Positions 1 through 46,904 of a stretch of DNA of 46,904 bases are shown one piece after another. The position numbers were made by a program, and so were the translations under genes. The notes beneath the pieces are model-generated. The model did no database searches. It had not been told where the DNA came from and saw nothing but the letters and a program-made list of their open reading frames with translations. This DNA comes from Deltaproteobacteria bacterium (GTDB lineage: Bacteria; JAMCPX01), in the NCBI GenBank assembly GCA_023382265.1, contig JAMCPX010000021.1, positions 1 through 46,904 on the forward strand. The letters are read 5' to 3'. Positions within the stretch are counted from its first letter, which is position 1. The number at the start of each line of letters is the position of its first letter.

Positions 1-81
1 TTGAATAAAACCCTTTATGATGATTTAAAAAAAGCATTTAATAAAACAATGGAGGATTTTAATAATAACGCCCTTGATTGA
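1..81 (+). CDS. C-terminal end of an unidentified protein (partial at window edge)
   Basis: Frame 1 is open from the first base and ends in TGA at 79-81, giving 26 codons rich in Lys, Asn and Asp (it ends in NNNALD). The first codon is TTG, so it could be a very short ORF, but it more probably is the 3' end of a gene starting outside the window. No domain can be recognised. Its lysine/asparagine-rich style resembles the ORF remnant at 586-804. Confidence 0.35.
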   Translation: MNKTLYDDLKKAFNKTMEDFNNNALD

Positions 82-231
82 TCTCAATACCATCGTTTCA
101 ATACGATTTTCTTTCAAAATTAAAGATTATTAAGCCTTACAGATAACGAAAATATGATATTCTTAATCATATTTTGGAAAGTGATATTAAACTGCTTGCA
201 AGTATACTGTAAAGCAAAGAAAGCTATATGC

Positions 232-279
232 TATAATAATATCACTATATCAATGTATAATAATATCACTATAGCAATA
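232..279. repeat. 24-bp tandem direct repeat, two copies
   Basis: Units 232-255 and 256-279 both begin with the same 18 bases (tataataatatcactata) and differ at only two of 24 positions. The period is exactly 24 bp. There are only two copies and no spacer, so this is a local duplication and not a CRISPR array. Confidence 0.8.
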
Positions 280-371
280 TAACAACCTTTACAAAGTTTA
301 AAGCTTTCAAAAAATATAGATTTATTTAATCAATTAAATCTTATTATTCTGTGCAACAGATTATAGAAATA

Positions 372-392
372 AAAAAGGCGAGCTTTGGCTCG
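372..392 (-). terminator. Rho-independent terminator-like hairpin (minus strand)
   Basis: On the minus strand, cgagc (392-388), loop caaa, and gctcg (383-379) form a 5-bp GC-rich stem. It is followed by cc and a run of six T (the A run at 371-376 on the plus strand). No minus-strand gene lies immediately upstream; ftsH ends about 690 bp away. The hairpin may terminate leftover readthrough or belong to a lost gene. Confidence 0.5.
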
Positions 393-543
393 ACTATAAA
401 TTTACTTATGATTGTAAAGACTTAATTTATTGTTTCGTACCCGATAATGTTAAAGGATCGTACTAAGTTACATTGATCGGTACTACATTTACCGCTTAAA
501 TCGTATTGTATTAAGATTGATAAGACATATATATATAAACTCT

Positions 544-557
544 ATCAAGGTTGATAA
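544..557. promoter_or_regulatory. Operator-like inverted repeat TATCAA-gg-TTGATA
   Basis: A perfect 6-bp dyad with a 2-bp centre lies just upstream of the ORF remnant at 586-804. Another ttgata occurs at about 514. The size and symmetry would suit a small dimeric repressor, but no regulator can be linked to it and the site is not supported beyond the symmetry. Confidence 0.25.
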
Positions 558-585
558 GCTCTTATAGGTATTATTATTAGGCTAA

Positions 586-804
586 TGCCTTATTCTTTCC
601 TGTATAATCGGGGTAGAACTCTATGAGCTTTTATTGATAACAAATAATGATGATTCTGAAAAACACATAAAAGATACCATTAACAAGTTACTCAATGAAG
701 CCAATAAAGAAAAATTAAAGGCAGTAATTAACAAAGTAATAGAGAACGTTACCAAAGATAAGTTAAAAGACTTCTTGGAACTTTTAAGGCTTACAGCGTT
801 ATAA
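586..804 (+). pseudogene. ORF remnant, possibly tail of an XRE-type regulator
   Basis: The plus-strand frame opens after TAA at 583-585 and runs 72 codons to TAA at 802-804 without an ATG or GTG in a start position; an internal TTG lies at 634. The peptide contains VELYELL and then a lysine-rich helical tail (DTINKLLNEANKEKLK and on to LKDFLELLR). A VxLYELL segment is common at the last helix of Cro/C1-type helix-turn-helix domains, where it is followed by an alpha-helical tail. No helix-turn-helix is readable upstream in this frame, so the N-terminus seems lost or frameshifted. The minus-strand ORF covering the same bases looks like a shadow. The family guess is weak. Confidence 0.3.
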
Positions 805-1085
805 ATAATCATTCGTATTTCAACGATTTCGTATATCTTGTATACATACGCATTTTACCTTGTGATCGCTTTTGTGATCAGAATTAAGCCAAAGTAGTAA
901 AAACTGGTAGTAAGTCATAGGAACACATAAAAGACCGCTAATCCGCTTGAATAAAGGGTTTGCACGGAAAAAACCTTACTTTTCAAGACCTTATGTTTTT
1001 AGCTGATAGCGGGTTTAAAACCCGCGACTACTTGTTCGTTCAACACGGCCTTCAATGTTTTTAACAATACTATTATAAATGCCTA
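805..1085. other. Non-coding stretch downstream of ftsH
   Basis: No gene is visible. A perfect inverted repeat, gcgggttt and aaacccgc around a single central base, lies at 1009-1025. It could fold in the ftsH transcript but lacks a T-run on either side, so I do not call it an intrinsic terminator. TGATC and GATCA half-sites near 870-890 are probably chance. Confidence 0.4.
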
Positions 1086-2936
1086 TCAAGCATTAGCGGA
1101 CTGCGGGTTAAGCAGGGCTTCAATCTCTGACGCGTCAAGTATCTCTTTTTCTAACAACTTGTCAGCAAATTTATTCAACAGATCAAGCTTGTTCTTTATT
1201 ACATCTTTTGCATTGGTATAACATGCTATTATTATATCCTTTATCTCTTTATCTATCTCCACTGCGGTGGCTTCGCTGTATTCCGTTTGTCTTCCAACCT
1301 CTTTACCAAGGAATACGAGTTCTTCTTTCTTGCCAAATGTAACAGGACCGAGCTTCTCACTCATACCCCATTCACACACCATTTTTCTTGCCAGATCAGT
1401 TGCTTTCTCAAGATCGTTACTTGCACCTGTTGAGATGTCACCAAGTGCAATTTCCTCTGCAGCTCTTCCACCCATAAGTACCGTTATCGTTGATAGCAGG
1501 TGATCTTTCGATATAGTATATTTATCCTCTTCGGGGAGTTGAAGCGTTATTCCTAGTGCAAGACCTCTCGGTATAATGGTAACCTTGTGCAGTGGATCAG
1601 AATCGGGGATAGATCTGGCAACAAGTGCATGACCCGCCTCGTGATATGCTATTAACCTTTTTTCTTTTTCTCCTATAACCATGCTCTTTCTCTCTATACC
1701 CATAAGGATCTTGTCCTTTGCCTGTTCAAAGTCTTCCATTGATACCTTGTCCTTGGCATTCTTCGCTGCGATCAAAGCCGCCTCGTTTGTCAAATTAGCA
1801 AGGTCCGCTCCTGTAACACCGGGAATGCCCCGCGCTATTACATTCAGATCCACATCTTCTGAAAGGGGTATCTTTTTTGTATGGACTTTAAGGATCTCTT
1901 CCCTTCCTTTTAAATCAGGGATAGAAACTACTATCCTGCGATCAAATCTGCCCGGTCTGAGTAACGCAGGGTCAAGTATATCAGGCCTGTTTGTTGCAGC
2001 TATCATTATAACTTCTTCATTTGCCGTGAATCCATCCATTTCTACGAGCAACTGATTTAAGGTTTGTTCTCTCTCATCATGCCCGCCTCCAAGTCCTGCG
2101 CCTCTGTATCTTCCCACTGCATCTATCTCATCCATAAATATTATACATGGGGCGCTCTTCTTCGCCTGCATAAACAGATCCCTTACCCTTGCAGCACCAA
2201 CACCCACAAACATCTCTACAAAATCAGACCCGCTTATGCTAAAGAATGGGACCTTTGCCTCGCCTGCTATGGCCCTGGCAAGCAAGGTTTTACCTGTCCC
2301 TGGTGAGCCTATCAAAAGCACACCCTTTGGTATCCTTCCGCCAAGTCTTGTGAATTTTTTCGGATTCTTAAGAAAATCAATAATCTCCTGAAGTTCTGAT
2401 TTAACTTCTTCTACGCCTGCTACATCCTTAAATGTTATGTTCTGCAGCCCCTCGTTTAACATCTTTGCCCTGCTCTTCCCGAATGAAAGGGCTTTACCTG
2501 CGCCTCCCTGCATCTGCCTTGTAAACAGGACCCACCATATAACAAGAATTATCAACAATGGTGCCCACGTTATAAGTACACTCTTCCATACAGAATCTTG
2601 CTCCTCAGGTTTTGCTGTAATACTTACACCCTTATCAAGGAGCCCTTTGATGAGGTTCGGATCATCCGGCGTATATGTCTCAAATTCTTTATTGTCGGAT
2701 GTTTGCCCTGTTATTTTATGCCCTCTTATAACAACAGACTTTACACTCCCTTTATTGACAAATTGGACAAATTCACTGAATGTCAATGTTTTTGCAGTTT
2801 GAACAGGCTGATTAATGTATTTTATGAGTACAACTGTTACTACAAATATTACTATCCATATACCCAGATTCTTCAATAACCCTGAGTACTTATTGCCGCT
2901 TTGTTTCGTAGGTTTTTTTTCGTTTTCCTGATCCAT
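1086..2936 (-). CDS. ftsH: ATP-dependent zinc metalloprotease FtsH
   Basis: Membrane-anchored AAA+ protease that degrades misfolded and regulatory membrane and cytosolic proteins. The 616 residues show a first membrane segment at about 25-41, a short periplasmic domain, and a second membrane segment at about 121-138. These are followed by the AAA+ module: Walker A GSPGTGKT (210-217; Ser replaces the common Pro at the second position), Walker B with FMDEID (268-272), and the second region of homology [20 protein letters not shown]. The zinc site HEAGH sits at 432-436. Length and domain order are normal for FtsH. It follows tilS on the same strand with a 55-bp gap, a pairing found in many bacteria. 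The upstream base context and family start pattern fit the ATG used (MDQENEKK). Confidence 0.97.
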
Positions 2937-2991
2937 TTATATCCTCTTATTTTGATTAAACTATATACAGTGTTAATGTAAACAAATTATT

Positions 2992-4398
2992 TTAAATAAT
3001 CAATACCTTTAGAAAGGTTTTTGTGTCTTTATCCTGTCTATATCTGCTGTCAACAAAAAGACCCGTAATAGCGATAATCTCACCGGAAGATGTAACAATA
3101 AATGGTATTTTTGTCCTTTTTAATCGCGGTACCTTTTTATCGATGAATAGATCATGAACCTTTTTATGTCCTTTGTTCCCCGGCAGGGATATTCTATCAC
3201 CCTTTATAAGGGTGCGTATAAACAACACATCATTTATCTTATCATAATCAAGCACAATACGATTTTCATCCATTCTGCCCGGGTCGATGTTTGATGATTC
3301 TATAGATGCTTTAAACGTTATACCTAATTCATCAATAAGAGTCTTGCCGGGGATACTAAGCCTGTGGACTCCTGTATTTGTAAATTTGTCCATTGTCTTA
3401 GTGAAAACAATAGTACTCTTTTCTATATAAACTTTTATTCCCTCTGATAATGACTCAAGTACGGCTGAGTCGGTATGGCCACTTAATATTATATCCATGA
3501 TTTGATCTATGTGTTTCCTTTTTGGATTATAATATGTTCCCTGCATAAATTTGACAGCGGTCTGTAAAACCCTTTTAACGATAACATGCGGATACGTTAA
3601 TAAATTCTGCAGGTTTAGGGTTATAGAGTCTCTGCTCTTGCTAACTGTAGCATTATTATAAGCATCGGCAGTGAGTTTATCCATAAAGCTATCAATCTCC
3701 CTCAGATCACCGGCCGTATGCATCACATGTTCTAAAAACCTACTATTAAGTCCGATCATCAAAGGCAGAACCTCGTGCCTTATCCGGTTCCTTAGAAAAT
3801 CTGGTGACTCGTTTGTTGAGTCGATCGTATAAGCAATACCTTTTTTTCTAAGGTACTCAAGTACATCATCTTTTGATAGCATAAGTATGGGTCTTACAAA
3901 ATGTCCTCGTACCGGAGGGATTCCACTTATACCCGTTATCCCGGTGCCCCTAAGCATATTAATAAATACTGTCTCTGCATTGTCGTTCATTGTATGGGCA
4001 AGTGCAATTTTATCAAGATGTAATAATTTAATGCAATCCTCAAAGCATCCGTACCTTTTTTTTCTCGCAAGTTCTTCAACAGAATGCCCCTTTAGTTCTT
4101 TTTGGGTTATCCGAATATCGTATTTTATGAATTTAAAACCGGGAGAGCTTTCTGCAAACTCCCTTACAAATTGCTCATCCCTGTCCGATTCTTCGCCTCT
4201 TAAATGATGGTTTACATGAACAACAACAGGCTCTATACCAAATGCGTCTTTGTACTTCTTAATAAGTACGGCAAGGCATACAGAGTCGGGTCCCCCCGAT
4301 ATTCCGATACCAATCCTCTGTCCATGTGAAAACATGTTATGCGATTTAATGAATCTCAAAAATTGTTCTTCTATCAATTTTATACTATGCGGTGCCAT
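2992..4398 (-). CDS. tilS: tRNA(Ile)-lysidine synthase TilS
   Basis: Cytosolic PP-loop ATPase that ligates lysine to the wobble cytidine (C34) of the minor tRNA-Ile, so that it reads AUA codons. It is 468 residues long. The N-terminal ATP-binding domain carries the PP-loop SGGPDS at 34-39, then HHLRGEESDRDE and NDNAETVFINMLRGTG, which are hallmark TilS segments. The C-terminal third contains VHDLFIDKKVPRLKRTKIPF, the TilS C-terminal domain signature. It is the upstream partner of ftsH (55-bp gap). A copy of the dispersed ACCC...TGCAATA repeat and the palindrome agaacgttct (4433-4442) lie just upstream of its start codon. Confidence 0.96.
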   Translation of the reverse strand: MAPHSIKLIEEQFLRFIKSHNMFSHGQRIGIGISGGPDSVCLAVLIKKYKDAFGIEPVVVHVNHHLRGEESDRDEQFVREFAESSPGFKFIKYDIRITQKELKGHSVEELARKKRYGCFEDCIKLLHLDKIALAHTMNDNAETVFINMLRGTGITGISGIPPVRGHFVRPILMLSKDDVLEYLRKKGIAYTIDSTNESPDFLRNRIRHEVLPLMIGLNSRFLEHVMHTAGDLREIDSFMDKLTADAYNNATVSKSRDSITLNLQNLLTYPHVIVKRVLQTAVKFMQGTYYNPKRKHIDQIMDIILSGHTDSAVLESLSEGIKVYIEKSTIVFTKTMDKFTNTGVHRLSIPGKTLIDELGITFKASIESSNIDPGRMDENRIVLDYDKINDVLFIRTLIKGDRISLPGNKGHKKVHDLFIDKKVPRLKRTKIPFIVTSSGEIIAITGLFVDSRYRQDKDTKTFLKVLII

Positions 4399-4411
4399 TA
4401 ATCCATTATAA

Positions 4412-4433
4412 ACCCAAAAAATGCAATAGGGAA
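4412..4433 (+). repeat. Dispersed ACCC-AAAAATGC-AATA repeat, copy near tilS
   Basis: The sequence acccaaaaaatgcaatag followed by ggaa matches the copy at 45553-45574 at 20 of 22 positions. Related copies lie at 32558-32580 (reverse orientation), 42499-42514 (shorter) and 45760-45772 (reverse, diverged after TGC). It abuts the perfect palindrome agaacgttct at 4433-4442. Function is unknown. Confidence 0.5.
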
Positions 4434-4538
4434 GAACGTTCTATAATTTATGAATTAAACCGGATATCCTTTTTTAAGACGGTACAAAATAAAAAATGAT
4501 ATTTTAAAATGTGGTACTGTTTCACATCCCGGTATCAA

Positions 4539-5948
4539 TCACCTTATATAAATCGGGTTTGAATACACCCATACATATTTCTGCATAAACTGTTCATAAT
4601 ACTGTCCGAGGTACGGGATTAGATGATAGGGCGTTATGTATACGACTATTCTATAAACACCGGGAGACTGTACTGCGTACGAAAATGAATTCGCTGCTGA
4701 ATGTACAACATGTTCTCCAGACTGGTCTACCTTCAAAAGTTCTGCACTTATGTCCGGCGGAATTACACCCGATTCAAGTCTGTACACCCTGGGCACCGAC
4801 ACATACAGTTTAATTCCATCCTGATAGGGCAGTTCCTCCCCCATTTCATACGTAGTACCGTCCAGTAAAGCATGGAAATCGAAACCATAGGCGAGCCCAA
4901 GTATATCAAAACAGACATAAAGCCTCCCTTCTCTTAATGCATCTTTTATTGACAGATAGTCATCATGCTTTGCCAACACGTAATTGCTGAACCATTCCAT
5001 CAGCCTCCTGTAACTGTCTCCTCTTTCTCCGTCTCTTAGTATCATAGGGAATGCATTTTCATGTACATCTGTTGCCGCTATGCCCACCATTTTTCTATCA
5101 AGTGTAAGCGCATCCCATTTCGCAATATCATTTGTGTTCTCAGTAAAGAATGAGAGAAAGGCAAGATTTGGATCAGGGGCATTAGGGCTGGTATTGAGGA
5201 ATAGAGATAGCTTTGCCATAAACACATATGGATCAAGCCCAAGATCGTTCTGCCGTATTTCAGGGTCTATATTGGAATGAATATTGTATATCTCTACTCC
5301 ATCTACCGGAGCTGTCATAAGATAGCCTGCATCTCTTCCCTCCGTGTGGTTTACAAACACGACTGCACCGTTATTTTTGTATTGGGCTATCATATATGCG
5401 TCGTCCCTGCTGTAATTTATAGACCTGTCGGTAGGTGTAAGACCAATGTGTGATTCCATGCCAACAGGCATAAGCACACCTTCCTGCCCGGCCATTAATA
5501 TCGTTTTAGAATTGTCGGGGCACGAGACTATATTTGCAACAGGATTGCCGTTATTATAAATGAGTGTATCCCCTGCTTGATAGATCAACAGGTTGTAAAA
5601 TGAATAATTAACCATATTTGACGGGTGATCCGTGATCATAATAAAATCATCCTTTGTCTTGCAAATGGCGTTCCTGAAATCATTGTAACAGGCTTGGTTT
5701 GGCTGCCCGTTAATAAAAGGGTGTCCATCACATGCATCGTGTGAATAAACGGTATGTAAATGTATAATTCCTCGCAATATGGTATAACCCCTTCTGCTGC
5801 CAAGTACGCTTGCAGGGTATACGATTCCAGGCTGCCAAGTTTGTTGCCGATTTGGTGCAGATTCCCTGCAGCTATTCATACCTATTATCGTAAAAAAAAT
5901 AACAAGGATCGGCCACAATTTGTTTACTAAATTTGCATTATTCCGCAT
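4539..5948 (-). CDS. Exported PHP-domain lipoprotein (CehA/McbA-like metallohydrolase)
   Basis: Predicted secreted metallohydrolase of the PHP fold. I place the start at 5948 because GGAGG (5961-5957) lies 8 bases before this ATG; an in-frame ATG at 5963 overlaps that GGAGG and has no ribosome site of its own. The 469-residue product begins with a basic segment and a hydrophobic stretch ending in MNSC, a plausible lipobox with Cys27. The PHP signatures HLHTVYSHDA (from about 63) and ITDHP (about 105-109) would bind metals, and later GMESH, VNHTEG and ATDVHENA fit further metal-ligand motifs. The C-terminal 120 residues look like a beta-sandwich. Exported PHP proteins of the CehA/McbA kind are known; the substrate here is unknown. 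It stands alone between tilS and the cytochrome operon. Confidence 0.75.
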   Translation of the reverse strand: MRNNANLVNKLWPILVIFFTIIGMNSCRESAPNRQQTWQPGIVYPASVLGSRRGYTILRGIIHLHTVYSHDACDGHPFINGQPNQACYNDFRNAICKTKDDFIMITDHPSNMVNYSFYNLLIYQAGDTLIYNNGNPVANIVSCPDNSKTILMAGQEGVLMPVGMESHIGLTPTDRSINYSRDDAYMIAQYKNNGAVVFVNHTEGRDAGYLMTAPVDGVEIYNIHSNIDPEIRQNDLGLDPYVFMAKLSLFLNTSPNAPDPNLAFLSFFTENTNDIAKWDALTLDRKMVGIAATDVHENAFPMILRDGERGDSYRRLMEWFSNYVLAKHDDYLSIKDALREGRLYVCFDILGLAYGFDFHALLDGTTYEMGEELPYQDGIKLYVSVPRVYRLESGVIPPDISAELLKVDQSGEHVVHSAANSFSYAVQSPGVYRIVVYITPYHLIPYLGQYYEQFMQKYVWVYSNPIYIR

Positions 5949-6050
5949 AATATAATCCTCCATTAATATTTATCTTTTGCCCGCAAGTACGACTGCAGAT
6001 AAAAGTGCCATTCCTCTCCCGAGTGTTCATTTTTAAATTTCAGCTAATAT

Positions 6051-6075
6051 AAAAAAGAGGCATCCCGCCCAATGC
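6051..6075 (-). terminator. Possible terminator of the cytochrome operon
   Basis: On the minus strand, about 40 bp after the stop of the 18-heme cytochrome gene, GCAT and ATGC pair around an 8-base G-rich loop. They are followed by CTC and six T (the A run at 6051-6056 on the plus strand). The stem is short, so this is only a candidate. Confidence 0.35.
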
Positions 6076-6115
6076 TGCGATCAGTGAAATCCGAAAACAC
6101 TTTACGTTAACATGC

Positions 6116-8116
6116 TTATTTTAATTCTTTAATAGCACTGTCAAACAAGCCTTCTGTAACGGACATATTATGCAGCCCGTTTGCCTTTTCTATAAATAAT
6201 AATTTGGTAGAAGCATCATCATATCTATGTTTCATCTGTTTGTATTTATTACTCTTTTTGTCAAGTCCTTCAAGTGTTATTTTTGTATTTTTTAATAATA
6301 ATTCTACAGTCTCATACTTTTTAGCATATACATTGTTCCATTTATCAAGCAGCCCGCCATACATAGGCACGTGACATCCTACACATCTGCCTCTTACCGT
6401 TTGGTATACGTGGCCTGTTTTTATTGTACCGTGACAGTCATGACAGCTTACAGAACCCGCCATAACATTCGGTGTATGCGGGATATCCTTAAACGGAACA
6501 CGGCCGTTAAAAAGTTTGGCAGTATCGCTATGGCATAATACGCAATTTGAAGTAGCACTATTCTGATGATGACATTGGGCGCATGTATCTACCTTTATGT
6601 TCATAGCCATTGCATGATCTGCAGGATGACAGGCATCACAGCCTAAGCCCATGCTTATATGAAAATCGTGCGGGAAATTAACACCAAGGGGATCAAACCT
6701 TATTGTTTCTGGCATTCCGAGAGTATTATGGCATAATACGGCACACGAAGCCCCAACACTCTTTAACGATGCAGGAACATTTGCCTCAGCTTCTGGACCT
6801 CCAACAATCTTTGCTGCTTTATTGGCAAGTTTTAGAGAATTCATTAATATCTGCTGTGTGTATCTTATGTTATGTGAAGGGTAGGCGTTTGAAACAAAAC
6901 GGGTATTAAATTCTGCATCGTCGATAAGACGCTGAGCCTGATCTTTCTTAACTTTACTTGCACCCGAATTCCTTATTATAATTTTTGCCTTGTTTATGGT
7001 ATTACTGGCATAAACATTCATACTGTTGCCAACCGATATCCAATTATACATAAGTCTATCATAAGGCTTACCGTGGCATTCCACGCATGCCATTGCTGTC
7101 TGCTGTAGATTTTCTTTTCTTGCAAGTCTTATGTTATGCAGTGATGAAGATTTCTTAGGATGACATCCCTCACAGCTTACCTGTGTAGAAAACATTGCAT
7201 CCGGTGTATTCGGTGTATCCTTTGCGCCTATTCCCATATACATTTGCCTTTGATAGTTGTGTTTTGATTGATGGCAGTCTTTACAATTACTTTCGAGGGC
7301 CTGAATCATGTGTATCTCTCCATGAACCATTGGTTTATGGCAGTTATTGCAGGTTAAATGCTCTTTCGTAACATGTGTATAATGTACGAACATGGGGTTA
7401 TCGTACTTATACGATCTATCTTCATGACATTTATGGCATCTGGCCTTGGGAACTTTACCGGTGCCCTTTATGACGTCCAAATGACATTGGTTGCACTGCA
7501 TACCTTTCGTTAAATATGAACTATGATTGAACTCCATTCCATTAAAATCAACGGTTTTTGTAGGGCTACCATGGCACGAAGGGCATCCTGTAACAGCCTC
7601 CCCTCTCGGTGCACCAATAAAATGACAGGATATACATGCATCTTCATCCGTAGTTTTCTGCTCTGTACCATGCGTTACATGCGGATGGCAGGTCTCACAG
7701 CTTAACAGCATTTCTCTTACATCCTTACCAACATGGAGTGAGTGATTAAAGTATACCATATTTTTGTAAAATATGGGTTTGTTTAATTCTTCCATTGTAT
7801 GGCACTTTATGCATATCTTATCAGAAACAACCGCCCTCGGGTGTGGATTATAAAATCCTGTAGCAATTTCAAATGACATTCTCGTAATGTAATTAAACCC
7901 AAGTTTATGACACGTTACGCATGAGATATTTTTATGAACAGACGACTTCCATTCGTTGATATATGGCTGCATAATGTGGCAGCTTTTACAGGTATTTGTA
8001 GAACCGGACAGTATGATAAACGTGGTATTGCTTAGAAGCCACACGAATAATAAAATAGCTATTACTGCCATAGATATTTTGCGTCTTATTATAAAGAGCT
8101 TTACATAATCAAACAT
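6116..8116 (-). CDS. Membrane-anchored 18-heme c-type cytochrome with NapC/NirT-like start
   Basis: Periplasmic electron-transfer protein of 666 residues. The sequence shows 17 CxxCH heme-binding motifs plus one CX3CH (CAVLCH, in the region translated from about 6740), so 18 predicted covalent hemes. A short basic N-terminus is followed by one membrane segment (about 15-37) and then at once by CKSCH and CVTCH, as in NapC/NirT/NrfH-type quinol-oxidising anchors. The C-terminal 80 residues lack hemes and are helical and lysine-rich. It is the last gene of the five-gene operon, 3 bp after the b-type cytochrome gene, so it may take electrons from the b/c pairs upstream. No catalytic subunit motif (nitrite, sulfite or hydroxylamine) is recognisable. 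The exact electron acceptor is unknown. Confidence 0.9.
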   Translation of the reverse strand: MFDYVKLFIIRRKISMAVIAILLFVWLLSNTTFIILSGSTNTCKSCHIMQPYINEWKSSVHKNISCVTCHKLGFNYITRMSFEIATGFYNPHPRAVVSDKICIKCHTMEELNKPIFYKNMVYFNHSLHVGKDVREMLLSCETCHPHVTHGTEQKTTDEDACISCHFIGAPRGEAVTGCPSCHGSPTKTVDFNGMEFNHSSYLTKGMQCNQCHLDVIKGTGKVPKARCHKCHEDRSYKYDNPMFVHYTHVTKEHLTCNNCHKPMVHGEIHMIQALESNCKDCHQSKHNYQRQMYMGIGAKDTPNTPDAMFSTQVSCEGCHPKKSSSLHNIRLARKENLQQTAMACVECHGKPYDRLMYNWISVGNSMNVYASNTINKAKIIIRNSGASKVKKDQAQRLIDDAEFNTRFVSNAYPSHNIRYTQQILMNSLKLANKAAKIVGGPEAEANVPASLKSVGASCAVLCHNTLGMPETIRFDPLGVNFPHDFHISMGLGCDACHPADHAMAMNIKVDTCAQCHHQNSATSNCVLCHSDTAKLFNGRVPFKDIPHTPNVMAGSVSCHDCHGTIKTGHVYQTVRGRCVGCHVPMYGGLLDKWNNVYAKKYETVELLLKNTKITLEGLDKKSNKYKQMKHRYDDASTKLLFIEKANGLHNMSVTEGLFDSAIKELK

Positions 8117-8119
8117 GAT

Positions 8120-9037
8120 CTATTCCTTCTCTACTTGTTTTGATATCCTATCGTATTCCAGCGGATGCTCATCGATCATCTGTTCTCTGGTCAACTTTCC
8201 ATGCCACCACACAAGTGACCCGGGAAACCTGCTTGGATTAAAATGAACATTATAGAAATGCCAGATAACAATTGTTAGTGTGGCCAGTAGCGCCTCATCA
8301 CTATGGGCTTCTCTTGCAATATCATATACATATTTTGGCAGATACATCATGGTTAAATTATGAAACCACATGATAAGCCCTGAACCAACCATTACAATTC
8401 CACCCCAGTAGACCGCCCAGTAGTCAAACTTTTCAATATAGCTGAATCTATCAAATTTTGGTTTTTCTTTTGATAACCCAAAAAAATACTTTACCATCCG
8501 AACAACATCTTTGCCGTCTTTTACCCTCGGCAAAAGCGCAAACCAATCCCTTCTGCCCTCTTTGTTAAACATACTATATAATGTATGGAACAAATAAAAA
8601 GCGATTAAAAGCACTGCACCTACCCTATGGATTATGCCTTGAACCGCTATCCCGCCCAATATGTGCATTATGATTTTGGACGCTACAGCATTTGGGAATT
8701 TTATAGGTAAACCTGTTATAATCAAAATAATGACACTTATGAAAAGCATTATATGCTGAATCCTGAAATAAATGTTAAACCGTTGAAATGTATCCTCTTT
8801 CCATTGTTCTTTCTTGTTCGTTTTTTCCCTGGCTTTTTGCTCTTTTTTTATGATCCTGTATATCTTTTTCAGTTTCGTATCTAATAATGGCTCAAGGTCA
8901 TTCTCCGCAACTGCTTTTATAAGCCTCTTTGCCATATTAACGAGTTCTTGATCATCTTTTATTCCAAGTGATTCTATCAAATGATTTTCAAGTTCTTCTA
9001 TAAAGTGTTCTTTAGAAGTTTTATATCTATCTGCCAC
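8120..9037 (-). CDS. b-type cytochrome membrane subunit with cytosolic N-terminal extension
   Basis: Integral membrane diheme-type cytochrome b, related to the gamma subunits of formate dehydrogenase and Ni/Fe-hydrogenase. The 305 residues begin with about 90 charged, helical residues absent from the paralogue at 10113-10781. Four to five membrane segments then carry histidines in suitable places: RIQHIMLF, IIHRVGAV, FYLFHTLY, MWFHNLTM and WHFYNVHFNP. The start is GTG at 9037, with GGGAG 7 bases upstream, overlapping the end of the 9-heme gene region (2-bp gap). It probably passes electrons between the quinone pool and the neighbouring multiheme proteins. The paralogous pair arrangement suggests duplication of a b/c module. 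Confidence 0.88.
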   Translation of the reverse strand: MADRYKTSKEHFIEELENHLIESLGIKDDQELVNMAKRLIKAVAENDLEPLLDTKLKKIYRIIKKEQKAREKTNKKEQWKEDTFQRFNIYFRIQHIMLFISVIILIITGLPIKFPNAVASKIIMHILGGIAVQGIIHRVGAVLLIAFYLFHTLYSMFNKEGRRDWFALLPRVKDGKDVVRMVKYFFGLSKEKPKFDRFSYIEKFDYWAVYWGGIVMVGSGLIMWFHNLTMMYLPKYVYDIAREAHSDEALLATLTIVIWHFYNVHFNPSRFPGSLVWWHGKLTREQMIDEHPLEYDRISKQVEKE

Positions 9038-9039
9038 AA

Positions 9040-10110
9040 TTATTCTCCCGATTTATTTTTCTTACCCAATTCTCCTGCTTTATATCTGCGATACAGATCA
9101 AATAATATATGTATGAAAAGCACTGTTAAAGTAGATATTGTAAGGATCTCAAAAAACAATCCTATATAGTATATTATTCCCGAGCTTTTACTTTTATAAT
9201 TTACGTGTATTTTACCCTTGGTGAAGTCGATGTTCGCATTTGGATGACATCTACCGCAGGTCTTTACAAGATTTGCCTTATTTATTGATGATCTCGGATC
9301 AGATGCAGGCAGGATAAGATGCGCCCGATGACAGCTTGCGCAATTAGCAACCCTCACAGACCCGAATTCATCTGCTACCCCATGATAACTTTCTTTGTAT
9401 GTGCTTACACGTCCGCCTGGGATATTATATTTTTTTATGAGTTCTTTATTTTCATGGCATTTTGAACATATGTTAAGCACATGCGTAGGATAGATATTCG
9501 ATAATGGATCGTACTTTGCCAATATTAAATGCTTTCCATGACATGTTGTACATGTAGGAGCTGACTTGATGTTCTTATCAAGTACAGCAACACCATGAAT
9601 ACTTTCTACATATCTTTTATATTGTGTTTTATGACATTTGCCGCACGTGTATGCAACATCCCGGTGATTTACCGTAGAAAGCGGTGAATTAACTTTCTGA
9701 ACATTATGACCACCATGGCAATTCTGACATTTTGGAGCAGAAGGATCACCTTTATTGAGAAGCTCTCCGTGTATTGATTGAAAATAATCGTTTGCAGGAA
9801 TTGCATTATCAGGATTATCTTTATAATGGCATCTAAAACAGTTTACAGTACCCGGCTTCTTAAGATGGGGTATTTCCATAACATCCGCATGACAGTCTGT
9901 ACAATGCAGTTTATTATGGATAGAGTTCTCAAGCTCTTCCTTATTCACATACAGTTCCAGAACCTTCCCCCCGGGCATAACCTTTTTAAACCCCGGCCTG
10001 CCGTGGCACAAAAGACATTTCTTATACAACTTTACCTGAGCGGAGGCGTTTGAGGGAATAAAAGATAGTATGATAAAAAGAGACGTTAACAATTTAAGTG
10101 CTTTCATCAT
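9040..10110 (-). CDS. 9-heme c-type cytochrome with C-terminal membrane anchor
   Basis: Exported multiheme cytochrome. It has a signal peptide (hydrophobic core, cleavage near NASA/QV), then nine CxxCH motifs in order: CLLCH, CTDCH, CFRCH, CQNCH, CGKCH, CTTCH, CSKCH, CASCH and CGRCH. A single C-terminal membrane helix (about 315-337) and a basic cytosolic tail follow. I prefer the ATG at 10110 (AAGGG 6 bases upstream). A GTG at 10113 that overlaps the previous stop, and an ATG at 10107, are alternatives. It is paralogous to the 11-heme protein upstream: the segment SINKANLVKTCGRCHPNA is shared in both just before the anchor. It sits between two b-type cytochrome genes and probably docks with one of them. 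Confidence 0.9.
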   Translation of the reverse strand: MMKALKLLTSLFIILSFIPSNASAQVKLYKKCLLCHGRPGFKKVMPGGKVLELYVNKEELENSIHNKLHCTDCHADVMEIPHLKKPGTVNCFRCHYKDNPDNAIPANDYFQSIHGELLNKGDPSAPKCQNCHGGHNVQKVNSPLSTVNHRDVAYTCGKCHKTQYKRYVESIHGVAVLDKNIKSAPTCTTCHGKHLILAKYDPLSNIYPTHVLNICSKCHENKELIKKYNIPGGRVSTYKESYHGVADEFGSVRVANCASCHRAHLILPASDPRSSINKANLVKTCGRCHPNANIDFTKGKIHVNYKSKSSGIIYYIGLFFEILTISTLTVLFIHILFDLYRRYKAGELGKKNKSGE

Positions 10111-10112
10111 CA

Positions 10113-10781
10113 CTATCCCTTAATAATTTTCTCATATTCGAGTTTGTGATCCTGCTTTAATCGTTCTATAGATATCTTGCCATCAAGCCATGTCTTACTC
10201 ATGGGGAAATCCTCTGGATTAAGGTGTACATTGTAAAGATGAAAAAGGAATAAAACTATAAATATTAAAACCCCATCCCATCCATGCACAAGTAGGGTTA
10301 GGTCTATTACCCATTTGGGTAATACCGCCATAGACAAATTTACAAACCACAGGATCATCCCTGTAAAAATCATAATAATTGTACCGAAAACGACACCCCA
10401 GTACTGAAATTTTTGAAAATAATTATACTTATCAAATTCCGGCTGCTTTTTAGAAAGCCCAAGATTGAATGCAAGCTTCTGAAAAAAATCCTTGACGTCT
10501 TTCCACCGCGGTTTTATGTTCATCAGTTCTCTATGTCCCTCATCTGTAAATACCACCCAGTATGCATGATATACAACAAGCAGCATAAGAATTACTGCAA
10601 AGGTTCTATGAATCAATCCTCTTACCCAAATACCGCCTTCTAACCTTATCAGCCATTTAGAAAAAAGGTTATTGTGAAATTTAAGTACAATACCTGTAAG
10701 CGATAAAATTATCATAGAAACTAAGAGAATAATGTGTTGTATTCGTTGATTTTTAGAGAGCCGCTCTGCTGTGCTATTCAT
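10113..10781 (-). CDS. b-type cytochrome membrane subunit
   Basis: Membrane cytochrome b of 222 residues with about four helices and conserved histidines (RIQHIILL, LIHRTFAV, VVYHAYW and FLFHLYNVHLNP), probably binding two b hemes. The C-terminal NVHLNPEDFPMSKTWLDG closely parallels NVHFNPSRFPGSLVWWHG in the neighbour at 8120-9037, so the two are paralogues. AAGGAG lies 5-6 bases before its ATG. It overlaps the end of the 11-heme gene by 8 bp, which implies translational coupling, and the 9-heme gene follows immediately. Inferred role: exchange of electrons between menaquinol and the tail-anchored multiheme subunit. Confidence 0.88.
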   Translation of the reverse strand: MNSTAERLSKNQRIQHIILLVSMIILSLTGIVLKFHNNLFSKWLIRLEGGIWVRGLIHRTFAVILMLLVVYHAYWVVFTDEGHRELMNIKPRWKDVKDFFQKLAFNLGLSKKQPEFDKYNYFQKFQYWGVVFGTIIMIFTGMILWFVNLSMAVLPKWVIDLTLLVHGWDGVLIFIVLFLFHLYNVHLNPEDFPMSKTWLDGKISIERLKQDHKLEYEKIIKG

Positions 10782-12000
10782 GCTTTCTCCTTATGATTTT
10801 TTTTCTACGGATGTTTATAAGATCAAATATTACATACACTACAAAGATTGTGATTAAAATACCTATAAACCATGTATAAAATATCCTTACATAGTACGGT
10901 CCCTTCTCTCCATGCTTATTGACAATTACGTGGATTTTACCTTTAACAAAATCAGCACTTGCATTTGGATGACATCTTCCGCATGTCTTTACAAGATTTG
11001 CCTTATTTATTGATGATCTCGGATCACTTGACGGCAGTATTTCATGGGTTCCATGACAGCTTGCACAATTTGCTGCTTCAAGATTCCCGAATTTAAGTGC
11101 TATTCCATGAAAACTATTTTCATAAGTAGATAACCTTCCAAGCGGTAAATTATACTTTTTTGCCATTGTTACCGAGCTATGGCATTTTGAGCATGTTGTT
11201 GGTATGTTTTTAGCGTAAACACTCGACTTAGGATTCGTTGGTTTTAGGATTTTGTGCTCTCCATGACAATCAGTACAAACAGGTGCAGCCATTATGTGCT
11301 TATCCTTTACAGCGTGCCAGTGAATGCTTTGCACATATTTTGCATATATTGGTTCATGGCATTTTGAGCATGTTACCGGAATATTAAGTTTGTTTATTTT
11401 TGAGTTTTGATCAGTAGAGGGTTCTATATCATGCGAGCCGTGACAATCGGTACAAACGGCTGCGACAGAAATACCTTTTTTAAGAAAGGCGACGCCATGA
11501 ACACTTTCCTTATAAGAGTTTACCCATTCATAACCCGATTTGGTTGTCTCTTCATCAACGGGTTGTTCTTTGTGACAATTAGCGCAGATGTTAATCATGG
11601 CTTTTTTCCCCGCAGTTGATTCAAGATATGGCTTGCCTTTAATATCATGGGAGCCATGACAGGTAACGCAACCGGGTCCGTTGGAGACTTTACTATGAAT
11701 ACTTTTAAAAAATGACTCTGCCTGCTGTTTATGACATCTTGCACAATTTACCTTTGCTGTCGGATTTTTGTGAGGATACCCTTTGATCTCAGTATGACAC
11801 TGTATACAGCTTATTCCGGTATGTGCAGATCCTGTTATTTTATCTGGGGCTATGTACATACCTTTTTGATCTACATGAGGGAATTGGCTATAAAAATCTT
11901 TTTTTCCATGACAGCTCATACAATCAGTATTGTACGCGCCATAAGCACTGCTATAAATTAACAGTATAGCTCCTGCCAATAGTATTACTTTTTTTTTCAT
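10774..12000 (-). CDS. 11-heme c-type cytochrome with C-terminal membrane anchor
   Basis: First gene of the cytochrome operon, 408 residues. A signal peptide (MKKKVILLAGAILLIYSSAYG) precedes eleven CxxCH motifs: CMSCH, CIQCH, CARCH, CVTCH, CANCH, CTDCH, CSKCH, CTDCH, CSKCH, CASCH and CGRCH. A membrane helix near 375-397 and a strongly basic tail (RRKKIIRRKHE) close the protein. Internal similarity between blocks (CTDCHG followed by CSKCH, twice) suggests growth by heme-module duplication. The family resembles multiheme subunits of bc-type menaquinol complexes in metal-reducing bacteria, but that assignment is inference. GAGG lies 7-8 bases upstream of the ATG. Confidence 0.9.
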   Translation of the reverse strand: MKKKVILLAGAILLIYSSAYGAYNTDCMSCHGKKDFYSQFPHVDQKGMYIAPDKITGSAHTGISCIQCHTEIKGYPHKNPTAKVNCARCHKQQAESFFKSIHSKVSNGPGCVTCHGSHDIKGKPYLESTAGKKAMINICANCHKEQPVDEETTKSGYEWVNSYKESVHGVAFLKKGISVAAVCTDCHGSHDIEPSTDQNSKINKLNIPVTCSKCHEPIYAKYVQSIHWHAVKDKHIMAAPVCTDCHGEHKILKPTNPKSSVYAKNIPTTCSKCHSSVTMAKKYNLPLGRLSTYENSFHGIALKFGNLEAANCASCHGTHEILPSSDPRSSINKANLVKTCGRCHPNASADFVKGKIHVIVNKHGEKGPYYVRIFYTWFIGILITIFVVYVIFDLINIRRKKIIRRKHE

Positions 12001-12103
12001 TTATTGCCTCTTCAACAAGCTATAGTTATTTGTATACATTATTTTGTATATAATTTATTTATTTTCAGGTCAACAAAAAACGGAACACGCTCTTTAAAAC
12101 TGT

Positions 12104-12132
12104 TTGACATTCTCGCATTATATTGGTTTTAA
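12104..12132 (+). promoter_or_regulatory. Possible sigma70 promoter for the phasin-like gene
   Basis: TTGACA at 12104-12109 (perfect -35) is followed after 17 bases by TTTTAA at 12127-12132, a poor -10. It lies 22 bp ahead of the ATG at 12154. The -10 match is weak, so the call rests mainly on the -35 and the position in a divergent intergenic gap. Confidence 0.3.
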
Positions 12133-12153
12133 AAAGTGAGGAGGTGTGAATCA

Positions 12154-12492
12154 ATGAAGCAAACACATTTCGGTGTCTTTAACAAAAAGAGAATAGGTGA
12201 GTTAGCTCTAAAATTATTGTCATCAAGACCGGTACAGCCTGTAATGAGTAAAACATTTGAAGCTGCTATGAAGCTGAAACAGGGATTTGATTCTGTAATG
12301 CCTGCGGTTTTATCAATCCTAAACCTACCTTCTGTAAGTGATGTACGGAGACTTAATGAAGAAGTTGTAAAACTTGGGAATAAGCTTGATCACCTGATTG
12401 CCCAAACGCGATCTAAAGATAAAAAGGAACAGGATCATTTACCTAAAAATGAAGATAGCGAAACAGCCTCCCCGCAAAAGAGAGTGAATTAA
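12154..12492 (+). CDS. Phasin-like / polyhydroxyalkanoate-associated small protein
   Basis: Small helical protein of 112 residues. The start at 12154 is chosen because GAGGAGGT lies just before it; the longer in-frame GTG start at 12136 would place that ribosome site inside the gene. The segment LPSVSDVRRLNEEVVKLGNK is typical of phasin-type and PHA granule-associated proteins (a LPT/SxxDVxxLxxxLxxLxxKLDxL heptad coiled coil). The C-terminal 25 residues are charged and probably disordered. The nearby patatin-like lipase might be functionally linked to lipid or granule metabolism, but this is only context. It shares the TTAA at its stop with the convergent patatin gene. Confidence 0.55.
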   Translation: MKQTHFGVFNKKRIGELALKLLSSRPVQPVMSKTFEAAMKLKQGFDSVMPAVLSILNLPSVSDVRRLNEEVVKLGNKLDHLIAQTRSKDKKEQDHLPKNEDSETASPQKRVN

Positions 12493-13547
12493 CTCACTAC
12501 TTGTAAAACAGATTTTTTTACATCACTTATTCTTTTTTTTATCTTTTCTGAAGCGGTTAGAGAAAGCTCTTTTTGTGATTCTATATCTTTGAGCAAATAT
12601 TTTATGTGCGGTATTTTTTTCCATGTTGCAATAGCTCCTGCTGCAACAAATTCAAGCCGGCTTTTGTGAGGTATGTAACCTGGATTACTTGAATAAAAGT
12701 CACCGACATTGGGGACTATTTTTACATCAGCATCGGTGCCCCATTTTTGTTTATCAAAGTTTCTTCCAAATACTGCCATTGTTCTTAAAAGTGCTTTTAT
12801 AGGTTTTCTGTCCAGATCTTTCATATTTTTTGTTCCATATTCGAGAGCGGTCCCTACAGTTGTGATGATGGGTTTGGCGATGTTACTTGAAGTCATGAGT
12901 TTTAGTATTCTGGATAACGAAAAACCGCTGCCGTATAGATATTCATTATATATGTTAACTATTGAGACTATAATAATGTCCGCACCCCTTTGCCTTAGCC
13001 AATCAACAGGGACATCGTTGCCAAACGAACCGTCTACAAGTATCATATCATCTATTTTTGCGGGTTTCCACGCCCCCGGTATTGCACATGATGCATATAT
13101 TGCATCTCTAAGATACCCTTCGCTTATATAAACTGTTTTACCTGATCTTATGTCAAGTGCCGTAATCTCAAGCGGTATTTTAACATCATCGAAAGTAGCG
13201 TCACCAAAAAGCTCTTTTAACCAGCTTCTGAAATATGACGAATCAAAAAGCTCACTGCCTTTACGCTTTTTAAATTGGAAAATGGATCTGCTCTTTAATG
13301 TATTTTCAAATGCCTCCCAGCTTGCATGATAGCCATAAAGGGAATATAGACCTGCTACTATTGAACCGGCACTGCTGCCTGCTATAAAATCTATTGGGAC
13401 AAACTCATTATAAAGTACCCTTAATACACCAACATGCGCCACACCTCTTATTGCCCCTCCACTCAGACATAATCCTATTTTTAATGGTGTTCTTTTTTTT
13501 CTGGCATCTTCATTGATCATATTTTCTAAAGGTCTTTTGTTCGTCAT
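12489..13547 (-). CDS. Patatin-like phospholipase (RssA/NTE family)
   Basis: Predicted cytosolic serine esterase of 352 residues. The oxyanion loop SGGAIRG (about 29-35), the nucleophile elbow GSSAG (57-61, Ser59) and the catalytic aspartate in VDGSFGNDVP (Asp172) form the Ser-Asp dyad of patatins. The usual DG[GA] is DGS here. I start at ATG 13547, where GAGG lies 5 bases upstream; the longer frame to 13592 has no ribosome site. The C-terminal 60 residues, with basic heptads, lie outside the core domain. Its stop overlaps the stop of the convergent phasin-like gene by 3 bp within TTAA. Substrate unknown. Confidence 0.88.
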   Translation of the reverse strand: MTNKRPLENMINEDARKKRTPLKIGLCLSGGAIRGVAHVGVLRVLYNEFVPIDFIAGSSAGSIVAGLYSLYGYHASWEAFENTLKSRSIFQFKKRKGSELFDSSYFRSWLKELFGDATFDDVKIPLEITALDIRSGKTVYISEGYLRDAIYASCAIPGAWKPAKIDDMILVDGSFGNDVPVDWLRQRGADIIIVSIVNIYNEYLYGSGFSLSRILKLMTSSNIAKPIITTVGTALEYGTKNMKDLDRKPIKALLRTMAVFGRNFDKQKWGTDADVKIVPNVGDFYSSNPGYIPHKSRLEFVAAGAIATWKKIPHIKYLLKDIESQKELSLTASEKIKKRISDVKKSVLQVVS

Positions 13548-13630
13548 ATTCACCTCTTTTATAGAGTATACCATTATCAAATTACTATGCAAGATAAAAT
13601 GATATTATATATATTAAAAAAATCATCTAT

Positions 13631-14698
13631 TTACATATTGAACGGCTGTTCTCTCCAGTAAAGTATTGTAAATGCGTGGGTTTGTCTATTTCTGTATACC
13701 ACTGTCCTTATAACATAAGAACCGCTTTCATTAATTATTCCGATACCATCAATAGAAAAGTAATCACTTTTGACATCAATATATCCATTAACAGCCTGAA
13801 CAGCCGGATTGTTGAGATCAATACCGATCTTTACAAGCTCGTTTGTAAAATCGCCAATACTTAAGAAAGGTTTCTGTTGGCGTGCAGAAATTATATCTTG
13901 AACCTGAGAATCATCAAGATTGTACATCGCTGCCAGAAGTAAGGGAGATGCTGTGTTGACATTGATCCTGTATGGAGATGCGGGATTATAAAACTCTGGA
14001 AACACTGTAAAGTATGGACTGTCCATTGCATCAGGCACAGGTAAAACTCCAGCCTTGTCTGAACCTCCCATAAGCAGGTTAAAGGTTTTGGGGTTTATTC
14101 CTTTGATCATGTTCAGTTCCGTTATTGAATCCATTGGTGCATCCTTTGCAGTATATGGAGGTGTCAAGCCCTCATAATAATCGCTTTTTGCACCGTTCGG
14201 TCTTGGCATCTCTCCAGAGGTTATCCAGTCCTCAATTGCATCAACAACAGAGGGATCAAGTTTTAATTTCTCGAACATGTTCCTGCATATTCCATCAAGT
14301 GTATGGTTTATAGTAATAGTATCGGAACCGACAAGTGCATTCAAATCAAATTTACCCGATTCATCACTTATCAAGCCTCGTGCTATGCCAATTGTTTGAT
14401 CCTTTATCGTAATGGGTAAAGGGAAATTTGGTATCTGAGACCACAACTGCATACCCGTATTAAGCTCTCCATAAACCTCATAGTCAGCATTGGGACTTAT
14501 ATTCATATCGGACAGTAATATGCTTTTTTCTATATCTATAGCTGCAATAGATATGCGCCGCGCCTGTACGCTGTCCCTTATACGCATGGTAATATCCATG
14601 TTCACCCTTGTCGTATATGCAAACTCAACGACAACAGCAGACAGTATAGCTATGACGAGCAAAACGATGATCAGCACCTGCCCTTTTATCCCGCTCAT
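13631..14698 (-). CDS. gspK: Type II secretion minor pseudopilin GspK
   Basis: Tip pseudopilin of the type II secretion pseudopilus, 355 residues. The N-terminus GQVLIIVLLVIAILSAVVVE, with a glycine before the hydrophobic helix, is the cleaved prepilin-type signal of GspK, which lacks the usual FTLIE. A large globular domain follows with helix-hairpin-helix-like stretches (SPLLLAAMYNLDDSQVQDII and SITELNMIKGINPKTFNLL), characteristic of GspK. Its ATG overlaps the gspJ stop (ATGA), so the two are coupled. It is the last gene of the gsp run and ends 84 bp before the patatin gene. Confidence 0.88.
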   Translation of the reverse strand: MSGIKGQVLIIVLLVIAILSAVVVEFAYTTRVNMDITMRIRDSVQARRISIAAIDIEKSILLSDMNISPNADYEVYGELNTGMQLWSQIPNFPLPITIKDQTIGIARGLISDESGKFDLNALVGSDTITINHTLDGICRNMFEKLKLDPSVVDAIEDWITSGEMPRPNGAKSDYYEGLTPPYTAKDAPMDSITELNMIKGINPKTFNLLMGGSDKAGVLPVPDAMDSPYFTVFPEFYNPASPYRINVNTASPLLLAAMYNLDDSQVQDIISARQQKPFLSIGDFTNELVKIGIDLNNPAVQAVNGYIDVKSDYFSIDGIGIINESGSYVIRTVVYRNRQTHAFTILYWREQPFNM

Positions 14699-15348
14699 TG
14701 AGCCATCCTAAGGTGAACTATCTCTCTGAATGGTATCTCAGCTCCGCTTTTGTCTTTAAGTATGATCTCAATAAGAACAGCGTAAGGCAGATAGCCCCTT
14801 CCCGAAAGTCTTGTATCCCATTGATTCGTCCACTGATTTACATGAGAATCAAAATACAGCAGCGTGAGACTCACAACCCGATCACTGACTACAAACCCTG
14901 GCCCCTGTGTTAGCGGCGCTGTTGTAAAGAATGGAGTCTCGTATCTGATCATAGATACAATCGTTTTATCTGGATCAATTTTAAAATCGTATCCTATTGC
15001 TGAATAATCGGAGCCTAAAATGCCGTTTGCTATAGGAATATTAACGTGAGAAAGCGAATCAAAATACAGTTTATCAAGGGGATTCCCCTTCCATTCATCG
15101 CTTATCCCGACAAAATATGTATAAGGGCTTATGCTTCCGGCAGGGGATACGGAAAGGTATGCCGATGTTATCTCTCTTTGCATGTGAAGTAATATCTCTC
15201 TGCCGATCTGGTAAATCGCATTTCTGTGTTCTACATAAGATTTTGCCCTGAACGCCGTAAAAAAAGAAAGGTATATGAAGGATAGTATAACCGCAAGTAT
15301 GGATAAGGAGATCAAAGCCTCTATCAATGTAAACCCGGATTTTTTCAT
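14695..15348 (-). CDS. gspJ: Type II secretion minor pseudopilin GspJ
   Basis: Minor pseudopilin of 217 residues with a short basic leader and the cleavage site MKKSG/FTLIEALISLSIL, followed by the N-terminal assembly helix and a beta-rich head (MIRYETPFF, VVSLTLLYFDS). Its position between gspI and gspK, with 4-bp overlaps on both sides, supports the assignment. It should form the pseudopilus tip with GspI and GspK. Confidence 0.88.
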   Translation of the reverse strand: MKKSGFTLIEALISLSILAVILSFIYLSFFTAFRAKSYVEHRNAIYQIGREILLHMQREITSAYLSVSPAGSISPYTYFVGISDEWKGNPLDKLYFDSLSHVNIPIANGILGSDYSAIGYDFKIDPDKTIVSMIRYETPFFTTAPLTQGPGFVVSDRVVSLTLLYFDSHVNQWTNQWDTRLSGRGYLPYAVLIEIILKDKSGAEIPFREIVHLRMAQ

Positions 15349-15770
15349 ATCTGTGGTACCATCGCATGAGTTTTAATATAATCTATGAGTGTAAAATTAT
15401 CGGTATTACCGTGAAACTGCCAGCTTACGTTAACCAAAATTATCGGAGGTAGGTTTAAAGGTAAATCTATTGGCAGACCTATTCCCGTATCCGTTTTTAC
15501 GTCGATTTTAAATGATGGAAACTGTTGTGAGAAAGATTTTATCGGCGGGCTAAAACTCCCAAACTCAGCTTTTATCTGTTCCTCTTCAAGCCTATAGTTT
15601 GCAAGCATCATTGCTATACTGAGATCATTTGTATAGTTTGATGCATCTATATTCTGATTCTCTAAAGATTGTATTGAAAGCAGCCCTACAGCCAGGATAG
15701 CAACCCCGACCAGAAGTTCAAGCAGTGAGAACCCCTTCTCAAGATGATGGCGGTTCGACATATTTATCAT
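15345..15770 (-). CDS. gspI: Type II secretion minor pseudopilin GspI
   Basis: Minor pseudopilin with the cleavage site EKG/FSLLELLVGVAILAVG and a small beta-rich head of about 115 residues. Three in-frame ATGs exist at 15782, 15770 and 15761. I prefer 15770 because GGAG lies 10 bases upstream, whereas at 15782 it touches the start codon. The gene starts inside the end of gspH and overlaps gspJ by 4 bp. Confidence 0.82.
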   Translation of the reverse strand: MINMSNRHHLEKGFSLLELLVGVAILAVGLLSIQSLENQNIDASNYTNDLSIAMMLANYRLEEEQIKAEFGSFSPPIKSFSQQFPSFKIDVKTDTGIGLPIDLPLNLPPIILVNVSWQFHGNTDNFTLIDYIKTHAMVPQI

Positions 15771-16272
15771 ATATTGCCACATCTCCTGTAAAAGGATTTA
15801 CCTCAAGGGAATAAACATCGCCTTTATCGTCTTCAAGATGAATAAGTGTGTACGGCATGTAGCCCTGCGGATAAACCTGAACAGAAACCTCAGTAGCATC
15901 ACTGCTCACTGTGTCTGTATTTATAATTATATCTTTAATTTTTATGCCCTGTGGAAGTTTCTCGGGCTTACCGAGTACATCAGTATCATATTTCCATTCG
16001 CATACATTGGTCTCAAGAGATGGTACACATTTTTCCACCCAGTATTCATTTTTTGCAAGATCAAACTTTATACGATATGTTATTCCCTGTGAGAAGGCTG
16101 ACTTTGCATACACATATCTTATAGTTGATGCCATCCTCTGTGCGGATGTCCTTAGCTCTACACCTGTTAAATCCATCAATCTCGGGATAACAAGAGCCAA
16201 CACTATCAAAATAATAAACAATACAACCGTTAGCTCTATAAGAGTAAACGCACTTTGCTTAAACTTATTCAT
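15739..16272 (-). CDS. gspH: Type II secretion minor pseudopilin GspH
   Basis: Pseudopilin of 177 residues with MNKFKQSA/FTLIELTVVLF at its start. The residue before the cleavage site is alanine, where prepilins normally have glycine; alanine is tolerated by some prepilin peptidases, but this is unusual. The head domain contains the RMASTIRYVYAKSAF segment typical of GspH/FimT. It overlaps gspG upstream by 8 bp and gspI downstream. Confidence 0.82.
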   Translation of the reverse strand: MNKFKQSAFTLIELTVVLFIILIVLALVIPRLMDLTGVELRTSAQRMASTIRYVYAKSAFSQGITYRIKFDLAKNEYWVEKCVPSLETNVCEWKYDTDVLGKPEKLPQGIKIKDIIINTDTVSSDATEVSVQVYPQGYMPYTLIHLEDDKGDVYSLEVNPFTGDVAIYDKYVEPPSS

Positions 16273-16702
16273 TCACATCCCAGTTTGTTATTACCCCCTT
16301 ATTATCTGCAGCACCCTGCTTACCGTTCGGTCCATAAGACATTATCACATATGGTTTTCCATCGGGCGCAGGACTCATATACACATAATCATTATCCCAT
16401 GGATCCTTTGGGATATGACCGCCCTCTATATAGCCGCCGTCTCTCCAGCAGCATGGAATCTGTCCGGTTGTTGGTTTGTCCGTAAGGGCTTTTAAGCCCT
16501 GTTCTGTTGTTGGATACATATGGTTGTCAAGGTAATAAAGTTTCAGGGCAGTTTCTAATGACTTTATGTCCGCCCGTGCCTTTACTTTATCCGCTTCTTC
16601 TTTTCTCGGAATCACATTAACAGCAACAAGTGTTGCGAGCAAACCTATGATCAGTACTACTACCATTATCTCTATAAGCGTAAAACCTGTTTCTTTTTTC
16701 AT
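16265..16702 (-). CDS. gspG: Type II secretion major pseudopilin GspG
   Basis: Major pseudopilin that polymerises into the periplasmic piston. I start at ATG 16702 (AGGAGG 6 bases upstream); a longer in-frame ATG at 16723 lies inside the end of gspF and would bury the ribosome site. The 145-residue product has the leader MKKETG/FTLIEIMVVVLII, the helix with VIPRKEEADKVKARADIKS, and the family hallmarks YPTTEQGLKAL and IPKDPWDNDYVY. The C-terminal calcium-loop region is SYGPNGKQGAADNKG. An unusual CCWRDGGYIEG insertion sits before the IPKDPW motif. Confidence 0.93.
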   Translation of the reverse strand: MKKETGFTLIEIMVVVLIIGLLATLVAVNVIPRKEEADKVKARADIKSLETALKLYYLDNHMYPTTEQGLKALTDKPTTGQIPCCWRDGGYIEGGHIPKDPWDNDYVYMSPAPDGKPYVIMSYGPNGKQGAADNKGVITNWDVNE

Positions 16703-16712
16703 GATTTTCCTC

Positions 16713-17936
16713 CTAATGTACAAGCTGATTCATTTCAAATATCGGTACCAGCACCGATAGTATTATGAATAGCACTATACTTGCCATCATTAATATCAGT
16801 ATAGGCTCAAGTAAGGCTGTTAAAGCACTAACCGCTGTTGTTACATTATCTTCGTAAGTGCTTGCCACTTTTTCAAGCATGCCTTCAAGCTCACCGCTCT
16901 GCTCTCCCACCGTGATCATTCTTGTCACCATAGGCGGGAATACGCCGCTTGCCTTTAAAGGAGCCGCGATAGTAGAACCTTCGACTATCGCTACTTTTGC
17001 CTTTTCTATTGCCTCTTCAATAATCGTATTATTTACAATAGTTTTTACGATATCCATTGCTTTAACAACAGGTACCCCGCTCTTTAAAAGAGTGGACAGC
17101 GTCCTTGCAAATCTAGCAACTATCGTCATTCTTATGAGTTTACCAAAGACAGGCATATTAAACAACATGGACTCAAATTTTCTTTTGCCTCTATCCGTTC
17201 TTATATACCATCTAACAATATAAAAAATTCCTATCAGCATCAGCAAGAACAAATACCAATAAGAATTCAAAGTATTACTTATAAAGATAAGCACTCTTGT
17301 AAAAAGTGGGAGGGTTTGATGTACATCTCTAAAAAGCATTGACACCTTTGGTATAACGAATGTCATCAATGCTATAACAACAATTGTTGCAAGAGATACC
17401 ATAATCGCAGGATAAACCATTGTTGCAATTATTTTATATTTTAATTTTACCTGATTTTCAATATAATCTGCAAGCCTCTGCAGGACAATATCAAGGGCAC
17501 CGCTTGATTCACCCGCAGCAACCATATTTATATAAAACTCGGGGAAAACCTTTGGAGCAACCTTAAGTGCATCAGCAAGAGAGCTGCCTTCATTTATCTT
17601 TGACTTAACATTACTGAGAACTTTTTTTAATTTTATATTATCCATCTGTTCTACAAGTGCTTCAATGGAATCTATAAGTGTAAGCCCTGCACTGAGAAGG
17701 CTTGCAAGCTGCCTTGTAGCAATAGCAACTTCCTGCTGCTTTATCCTTGTTAAAAGATCGGAGATGCTGCTCTGAGACGCGGTTTCCGATGCATGTTCTA
17801 TCTCCTGTTTAAAATCAGTTGCATATATTCCGCTCTCCTTAAGTTTAATTCTTGCTGCACGCTGGCTGTCAGCCTCTATAATACCTTTTATTGTTTTCCC
17901 CTTGGAAGAAAAACCTTTATACTCGAATACGGGCAT
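16713..17936 (-). CDS. gspF: Type II secretion inner-membrane platform protein GspF
   Basis: Polytopic platform protein of 407 residues, the usual length. It has two tandem T2SSF domains (about 70-195 and 275-400) with the conserved QLASLLSAGLTLIDSIEALV and RTLSTLLKSGVPVVKAMDIV. Membrane segments lie near 170-190, 220-240 and 375-398. The N-terminal PVFEYKGFSSKGKTIKG is standard. Its TAG stop overlaps the AGGAGG of gspG. It couples the GspE motor to pseudopilus growth. Confidence 0.95.
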   Translation of the reverse strand: MPVFEYKGFSSKGKTIKGIIEADSQRAARIKLKESGIYATDFKQEIEHASETASQSSISDLLTRIKQQEVAIATRQLASLLSAGLTLIDSIEALVEQMDNIKLKKVLSNVKSKINEGSSLADALKVAPKVFPEFYINMVAAGESSGALDIVLQRLADYIENQVKLKYKIIATMVYPAIMVSLATIVVIALMTFVIPKVSMLFRDVHQTLPLFTRVLIFISNTLNSYWYLFLLMLIGIFYIVRWYIRTDRGKRKFESMLFNMPVFGKLIRMTIVARFARTLSTLLKSGVPVVKAMDIVKTIVNNTIIEEAIEKAKVAIVEGSTIAAPLKASGVFPPMVTRMITVGEQSGELEGMLEKVASTYEDNVTTAVSALTALLEPILILMMASIVLFIILSVLVPIFEMNQLVH

Positions 17937-17940
17937 AGAT

Positions 17941-19659
17941 TTAAACGACCTCTGTTACCTCTTCCTGTGTAACCCTCAGAACCTCTTGAATGCTGGTTGT
18001 CCCTTCAATCACCTTTCTTGCTCCATCCTGTTTAAGTGTTGTCATTCCCTTTTTAATGGCTTCACGTTTTATTGTGGAAGAGTCTATACCTTTTGTGATC
18101 ATTGAACGAAGTTCTTCATCAACAAGCATAATTTCATAAATGCCTGTCCTGCCTCTATAACCTGTATTTACACAGTTATTGCACCCTTCCCCTTTATATA
18201 TAATGCCGTCTTGTAACTGAGCCGCTTTTATGCCAATCTCTAATAATTCGTCATTATCCGGTTTATATGCTGTTTTGCAATCAGGACATATTGTCCTTAC
18301 AAGCCTCTGCGCTATAATTGCAACAACAGATGAAGATACAAGGAATGGCTCAACACCTATATCTACAAGCCTTGTAATCCCTCCTGCTGCATCATTTGTG
18401 TGCAACGTTGAAAACACAAGATGACCTGTTAAGGAGGCCTGTACTGCAATTTCTGCCGTTTCTTTATCTCTTATTTCACCAACAAGCACTACATCAGGGT
18501 CCTGCCTTAGAATGGATCTTAGTCCGTTGGCAAATGTAAGCTCTATTTTTGGGTTCACCTGTATCTGGCCGATACCTTTTATTTGATATTCCACAGGATC
18601 CTCTATTGTAAGTATGTTAAGTTCTGAAGAATTAAGTGTTGATAAAACAGAATAAAGAGTTGTTGTTTTTCCACTGCCCGTTGGACCTGTTACCAGTATG
18701 ATTCCGCTTGTTCTTTTTATAAGCTGTTTGAGTAAATGCAGCTTCTCTTCACTCAGGCCTATACTGTTAAGACCTATGAGGACGCTTGACCGATCAAGCA
18801 GCCTTAACACAGCCCGCTCTCCAAATGACGTAGGGATAATAGATGCCCTGATATCTATGTCCTTACCGGACATCTTTATTCTTATTCTTCCGTCCTGTGG
18901 CAGCCTTTTTTCAGCAATGTTCATACCCGCCATTATTTTAACCCTTGAGAGTATGCTCGATTGAAAACGCTTCGGCGGCTTTATAACCTCGTAAAGTATA
19001 CCGTCTATCCTATACCGGATGACTATCTCAGTCTCATAAGGTTCTATATGTATATCGCTTGCCCTTTTTTTTATAGCCTCGTACAGGAGCGAGTTTATCA
19101 ACCTTATAATAGGTGCTTCATCGGTTGAATCAATAAGGTCCTCAGGTTCATTCAGCTCAAGTGCGATATTGTCAAGGTTTGCATCCTCAAGTTCATCAAC
19201 CATCTGCTCCGTGCTCTCTTGTACCCTGTCATAGTACATGTTTACAGCGTTTATTATGTCGTGCTGGGAAACGATCACCGGAATAACGGGGGCATCGAGC
19301 AATAGCTCCGCATCATTTATACTTTCTATATTCGTGGGATCCGAAACAGCAAGTTTTACAAAACCGTCTACCCTTAAAATGGGTAAGATGGCAAATCGCC
19401 GTGATAAGGTTTTAGGAAACTTCTGGATAAGCTCTCTATCAATCTTGATACCTGAAAGATTCTGAATATATTCGATATCAAACTGTTTTGAAAGTGCCTT
19501 TAAGAGATCCGCTTCTTTTATATATTTAAATTTGGTTAACAGCAATTCCCCAAGCCTGCCGCCTTTTTCTTTTTGATAGGCAAGGACCTCTTCAAGCTGT
19601 TGTGATTCTATTACCTTATCTTCAAGAAGTATATCTCCTATAAGCTTTTTTTGCTTCAT
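17941..19659 (-). CDS. gspE: Type II secretion ATPase GspE
   Basis: Cytosolic hexameric ATPase that powers pseudopilus extension, 572 residues. The N-terminal MshEN-type domain (about 1-150, GDILLEDKVIESQQL) is followed by the N2 domain and the motor: Walker A GPTGSGKTT (325-333), Asp box LTIEDPVEYQ, Walker B RQDPDVVLVGEIRD and His box TGHLVFSTLHTNDA. A zinc-binding tetracysteine (CPDC and, about 35 residues later, CNNC) identifies the GspE/PilB group. The start ATG overlaps the gspD stop (ATGA), and gspF follows after 4 bp. Confidence 0.96.
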   Translation of the reverse strand: MKQKKLIGDILLEDKVIESQQLEEVLAYQKEKGGRLGELLLTKFKYIKEADLLKALSKQFDIEYIQNLSGIKIDRELIQKFPKTLSRRFAILPILRVDGFVKLAVSDPTNIESINDAELLLDAPVIPVIVSQHDIINAVNMYYDRVQESTEQMVDELEDANLDNIALELNEPEDLIDSTDEAPIIRLINSLLYEAIKKRASDIHIEPYETEIVIRYRIDGILYEVIKPPKRFQSSILSRVKIMAGMNIAEKRLPQDGRIRIKMSGKDIDIRASIIPTSFGERAVLRLLDRSSVLIGLNSIGLSEEKLHLLKQLIKRTSGIILVTGPTGSGKTTTLYSVLSTLNSSELNILTIEDPVEYQIKGIGQIQVNPKIELTFANGLRSILRQDPDVVLVGEIRDKETAEIAVQASLTGHLVFSTLHTNDAAGGITRLVDIGVEPFLVSSSVVAIIAQRLVRTICPDCKTAYKPDNDELLEIGIKAAQLQDGIIYKGEGCNNCVNTGYRGRTGIYEIMLVDEELRSMITKGIDSSTIKREAIKKGMTTLKQDGARKVIEGTTSIQEVLRVTQEEVTEVV

Positions 19660-22076
19660 GGTATTGTTGTTTCTGTTTGTTTTAATGCCCCCGCGGTAAA
19701 TGTAGTACCTGTGATAGGTTCGGTACCTGGTATTGATTTTTCTGTTCCCTTTATTGACGCTGGTTTTTTTTCTATAACTTGAGGCGGCATCGCAGTTGTT
19801 GCCGGTGTAAATTGTTCCACTTTTAAAGATTTATTGCTTTTTATCTCTTTGTTTACAGGCAGGATACCGGTGCCCGATGTAATAGCTGAAGTAGAAGTTG
19901 CACTTAATGCAGCACCACTTGTAAATGTCTCACCCGTTTCTTTAACACCCATTTGAGACGTTATCTCACCCTCCGGTGTTATGTAGGTTTCGCCTGTAAA
20001 CAAAAGTGGCGCAGGCTGTTGAACAGAAGCTGGAGATGAAGTATCTAAACCTTTAAACGCACTTTTGAATGGGCTGTTTTTAAGCTCGTATCCAAAGGTT
20101 TTTTTCTCAAACTCTTTTGACTGTGCTTCTTTCATCCTGTTTATAGCTGCTATGTCTGCCTGCCCTCTAACAATGTACGGCGTAAGAAAAATCATGAGAT
20201 CCGTCTTGTCTTTTGATTTATTTGAATATCTGAAAAGCCATCCTATTATTGGGATATCCCCGAGTAACGGGATTTTGCTTTCGCTTACACTTGATTGATC
20301 CTGGATCAAACCGCCTATAATTATAGTACTCCCGTTTTTTACAGTAACAACCGTTTCTTCGGATCTCTTTGACGTTGTTATACCATATGTATTTGTACTA
20401 AGTCCCTGCGGGGATGCAATAATTGCTGTTAGATCAAAATTTAGTTTTAATCTTACATAATCTCCTGCATTTATTTGGGGCGTGATTTTTAATTTTAAAC
20501 CTACATCCTGACGCTGTATGTACGTCTGCGAATAACCGCTGATCTGCCCTACAGCCTGCCCTGTTGGCACAGGCACATTTTCCCCAACCATGATCTCTGC
20601 GGCTTCATTGTCGGTTGCAAGGATATTTGGCGTAGAAAGTACGTTAGCTTCACTATCTGTTTGAAGTGCGTTCAGGAAAGAAACAATATTCGGATACGTT
20701 ACACCGTTTAGTGTAACGGTTCCTTCAACAACGCCCAACGATAATCCTGTCAATCCAAATGGACCAAGCGGGTTTGTTGTAGACGGTAATGTCGTCAAGC
20801 CTGCCCCCATATTACTGCCCGCACCCAACTGAGTACCGACTGCATTAAAATTTGGTAAAGCCAGCAAATCGACACCAAACTGATTTGCCCTGCTTAAAGA
20901 TAATTCAGCTATTATTGCCTGCACATAAACCTGCCGCCTGGCTATATCAAGTTTTCTTATTACACCCTTGATTGTCTGATAGTCTTTTGGTGTTGCTATA
21001 ATGATCAAAGAGTTTGTTGCAGGGTCTGCTGTAATCTTAACACCACCCTGAAACTGCGCAACTGCTGCACCCGCCTGCTGTGGATGTCCCGGCATGCCGG
21101 GCATAGCTGACGAGCCTCCGCCTGCAAGGCTTGCAAGAGTTGTTGCAAGCTCCTTGGCATTCGCATTTTTTAGATAATAAACGTGTATCTGTCCTTCACC
21201 GTTAACAGGTACATCGAGTTTTGCTATGAGCTGTTTTATGGATTCCAGCATATCGGTATTGGCTACGATGATCAGTGAATTCGTTCTATCATCATAAAGA
21301 ACCTTTATTTGCTGCTGAACCCCCCCTGGCTGTGCGGGCCTGAAGAAACCGGGAGACGGGGTTGTGGTTCCTGCAAATAGACTGGTTATGATATTTGAAA
21401 CACTTTGAGCAGTTGCATAGTGCAGTTTTATTACATCTATTGTCTGTTTGTATATATCCTTATCAAGGGCTTGAATAATTTTAAGCAGCCTGTCTATATT
21501 GGAAGCAGCATCAGTTATTATAAGTGTGTTTGTGGGATCATAAGTTTGTATGTTGCCAAAAGGTGAAAGAAACGGCCTTATGACGTTTGCCATGTCGCTT
21601 GACGTTATATAATGCATTGGTACAACCTGCGTTATATAGGCATCGCTTGTGTGCTCCGGTTTTCTGCCAAAGTATGTGCCTATCTCTGTTCCCTTTGCAT
21701 TGTTAAGCGGCACTATTTTCATTACATTGCCCGACCCAACCGTTGTTAAATTGTTTACCTGCAGTACCGATTCGAATATGCGCCAGACCTCTTCCAGCGT
21801 GACAGGTGTTGGTGAAATAATCGTCACTTTTCCGCTAACATTCTGGCTGAGTATAAAATCCTTCCCTGTAATTTTGCTTATTACCTTTATAAAATCCTTT
21901 ATATCAACATCATTAAAATCCATATTTATTCTTGCATTAACAGCCCTTACAGGTTTTTTTATATGTTTATTGATCGTTACAGATGTAATTGTTTCCCCAT
22001 CTTCCTTAGCCATAACAATCGATGGGGCAAGTAGCATTAAAAATACTGAAATGTATGATATGGTTCTTCTATTCAT
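19656..22076 (-). CDS. gspD: Type II secretion outer-membrane secretin GspD
   Basis: Secretin forming the outer-membrane channel, 806 residues. I place the start at 22076 (AGGTGG 4-5 bases upstream); an in-frame ATG at 22100 lies inside gspC. A signal peptide precedes the N0 domain (MDFNDVDIKDFIKVISKITG), three N-repeat domains (TDAASNIDRLLKII, DRTNSLIIVANT and DPATNSLIIIATP), and the secretin core with NVLSTPNILATDNEAAEIMV and VKNGSTIIIGGLI. VPLLGDIPIIG-type closure (SKIPLLGDIPIIGWLF) is present. A Thr/Ser-rich tail of about 120 residues after the core (TSGAALSATSTSAITSGTG) is longer than usual and might hold a pilotin-binding segment. Glycine/proline linkers in N3 are also Q/A-rich. Confidence 0.95.
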   Translation of the reverse strand: MNRRTISYISVFLMLLAPSIVMAKEDGETITSVTINKHIKKPVRAVNARINMDFNDVDIKDFIKVISKITGKDFILSQNVSGKVTIISPTPVTLEEVWRIFESVLQVNNLTTVGSGNVMKIVPLNNAKGTEIGTYFGRKPEHTSDAYITQVVPMHYITSSDMANVIRPFLSPFGNIQTYDPTNTLIITDAASNIDRLLKIIQALDKDIYKQTIDVIKLHYATAQSVSNIITSLFAGTTTPSPGFFRPAQPGGVQQQIKVLYDDRTNSLIIVANTDMLESIKQLIAKLDVPVNGEGQIHVYYLKNANAKELATTLASLAGGGSSAMPGMPGHPQQAGAAVAQFQGGVKITADPATNSLIIIATPKDYQTIKGVIRKLDIARRQVYVQAIIAELSLSRANQFGVDLLALPNFNAVGTQLGAGSNMGAGLTTLPSTTNPLGPFGLTGLSLGVVEGTVTLNGVTYPNIVSFLNALQTDSEANVLSTPNILATDNEAAEIMVGENVPVPTGQAVGQISGYSQTYIQRQDVGLKLKITPQINAGDYVRLKLNFDLTAIIASPQGLSTNTYGITTSKRSEETVVTVKNGSTIIIGGLIQDQSSVSESKIPLLGDIPIIGWLFRYSNKSKDKTDLMIFLTPYIVRGQADIAAINRMKEAQSKEFEKKTFGYELKNSPFKSAFKGLDTSSPASVQQPAPLLFTGETYITPEGEITSQMGVKETGETFTSGAALSATSTSAITSGTGILPVNKEIKSNKSLKVEQFTPATTAMPPQVIEKKPASIKGTEKSIPGTEPITGTTFTAGALKQTETTIP

Positions 22077-22086
22077 TCTTCCACCT

Positions 22087-22953
22087 TTATTGTACCGCAT
22101 AATTTAAATTCATCTGCTGTCCATTCCTATCAATAACAATATTAAAACGTCTTTCATTCTTTAACTGTTGAAATAGCTGTAACGCGCTTTCCGGTGTTGT
22201 CACCCTGATGCCATTAACACTATGTATAACATCTCCATTCTGTAAACCTATATTTGAATAAAGACTGCCGGGAGATATCGCAAATATCCTGTAGCCGTCA
22301 ATCTGGCCGCTTACAACATTAGGGACCACTCTTGCCTGTGTCAGCAGTTGTCCCATATTCTGAAGGTTGGACTGAAACTGGCTTTCAGGAATAGTGTAAC
22401 TATTCTGCGCTATCTGCTTTATACCCGTTCCAGAGCTACCGGCACTCCCGCCTCCTTCTAATGCTTTTCCTTTTGACATACTGATCTCTTCTTTAGCACC
22501 ATTATGCAATATGATCACCTTTTTTCTTTCTATTGATAGAATGATTGCACCATTTATATGATCTTTTACTCTATACACATTGATATCGGTACCCATCTGC
22601 ATAACCGCATACGCATACTCGGGTGAACCCGCAACCGTTCCAAGTAATTTTATACTCATGTTGGTTTTTGTTATGGGACCATTGGAATTGCTTATAAGTT
22701 CATCAAGCCCCTGTGCAGATGAATTAAAGATATTTCTTTCTACGATAGTCGTATAGTATGCTTGATCCTTTTTTATTGCTACCAGAGTGGCATTCGATCC
22801 ATTTCTTGATGAAGCCGGTTTTACCGATGGGATAATGAAAAGTCTTGTCCTGATATATGTTGATGTAAATGATGCCATTAGATATGCAAACATTAAAAGC
22901 AGAAACATATCAATGACCCATGAATATTTTTTAAATAGCTCTATATAGTTCAT
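22087..22953 (-). CDS. gspC: Type II secretion inner-membrane protein GspC
   Basis: Bitopic connector between inner-membrane platform and secretin, 288 residues. A cytosolic start (MNYIELFKKYSW), one membrane helix (about 13-33), and the HR domain (VERNIFNS and IKLLGTVAGSPEYAYAVMQ) are followed by a C-terminal PDZ domain (GYRIFAISPGSLYSNIGLQNG, DVIHSVNGIRV). It overlaps the end of hflX by 23 bp and precedes gspD by 10 bp. It opens the gsp gene set. Confidence 0.92.
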   Translation of the reverse strand: MNYIELFKKYSWVIDMFLLLMFAYLMASFTSTYIRTRLFIIPSVKPASSRNGSNATLVAIKKDQAYYTTIVERNIFNSSAQGLDELISNSNGPITKTNMSIKLLGTVAGSPEYAYAVMQMGTDINVYRVKDHINGAIILSIERKKVIILHNGAKEEISMSKGKALEGGGSAGSSGTGIKQIAQNSYTIPESQFQSNLQNMGQLLTQARVVPNVVSGQIDGYRIFAISPGSLYSNIGLQNGDVIHSVNGIRVTTPESALQLFQQLKNERRFNIVIDRNGQQMNLNYAVQ

Positions 22954-24067
22954 TATCTACCCGTCTAACCTGCTGTTTTGTGTTTATTAGAACTTTATGA
23001 ATCATGTCTTTAAGTAACTCTATTTCTATACCCTGTTTTGCAGAGATAGCTACGGCTCTATCATAACGTCCAACGACTGCTCTAACCGAAATATTATCTC
23101 TAATCATATCTGTTTTATTAAAAACATAAATAACCTGTTTATCTCCGGCTCCAATCTCGTATAGCACTTTTTCCACTTCTTCTATATCCTTTTCAAAGTC
23201 GGGTTTCGAAATATCTATAACGTGAAGAACGATATCAGCATTGACAACATCGTCCAGGGTTGTCTTAAATGCCTCTATAAGCTGCACAGGCAGGTTTTCT
23301 ATAAAGCCCACCGTATCATTAATAATTGCATAACTCTTATCTTTAAAATTAATCCTTCTTGCCACAGGATCAAGGGTCGTAAACAACTCATCGCTTGTCT
23401 GCATGTTTGATTTGGTAAGCGTATTTAAAAGTGTTGACTTACCGGCACTCGTATACCCAACCATAGCTACGGATGCTGTCCCGGAACTGCTGCGTTTTGC
23501 CTGTTGTGTTATCCTTTGCCTTTTAACAATATCTATCAGCCTTTTAATTCTTGTTAGTCGTTCTTTTATCCTTCTTTTGTCTATCTCAAGTTTTGTTTCA
23601 CCAGGGCCCCTCGTGCCGACACCGCCTCCTGTCTGAGACATAAGGACACCCCTTCCGGTAAGCCTTGGTAATAAATACCTTAACAGAGCCTGCTCAACCT
23701 CCAGTTTACCGTACTTTGAATGAGCCCTTCTTGCAAATATATCTATTATTAATCTCGATCTATCTATTATCCTGCTCTGTAGTATTGATTCTATATTTCT
23801 TTGTTGCGCAGGCGTCAGCTCTTTATCAAATACCACAACATTGGTGCCAAGCACAGCTATTATTCTGTTTAGTTCAAATAACTGCCCCTTACCGAGAAAG
23901 GTTGCATTATGGGGTGTGTTTATCTTCTTGACCTTTGTTTCTACGACCTCTCCGCCATCGGCATATATGAGTGCATTCAGCTCTCTAATACGTCTTTCCT
24001 TCATAGAATCACTCTCGGTCCCAGTTTGTATATGAACAGCCAGTACTGTTTCTTTTTGTATCGTCAA
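22931..24067 (-). CDS. hflX: Ribosome-associated GTPase HflX
   Basis: GTPase that splits or rescues stalled ribosomes, especially under stress, 378 residues. The N-terminal HflX domain includes NPHNATFLGKG-like TPHNATFLGKGQ and the glycine-rich SQTGGGVGTRGPGETKLE; the GTPase domain has G1 GYTSAGKS (204-211), G3 DTVGF and G4 NKTD. The start codon is TTG at 24067, overlapping the hfq TGA by 4 bp with AAGG upstream. hfq-hflX adjacency is conserved in many Gram-negatives. The 3' end overlaps gspC by 23 bp, so it seems co-transcribed with the secretion genes. Confidence 0.95.
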   Translation of the reverse strand: MTIQKETVLAVHIQTGTESDSMKERRIRELNALIYADGGEVVETKVKKINTPHNATFLGKGQLFELNRIIAVLGTNVVVFDKELTPAQQRNIESILQSRIIDRSRLIIDIFARRAHSKYGKLEVEQALLRYLLPRLTGRGVLMSQTGGGVGTRGPGETKLEIDKRRIKERLTRIKRLIDIVKRQRITQQAKRSSSGTASVAMVGYTSAGKSTLLNTLTKSNMQTSDELFTTLDPVARRINFKDKSYAIINDTVGFIENLPVQLIEAFKTTLDDVVNADIVLHVIDISKPDFEKDIEEVEKVLYEIGAGDKQVIYVFNKTDMIRDNISVRAVVGRYDRAVAISAKQGIEIELLKDMIHKVLINTKQQVRRVDNELYRAI

Positions 24068-24351
24068 ACGGTTGTCCTTTTTACGAGTATTATGCCGTGT
24101 TTATAAATAAGATATCTATCCGAGTTCTCAAGTATGATAGAATAGTTATCAAAACTCTGTATCTCTCCTTCTACAACTGTACCCGACACAAGTTCTATAG
24201 ACACCTTTGTCTTTTCTTTTCTTAACTGATTCAGAAATTGATCCTGAATATTTACAGCCTGACTCTTATGAGAATCATTATCTAATGATGATTTAATCAG
24301 CGTATTGTTTTGTTGTTTTATAAACTCGCCCATCTTGTTTTTTAATACCAT
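24064..24351 (-). CDS. hfq: RNA chaperone Hfq
   Basis: Sm-fold hexameric RNA chaperone that pairs small RNAs with mRNAs. I start at ATG 24351, which has GGAGG 4 bases upstream; an upstream in-frame ATG at 24396 overlaps dnaE. The 95-residue product has Sm1 (NIQDQFLNQLRKEKTKVSIE) with the conserved Gln and Asn-Gln of the proximal face, and Sm2 (YLIYKHGI, where YKHAI is usual). About 27 extra residues precede the Sm core, which is unusual because most Hfq proteins extend at the C-terminus. It lies 10 bp after dnaE and is coupled to hflX. Confidence 0.9.
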   Translation of the reverse strand: MVLKNKMGEFIKQQNNTLIKSSLDNDSHKSQAVNIQDQFLNQLRKEKTKVSIELVSGTVVEGEIQSFDNYSIILENSDRYLIYKHGIILVKRTTV

Positions 24352-24361
24352 ATATCCTCCG

Positions 24362-27300
24362 TTATTGCTTATTAAAATATATCTCAACTTCCCCAAGCAG
24401 ATTCTTTATTATACTGAATAATTCGGGATCAGGCTTTATTTTAAGGTAATCCGGTAACTCAATGACGTAAGCATTTTTACCATCCCGCATAAAATTAAGA
24501 TAAACCCTTGCGCTGCCTTTATACTCGCTCAAATAATTTTTTATTTCTCTAAGATGCTCATCTGAAACATTATCAAAATCAGCAGTAATGTATACTTCAT
24601 CTATGAGTTTTTGAGCAGCGCGATCAATTGTAAAGATCTCTTCTGCTATAATTTTTACTACTTTGGTTGGTTCGGTACTCTCATCTTCCTCTCCTCCGTC
24701 ATAACCTTCTTCCTCAACTTTTACGTTACCTTTTACAATAACGGGTTTATTCTCTTTTATTGTATCCTTTACGTTTGTAAAAATGCTGGAGAAAATGATA
24801 ACCTCTACAGAGTTTTCATCGTCCGATAGTGTTATAAAAGCCATCGGCCTGCCTGTTTTCTTTTCTTTTATCTCCCTGATAGTCGTGATCATGCCGCTTA
24901 CCTTAACAGACCTGCCATCCATATCAACGAGCGAACTGATCTCTGTATCGGAATAAGCCTTAATCTCATCTCTGTACTTTTTTAGAGGTGTCCCGGATAT
25001 GTACGTATCCAGCAGCTCTTTTTCATAACCGAGCTTTTCAAGTTCATCCCATTCGGCTTCGCCGTGGCCGTTAGATTTGTCAGGTATAGTGTCCAATTCA
25101 AAAAGCTGGTTTTGAGCCTGCATGGAGTTCATTTTTCCTGCCATTATATATAAATCCTCCATACTTTTGAAAAGCGACGCCCTGGTTTTTCCTGTAAAAT
25201 CAAAAGAGCCTGCCTTGATAAGACTTTCTACTACCTTTCTGTTTACCTTAGACAAATCCACCTTCGTTAGAAAATTCCACAGCGAAGCAAATCCGCCTGC
25301 CTCACGGGCCTGCAATATTGCATCAATGGCCGTCTCTCCAACATTCTTTATGGCCATTAATCCGAATCTTATACTGTTCCCCTCTATTGTAAAATCCTTC
25401 ATTGATCTGTTCACGTCCGGTAATGTTATGTCTATGCCGAGCTTCTTACAGTATGCGATATAACGGGCAAGGTTCGAGGTCTTATGGGACTTATTCTTAG
25501 CCTCATTTGACAGCACCGCTGTCATGTATTCGATTGTATAGTACGTCTTGAGATAAGCTGTCCATACGGCAACAAGTCCATATGCCGCACTGTGAGATTT
25601 ATTAAATGCATATTCTGCGAATCGTTTTAGCTGATCGAAGAGTGATTCTGCTCCCGTCTTTTTCATCCCGTTGGCAACAGCACCATGTACAAATTTTTCG
25701 TGAAGCTTCGGCATGTTTTCTTCTTCCTTTTTGGCGATAACTTTACGTACATAATCTGCTTCCTCAGGTGAAAAACCGGCGATCTCGATGGCTATCCTCA
25801 TAACCTGTTCCTGATAAAGAATGACCCCATAGGTTTCCTTCAATATTTCGTTCAGTACGGGGAATCTGCTTGCGACAATTCCTTTCTCCTTGTTTCTTGC
25901 AAACTCGTCTATCCATGCCATTGGCCCAGGCCTGAATATTGCAACCACGGCAATTATATCATCGATTCTTGACGGTTTAATTTTTTTCAGTGTTTCCTGC
26001 ATGCCGGAACTCTCAAGTTGAAACAGTGCAACCCCGTCCCCTTTTTGCATTGATTCATATATCTTAGGGTCATTGAGATCTATTATTGTAAGATCTATAT
26101 CCTGGTTTCTGTATTGTTTGATCAGTTCCTTTGTTTTCTGGATGATCGTGATCATCGCCAGTGACAGGAGATCAAACTTGATAAGCCCTATCTTCTCTAC
26201 ATATTCTCCTTCAAACCCCGTAACAATTTTATCGTTCTTATCCTTATAAATGGGCAAATAATCGGACAGCGGCATATCGGCGATCACAACACCGCTCGCA
26301 TGAATAGATTTATCCCTTATAAGTCCTTCAAGCTTTAAAGCTATGTTTATCATCTCTTTTATCTTTTCATCCTTCTGGCTGAGTTCCTGGATCTCATGTA
26401 TAGTTTTTATTGCATCCTTAAGCGCCATTTTCTCGGGTATTATCTTCGTTATACCATCAACCACATTATAAGGGATATCAAGTACCCTGCCCGCATCCTT
26501 TACAACAGCCCTTGATTGCAGGGTATGAAAGGTGGTGATCTGTGCCACTTTCTCTGAACCGTACTTTTCTTTTAAATAATCGATCAGCCTGTCTTTATTT
26601 TCTGCACATATATCAATATCTATATCGGGCAGACTTATCCGGTTTTTGTTAAGAAATCTTTCAAAGTATAATCCATATTTTATGGGATCTATCTTTGTTA
26701 TTCCTATGGCGTAAGCTACAAGGCTCCCAACCGCTGAGCCTCTGCCGGGGCCTATTGGAATGGCATGTTTATTTGCATAATCAATAATATCCATTACTAT
26801 CAAAAAGTAGCTTGAGAAGTGCGTTTGCTTGATAGCTCCAAGTTCATTCTCGAGCCTCTCACGGTATTGCTGTTCTTTTGCCTTTATGTACGGATATTTC
26901 TTAGCAAGTTCCTCAAAACTATTGTATGTAAATTGTGTGAGCAGGTTATCATAGTTTTCGTTACCTCCAAAAGAGATCACGGGAAAATGGAATTTCCCGA
27001 GTTCTATCTCAAGGTTACATCTGTTCGCAATCTCCCATGTAGCCTCAAGCGCCTCAGGATGGTTTACGAACGCCTTTGCCATCTCTTCATGTGTTTTCAG
27101 GTAAAGCTCCTGCGTTGAAAACTTAAGCCTGTCCCTATCGGAAAACTTCTTTTTTGTTTGAATACAGAGGAGCACATCATGCGCCTTTGCATCCTCCATA
27201 TCAAGGTAATGAACATCGTTTGTTGCAACGAGCGGTATGTGAAGGTCTTTTGATAAGTTATAAATCAGGTTGTTCACAATTGCCTGTTCTTGTATACCGT

Positions 27301-27829
27301 TAGCCTGAACCTCAAGAAAAAAATCATCTTTAAAAATATCTTTGTATTCTTCAGCGGCGGTAATGGCTGCCTGAACATTGCCGGAAAGCAGTTTAGCCGG
27401 GATCTCACCATGCAAACACGCGGATAAGGCAATCAGTCCCTGTCTGTGCCCGTCAAGAATTTTCTTGTCTATCCTTGGTTTACCATAAAAACCATCTGTG
27501 TATGCTATGCTTATTAGTTTTAAAAGATTTTTATAACCGGTTTGATCCTTTGCAAGAAGAACGATATGATATTGCTCTGTTTTTTGATTTTTATTATCAA
27601 TACTTCCATTGATAATGTATGCTTCAACGCCTATTATAGGCTTTATACCCTCGCTCCGCATCTTGGTGTAAAAATCAACCGCACCAAACATGTTTCCATG
27701 ATCGGTCATTGCAACGGCAGGCATGTTGTATGCTTTAAGCCTCTGTGCAAGCCTATCTATATGTATAGCACCATCAAGCAAGCTGTATTTAGTATGAAGA
27801 TGCAGATGTACAAAGTTATACGCTCCCAT
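24362..27829 (-). CDS. dnaE: DNA polymerase III alpha subunit DnaE
   Basis: Replicative polymerase, 1155 residues, normal DnaE1 length. The N-terminal PHP domain has HLHTKYSLLDGA and MTDHGNM, with VATNDVHYL further on, so metal ligands look intact. The Pol3 core contains GPGRGSAVGSLVAYAIGI and the catalytic PDIDIDICAENK (Asp pair, around residues 355-410), the AIFRPGPMAWIDEF segment, and the finger region NKSHSAAYGLVAVWTAYLK. The C-terminus has helix-hairpin-helix and an OB-fold (GMITTIREIKEKKTGRPMAF). It follows guaA by 3 bp. Confidence 0.97.
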   Translation of the reverse strand: MGAYNFVHLHLHTKYSLLDGAIHIDRLAQRLKAYNMPAVAMTDHGNMFGAVDFYTKMRSEGIKPIIGVEAYIINGSIDNKNQKTEQYHIVLLAKDQTGYKNLLKLISIAYTDGFYGKPRIDKKILDGHRQGLIALSACLHGEIPAKLLSGNVQAAITAAEEYKDIFKDDFFLEVQANGIQEQAIVNNLIYNLSKDLHIPLVATNDVHYLDMEDAKAHDVLLCIQTKKKFSDRDRLKFSTQELYLKTHEEMAKAFVNHPEALEATWEIANRCNLEIELGKFHFPVISFGGNENYDNLLTQFTYNSFEELAKKYPYIKAKEQQYRERLENELGAIKQTHFSSYFLIVMDIIDYANKHAIPIGPGRGSAVGSLVAYAIGITKIDPIKYGLYFERFLNKNRISLPDIDIDICAENKDRLIDYLKEKYGSEKVAQITTFHTLQSRAVVKDAGRVLDIPYNVVDGITKIIPEKMALKDAIKTIHEIQELSQKDEKIKEMINIALKLEGLIRDKSIHASGVVIADMPLSDYLPIYKDKNDKIVTGFEGEYVEKIGLIKFDLLSLAMITIIQKTKELIKQYRNQDIDLTIIDLNDPKIYESMQKGDGVALFQLESSGMQETLKKIKPSRIDDIIAVVAIFRPGPMAWIDEFARNKEKGIVASRFPVLNEILKETYGVILYQEQVMRIAIEIAGFSPEEADYVRKVIAKKEEENMPKLHEKFVHGAVANGMKKTGAESLFDQLKRFAEYAFNKSHSAAYGLVAVWTAYLKTYYTIEYMTAVLSNEAKNKSHKTSNLARYIAYCKKLGIDITLPDVNRSMKDFTIEGNSIRFGLMAIKNVGETAIDAILQAREAGGFASLWNFLTKVDLSKVNRKVVESLIKAGSFDFTGKTRASLFKSMEDLYIMAGKMNSMQAQNQLFELDTIPDKSNGHGEAEWDELEKLGYEKELLDTYISGTPLKKYRDEIKAYSDTEISSLVDMDGRSVKVSGMITTIREIKEKKTGRPMAFITLSDDENSVEVIIFSSIFTNVKDTIKENKPVIVKGNVKVEEEGYDGGEEDESTEPTKVVKIIAEEIFTIDRAAQKLIDEVYITADFDNVSDEHLREIKNYLSEYKGSARVYLNFMRDGKNAYVIELPDYLKIKPDPELFSIIKNLLGEVEIYFNKQ

Positions 27830-27832
27830 CGG

Positions 27833-29365
27833 TTACTCCCATTCTATAGTTCCGGGAGGCTTTGAACTTATATCATAGACAACTCTATTTATCCCATTAA
27901 CCTCTCCAATGATCCTTGAAGATAATCTATCCATCAACTCATAAGGCAGCCTCGCCCAATCAGCAGTCATTCCGTCTTCGCTTTTAACAGCCCTTATCGC
28001 TATTACATGCTCATAAGTCCTTTCATCTCCCATTATGCCTACCGTTCTTACCGGTAAAAGAACAGCAAAATACTGCCATAGGTCTTGCGATATCTGATAC
28101 TTGCCTATTTCTTCCCTTACGATACTGTCCGCTTTTTTAAGCATATTTAACCGCTCTTTTTTTATCTCTCCTATAACTCTTATACTCAAGCCGGGTCCCG
28201 GGAAAGGTTGTCTGTTAAGTATATATTCGGGCACATGGATCAGCCTTCCAATCTTTCTTACTTCATCTTTAAATAAAAGCCTGAATGGCTCAAGCACTTT
28301 AAGATGCATCTTTTTTGGCAAACCGCCGACATTATGATGGCTTTTTATAACCTGTGATGGCCCTATGTGAGGATTACTTTCTATTACATCTGGGTATAGT
28401 GTACCCTGCAAAAGCCATTTTATATGCTTATCCGTTATCTGCTTTTCAAACACATCAATAAATGACTTTCCTATAATCTTTCTCTTTTTCTCTGGTTCAA
28501 CAACACCCTTTAATTTTTTTAAAAACATGTCCGAAGCATCCACGTACTTAACATTAAGCCCCATATTCGTTAAGGTATTAAACACCTCTTCAGGCTCATT
28601 TTCTCTTAATAATCCGTTATTTATAAATACGAGTTTTAGCTTATCTCCTATTGCTCTATAGGTTATAAATGCTGCAACAGTTGAATCAACGCCGCCGCTA
28701 ATAGCGCCTATAACACTGTCATTCCCGATGCGGTTTTTTATATCAATAACGGAATTCTCTACAAAAGCACCTATATCCCATTTCCCTGTTACATTGCAGT
28801 GCCTTGCAAAATTATTTAATATCTTTATCCCTTCTTCAGTATGTGAAACCTCCGGGTGAAATTGTAACCCTATGATCTGTTTTGATTGATTCTGAAAACC
28901 TGCTATCGGTGAGTTTGCAGATGACGCAATAACACTGAAGCCCTCCGGCACCTCCTCTATTCGATCAGAATGACTCATCCATACTGTATGCCTATGTGTA
29001 TGCTCCATACCGTCAAATAATGGTGATATAGGATCGATCTTTATCTCGGCTCTCCCATACTCCCTTTGTTTTGATTTTTGTACCTTACCTCCAAACTTCT
29101 GCGTAACATATTGCATACCGTAACATATGCCAAGTATAGGTACTCCAATCTTGAATATACCATCATCAGGCTTTGGTGCATCTTTTTGATAAACACTGTA
29201 CGGACTGCCTGATAAAATTATACCTTTTGTATCCAGCTGCTTTATCTTTTCGATAGGTGCGTTGTAAGGCAGTATCTCAGAATAAACCGAAAGCTCTCTT
29301 AATCTCCTTGATATAAGGAGGGTATACTGGGAACCAAAATCAAGAATAACTATAGTATCAACCAT
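27833..29365 (-). CDS. guaA: GMP synthase (glutamine-hydrolysing)
   Basis: Converts XMP to GMP with ATP and glutamine. Residue 81 is the amidotransferase Cys in GICYGMQ, with His170 and Glu172 in LQFHPEVSHT completing the triad. The PP-loop SGGVDS is at 223-228, and the C-terminal dimerisation domain ends in KPPGTIEWE, the universal GuaA tail. At 510 residues it is standard length. It is 10 bp after guaB. No clear GGAGG precedes its ATG, so coupling with guaB is likely. Confidence 0.98.
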   Translation of the reverse strand: MVDTIVILDFGSQYTLLISRRLRELSVYSEILPYNAPIEKIKQLDTKGIILSGSPYSVYQKDAPKPDDGIFKIGVPILGICYGMQYVTQKFGGKVQKSKQREYGRAEIKIDPISPLFDGMEHTHRHTVWMSHSDRIEEVPEGFSVIASSANSPIAGFQNQSKQIIGLQFHPEVSHTEEGIKILNNFARHCNVTGKWDIGAFVENSVIDIKNRIGNDSVIGAISGGVDSTVAAFITYRAIGDKLKLVFINNGLLRENEPEEVFNTLTNMGLNVKYVDASDMFLKKLKGVVEPEKKRKIIGKSFIDVFEKQITDKHIKWLLQGTLYPDVIESNPHIGPSQVIKSHHNVGGLPKKMHLKVLEPFRLLFKDEVRKIGRLIHVPEYILNRQPFPGPGLSIRVIGEIKKERLNMLKKADSIVREEIGKYQISQDLWQYFAVLLPVRTVGIMGDERTYEHVIAIRAVKSEDGMTADWARLPYELMDRLSSRIIGEVNGINRVVYDISSKPPGTIEWE

Positions 29366-29375
29366 ATTAAATCAA

Positions 29376-30848
29376 TTAAAGATCGAGCCTGTAATTGGGA
29401 GCCTCTTTTGATATGGTTATATCGTGAACATGGCTTTCTTTAAAACCTGCGGGTGTTATTTTGACAAATTTTGCTTTTTGCTTTAACTCTTCTATATTCT
29501 TTGCACCAACGTATCCCATACCGGCACGCAAGCCGCCTGATAATTGGTATATTACACCTGAGATTGAGCCCTTGTACGGGACTCTGCCTTCTATGCCCTC
29601 GGGAACGAATTTAGATTCATCTTCAATATGGTCCTGATTATACCTGTCTTTTGAACCCGCCTTCATTGCTTCTAGAGAGCCCATACCTCTGTAAACCTTG
29701 TACGTGCGTCCGCCAAAGAATACAAGCTCCCCGGGGCTTTCATCGGTTCCTGCAAAAAGGTTTCCGAGCATTACTGTATCAGCACCCGCTGCAATCGCCT
29801 TTGTTATATCACCTGAGAACTTGACTCCGCCGTCAGCGATTAAAGGCACACCCGCCTTTGATGTTACCTTATGCACGTTAAATATGGCGCTCATCTGTGG
29901 TACACCGACACCTGCTACAATTCTGGTTGTACATATGGAACCTGGGCCCACACCTACTTTTATCCCGTCAGCGCCTGCCTCGAGCAATGCCTTGGCACCG
30001 TCCGATGTCGCCACATTACCAACTATAATATCAATATTGGTATACAATTTTTTTATCTCTCTTAGAAAATCAATAACTCCTTTTGAATGCCCGTGTGCAG
30101 TATCTATAACAAGGCAGTCAACGCCTGCTTTTACAAGGGCATCGGCCCGCTCAAACCTGTCATGGGATATACCGATTGCAGCACCGACAATAAGTTTGCC
30201 GTACTTATCCCTGGTTGCATTAGGGAATCTTATGCTCTTCTCGATATCCTTAACAGTTATAAGTCCTTTTAATTCTCCTTTACCGTTAACAACGAGCAGC
30301 TTCTCTATTTTATGCTTATATAAAAGCTTTTTTGCCTCCTCACGCGTAACATCCTCGTTTGCTGTGATAAGGTTTTTCTTTGTCATTAACTCGCTTATGG
30401 GTTTTTCAAGGTCATCCTCAAATCTCATATCTCTGTTTGTAAGGATGCCAACGAGCTTCTGTTTTTTCACAATGGGTAAACCGGAAATACTGTACTTGCG
30501 CATTAATATAACAGCCTCTTTCAACTTGCGATCCGGCGGCATATTAATAGGGTCGTTGATTATATAGCTTTCGTACTTTTTTACCTTGTGAACCTCTTCC
30601 GCCTGCCTCTTTGCAGATAGATTTTTGTGTATAATGCCTATTCCGCCTTCCTGCGCCATCGTTATGGCTGTGGCTGATTCCGTAACAGTATCCATTGCTG
30701 CACTTACGAATGGAATCTTAAGACTCTGGTGCCTTGACAGTCTTGTATTAATAGCAACATCTTTAGGTATAACCTTTGATTCTCCGGGTAGAAGTAACAG
30801 ATCATCAAATGTATAACCATCCATAACGTAAGGTGCATTTTCTGTCAT
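29376..30848 (-). CDS. guaB: IMP dehydrogenase
   Basis: Oxidises IMP to XMP, the committed step of GMP synthesis. The TIM barrel is interrupted by two CBS domains (about 95-210). The catalytic loop is GPGSICTTRIVAG with Cys306. The flap region with RYNQDH and the ADTVMLGNLFAGTDESPGE phosphate site are present. At 490 residues it is normal length. AAGGA lies upstream of the ATG. It heads the compact guaB-guaA-dnaE-hfq-hflX-gsp run. Confidence 0.98.
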   Translation of the reverse strand: MTENAPYVMDGYTFDDLLLLPGESKVIPKDVAINTRLSRHQSLKIPFVSAAMDTVTESATAITMAQEGGIGIIHKNLSAKRQAEEVHKVKKYESYIINDPINMPPDRKLKEAVILMRKYSISGLPIVKKQKLVGILTNRDMRFEDDLEKPISELMTKKNLITANEDVTREEAKKLLYKHKIEKLLVVNGKGELKGLITVKDIEKSIRFPNATRDKYGKLIVGAAIGISHDRFERADALVKAGVDCLVIDTAHGHSKGVIDFLREIKKLYTNIDIIVGNVATSDGAKALLEAGADGIKVGVGPGSICTTRIVAGVGVPQMSAIFNVHKVTSKAGVPLIADGGVKFSGDITKAIAAGADTVMLGNLFAGTDESPGELVFFGGRTYKVYRGMGSLEAMKAGSKDRYNQDHIEDESKFVPEGIEGRVPYKGSISGVIYQLSGGLRAGMGYVGAKNIEELKQKAKFVKITPAGFKESHVHDITISKEAPNYRLDL

Positions 30849-30874
30849 TGATTCGTCCTTAAAATAATATACCT

Positions 30875-31327
30875 TTACTCTTCATTAAATACGCCCTCCA
30901 TCCCTTTCGGATCACCCAATATACCTGCAATATGCTTGGTTATACTTAGCAATATTTGATACGCTGCGTGGATATTGTCATTTACAAATCTATTAAAATT
31001 ATCCCTTGTTATCACTATAACTTCCAATGGCTCTCTTGCCCTTACCGTGACAAACCGTTTTGTCTCAAGGATCAGTGAAAGCATACCAAACGCATCACCT
31101 TTCTCAAGATTACCAATAATATTCTCTCTGCCATTATTCGTTTTCTTTAAAACATCAACGCTTCCTGATAAAATAATAAACATCGCATCGGAAATCATGT
31201 CCTCCACAAATACGGGCACGCCTGCAGGGATATTTCTCTTTTGAGCTATACTTACAAGCAGATTTACAACCCTTTCATCCGTATCTTTAAAAATATTGCC
31301 TATCTTTAAATCGTTAACTGTAACCAT
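30875..31327 (-). CDS. Single-domain cyclic nucleotide-binding protein
   Basis: Protein of 150 residues consisting of one cNMP-binding beta-roll (FVEDMISDAMFIILSGSVDV, then LEKGDAFGMLSLILETKRFVTVRA) plus the C-helix (NFNRFVNDNIHAAYQILLSI). It has no DNA-binding helix-turn-helix, unlike Crp/Fnr regulators. The phosphate cassette position reads FGMLSLILETKRFVTVRA, differing from the canonical FGELAL...PRAATV, so cyclic-nucleotide binding is uncertain. It lies just upstream of guaB (26 bp). The role may be protein-protein signalling. Confidence 0.82.
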   Translation of the reverse strand: MVTVNDLKIGNIFKDTDERVVNLLVSIAQKRNIPAGVPVFVEDMISDAMFIILSGSVDVLKKTNNGRENIIGNLEKGDAFGMLSLILETKRFVTVRAREPLEVIVITRDNFNRFVNDNIHAAYQILLSITKHIAGILGDPKGMEGVFNEE

Positions 31328-31365
31328 AAAATATGTTTACATAAGCCTAAAAAATAAGCAAGTTA

Positions 31366-31881
31366 TTATACCTTCAAGCCCATATAATGCCTTGCATATT
31401 CAACGTACCGTTTTGCCGAGTTTACTATGTACTCAATATCTTCTTGATTCAGGTCCCTTTTTATCTGAGCCGGCACCCCGGCAACGAGTGTCTGCGGCGG
31501 CACTATCATTCCTTCTTTTACAACGCTCCCGGCGGCAACTATCGACTCCTCTCCAACAATAGTCCCATCAAGCAAAACAGCGCCCATACCTATAAGACAT
31601 CTGCTTTTTATTCTGCATCCATGCACTAAAGCTCTGTGGCCGATAGTAACATCATCCCCTATAAACAAAGGATATCTCTCATGAGTTACATGCAGCATGC
31701 ATAGATCTTGTATATTTGACCCTCTGCCTATTCTTATATAGTTTTCATCCCCTCTTACAACAGAACCAAACCATATCGAGCTATCTTCACCAATAACAAC
31801 ATCACCTATGATCACGGTGTTATGGGACATATAAACATTTTGGGCTATTTGCGGTATTCTTCCATTATGTTCTATTCTCAT
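31366..31881 (-). CDS. Gamma-class carbonic anhydrase-like hexapeptide protein
   Basis: Left-handed beta-helix protein of 171 residues with hexapeptide repeats (VIIGDVVIGEDSSIWFGSVVRGD, split over several coils). The three zinc-ligand histidines are in place: one in LHVTHERY, then GHRALVHGC. This matches the YrdA/PaaY/CaiE branch of gamma carbonic anhydrases. The reaction may be CO2/bicarbonate interconversion, but many members of this branch have no tested activity. It is divergent from the barrel gene at 31946. Confidence 0.88.
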   Translation of the reverse strand: MRIEHNGRIPQIAQNVYMSHNTVIIGDVVIGEDSSIWFGSVVRGDENYIRIGRGSNIQDLCMLHVTHERYPLFIGDDVTIGHRALVHGCRIKSRCLIGMGAVLLDGTIVGEESIVAAGSVVKEGMIVPPQTLVAGVPAQIKRDLNQEDIEYIVNSAKRYVEYARHYMGLKV

Positions 31882-31891
31882 TTTTTTTACC

Positions 31892-31920
31892 TTGACTAAT
31901 ACCTATCATAAGTTTATGCA
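31892..31920 (+). promoter_or_regulatory. Possible promoter of the small outer-membrane protein gene
   Basis: TTGACT (31892-31897), 17-base spacer, then TATGCA (31915-31920). The -35 matches five of six positions, the -10 only three. It lies 25 bp before the ATG at 31946 in a divergent gap. Confidence 0.3.
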
Positions 31921-31945
31921 TACTGTAAACTATAAAGGAGAAACC

Positions 31946-32491
31946 ATGTACAAATACATTATGACTATAATAACAGCAACTATTGTATTTCTGCCCCACA
32001 AGGTGTTCTCGGATCAGGGACAGATATCTTTATCACTAAATCCCGGTTTTACCATATTTACTAAAAACCAAACATACGATTTTAACAATGGACCTAAATT
32101 CGATATTGCAATTGGGTATGATGCCTCCGATGAATCGAATGTAAACTTTGATATGGGGATTAACAGGTTTCAGAATAATGTAGACAATAATCTTTTGATG
32201 AATCTCATTTATACAGGTATAAACCTAAAGCAATACCTGAATGGCGGCATCGAAAAAGGTTATTTTACAGGCGGTTTAAACTTTGTTTATGCAAATTTTT
32301 CAGGTACTCCATCTCTAACGCCAAAACCAGCGCATGACATGGGTGTTCTATTAAATGCCGGTGTTGGCATAGACGTAATGGCTTCATCAAGTTTTTTTTT
32401 CGGGCCCCTTCTCAAGTACGAAGGAGTGATTCTTCAAAAAACTTACCTGAGCCTTTTAAGTTTTCAGATAGATGCTGGATTCTTGTTCTAA
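31946..32491 (+). CDS. Small outer-membrane beta-barrel-like protein
   Basis: Exported protein of 181 residues. I start at 31946 because AAGGAG is 6 bases upstream; the frame extends back to a TTG at 31892 without a ribosome site. A signal peptide ending near KVFS/DQG precedes alternating amphipathic strands (KFDIAIGYDASD, NVNFDMGINRF, GVGIDVMASSSFFFGPLL) and a final strand SFQIDAGFLF with a C-terminal Phe, the usual barrel-insertion signal. It probably folds as an 8-stranded barrel. No specific family was recognised. It ends before a T-rich hairpin. Confidence 0.7.
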   Translation: MYKYIMTIITATIVFLPHKVFSDQGQISLSLNPGFTIFTKNQTYDFNNGPKFDIAIGYDASDESNVNFDMGINRFQNNVDNNLLMNLIYTGINLKQYLNGGIEKGYFTGGLNFVYANFSGTPSLTPKPAHDMGVLLNAGVGIDVMASSSFFFGPLLKYEGVILQKTYLSLLSFQIDAGFLF

Positions 32492-32536
32492 AGTAGACCT
32501 ATCATCCCGGGTAAAGCAGTGTCGAGCTGCAGGCGC

Positions 32537-32557
32537 TGGTTTTAAACCATTTTTTTT
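32537..32557 (+). terminator. Terminator-like hairpin after the small barrel gene
   Basis: tggtt (32537-32541) and aacca (32545-32549) pair around a 3-base loop and are followed by eight T (32550-32557). The stem is short and AU-rich, so strength is doubtful, but the position between convergent genes is right. Confidence 0.45.
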
Positions 32558-32580
32558 ACCCTTATATTGCATTTCTGGGT
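32558..32580 (-). repeat. Dispersed ACCC-AGAAATGC-AATA repeat copy
   Basis: Read on the minus strand, acccagaaatgcaatataag and then ggt. It matches the copies at 4412 and 45553 in ACCC, AAATGCAATA and the following purine-rich GG. It lies between the convergent barrel and MATE genes. Confidence 0.4.
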
Positions 32581-32585
32581 TAATC

Positions 32586-33920
32586 TTATAGCTTAATAAG
32601 CTTCCATTTACCCTTCTTTATGCCGATCAACATAAAGACACTTAACAGGAATATATAAGTATCAGCGGCAAGCCACAGCCCTATTATATTAAGCTTCAGA
32701 AGCACACCGAGAATGTATGATAAAGGGACAAACAATAGCCAGTGTAATGTTACATCAACAGCCATGACATACTTTGTGTATCCTGCGCCAAACAAGGACT
32801 GACTGCCGATTAAACCAACGGCTTCAAAGATTAATGCAGAGCTATAGATGAACAAACCTTTTGAACCTGCTATAATAACTAAATTGGAATCAGTGAATAA
32901 TCCCATTATAGTAGAGGGGAATGCCATGAATATCAGTGCTATTAAAGCCATGATCAGTACGCCGAGCTTTATTGAATCTATTGCATATCTCTCTGCTTCA
33001 TCGGGGTTATTCGCACCAAGACTCTGTCCAACCATTGTGGCAGCAGCAGTACCAAATCCGAGTAAAGGTAAAAATGTCATAGATGCAACCTGTGTTAAAA
33101 TAGCAGTTGCGGCCTGTGTTACAACGTCTATCTTTCCCGATATAACAATAAATGCCTCAAAACCAAGTGTTGTAAGTAATGCAGCTATGGCTGCGGGATA
33201 GCTTACTCTTATAATCTCTTTCAAAACGGACCTGTCTGTTCTCCAGGATGCATATATCTTAAATATCCTGTAAGGCTTTTTTATGCTGTAAAAAACGATT
33301 GCAGCAACACCTACAAACGAACTTATTGTTGCCGATATGCCGGCACCTTCAACACCGAGTCTCGGGAATCCAAAGTGTCCAAGTATGAGCCCGTATGACA
33401 GTACAATATTCACAACATTCATAATAATAGAGACGTACATGTAAACCCATGTTCTGCCCAGTGCATCAAAAAAGGCTTTATAAACAACTATCACAAGAAA
33501 CGGCAAAAGGCCGATAAACCGGTATCTTATGAATTTTGCCCCTTCAATCGCGACCAATCTGTTATGCGTTAGAAGTATAAATAAAGGCTTTGCTATAGTA
33601 TATCCTATAAAACCTATCATGGTGCCGAGAACAACTGCCATAATAATACCAGCAAAAAGCACCCTGCCCGCTTTTTCATACTGCTTTTCTGCAAATCTAC
33701 GGGTTACAAGGCTCAATATGCCTACCGATATCGCATTCAATGCACCGCCAAATACCCATAACGTAATTATCCCAAGCCCGAGCGCTGCAAGCCCTATTTT
33801 TGCATCCGCTCCGAGCCTGCCAACCATAGCAACATCAAATAAGTTGATAAACGTCTGGGTTAGCATACCAATCATAACCGGCGTTGCCAGTCTTATAATC
33901 GTTGGGTAAGAACGTTTCAC
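32586..33920 (-). CDS. MATE family efflux transporter
   Basis: Polytopic inner-membrane drug/sodium or proton antiporter, 444 residues with about 12 membrane helices. The N-terminal PVMIGMLTQTFINLFDVAMVGRLG is the MATE signature (NorM/DinF type). A second half repeat begins near SYPAAIAALLTTLGFEAFIVISGK and includes GFGTAAATMVGQSLGANNPDEAE. Its start overlaps the stop of the 946-residue protein gene by 4 bp (ATGA-type), so they are co-transcribed. The substrate cannot be inferred. Confidence 0.92.
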   Translation of the reverse strand: MKRSYPTIIRLATPVMIGMLTQTFINLFDVAMVGRLGADAKIGLAALGLGIITLWVFGGALNAISVGILSLVTRRFAEKQYEKAGRVLFAGIIMAVVLGTMIGFIGYTIAKPLFILLTHNRLVAIEGAKFIRYRFIGLLPFLVIVVYKAFFDALGRTWVYMYVSIIMNVVNIVLSYGLILGHFGFPRLGVEGAGISATISSFVGVAAIVFYSIKKPYRIFKIYASWRTDRSVLKEIIRVSYPAAIAALLTTLGFEAFIVISGKIDVVTQAATAILTQVASMTFLPLLGFGTAAATMVGQSLGANNPDEAERYAIDSIKLGVLIMALIALIFMAFPSTIMGLFTDSNLVIIAGSKGLFIYSSALIFEAVGLIGSQSLFGAGYTKYVMAVDVTLHWLLFVPLSYILGVLLKLNIIGLWLAADTYIFLLSVFMLIGIKKGKWKLIKL

Positions 33921-36757
33921 TGTATAGGTGCCCCAATGAAGAAATAGAAAGAAGATGAAGGGAATGCGTTCAATGCATAAGCATAGCCGAAAGAAAATCT
34001 AACATTATAAAGATATGCAATGTACGTATCAATATGCAGTTCCATACCATAAGATGTAATAGTTTTTATAGTGTTCGTACCTATATCCGCATAAGGTGCA
34101 AGAGAGACCTTATCGAAATAAACCGGCAATGTGTTGATACCTCTATCAATAATTGCAACAGGGTATCTGTATTCAATGGTCAATGAAAGGGCTTTGTCCC
34201 CCGTTAATATGCCCGCCGGATAACCCCTTATCGGTACTGCTGAGAGGTTTTGATTGGCAAGCAGTGACGGCAGACCACCTATAGAAAGCAGCTGGCTGCC
34301 TTTTGAAGGACCTGCAACAAAATCATAAATGCCTCTAAAATATATCACATGGTTTGCGCCTAAACCAGGTAGGTATGCACGCAATTGCGAATAAAACTGC
34401 GTAAGTTCAAGATCGCTTCCGAGAGCAGATAGATCCCTTTCCAATGACGTATTAAAATAAACCCCGTTTTCTCTGCTTATGGATGTATCAAATACGTACG
34501 TTGTATCGATAGCATAGGTTGCTGTAAACCCGCTTAACTTACCAGTGAACGGCGCATTTGAGACGTAAGCAGGGAGATGCGTTAATGAACTTATAAGCGC
34601 GTAGTCATAGCCGATACCAATAGATTGGCGGTATCTGAAATTGTTTATAGGATATGATATGTCAAGTTCTGCATTGCTCTTTTGCAGAACGTATGAATGT
34701 GTTGTATTGGATGCCGGCTCTGTGTACGTTTCAGCAATGTACGGTATAATGCCTCCATTAATCCCGATTTGAGGCGGGTACGCGTCATTTGTATAAGAAG
34801 CAAAAAAACCGGGGCTTGATTTACCGTTTTGATAACCCGTGTAATCGGCAAGCAGATAATAGTTATGATAACCAAGCAGATCGGAGCCCTGTGTGTATAC
34901 ACCAACCGAATAGGCGTCAGGATCAAGTGTTACTGCCGGCAGCCACCATGTCGGTCTGAGTGTATCCCATGGTGAATACTTTGTAATAGCTGCTTTTGTA
35001 TGTTTGCAAGATTTAACCTGCCGGACAAGAAATTCTCTCTGTCTATTCAAAGTCCTGAATGTGGATGGAGAAAAAGGCATTTCATACACGTTAAAGCCCG
35101 TTTTATCATACTGGACAAAGGCAAGCATTTTATCATCAGGGGATACCTGCGATTCATAAGCACCGCCGATCACATTTGTTATCATGTAAATGGTTTTATC
35201 CGTAATAGAATAAGCATACAGGTTTGCTATACCCGTTCTATCCGATGAAAACATTACAAATCTATTATCCCTTGACCACGCAGGGAACAGGTTGAGATGC
35301 GTATCAGCTACAACCGTAGTAAGGAATTCGCCTTGCTTATTCAGGATCTTTATATCCGTTTCTCCATCATTATATTTGACCGTAACAGCTATATCATTAC
35401 CATCATAAGACCATCTTGGGTCAAGGAATTGGGCTGATCCCTTAATCATTGCGATTGTTTTTACAGAGCCGGGATCCGTAAGACGGTAGATCATGAGCGA
35501 AGATACTGTTGAGGTGTTTGAGACAAAAACAACCTTACTGCAGTTGTATGATACATCAGGACCCCTTACTCTTAAACCATGGGTGAGCTGTTTTGTACGA
35601 TTTGTTTTCAGGTTTAGTTCATACAGATCGCTGTAAAGATAAAAGTTTTTGAAATAGTCTTCCTGCGAGAAGAATAGCCTTTGATTACATGCTGAATTTG
35701 TATGATTGCTGTTCCTTAAGGTTACCCGTTTTGTTTTTCCTGTTTTTAAGGATTTGTAAAAAATAGCCATATTGGTCATGCCGTTATAAGATGTGTAAAA
35801 TATGCCCTTGCCCTTGTTATCCCATACAGGACTTCTTGTGTCTGCACCAATAAATGTGAGCTGCTTTGACGGCGTCGGTCCTGAAAACAAAAATGATATA
35901 TACTCAAGCATCGCCTGCTTTCTTAAGTGAACCTGCCATTCGCGCCATAATGTAATAAAGGATTCATCTTTGAATGCGTGCTTTGAAGATGTCTCAATAA
36001 AAAAGGGCAGGTACGTGTATTCTTTTGAATACTCTGCAAGTGCTGCTGCCCCATACCGTTCTCCGATATACTGAAGGAATTTACCGCCGTATAGATAAGG
36101 GTACTCTCCATAAGGCCATTTGCTCGGGATCCCGTCACCCCTATCTATAGGAGGCAACGTATTTGTAAGCGCCTGCATTCTTAAAATTGTATTGTAATAG
36201 CTGCCGTTATCCCTGCCGGCCTGAGTGAGTGTAGATTCATTGTAAACGGCATAACCTTCAATGATCCAATCGGGTTCAAGAAAATTTGTAAACAATACTC
36301 TTCCAAAGATATCATTCAAAAATCCAAAAAATCCCCTTGACTGATCGAGATGCAGTATGTGTGTGTACTCATGGACAAAGATCATCTTTAGCCAGTAATC
36401 ATAATTGATGATGCTTGTATACGCGTCAGGAGGTACTGCGTATATGATTATGTGATCATAATAGTACGGCGTGGTTTCACCATTTGTAGAGTCGGTAGAA
36501 TTTGTAAGCAGGATATAAGTCTTTCTTTGGGGTACCCAGTTCATACGAGAGGTCATTTTTCTATAATAAGATTCTGCAATATTCATAAGCTTTTGAGCAA
36601 TATCCAGCTCCGATGGAGTGAATATGATTGAAAAATGTTTAGACTGTATTGTTTTCCATGTTTGGTCTGGTGGGGCGTATCCAAACCCATACGAGACTGC
36701 TATGCTGGTCAAAATTAACACGGGAACAAACAATAAAAGACATACTTTATATTTCAT
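33917..36757 (-). CDS. Exported metallopeptidase-like / TolB propeller / barrel protein
   Basis: Large exported protein of 946 residues. A signal peptide (1 to about 23) precedes a peptidase-MA-like domain with HEYTH (129-133) and a downstream glutamate in WIIEGYA (Glu167), the HExxH...E zinc pattern of gluzincins. A middle region (about 300-590) has TolB/PD40-type blades such as SPVWDNKGKGIFYTS, DPRWSYDGNDIAV, FPAWSRDNRFVMFSS and SQVSPDDKMLAFV. The last 300 residues are aromatic, alternating and barrel-like, ending in FYFFIGAPIQ, and carry the GGLPSLLANQ and IRGYP segments typical of Omp85-like barrels. The architecture fits an outer-membrane anchored protease or assembly factor. It is coupled to the MATE gene by a 4-bp overlap. 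Confidence 0.8.
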   Translation of the reverse strand: MKYKVCLLLFVPVLILTSIAVSYGFGYAPPDQTWKTIQSKHFSIIFTPSELDIAQKLMNIAESYYRKMTSRMNWVPQRKTYILLTNSTDSTNGETTPYYYDHIIIYAVPPDAYTSIINYDYWLKMIFVHEYTHILHLDQSRGFFGFLNDIFGRVLFTNFLEPDWIIEGYAVYNESTLTQAGRDNGSYYNTILRMQALTNTLPPIDRGDGIPSKWPYGEYPYLYGGKFLQYIGERYGAAALAEYSKEYTYLPFFIETSSKHAFKDESFITLWREWQVHLRKQAMLEYISFLFSGPTPSKQLTFIGADTRSPVWDNKGKGIFYTSYNGMTNMAIFYKSLKTGKTKRVTLRNSNHTNSACNQRLFFSQEDYFKNFYLYSDLYELNLKTNRTKQLTHGLRVRGPDVSYNCSKVVFVSNTSTVSSLMIYRLTDPGSVKTIAMIKGSAQFLDPRWSYDGNDIAVTVKYNDGETDIKILNKQGEFLTTVVADTHLNLFPAWSRDNRFVMFSSDRTGIANLYAYSITDKTIYMITNVIGGAYESQVSPDDKMLAFVQYDKTGFNVYEMPFSPSTFRTLNRQREFLVRQVKSCKHTKAAITKYSPWDTLRPTWWLPAVTLDPDAYSVGVYTQGSDLLGYHNYYLLADYTGYQNGKSSPGFFASYTNDAYPPQIGINGGIIPYIAETYTEPASNTTHSYVLQKSNAELDISYPINNFRYRQSIGIGYDYALISSLTHLPAYVSNAPFTGKLSGFTATYAIDTTYVFDTSISRENGVYFNTSLERDLSALGSDLELTQFYSQLRAYLPGLGANHVIYFRGIYDFVAGPSKGSQLLSIGGLPSLLANQNLSAVPIRGYPAGILTGDKALSLTIEYRYPVAIIDRGINTLPVYFDKVSLAPYADIGTNTIKTITSYGMELHIDTYIAYLYNVRFSFGYAYALNAFPSSSFYFFIGAPIQ

Positions 36758-36948
36758 ATAGAAAGGTAGATTGCATAAAAAACATTAACTGACAATGATC
36801 ATAAGCACATTCCGCTGAATAAAGGCATTTTATGGAACAGGTGAAAATGCGGACAAAACTCAGAATCGGGCTGCAATCCCTGTTTATGCGATGGTATCAT
36901 TTATAGTATAGAAAAGCATCCGGTTTCTTTATAATTTTAACAAAACAC

Positions 36949-36976
36949 TTGACAGTTTAATAAAATGTTTAATAAT
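36949..36976 (+). promoter_or_regulatory. Strong-looking sigma70 promoter for the small peptide gene
   Basis: Perfect -35 TTGACA at 36949-36954, 16-base spacer, and AATAAT (five of six) at 36971-36976. Predicted transcription start is near 36983, downstream of the ATG at 36965. This argues that the frame's first ATG is not used and that translation starts at 37016. Confidence 0.6.
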
Positions 36977-36977
36977 C

Positions 36978-36990
36978 AACACCAGGTGTT
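36978..36990 (+). promoter_or_regulatory. Dyad over the predicted transcription start
   Basis: aacacc (36978-36983), one A, then ggtgtt (36985-36990): a perfect 6-bp inverted repeat. It begins 2 bp after the -10 box and covers the expected +1, a classic position for a repressor operator. The cognate regulator is not in the window. Confidence 0.4.
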
Positions 36991-37015
36991 ATTTTTTAAA
37001 CACAGGGTAAATGTG

Positions 37016-37222
37016 ATGAAAAGGATAGATATGCATGGCAATAAAACAGATAGGAAAGATGAAGTTTTAAAGATTTCAACAGATGTTTATAACAATGATA
37101 ATGTGCCTGTCCAAAAAAAAAGATTTATAGAACCGGAGCTGCGCGAGTATCCGTCTTTAACAGAGATCACTCTATTATCGGCACCAGGGACTTCAGGAAC
37201 ATTTTTTAAAACATTTAAATAG
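37016..37222 (+). CDS. Small peptide with lasso-type RiPP leader signature
   Basis: Protein of 68 residues starting at ATG 37016 (AGGG 8 bases upstream; a promoter predicted at 36949-36976 excludes the earlier ATG). The N-terminal half is charged and probably disordered. The segment FIEPELREYPSLTEIT lines up with the leader pattern YxxPxLxxxGxxxxLT bound by the RRE/B1 domain of lasso-peptide systems: Phe for Tyr, Pro for Gly and Ile for Leu. The 16 residues after it (LLSAPGTSGTFFKTFK) would be the core. They contain no Asp or Glu, so a classical lasso macrolactam cannot form. No maturation enzyme, cyclase or exporter lies within the window. I read it as an orphan RiPP-like precursor; chance resemblance remains possible. 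Confidence 0.5.
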   Translation: MKRIDMHGNKTDRKDEVLKISTDVYNNDNVPVQKKRFIEPELREYPSLTEITLLSAPGTSGTFFKTFK

Positions 37223-37237
37223 AATGAGTTAGGCATA

Positions 37238-37262
37238 GCGTAAGCTGTATTTTATCTTACGC
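37238..37262 (+). terminator. Hairpin after the small peptide gene
   Basis: gcgtaag (37238-37244) pairs with cttacgc (37256-37262) around an 11-base AT-rich loop, 16 bp after the peptide stop. What follows is gtgtattt, so the T-run is poor. It may stop or stabilise the short transcript. Confidence 0.35.
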
Positions 37263-37418
37263 GTGTATTTCGGACCGGACTTAACTGTCTTAACCATAGT
37301 CTTCCGCCTTCGGCATTTCAGTTTTATAATAACCTTCTTATTGTATTTTTTTGCTTGATTTCATTTTTATTTTATCCATTGCTAATAATATGTTATAGGG
37401 TAATAGGAGTTTATGCTT

Positions 37419-38090
37419 ATGAAACATATATTTGTTGCCCCTTCATTGCTGGCATGTGATTTCTCAAGGCTTAAAGAAGAGATAAAAGCTGTAGAAAGAG
37501 CAGGCGCAGATATGCTGCATATAGATGTAATGGATGGCAGGTTTGTTCCAAATATAACGGTGGGACAACCTGTTGTTAGCTCTATAAAAAGGATTACAGC
37601 CCTGCCGCTTGATGTCCATCTTATGATACTTGAGCCAATGGATCATATAAAGAGTTTTATCGATTCGGGTGCTGATATAATAACAATACACTGGGAGGCT
37701 TGTAACCATATACATAAGGCTATAGGGATGATAAGAGATTATGGTGCAAAGCCGGGTGTGTCGTTAAACCCGGCAACGCCTGTCAGCATGTTGAAAAATA
37801 TTCTTGAGGAGTTATACCTTGCTATTATCATGACTGTTAATCCCGGATTCGGGGGACAGAAATTCATCAGTTCAGCATTGAATAAAATTAAAGAGCTGTC
37901 TGAGATAAAAAAGAATACCCATACAAATGTACTTATAGAGGTAGATGGAGGCATTAGCCCGGGGAATGCCGGGATCGTTACAGATGCAGGGGCTGATATC
38001 CTTGTTGCAGGCACTTCGATATTCGGGGCAAAAGATTATCGATCTGCGATCCTATCAATGAAAGGTGTTAAGGTAAAACATCCGAGATGA
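37419..38090 (+). CDS. rpe: Ribulose-phosphate 3-epimerase
   Basis: Pentose phosphate pathway enzyme interconverting ribulose-5-phosphate and xylulose-5-phosphate. It is a TIM barrel with APSLLACDF, HIDVMDGRFVPNI, DVHLMI, TVNPGFGGQKF and EVDGGI, which carry the metal-binding His/Asp residues and phosphate loop. Of two ATGs I prefer 37419 (GGAG 9 bases upstream) over 37413 (3 bases). Length is about 223 residues, as usual. It overlaps tmk by 4 bp (ATGA). Confidence 0.96.
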   Translation: MKHIFVAPSLLACDFSRLKEEIKAVERAGADMLHIDVMDGRFVPNITVGQPVVSSIKRITALPLDVHLMILEPMDHIKSFIDSGADIITIHWEACNHIHKAIGMIRDYGAKPGVSLNPATPVSMLKNILEELYLAIIMTVNPGFGGQKFISSALNKIKELSEIKKNTHTNVLIEVDGGISPGNAGIVTDAGADILVAGTSIFGAKDYRSAILSMKGVKVKHPR

Positions 38091-38722
38091 AAGAAAAGGG
38101 ACTATTCATTACATTTGAAGGCATTGACGGATCTGGAAAGACAACGCAGCTTGAGTTGTTGTATGAAAAACTGCTGGCGATGAATAAGCCGGTTATAAGA
38201 CTTAGAGAACCTGGGTCCACAGAACTCGGAGAAAAAATAAGAAATGTTATTTCGGATAAATATATAGAGATATCGGATTATGCGGAGTTGTTATTGTTTT
38301 TTGCGAGCAGGGTTCAATTGATAAAAGAAAGTATAACTCCTGCACTTGAAGAGGGTAAAATAGTTTTATGTGATAGATTTAATGATGCAACCATAGCTTA
38401 TCAGAGTTATGGCAGGGGCTTACCTCTGGATATCGCATCAACACTTGAAAAACTTTTTATTCTCCCGTTAAAACCGGATGTAACCTTCCTGCTTGATTGC
38501 CGGTATGAAACGGCAGTTAAAAGAATGAGCTCAAGGGCAAATCAGACCCGGATTGAACTACTCGATAAAACCTTTTTTAAAAAGGTAAAAAACGGATACC
38601 TTGAACTTGCAAAGAATGAGCCGGAACGGTTCGTGGTAATTAATGCGGATGAAGATATTATGTCAATCCATGAAAACAAGATAATGTTTTTTTTAAAGGA
38701 CAAAGGTTATGTCTCTGCTTGA
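38087..38722 (+). CDS. tmk: Thymidylate kinase
   Basis: Phosphorylates dTMP to dTDP in nucleotide synthesis, 211 residues. P-loop GIDGSGKTT near the N-terminus, the RLREPGSTELGEKIR segment with the DRX-region counterpart CDRFNDATIAYQSYGRG, and a short LID region (KRMSSRANQTRIELLD). It overlaps rpe by 4 bp and holB by 14 bp, giving a coupled operon. tmk-holB-ricT is a common order. Confidence 0.96.
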   Translation: MKEKGLFITFEGIDGSGKTTQLELLYEKLLAMNKPVIRLREPGSTELGEKIRNVISDKYIEISDYAELLLFFASRVQLIKESITPALEEGKIVLCDRFNDATIAYQSYGRGLPLDIASTLEKLFILPLKPDVTFLLDCRYETAVKRMSSRANQTRIELLDKTFFKKVKNGYLELAKNEPERFVVINADEDIMSIHENKIMFFLKDKGYVSA

Positions 38723-39695
38723 TATAAAAGGACAGCAAAGGGCTATAACAATAATAAAACAGTTTATAATTAATAACACCGTAAACAGCTCATTCCTCCT
38801 GTACGGAAACAAAGGTGTGGGCAAGCATTTAACAGCATTGAATATAGCCAAAACTTTAAACTGCGAAGACAATAAAGATAAATGGTTGTCGGATGATACA
38901 TGCATGAGCTGTAGAAAGATAGATGGTTCAAAGCACACCGATGTGGTTGAATTAAAACTCCCCTTAAGTGATGGTGAGAAACAGGTGGATACCATAAGAA
39001 ATATCATTGAATGGCTTAATGCCCCATTGTTCGAAGGTAAACACAAGACGCTCATCATGGATGACGCATCGGAACTAAACTTACATTCTCAGAATGCGAT
39101 ATTAAAAACGCTCGAAGAGCCGCCAGCATGGGCAACAATAATTTTGATAACAAACTCTTACACAAAGCTTCTGCCAACCGTTCTGTCAAGATTGATAAAG
39201 GTTGGATTCAATAGATTGTCTGTTGATGTTATTAAAAGCATACTTCAGCTTATCACAACACTTAAAGAAGATGAGCTGAATTATGTAAGCCTTTTGTCAA
39301 ACGGGGGCATCAAATATCTTAGCTATAAAGATGCGGAAAAGAATGTAAAGGATATGATAAACACCTTATCAAACATTGTCGATACCAGCTCCATAATACA
39401 ATTTGCAGAGAAGTTTAAATCACAGGCATGGAAGGCCAGGTTTCAAGAACTTATGCAAATCATGTTATCAATCTTACTTGATGCAATAATAATCGATAAA
39501 AATCCATCAATCATAAGGAACATTAATTTTGTAAATGAAGTAGGCATTATTGCAAAAAGATTTGATAGGGAATGCCTCATAGATACAGCTTTATCTCTTG
39601 AGCAGGCAAGGCTTGCTTATGAGATTAATGTAAATCCTCAGATGATTATGGAAAATATTTTATTTGGACTTATAGGAGAAGAGCATGACAATTAA
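38709..39695 (+). CDS. holB: DNA polymerase III delta' subunit
   Basis: Clamp-loader subunit, 328 residues. AAA+ N-domain with GNKGVGKH in the Walker A position (His after Lys rather than Thr/Ser, in keeping with delta' not hydrolysing ATP), a reduced zinc-binding CMSC segment, and AILKTLEEPPAWATIILITN with LSRLIKVGF in the SRC-motif position. The C-terminal collar domain is divergent. It overlaps tmk and ricT, which supports delta' rather than the DnaX ATPase. Confidence 0.88.
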   Translation: MSLLDIKGQQRAITIIKQFIINNTVNSSFLLYGNKGVGKHLTALNIAKTLNCEDNKDKWLSDDTCMSCRKIDGSKHTDVVELKLPLSDGEKQVDTIRNIIEWLNAPLFEGKHKTLIMDDASELNLHSQNAILKTLEEPPAWATIILITNSYTKLLPTVLSRLIKVGFNRLSVDVIKSILQLITTLKEDELNYVSLLSNGGIKYLSYKDAEKNVKDMINTLSNIVDTSSIIQFAEKFKSQAWKARFQELMQIMLSILLDAIIIDKNPSIIRNINFVNEVGIIAKRFDRECLIDTALSLEQARLAYEINVNPQMIMENILFGLIGEEHDN

Positions 39696-40503
39696 GAGGA
39701 TTACGAGGATACAATCCGTGCTTACGCTTGAAGAGCATAGTTATGATGCCTCTGATTTTAAACTATCAAAGACGCAAAAGGTTATAATAGAGATATCGGA
39801 TGGTCTGGCTATAGGCCGGATAGTTGTGGAACCTTATACGGAGGACATCCCCGATACAGAGATCAAGGCATTGTTAAAGGTTGTAAGGCCATTCACGATA
39901 GAAGATCTGGAACGGGAACAGATCCTTATTCAGAGGGCAAGGGAAGCAAAAATATACTGTCAGGACAAAGCAAGAGAAATGAATCTTGATATGACAATAA
40001 TAGAGGGTAGGTTTAATTTTGACGGTTCCAATATTATTCTGTACTTTGTTGCAGAATCAAGGGTTGATTTCAGAGATTTGATCAAGGATCTTGCAAAAAG
40101 GTTTCATACGCATATAGAGATGAAACAGATAGGTGCAAGGGATAGGGCAAAGATGCTCGGAGGCATGGGATCGTGCGGCAGAGAGTTATGCTGCAGCACA
40201 TTCCTAAAAGGTTTTACATCCGTAACAATAAAACATGTGAGACCACAGGGCTTACCCCTGGTTCCACAGAAGCTTTCCGGTGTTTGCGGTAAACTCATGT
40301 GCTGTCTTACATACGAATACGATTTTTATGTGCATGCAATCGAGAACTTGCCTAAACTCAACAAAAAGGTTTCTACCACTCTCGGTAACGGCGAAGTAAT
40401 TGGTTATGATGTTTTTAAAATGGAAGTTATTGTTAAACTGGAAAACGGTGAACAGGTAAAATTAAAAAATGAAGAAGTAAAGAGTAAAAGCCTATTTTTA
40501 TAA
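39685..40503 (+). CDS. ricT: PSP1/RicT (YaaT) family protein
   Basis: PSP1 domain protein of 272 residues. The cysteine-rich core GSCGRELCCSTFLKGF and GVCGKLMCCLTYEYDFY is the hallmark of RicT/YaaT, which in Bacillus binds an iron-sulfur cluster in the Ric complex that promotes RNase Y-mediated mRNA maturation. Here that function is inferred from family only; RicA and RicF are not visible. It overlaps holB by 11 bp, the same neighbour as in many genomes. Confidence 0.9.
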   Translation: MTIKRITRIQSVLTLEEHSYDASDFKLSKTQKVIIEISDGLAIGRIVVEPYTEDIPDTEIKALLKVVRPFTIEDLEREQILIQRAREAKIYCQDKAREMNLDMTIIEGRFNFDGSNIILYFVAESRVDFRDLIKDLAKRFHTHIEMKQIGARDRAKMLGGMGSCGRELCCSTFLKGFTSVTIKHVRPQGLPLVPQKLSGVCGKLMCCLTYEYDFYVHAIENLPKLNKKVSTTLGNGEVIGYDVFKMEVIVKLENGEQVKLKNEEVKSKSLFL

Positions 40504-40515
40504 AAAGCAAACCCC

Positions 40516-40567
40516 GTTAGAGAAGTTCGTTCTCTAACTGTTTGCGGTGACGGTGGCTTTCTCTAAC
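40516..40567 (+). promoter_or_regulatory. metG leader with two alternative hairpins
   Basis: gttagagaa (40516-40524) can pair perfectly with ttctctaac at 40530-40538 (5-base loop) or with an identical ttctctaac at 40559-40567 (about 34-base loop). The second arm lies 7 bases before the AAGGAG of metG (40574-40579). The two structures exclude one another. No T-run follows the first hairpin, so a translational or processing role is more likely than attenuation. Confidence 0.4.
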
Positions 40568-40587
40568 ATGCTAAAGGAGAAGATTTG

Positions 40588-42498
40588 ATGGATAAAGGAT
40601 CACATTTTTATATAACAACACCGATATACTATGTGAATGATGTTCCGCATATAGGACATGCCTATACAACAATAGCAGCGGATGTCCTTGCAAGATACCG
40701 GAGACTGCGCGGAGATGAGGTTTTATTCCTGACCGGTACCGATGAGCACGGCAAAAAGATACAACGATCGGCAGAACAAAGAGCTATAACACCTCAGGAA
40801 CTCGCGGATGATGTTGTAATAAAATTTAAAGACGCGTGGAAACTATTGAACATCAGCAATGATGACTTTATTCGCACAACAGAAAAAAGGCACATAGAGG
40901 TTGTACAGGAAATATGGAAAAGGCTCAAAGCAAAAGGTGACATATATCATGGTTTTTATGAAGACTGGTATTGTGTTCCATGCGAATCGTACTGGACGGA
41001 AAAAGAACTTATCAATGGGAAATGTCCAACCTGCGGAAGGGAGATGGAAAGGGTTAAAGAGGAGAGTTATTTCTTTAAACTCTCAAAGTATCAGGAGCCA
41101 TTATTAAAATACATCCAATCAAACGATAAGTTTATACTCCCTCTGTCAAGACGTAATGAGATTATAAGCTTTGTTAAATCCGGGTTAAGGGATCTGAGTA
41201 TAACAAGAATAGGTTTTGATTGGGGCGTAAAAGTCCCCGACGATACAAGGCATGTTATATACGTTTGGTTTGATGCACTCATAAACTATCTCACAGGAGC
41301 AGGCTTCCTTCATGATGAAGAAAAATTTAAAAAATTCTGGCCTGCGGATGTCCATATAGTAGGTAAAGATATCGTAAAGTTCCATGCTGTTTACTGGCCC
41401 GCATTTTTAATGTCGGCGGGGTTAGCATTGCCAAAACAAATATTCGCACACGGCTGGTGGACTATTGAAGGAATGAAGATGAGCAAATCTACCGGCAAAG
41501 TTATCTCACCCGCTCTGCTTGTGAACGAATACGGCGTAGAACCGACACGGTATTTTCTGATGCGAGAAGTGCCGTTTGGCCTTGACGGCGACTTCTCGAG
41601 TAATACAATGCTTACCCGCATAAATAGTGAACTTGCCAATGATCTTGGTAACCTGCTTTCCAGGACGACCGGCATGGTTACAAGATTTGCGCAGGGTATA
41701 ATACCTGAACCTTCTAATGAGGATGAGCTTGACCTGGAACTAAAACAAAAATCTTTATGGCTTTTTGAAGAATATAAAAAGGCAATGTCTGACCTTGAAT
41801 TTCATACGGCACTTATAGATATCTGGGAGTTTATTGCAAGTGCCAATAGATACGTTGATAGAACAAAACCATGGCAAGAAGCCAAATCCGGGAATGGGGA
41901 TACACTTTCAACGAGACTTTACAATATAGTTGAGGCAACCCGTATTGTTGCTGTTTACCTTATGCCCTTCATGCCGGAGACAGCAAAAAAAATACTGAGT
42001 ACCCTATCTCAAGATATCGAAGGCCGTAATATGGATTACCTTGTAAAATGGGGGTATACAAAGTCTGGGACCGGCATCCGGATGGCCCTGCCCTTGTTTG
42101 AAAAAGTATCTGTAGTCTCGCCGGCAAAAGAGCAAAAAATAGAACAAAAAGGGCATGAAGAAGCTAAAAAGCCTGTTGAGCAAATCCCAATTGATACCTT
42201 TAAAAAAATAGAATTAAAGACTGGTATAATAATGAGTGCCGAAAGAGTAAAGGGCTCTGAAAAACTGATAAGGCTTGAAGTTAATATTGGTGAGCCGAGG
42301 ATCATTGTTGCGGGTATAGGCAAGTCTTATAAACCGGAGGAACTCATCGGTAAAAAGATCGCTGTTGTCGCAAATCTTGAACCCGCTAAGCTTTTTGGCA
42401 TTCAATCAAACGGCATGCTGCTTGCGGCCGGTGATTCAGAACACTTAACATTATTAACATTCGATAGGGAAGTATCTCCAGGCACAAGAATCAAGTAA
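40588..42498 (+). CDS. metG: Methionyl-tRNA synthetase with C-terminal tRNA-binding domain
   Basis: Class I aminoacyl-tRNA synthetase charging initiator and elongator tRNA-Met. Starts at ATG 40588 (AAGGAG 8 bases upstream); the TTG just before is not needed. It has HIGH (21-24), a zinc knuckle with CVPC and CPTC (about 128-150), KMSKSTGK (about 300), an anticodon-binding helical domain, and a C-terminal OB-fold tRNA-binding module (KKIELKTGIIMSAERVKGS to the end) as in long MetG. 636 residues is normal. A leader with two competing hairpins precedes it. Confidence 0.97.
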   Translation: MDKGSHFYITTPIYYVNDVPHIGHAYTTIAADVLARYRRLRGDEVLFLTGTDEHGKKIQRSAEQRAITPQELADDVVIKFKDAWKLLNISNDDFIRTTEKRHIEVVQEIWKRLKAKGDIYHGFYEDWYCVPCESYWTEKELINGKCPTCGREMERVKEESYFFKLSKYQEPLLKYIQSNDKFILPLSRRNEIISFVKSGLRDLSITRIGFDWGVKVPDDTRHVIYVWFDALINYLTGAGFLHDEEKFKKFWPADVHIVGKDIVKFHAVYWPAFLMSAGLALPKQIFAHGWWTIEGMKMSKSTGKVISPALLVNEYGVEPTRYFLMREVPFGLDGDFSSNTMLTRINSELANDLGNLLSRTTGMVTRFAQGIIPEPSNEDELDLELKQKSLWLFEEYKKAMSDLEFHTALIDIWEFIASANRYVDRTKPWQEAKSGNGDTLSTRLYNIVEATRIVAVYLMPFMPETAKKILSTLSQDIEGRNMDYLVKWGYTKSGTGIRMALPLFEKVSVVSPAKEQKIEQKGHEEAKKPVEQIPIDTFKKIELKTGIIMSAERVKGSEKLIRLEVNIGEPRIIVAGIGKSYKPEELIGKKIAVVANLEPAKLFGIQSNGMLLAAGDSEHLTLLTFDREVSPGTRIK

Positions 42499-42514
42499 AC
42501 CCAAAAATGCAGGA
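42499..42514 (+). repeat. Short copy of the dispersed ACCC-AAAAATGC repeat
   Basis: acccaaaaatgcagga starts immediately after the metG stop codon. It keeps ACCC and AAAAATGC but loses the AATA part, so it may be a truncated or chance copy of the repeat seen at 4412 and 45553. Confidence 0.25.
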
Positions 42515-42746
42515 TTAAAGCCTGTTTGTCTGTTCCCATCCGGCGTAACCGGTGCGTATGTAATACACATTGTAAGAAACAGTCTTGCTCAGTATAGCCA
42601 ATCGAGCATTTTTAACTGGCAAAAGGGTTTATGACATTGATATTTTCTTGAACAGTTGTCTTTTGTTGTGGTTTGTGAATATTTTATTGAAAAGGGTGTT
42701 GTTTTTTAGGCGTAAGTACATTTTAATTACATTAAAAGAGAAAAAA

Positions 42747-42991
42747 ATGAAAATAAACCTTGTGTCAAAAGGCAACTCAAAAGGAATAAGAATCCTGCAA
42801 GTGTGCTAAAACAATGCAACATGTCTGCCGGGCTGGAGCTTTAAGTCAAGAAGGATAGAATAATTCTTATGCCCGCTACAGAAGTTCCGAGAAAAGGATG
42901 GGATAAGGCATTTAAGGAAATGCACAAAAATAAAGAAGATATACAATTACTTGATGAAAAAGTAGACATGGAAAACTGGGAATGGAAATAA
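42747..42991 (+). pseudogene. mazE: MazE-type antitoxin, frameshifted and interrupted
   Basis: AbrB/MazE-fold antitoxin remnant. The ATG at 42747 starts MKINLVSKGNSKGIRI in frame, then the frame is lost: one base is missing around 42794-42796 (ATCCTGCA where ATCCCTGCA would give IRIPASV). In the -1 frame the protein continues ASVLKQCNMSAGLEL, meets TAA at 42842-42844 (a GAA codon is expected, giving LELEVKK), and resumes VKKDRIILMPATEVPRKGW on to NWEWK, ending at TAA 42989-42991. The rest matches MazE antitoxins well (RKGWDKAFKEM). Both lesions lie in the DNA-binding and dimer region. It overlaps mazF by 10 bp, as in intact mazEF operons. I infer recent decay. Confidence 0.75.
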
Positions 42992-43304
42992 GACAGTACG
43001 AAGTCTATCTTATTAATCTTGATCCTACTATCGGCCACGAAATACAAAAAAAAGACCGTGCGTGATAATCTCTCCGGATGAAATGAACAGAAATATTCAG
43101 ACTGTCATTATAGCACCCATTACAACAAAATCTCACGATTACCCCAGCAGACTTAAAGTAAGATTTCAGGGCAAAAACGGATGGGTTGTTTTAGATCAAA
43201 TAAGGACAGTGGATGAAAACAGGCTGTTAAAAAGACTTGGAACGATAAAAGACAATGAAATAAACAAAATTAAAAGCCTGATAAAAGAAATGTTGGTGGA
43301 TTAA
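42982..43304 (+). pseudogene. mazF: MazF-type mRNA interferase, frameshifted at an A8 run
   Basis: ATG 42982 gives MEIRQYEVYLINLDPTIGHE and reaches eight A (43046-43053). In the original frame the product ends at TGA 43063-43065. Slipping back one base at the AAA AAA codons gives EIQKKRPCVIISPDE and continues without a break to the natural end (ENRLLKRLGTI, then LIKEMLVD). The restored 107-residue protein is a complete MazF/PemK with the RPCVIISPDEMN core and PIT segment. The break could be a real loss of one A, a homopolymer sequencing error, or -1 programmed slippage. Given the two lesions in mazE, decay is the simplest reading. Confidence 0.75.
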
Positions 43305-43420
43305 AATGGTGTCCAATAAAGGGTCGTTTTCTTAAAAGACTATCTGATGTTTTTGGGGTATCTGTATGTTGTTGAAGAAAGCATGCCCACCGAATTATCG
43401 CCCATGCCGGGCACTCCAAT

Positions 43421-43447
43421 TAAAAAGGGCGGGGAAAACCCCGCCCT
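43421..43447 (-). terminator. Strong intrinsic terminator of the propeller lipoprotein gene
   Basis: On the minus strand, agggcgggg (43447-43439), loop tttt, ccccgccct (43434-43426) form a perfect 9-bp GC-rich stem followed by TTTTT (43426-43421). It lies 33 bp after the stop of the minus-strand gene at 43481, so placement is ideal. Confidence 0.9.
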
Positions 43448-43480
43448 GATTCTTTAACTCTATTACCATTTAGCTCATAC

Positions 43481-45334
43481 CTAAAAGTTTCCGCCGCCCG
43501 GGAATTGAGGGCCTATGTACGGGAAGTATTGAGGTCCTGTTGTTATACCCTTTAATTCGGTTACATTACCACTGCCATAATTCGCAACCCAGACATTGCC
43601 GGATGCGTCTATCGCTATACCCATGGGATTGGAGCCTACGGCATACGTTCCTTTTGTAGTGCCTGTAGGGCTTAATTCGGTTACATTTTTACTATTACTA
43701 TTCACAACCCAGACATTGCCGGATGCGTCTATCGCTATACCCATGGGTGAGGTACCTACATTATACGTTCCTAATGTGACGCCCGTAGGGCTTAATGCGG
43801 TTACAGTATTATAAACTACATTCGCAACCCAGAGATTGCCCGATGGATCTATCGCTATGCCATAGTGATAATTGTCTGAATTGCCTACATTATACGTTTT
43901 TAATGTAGTACCGGTAAAGCTTAATTCAGTTACAGTATTACTACCTTTATTCGCAACCCAGACATCGCCGGATGCGTCAATCGCTATGACATCGGGATTG
44001 CCACCGACGGTAACCGTGGTAATGGTAGTGCCCGTAGGGCTTAATTCGGTTACATTATTACTATTACTATTCACAACCCAGACATTGCCGGATGCGTCTA
44101 TGGCTATACCCATGGGATAGGCACCGACGGTAACAGTGGTCATGGTAGTGCCTGTAGGGCTTAATTCGGTTACAGTACTATCATACCAATTCGTAACCCA
44201 GACATCGCCGGATGCGTCTATCGCTATGCCTTCGGGATTGAAGCCTACATGATACGTTCCTTTTGTAGCGCCCGTAGGGCTTAATTCGGTTACAGTACTA
44301 TCAGCGTAATTCGTAACCCAGACATTGCCGGATGCGTCTATCGCTATACTATATGGGTATAATCCTACAGCATACGTAGACGTGACGAGCTTACTCCCTT
44401 TTACCTGGTTTGAATATCCACTCTCTGCGGCATTGTTCTGTGCGCTAACAACAAAGTAATAAGGTGTGCTGTTTGTTATACCGGTTACCGTATAGGCTGT
44501 TGTTGTGGTTGTTCCTACTGCCATATAAGGTCCTCCGGAAACCGCTGATTCATAAATAGTGTAGCTTGTAGCTCCTGTTGAAGCATTCCATGCAAGCAGA
44601 ATGCTTGATATCCTTGATAATGCTGTGAGGTCTGTAGGTGTTGAAGGAATGACGTCTAAGGTGCTTACACCTATTGTGCCGGTTACTTCGTATCCATAAT
44701 TATCACTTACAGTAACCGTTATATACCCACCCGTATTATAGGTTGACGGTGCTATTACAGTGGCTGTTGTGCCATAACCTGTTATTGCCCATCCTGAAGA
44801 AGCCTCCCATATGTAATGCGGTATATTCCCTTGTGCATCATAGGTATTGACGACTGCTGTTATAACTCCGTTTGGTGATACCGGATTTGGTAACGCTGTT
44901 ATACTATTTATCACCGGTGCACTATCACCCTGCGTGCTTAAGGCAATTACCCCAATTGCATACATTCCGTTAATGTCCGACACCTCTATTGTCGCCGTGC
45001 CGGTCATGCCGTAGCCAGACGGTGCTATTATGGTTGCTGTCTGACTATTTACACTGGATGGTGACACACTCCACAGGCTTGTTGCCGTCCACGTGTAGGT
45101 AAGGGCAAGGTTCTGAGCGCTCTGTGCAATGACAGTTGTTGTAACAGGACTTCCCGGTATTGCAGGTAATCCCGTAGCATTTAAGCTCTGAATTATCGGC
45201 ATGGTTGGACCGGTTATACCCTGTGCACCTTGCGGACCTGTTGCTCCTGTTTTACCGTTCGAACCTGAACATCCTGCGATAAGCAGCAGGACAAACAATG
45301 AAAAGATAAAAAATGCTTTGATGGTGACTTTCAT
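43481..45334 (-). CDS. Surface lipoprotein with collagen-like start, Ig/FN3 modules and 7-bladed propeller
   Basis: Exported lipoprotein of 617 residues. The signal peptide ends with LLLIAGC, a strong lipobox. A short collagen-like G-x-y run (GATGPQGAQGITGP) follows, then two Ig-like domains with TATIIAPSGY and TATVIAPSTY, a fibronectin-III module (IPSTPTDLTALSRISSILLAW), and seven propeller blades each carrying IAIDASGNVWV or near variants. The blades match the NHL/virginiamycin-B-lyase-like family. In DNA the blades are seven tandem units, six about 120 bp apart and one spaced 129 bp. AAGGAGGT lies 4-5 bases before ATG 45334, and a strong terminator follows. It may be a surface adhesin or a ligand-binding protein; no enzyme residues are evident. 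Confidence 0.82.
   Translation of the reverse strand: MKVTIKAFFIFSLFVLLLIAGCSGSNGKTGATGPQGAQGITGPTMPIIQSLNATGLPAIPGSPVTTTVIAQSAQNLALTYTWTATSLWSVSPSSVNSQTATIIAPSGYGMTGTATIEVSDINGMYAIGVIALSTQGDSAPVINSITALPNPVSPNGVITAVVNTYDAQGNIPHYIWEASSGWAITGYGTTATVIAPSTYNTGGYITVTVSDNYGYEVTGTIGVSTLDVIPSTPTDLTALSRISSILLAWNASTGATSYTIYESAVSGGPYMAVGTTTTTAYTVTGITNSTPYYFVVSAQNNAAESGYSNQVKGSKLVTSTYAVGLYPYSIAIDASGNVWVTNYADSTVTELSPTGATKGTYHVGFNPEGIAIDASGDVWVTNWYDSTVTELSPTGTTMTTVTVGAYPMGIAIDASGNVWVVNSNSNNVTELSPTGTTITTVTVGGNPDVIAIDASGDVWVANKGSNTVTELSFTGTTLKTYNVGNSDNYHYGIAIDPSGNLWVANVVYNTVTALSPTGVTLGTYNVGTSPMGIAIDASGNVWVVNSNSKNVTELSPTGTTKGTYAVGSNPMGIAIDASGNVWVANYGSGNVTELKGITTGPQYFPYIGPQFPGGGNF
43561..44410. repeat. Tandem 120-bp coding repeats (propeller blades)
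   Basis: Seven near-identical units begin at 43561, 43681, 43801, 43930, 44050, 44170 and 44290. Spacing is 120 bp except for one 129-bp step. The third and fourth units differ most. The near-identity of many blades at the DNA level suggests recent expansion or gene conversion. It is inside the lipoprotein gene, not a CRISPR. Confidence 0.85.
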
Positions 45335-45552
45335 ACAAACCTCCTTCTTAGTGTTACTGTTATCACCTTTATTCTTTGTTTGTAAAGAAAAACGAAGGCG
45401 ACACGGCGGCGTGGAGATCCTCGAGGCTTACCGGTAGCACCCCGTTCAAGAAACGTCCCTTATTTGAACATGCCTCGCTGCCCGGTGTTTCAGAAGAAAA
45501 ACGGCAATGGTAACCTTCGCATGATCTCAAGATCGCCCCTTCAAATCGATTT

Positions 45553-45574
45553 ACCCGAAAAATGCAATAAGGAA
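45553..45574 (+). repeat. Dispersed ACCC-GAAAAATGC-AATA repeat copy
   Basis: acccgaaaaatgcaata followed by aggaa matches 20 of 22 positions with the copy at 4412. Its first 13 bases are repeated in inverted orientation at 45760-45772. Confidence 0.5.
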
Positions 45575-45759
45575 GTTTTCTTATTCGCTCAATCCCGCGA
45601 TCCACCTGATATCTATACGTTTCCTTATAGAAACGAGCTTTTAGTCCTCTGTATGTTTATATGCTATTACCCGGTATGGTTTCCTCATCGGATATTCGAA
45701 GAATACCTTTATTTGACGCGGCCTTTTCGCTCATTACATAAACTTCCTCATTTTCAAAC

Positions 45760-45772
45760 GCATTTTTCGGGT
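45760..45772 (-). repeat. Inverted 13-bp partner of the 45553 repeat
   Basis: Reverse complement of acccgaaaaatgc. On its own strand it is followed after 11 unmatched bases by aggaagttt, which also follows the 45553 copy. The pair therefore looks like two diverged element copies in opposite orientation. Confidence 0.4.
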
Positions 45773-45882
45773 TTATGGAATCTCTATTGTCAGGACGGCT
45801 GCCGTTGACTGTTTCTCGGTTCACTATCTTGAATAAGTCAAATAGTTAAAAAATCAAAACACTTTTTTAAATGTTAGACAGA

Positions 45883-46904
45883 TTAATTGTGCCATGTACT
45901 AAAATATATTGTACCGTCGGGAGCTACTACGGGTGCTGTATTTGCAGTACCAACAACCGAAAACTGCCATTTTAATGTACCATTGGAATTAAAGGCATAT
46001 AGTTTGTTAGCTAATACCATGTAGATAGTTCCATCAGCACTTACAACGGACGCACAGCCTTCGAACTGTGTCGTAGAGCTCCAGTTGAGACCACCGTAGG
46101 AGTTAATCGCATAGAGGATATTTTTATTCGGTACGGCATCGTATAAATCAACATAGATCGTCCCATCAGTTCCGGTTGCCGGAGGAGAACCAAAAACGAT
46201 ATAAGCTCCAAATTCATGAGTCCAATAAAATGAACCATACGGATTAAAAGCATAAAGGGTGTTGGCAACATTACCACTTAATATGATATAGACAGTCCCA
46301 TTCGGAGCGATGATCGGGGGCGATGCGAAACCAATATAGTCTGTACCATTGAATATCGTAGAAGAAAATTGCAGTACACCGACTGATGAAAACGCATAAA
46401 GCATGTTATTGCCAGCCTCAATGTAAATAGTATCATTGATGCCGACAGCCGGTGCTGAGCTGAATGAATCGGTTGAATCGCTCCATTGAAGTGCACCAGT
46501 CGGACTGAGTGCGTAAAGGCTACCATTAACTGTTAAGAAGATAGTGCCATTGCTTCCTACAACGGGAGATGATAAAATAAAACCGTTTGTTACATAGGTC
46601 CATTGAAGTGCACCAGCTGAATTAAAATCACAAAGAGTTCCGGAACCATTGCAGGCGGCGTAGATTGTACCGTCAGTTCCTATTACAGGTGATGGACTGT
46701 TTTCACTTATATTTGATAATGGTACTTCCCAGACAACCGAACCGGTTGGGCTCATTGCATAAAGAAATGAGCTTTCTCGATTCCAAGTTCGCAAAGAAGA
46801 AGAGAAATAGATAGTGCCATCGAGACCAATGGCCGGTGAAGAGGGAGACATGTTTTTCGTAGTGTAATTCCATTTCAGTGTACCATTCGGGTTGATTGCA
46901 TAAA
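45883..46904 (-). CDS. PQQ-type beta-propeller protein (5' end outside window)
   Basis: The minus-strand frame is open to the end of the window. Upstream of the ATG at 46851 it reads YAINPNGTLKWNYTTKN, which is clearly more of the same repeat, so the real start lies beyond 46904. At least eight blades of about 38-45 residues carry VIGTDGTIY or variants (PAIGLDGTIY, PVVGSNGTIF, PIIAPNGTVY, PVVAPDGTIYF) and LYAINSYG-type turns. The repeats resemble PQQ-dependent dehydrogenase/BamB-like propellers. No catalytic residues are evident, so it is probably an exported structural or binding protein. It sits beside the 7-bladed propeller lipoprotein on the same strand. Confidence 0.85.
   Translation of the reverse strand, partial: YAINPNGTLKWNYTTKNMSPSSPAIGLDGTIYFSSSLRTWNRESSFLYAMSPTGSVVWEVPLSNISENSPSPVIGTDGTIYAACNGSGTLCDFNSAGALQWTYVTNGFILSSPVVGSNGTIFLTVNGSLYALSPTGALQWSDSTDSFSSAPAVGINDTIYIEAGNNMLYAFSSVGVLQFSSTIFNGTDYIGFASPPIIAPNGTVYIILSGNVANTLYAFNPYGSFYWTHEFGAYIVFGSPPATGTDGTIYVDLYDAVPNKNILYAINSYGGLNWSSTTQFEGCASVVSADGTIYMVLANKLYAFNSNGTLKWQFSVVGTANTAPVVAPDGTIYFSTWHN

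Follow-up and report, generated by a model that had tools for sequence, protein, structure and literature searches.

A conserved family of short peptides with a lasso-type leader and a candidate RiPP-like pathway without a lasso cyclase

The DNA analyzed (the window) is a stretch of 46,904 nucleotides; its own genome is termed G000, and the family of genomes to which it belongs is termed f1. At 37016–37222 on the forward strand we confirmed an intact ORF of 68 amino acids with the C-terminal end ...KKRFIEPELREYPSLTEITLLSAPGTSGTFFKTFK. An AAAAGGA ribosome-binding site lies five bases 5′ of the second Met codon (37031) and the homologues begin at that column; hence, the second Met is probably the better start, giving a peptide of 63 residues. 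The features of the locus are:

33917..36757, minus strand: divergent neighbour, a 946-aa secreted protein with an HEYTH motif and WD40-like (PD40) repeats (ORF and domain search)
36949..36976, plus strand: candidate sigma-70-like promoter, TTGACA-16-AATAAT, 11 of 12 matches (consensus scan only; shuffles give similar numbers of weaker matches)
37031..37222, plus strand: peptide gene in its 63-aa form from Met6 (ORF, homologue alignment start, ribosome-binding site and purifying selection)
37031..37123, plus strand: variable Lys-rich N-terminal extension before the leader module (poor conservation in the alignment)
37124..37171, plus strand: lasso-type leader recognition module FIEPELREYPSLTEIT, with F-17, P-14, L-12 and T-2 (invariant residues and the known lasso register)
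37175..37219, plus strand: predicted core LSAPGTSGTFFKTFK, without Asp or Glu (alignment; cleavage site placed by the lasso register)
37220–37222, plus strand: TAG stop codon of the peptide gene

A hairpin 3′ of the peptide gene was not clearly better than shuffles, and a terminator is therefore not claimed. The original prediction held that no cyclase, protease or transporter is encoded nearby. A cyclase, a B2-type peptidase and a transporter are indeed absent, but the divergent neighbour carries a zinc-protease-like motif (HEYTHILHLD), a protease motif unrecognised by Pfam. Elsewhere in the window, a run of genes for multihaem cytochromes and a cytochrome b-like membrane protein occupies 6116–12000 (minus strand), and two large repeat beta-propeller-like proteins, one an NHL/virginiamycin-B-lyase-like lipoprotein and the other a second repeat protein, are encoded near the window end at 43481–46851 (minus strand).

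Lasso-peptide leaders carry a YxxPxL register at positions -17 to -12, with Thr, rarely Ile, at -2 (PMC10368454), and hydrophobic substitution of the Tyr has been reported for YxxP motifs (PMC12710340). A lasso-type leader had been read in the window peptide, and the register proved exact: FIEPELREYPSLTEIT places Phe at -17, Pro at -14, Leu at -12 and Thr at -2, with Pro for Gly at -8. By this register the predicted cut falls after Leu53 and leaves the 15-residue core LSAPGTSGTFFKTFK rather than the 16-residue tail that had been taken as the core. The motif [YF]xxPx[LIV]x9T occurred in 2 of the 310 short ORFs of the window, with 0.9 expected from shuffles, and alone is not statistically significant there; conservation across genomes, and not the leader motif by itself, raises the peptide above chance. 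Naming the peptide by profile, as a member of a curated precursor family, was rejected: the window copy matched no NCBIfam or Pfam profile at E up to 10, and two of its homologues matched no NCBIfam profile at E up to 0.1.

A protein search returned clear relatives in G001, G002, G005 and G006, all of the same family as the window's genome, and a profile search added G049 (four copies) and G060 (one copy), from another small phylum. The 10 homologous peptides, the window's included, lie in 7 of 386 genomes (profile search, E ≤ 1e-13), with no further match at E ≤ 0.001 among the 386; a database scan with a narrower alignment gave the four known relatives only. Weak matches in G062 (inside another gene) and G061 (without the motif) were rejected. 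The homologous genes are small (51–79 aa) and begin with a variable, Lys-rich extension; their conserved part is the C-terminal half, comprising the leader motif and the tail. The pattern F-x-E-P-x-[L/I]...Y...T stands in the lasso register (F -17, P -14, L/I -12, T -2) in all ten peptides, so that no homologue has lost the leader pattern on which the original prediction was built. Six residues (F, E, P, Y, T and one Gly) are invariant in the aligned modules, and the Leu after the leader Thr and both tail Phe residues are kept in nine of the ten. Asp and Glu are absent after the predicted cut throughout, core position 2 is always Ser or Thr, and core position 1 is Leu or Phe. When four f1 members (G000, G001, G002 and G005) were compared pairwise over 35–36 module codons, 14–20 synonymous vs. 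4–9 non-synonymous codon differences were counted, and this excess argues that the protein, tail included, is under purifying selection.

A whole-genome search for RRE, B2 and radical SAM proteins, part of the check proposed originally, found all of them at other loci of the same genomes. The set that recurs in trans consists of a lasso-type RRE (PqqD family), an HprK-type kinase, a radical SAM enzyme and a B2 peptidase. In G049, G060, G061 and G062 the four genes form one operon (RRE-HprK-rSAM-B2), and no precursor was seen beside it. In f1 they are split over two separate loci. The first, in the order RRE-TolB-B2-NTP_transf_5, includes a beta-propeller lipoprotein and a PF14907 nucleotidyltransferase; the second holds an orthologous HprK-type kinase and radical SAM enzyme in G000, G001, G002 and G004, and in G006 the HprK match adjoins the orthologous radical SAM gene. 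No other precursor was seen beside the RRE and B2 genes of the peptide genomes. In G003 the peptide, the RRE, B2 and the second kinase are all missing together. No peptide was detected in G004, G007, G008, G061 and G062, several of which are incomplete assemblies, though the enzymes are kept there.

The RRE matched PF05402 above the cut-off, and the nearest solved chains to the G000 RRE were all lasso B1/PqqD proteins (9x90, TbiB1 and TfuB1). The B2 peptidase exceeded the curated cut-off of NF033537 in G001, G002, G007, G049, G060 and G062 and fell just below it in G004 and G006, and its Cys and His are invariant in nine genomes. Across both phyla the radical SAM enzymes share 44–49% identity, vs. 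about 25% to control radical SAM proteins of the same genomes, and all lie far below every NCBIfam cut-off (best TIGR04317, 83–97 of 380 bits). Between phyla, the HprK-type kinases are 26–31% identical in alignments that extend up to the full length; the P-loop, His and Asp-Asp are retained. Transglut_core3 was over its cut-off in 88 of the 386 genomes, including all seven peptide genomes; because these are related, this is supportive but no independent test. Every genome encodes AsnB-like proteins (PF00733) that resemble housekeeping asparagine synthetases (the G001 copy starts with MCGICG); apart from a single neighbour in G001, which is not conserved, they are unlinked.

Outside the window there are eight homologous loci, and at each of them the peptide is encoded next to a large secreted lipoprotein, whose length ranges from 465 (truncated by a contig end) to 1071 residues. 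The lipoproteins beside the G049 and G060 peptides are paralogues of about 1050 residues, those in G001 and G002 have about 900–970 residues, and those in G005 and G006 are IPT plus NHL-repeat proteins. An N-terminal domain common to the f1 lipoproteins also occurs in lipoproteins with no peptide neighbour, and no motif-bearing precursor was found beside these further copies of the domain in the family. Comparison of the f1 and G049/G060 N-terminal domains by hhalign gave a probability of 41% (E 2.8e-4), so that homology between the domains of the two phyla is suggestive only; an AlphaFold2 model of the domain (pLDDT 35.6) was too poor to read a fold. The window copy has no lipoprotein neighbour of the partner kind, and its 946-aa divergent neighbour (33917–36757) shows no homology to the partner lipoproteins. 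Gene order suggests that the peptide product may be used together with the adjoining lipoprotein.

In G000, the RRE, HprK-type kinase and radical SAM ORFs are intact. The B2 gene has its catalytic Cys replaced by Arg (QHRWNR for QHCWNR) and a frameshift, several frameshifts and a stop interrupt the PF14907 nucleotidyltransferase gene, and the TolB-like beta-propeller lipoprotein gene has a partial deletion and a stop. These three pseudogenes cluster beside the intact RRE gene (G000:C54, L097, 7600–9530). In the sole G000 lipoprotein of the partner kind (C51), an in-frame TGA falls on a conserved Trp position, and part of the interior is deleted. The concentration of several lesions in a region that also holds intact genes favours, as far as the assembly can be judged, decay over random assembly error, and the G000 system is probably decaying or running without leader removal. 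The G000 peptide may then be a relic whose peptidase and partner have been lost and from which no matured product is made, a reading only just short of an even chance: the lesions in B2, the nucleotidyltransferase, the TolB-like gene and C51 all fit it, but the peptide ORF is intact like those of the RRE, HprK and radical SAM proteins, and the peptide has kept every invariant residue. Such a relic is confined to G000 and is compatible with the family-level explanation that follows.

We consider it reasonably probable that a RiPP-like pathway, assembled from lasso-peptide parts without the lasso cyclase, uses the peptide as its precursor. We propose that (i) the stand-alone RRE would bind the FxEPEL leader; (ii) the HprK-type kinase and the radical SAM enzyme would then modify the 12–16-residue, Ser/Thr/Gly-rich core, the invariant Ser/Thr at core position 2 being the most likely phosphorylation target; and (iii) the B2 cysteine peptidase would finally cut after Thr(-2)-Leu(-1). 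In f1, the PF14907 nucleotidyltransferase encoded beside B2 may attach another group to the phosphate, as in pseudomycoidin, where PsmK phosphorylates and PsmN, annotated as a nucleotidyltransferase, then adds a hexose (PMC9266682). The order of reactions is proposed by analogy with pseudomycoidin and with the Bradymonas bsf lasso pathway, in which B1, B2, a kinase and a nucleotidyltransferase serve a YxxPxL leader: there, B1 assists the kinase, which acts on a core Ser, the leader is removed by B2, and the genes include one for a nucleotidyltransferase (PMC10368454). With no cyclase and no acidic core residue the product should be linear, and it would probably work with, or as a ligand of, the adjoining large surface lipoprotein.

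We infer RRE binding, core modification, leader cleavage, export and what the product does, and the link between peptide and enzymes is drawn from motif, co-occurrence and conservation; the peptide genomes come from two lineages only, so that the co-occurrences are not independent. Other RRE, radical SAM and kinase cassettes of G049 could act on the G049 peptides instead. Also counting against the pathway are Leu or Phe at core position 1, vs. the Gly typical of lasso B2 substrates; the broken B2 of G000; and five genomes with enzymes and no detected peptide. The earlier suggestion that the peptide belongs to a new precursor class whose enzyme is encoded elsewhere is borne out by the RRE, kinase, radical SAM and B2 genes at other loci; the B2 of G000 is a pseudogene.

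The peptides have the YxxPxL-type leader register of lasso precursors (10 of 10, with Phe for Tyr), and B1 (RRE) and B2 are encoded in trans in the genome, B2 as a pseudogene in G000; no acidic core acceptor in the 10 peptides and no clustered cyclase C were found. RiPPs in general need an encoded precursor whose leader is recognised by an RRE and whose core is modified; a leader motif and a lasso-type RRE are present here, and their binding and the core modification are predicted. The system shares with the paeninodin, pseudomycoidin and bsf clusters a leader of the YxxPxL type, Thr at position -2 (Ile in bsf), a PqqD-type RRE (B1) that stands alone, a B2 cysteine peptidase, a kinase with a His-Lys-Asp-Asp motif and a nucleotidyltransferase (PMC10368454, PMC9266682). 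Unlike in those clusters, neither a cyclase C nor a transporter D is linked, the core has no Asp/Glu acceptor and no Gly at position 1, a radical SAM enzyme is added, and the precursors lie apart from the enzymes and beside lipoproteins. The SynChlorMet (Scm) and HPr-rel-A cassettes (NCBIfam) likewise combine a PqqD-like with an HprK-related protein, and Scm also includes radical SAM enzymes, but matches to them here are weak, all far below curated cut-offs, a B2 peptidase belongs to the set here, and the precursor differs. The GeoRSP and WgkB/WgkC radical SAM RiPP systems also pair a PqqD-family RRE with a radical SAM enzyme; in contrast to these, a lasso-type leader and B2 are present here, and the radical SAM enzyme lies far below the NCBIfam cut-offs. 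The enzyme combination is undescribed in the titles and abstracts of the open literature searched, and a description elsewhere is possible.

The lipoprotein gene beside the peptide at every locus outside the window would also suit a non-RiPP accessory protein of the lipoproteins, such as an assembly, targeting or regulatory factor, with a fortuitous resemblance to a leader. The chance expectation of 0.9 for the motif in the window's short ORFs and the persistence of the G000 peptide despite a broken B2 are in line with this reading, which we regard as unlikely: across two phyla all ten peptides hold to the lasso register with its Thr(-2), lasso-type RRE and B2 are present in the genomes with no other precursor beside them, and the peptide has no evident signal sequence with which to reach a lipoprotein. 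A lasso macrolactam requires Asp or Glu at core position 7–9. A standard lasso peptide was rejected, as the original prediction had it, because no predicted core of any homologue holds either residue, which excludes the lasso ring, and no cyclase is consistently linked; a true lasso peptide made by a distant asparagine-synthetase-like cyclase is accordingly most improbable, even though the leader, the RRE, B2, the kinase and the nucleotidyltransferase each belong to lasso pathways and AsnB-like proteins occur in every genome, for those genes are housekeeping-like and not consistently linked.

The RiPP-like precursor reading can be carried further. The lasso leader, RRE, B2, kinase and radical SAM enzyme, with no cyclase, may define an undescribed RiPP class in which scattered precursors yield short, linear and modified peptides, each dedicated as ligand or cofactor to a co-encoded giant surface lipoprotein; we put this forward tentatively, as somewhat likelier to fail than to stand. 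The original prediction as a whole is partly supported, and no more than partly because B2 is a pseudogene in G000, the lipoprotein pairing is invisible from the window and maturation itself is inferred. If the RiPP-like reading is true, parts of the lasso-peptide machinery have come to serve a non-lasso product, and such precursors would be easily missed by neighbourhood-based RiPP mining, since enzymes and precursors lie on separate loci; the lipoprotein pairing would speak for a role at the surface and not for an antibiotic. The conserved 51–79-aa genes provide a simple search handle for more members, and the gene sets of G002, G049 and G060 offer a route to the roles of B2 and the HprK-type kinase without a cyclase.

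Two further arrangements were seen in G049 and G062. At L069 (G049:C4, 1459–3195), the gene for another PqqD-like protein precedes those for a 58-aa peptide (YVQPEVITYTNDDVIKHLGPAQACSTTPC...) and a large secreted protein, a second such pairing of precursor and large protein. A PqqD-rSAM cassette, to which L066 adds an HprK-like kinase, lies at L066 (G049:C15) and L058 (G062:C355); the adjoining peptide has 67–69 residues, contains a KKWxSP motif, and its N-terminus is Tat-like (MKRREFLEKGKK).
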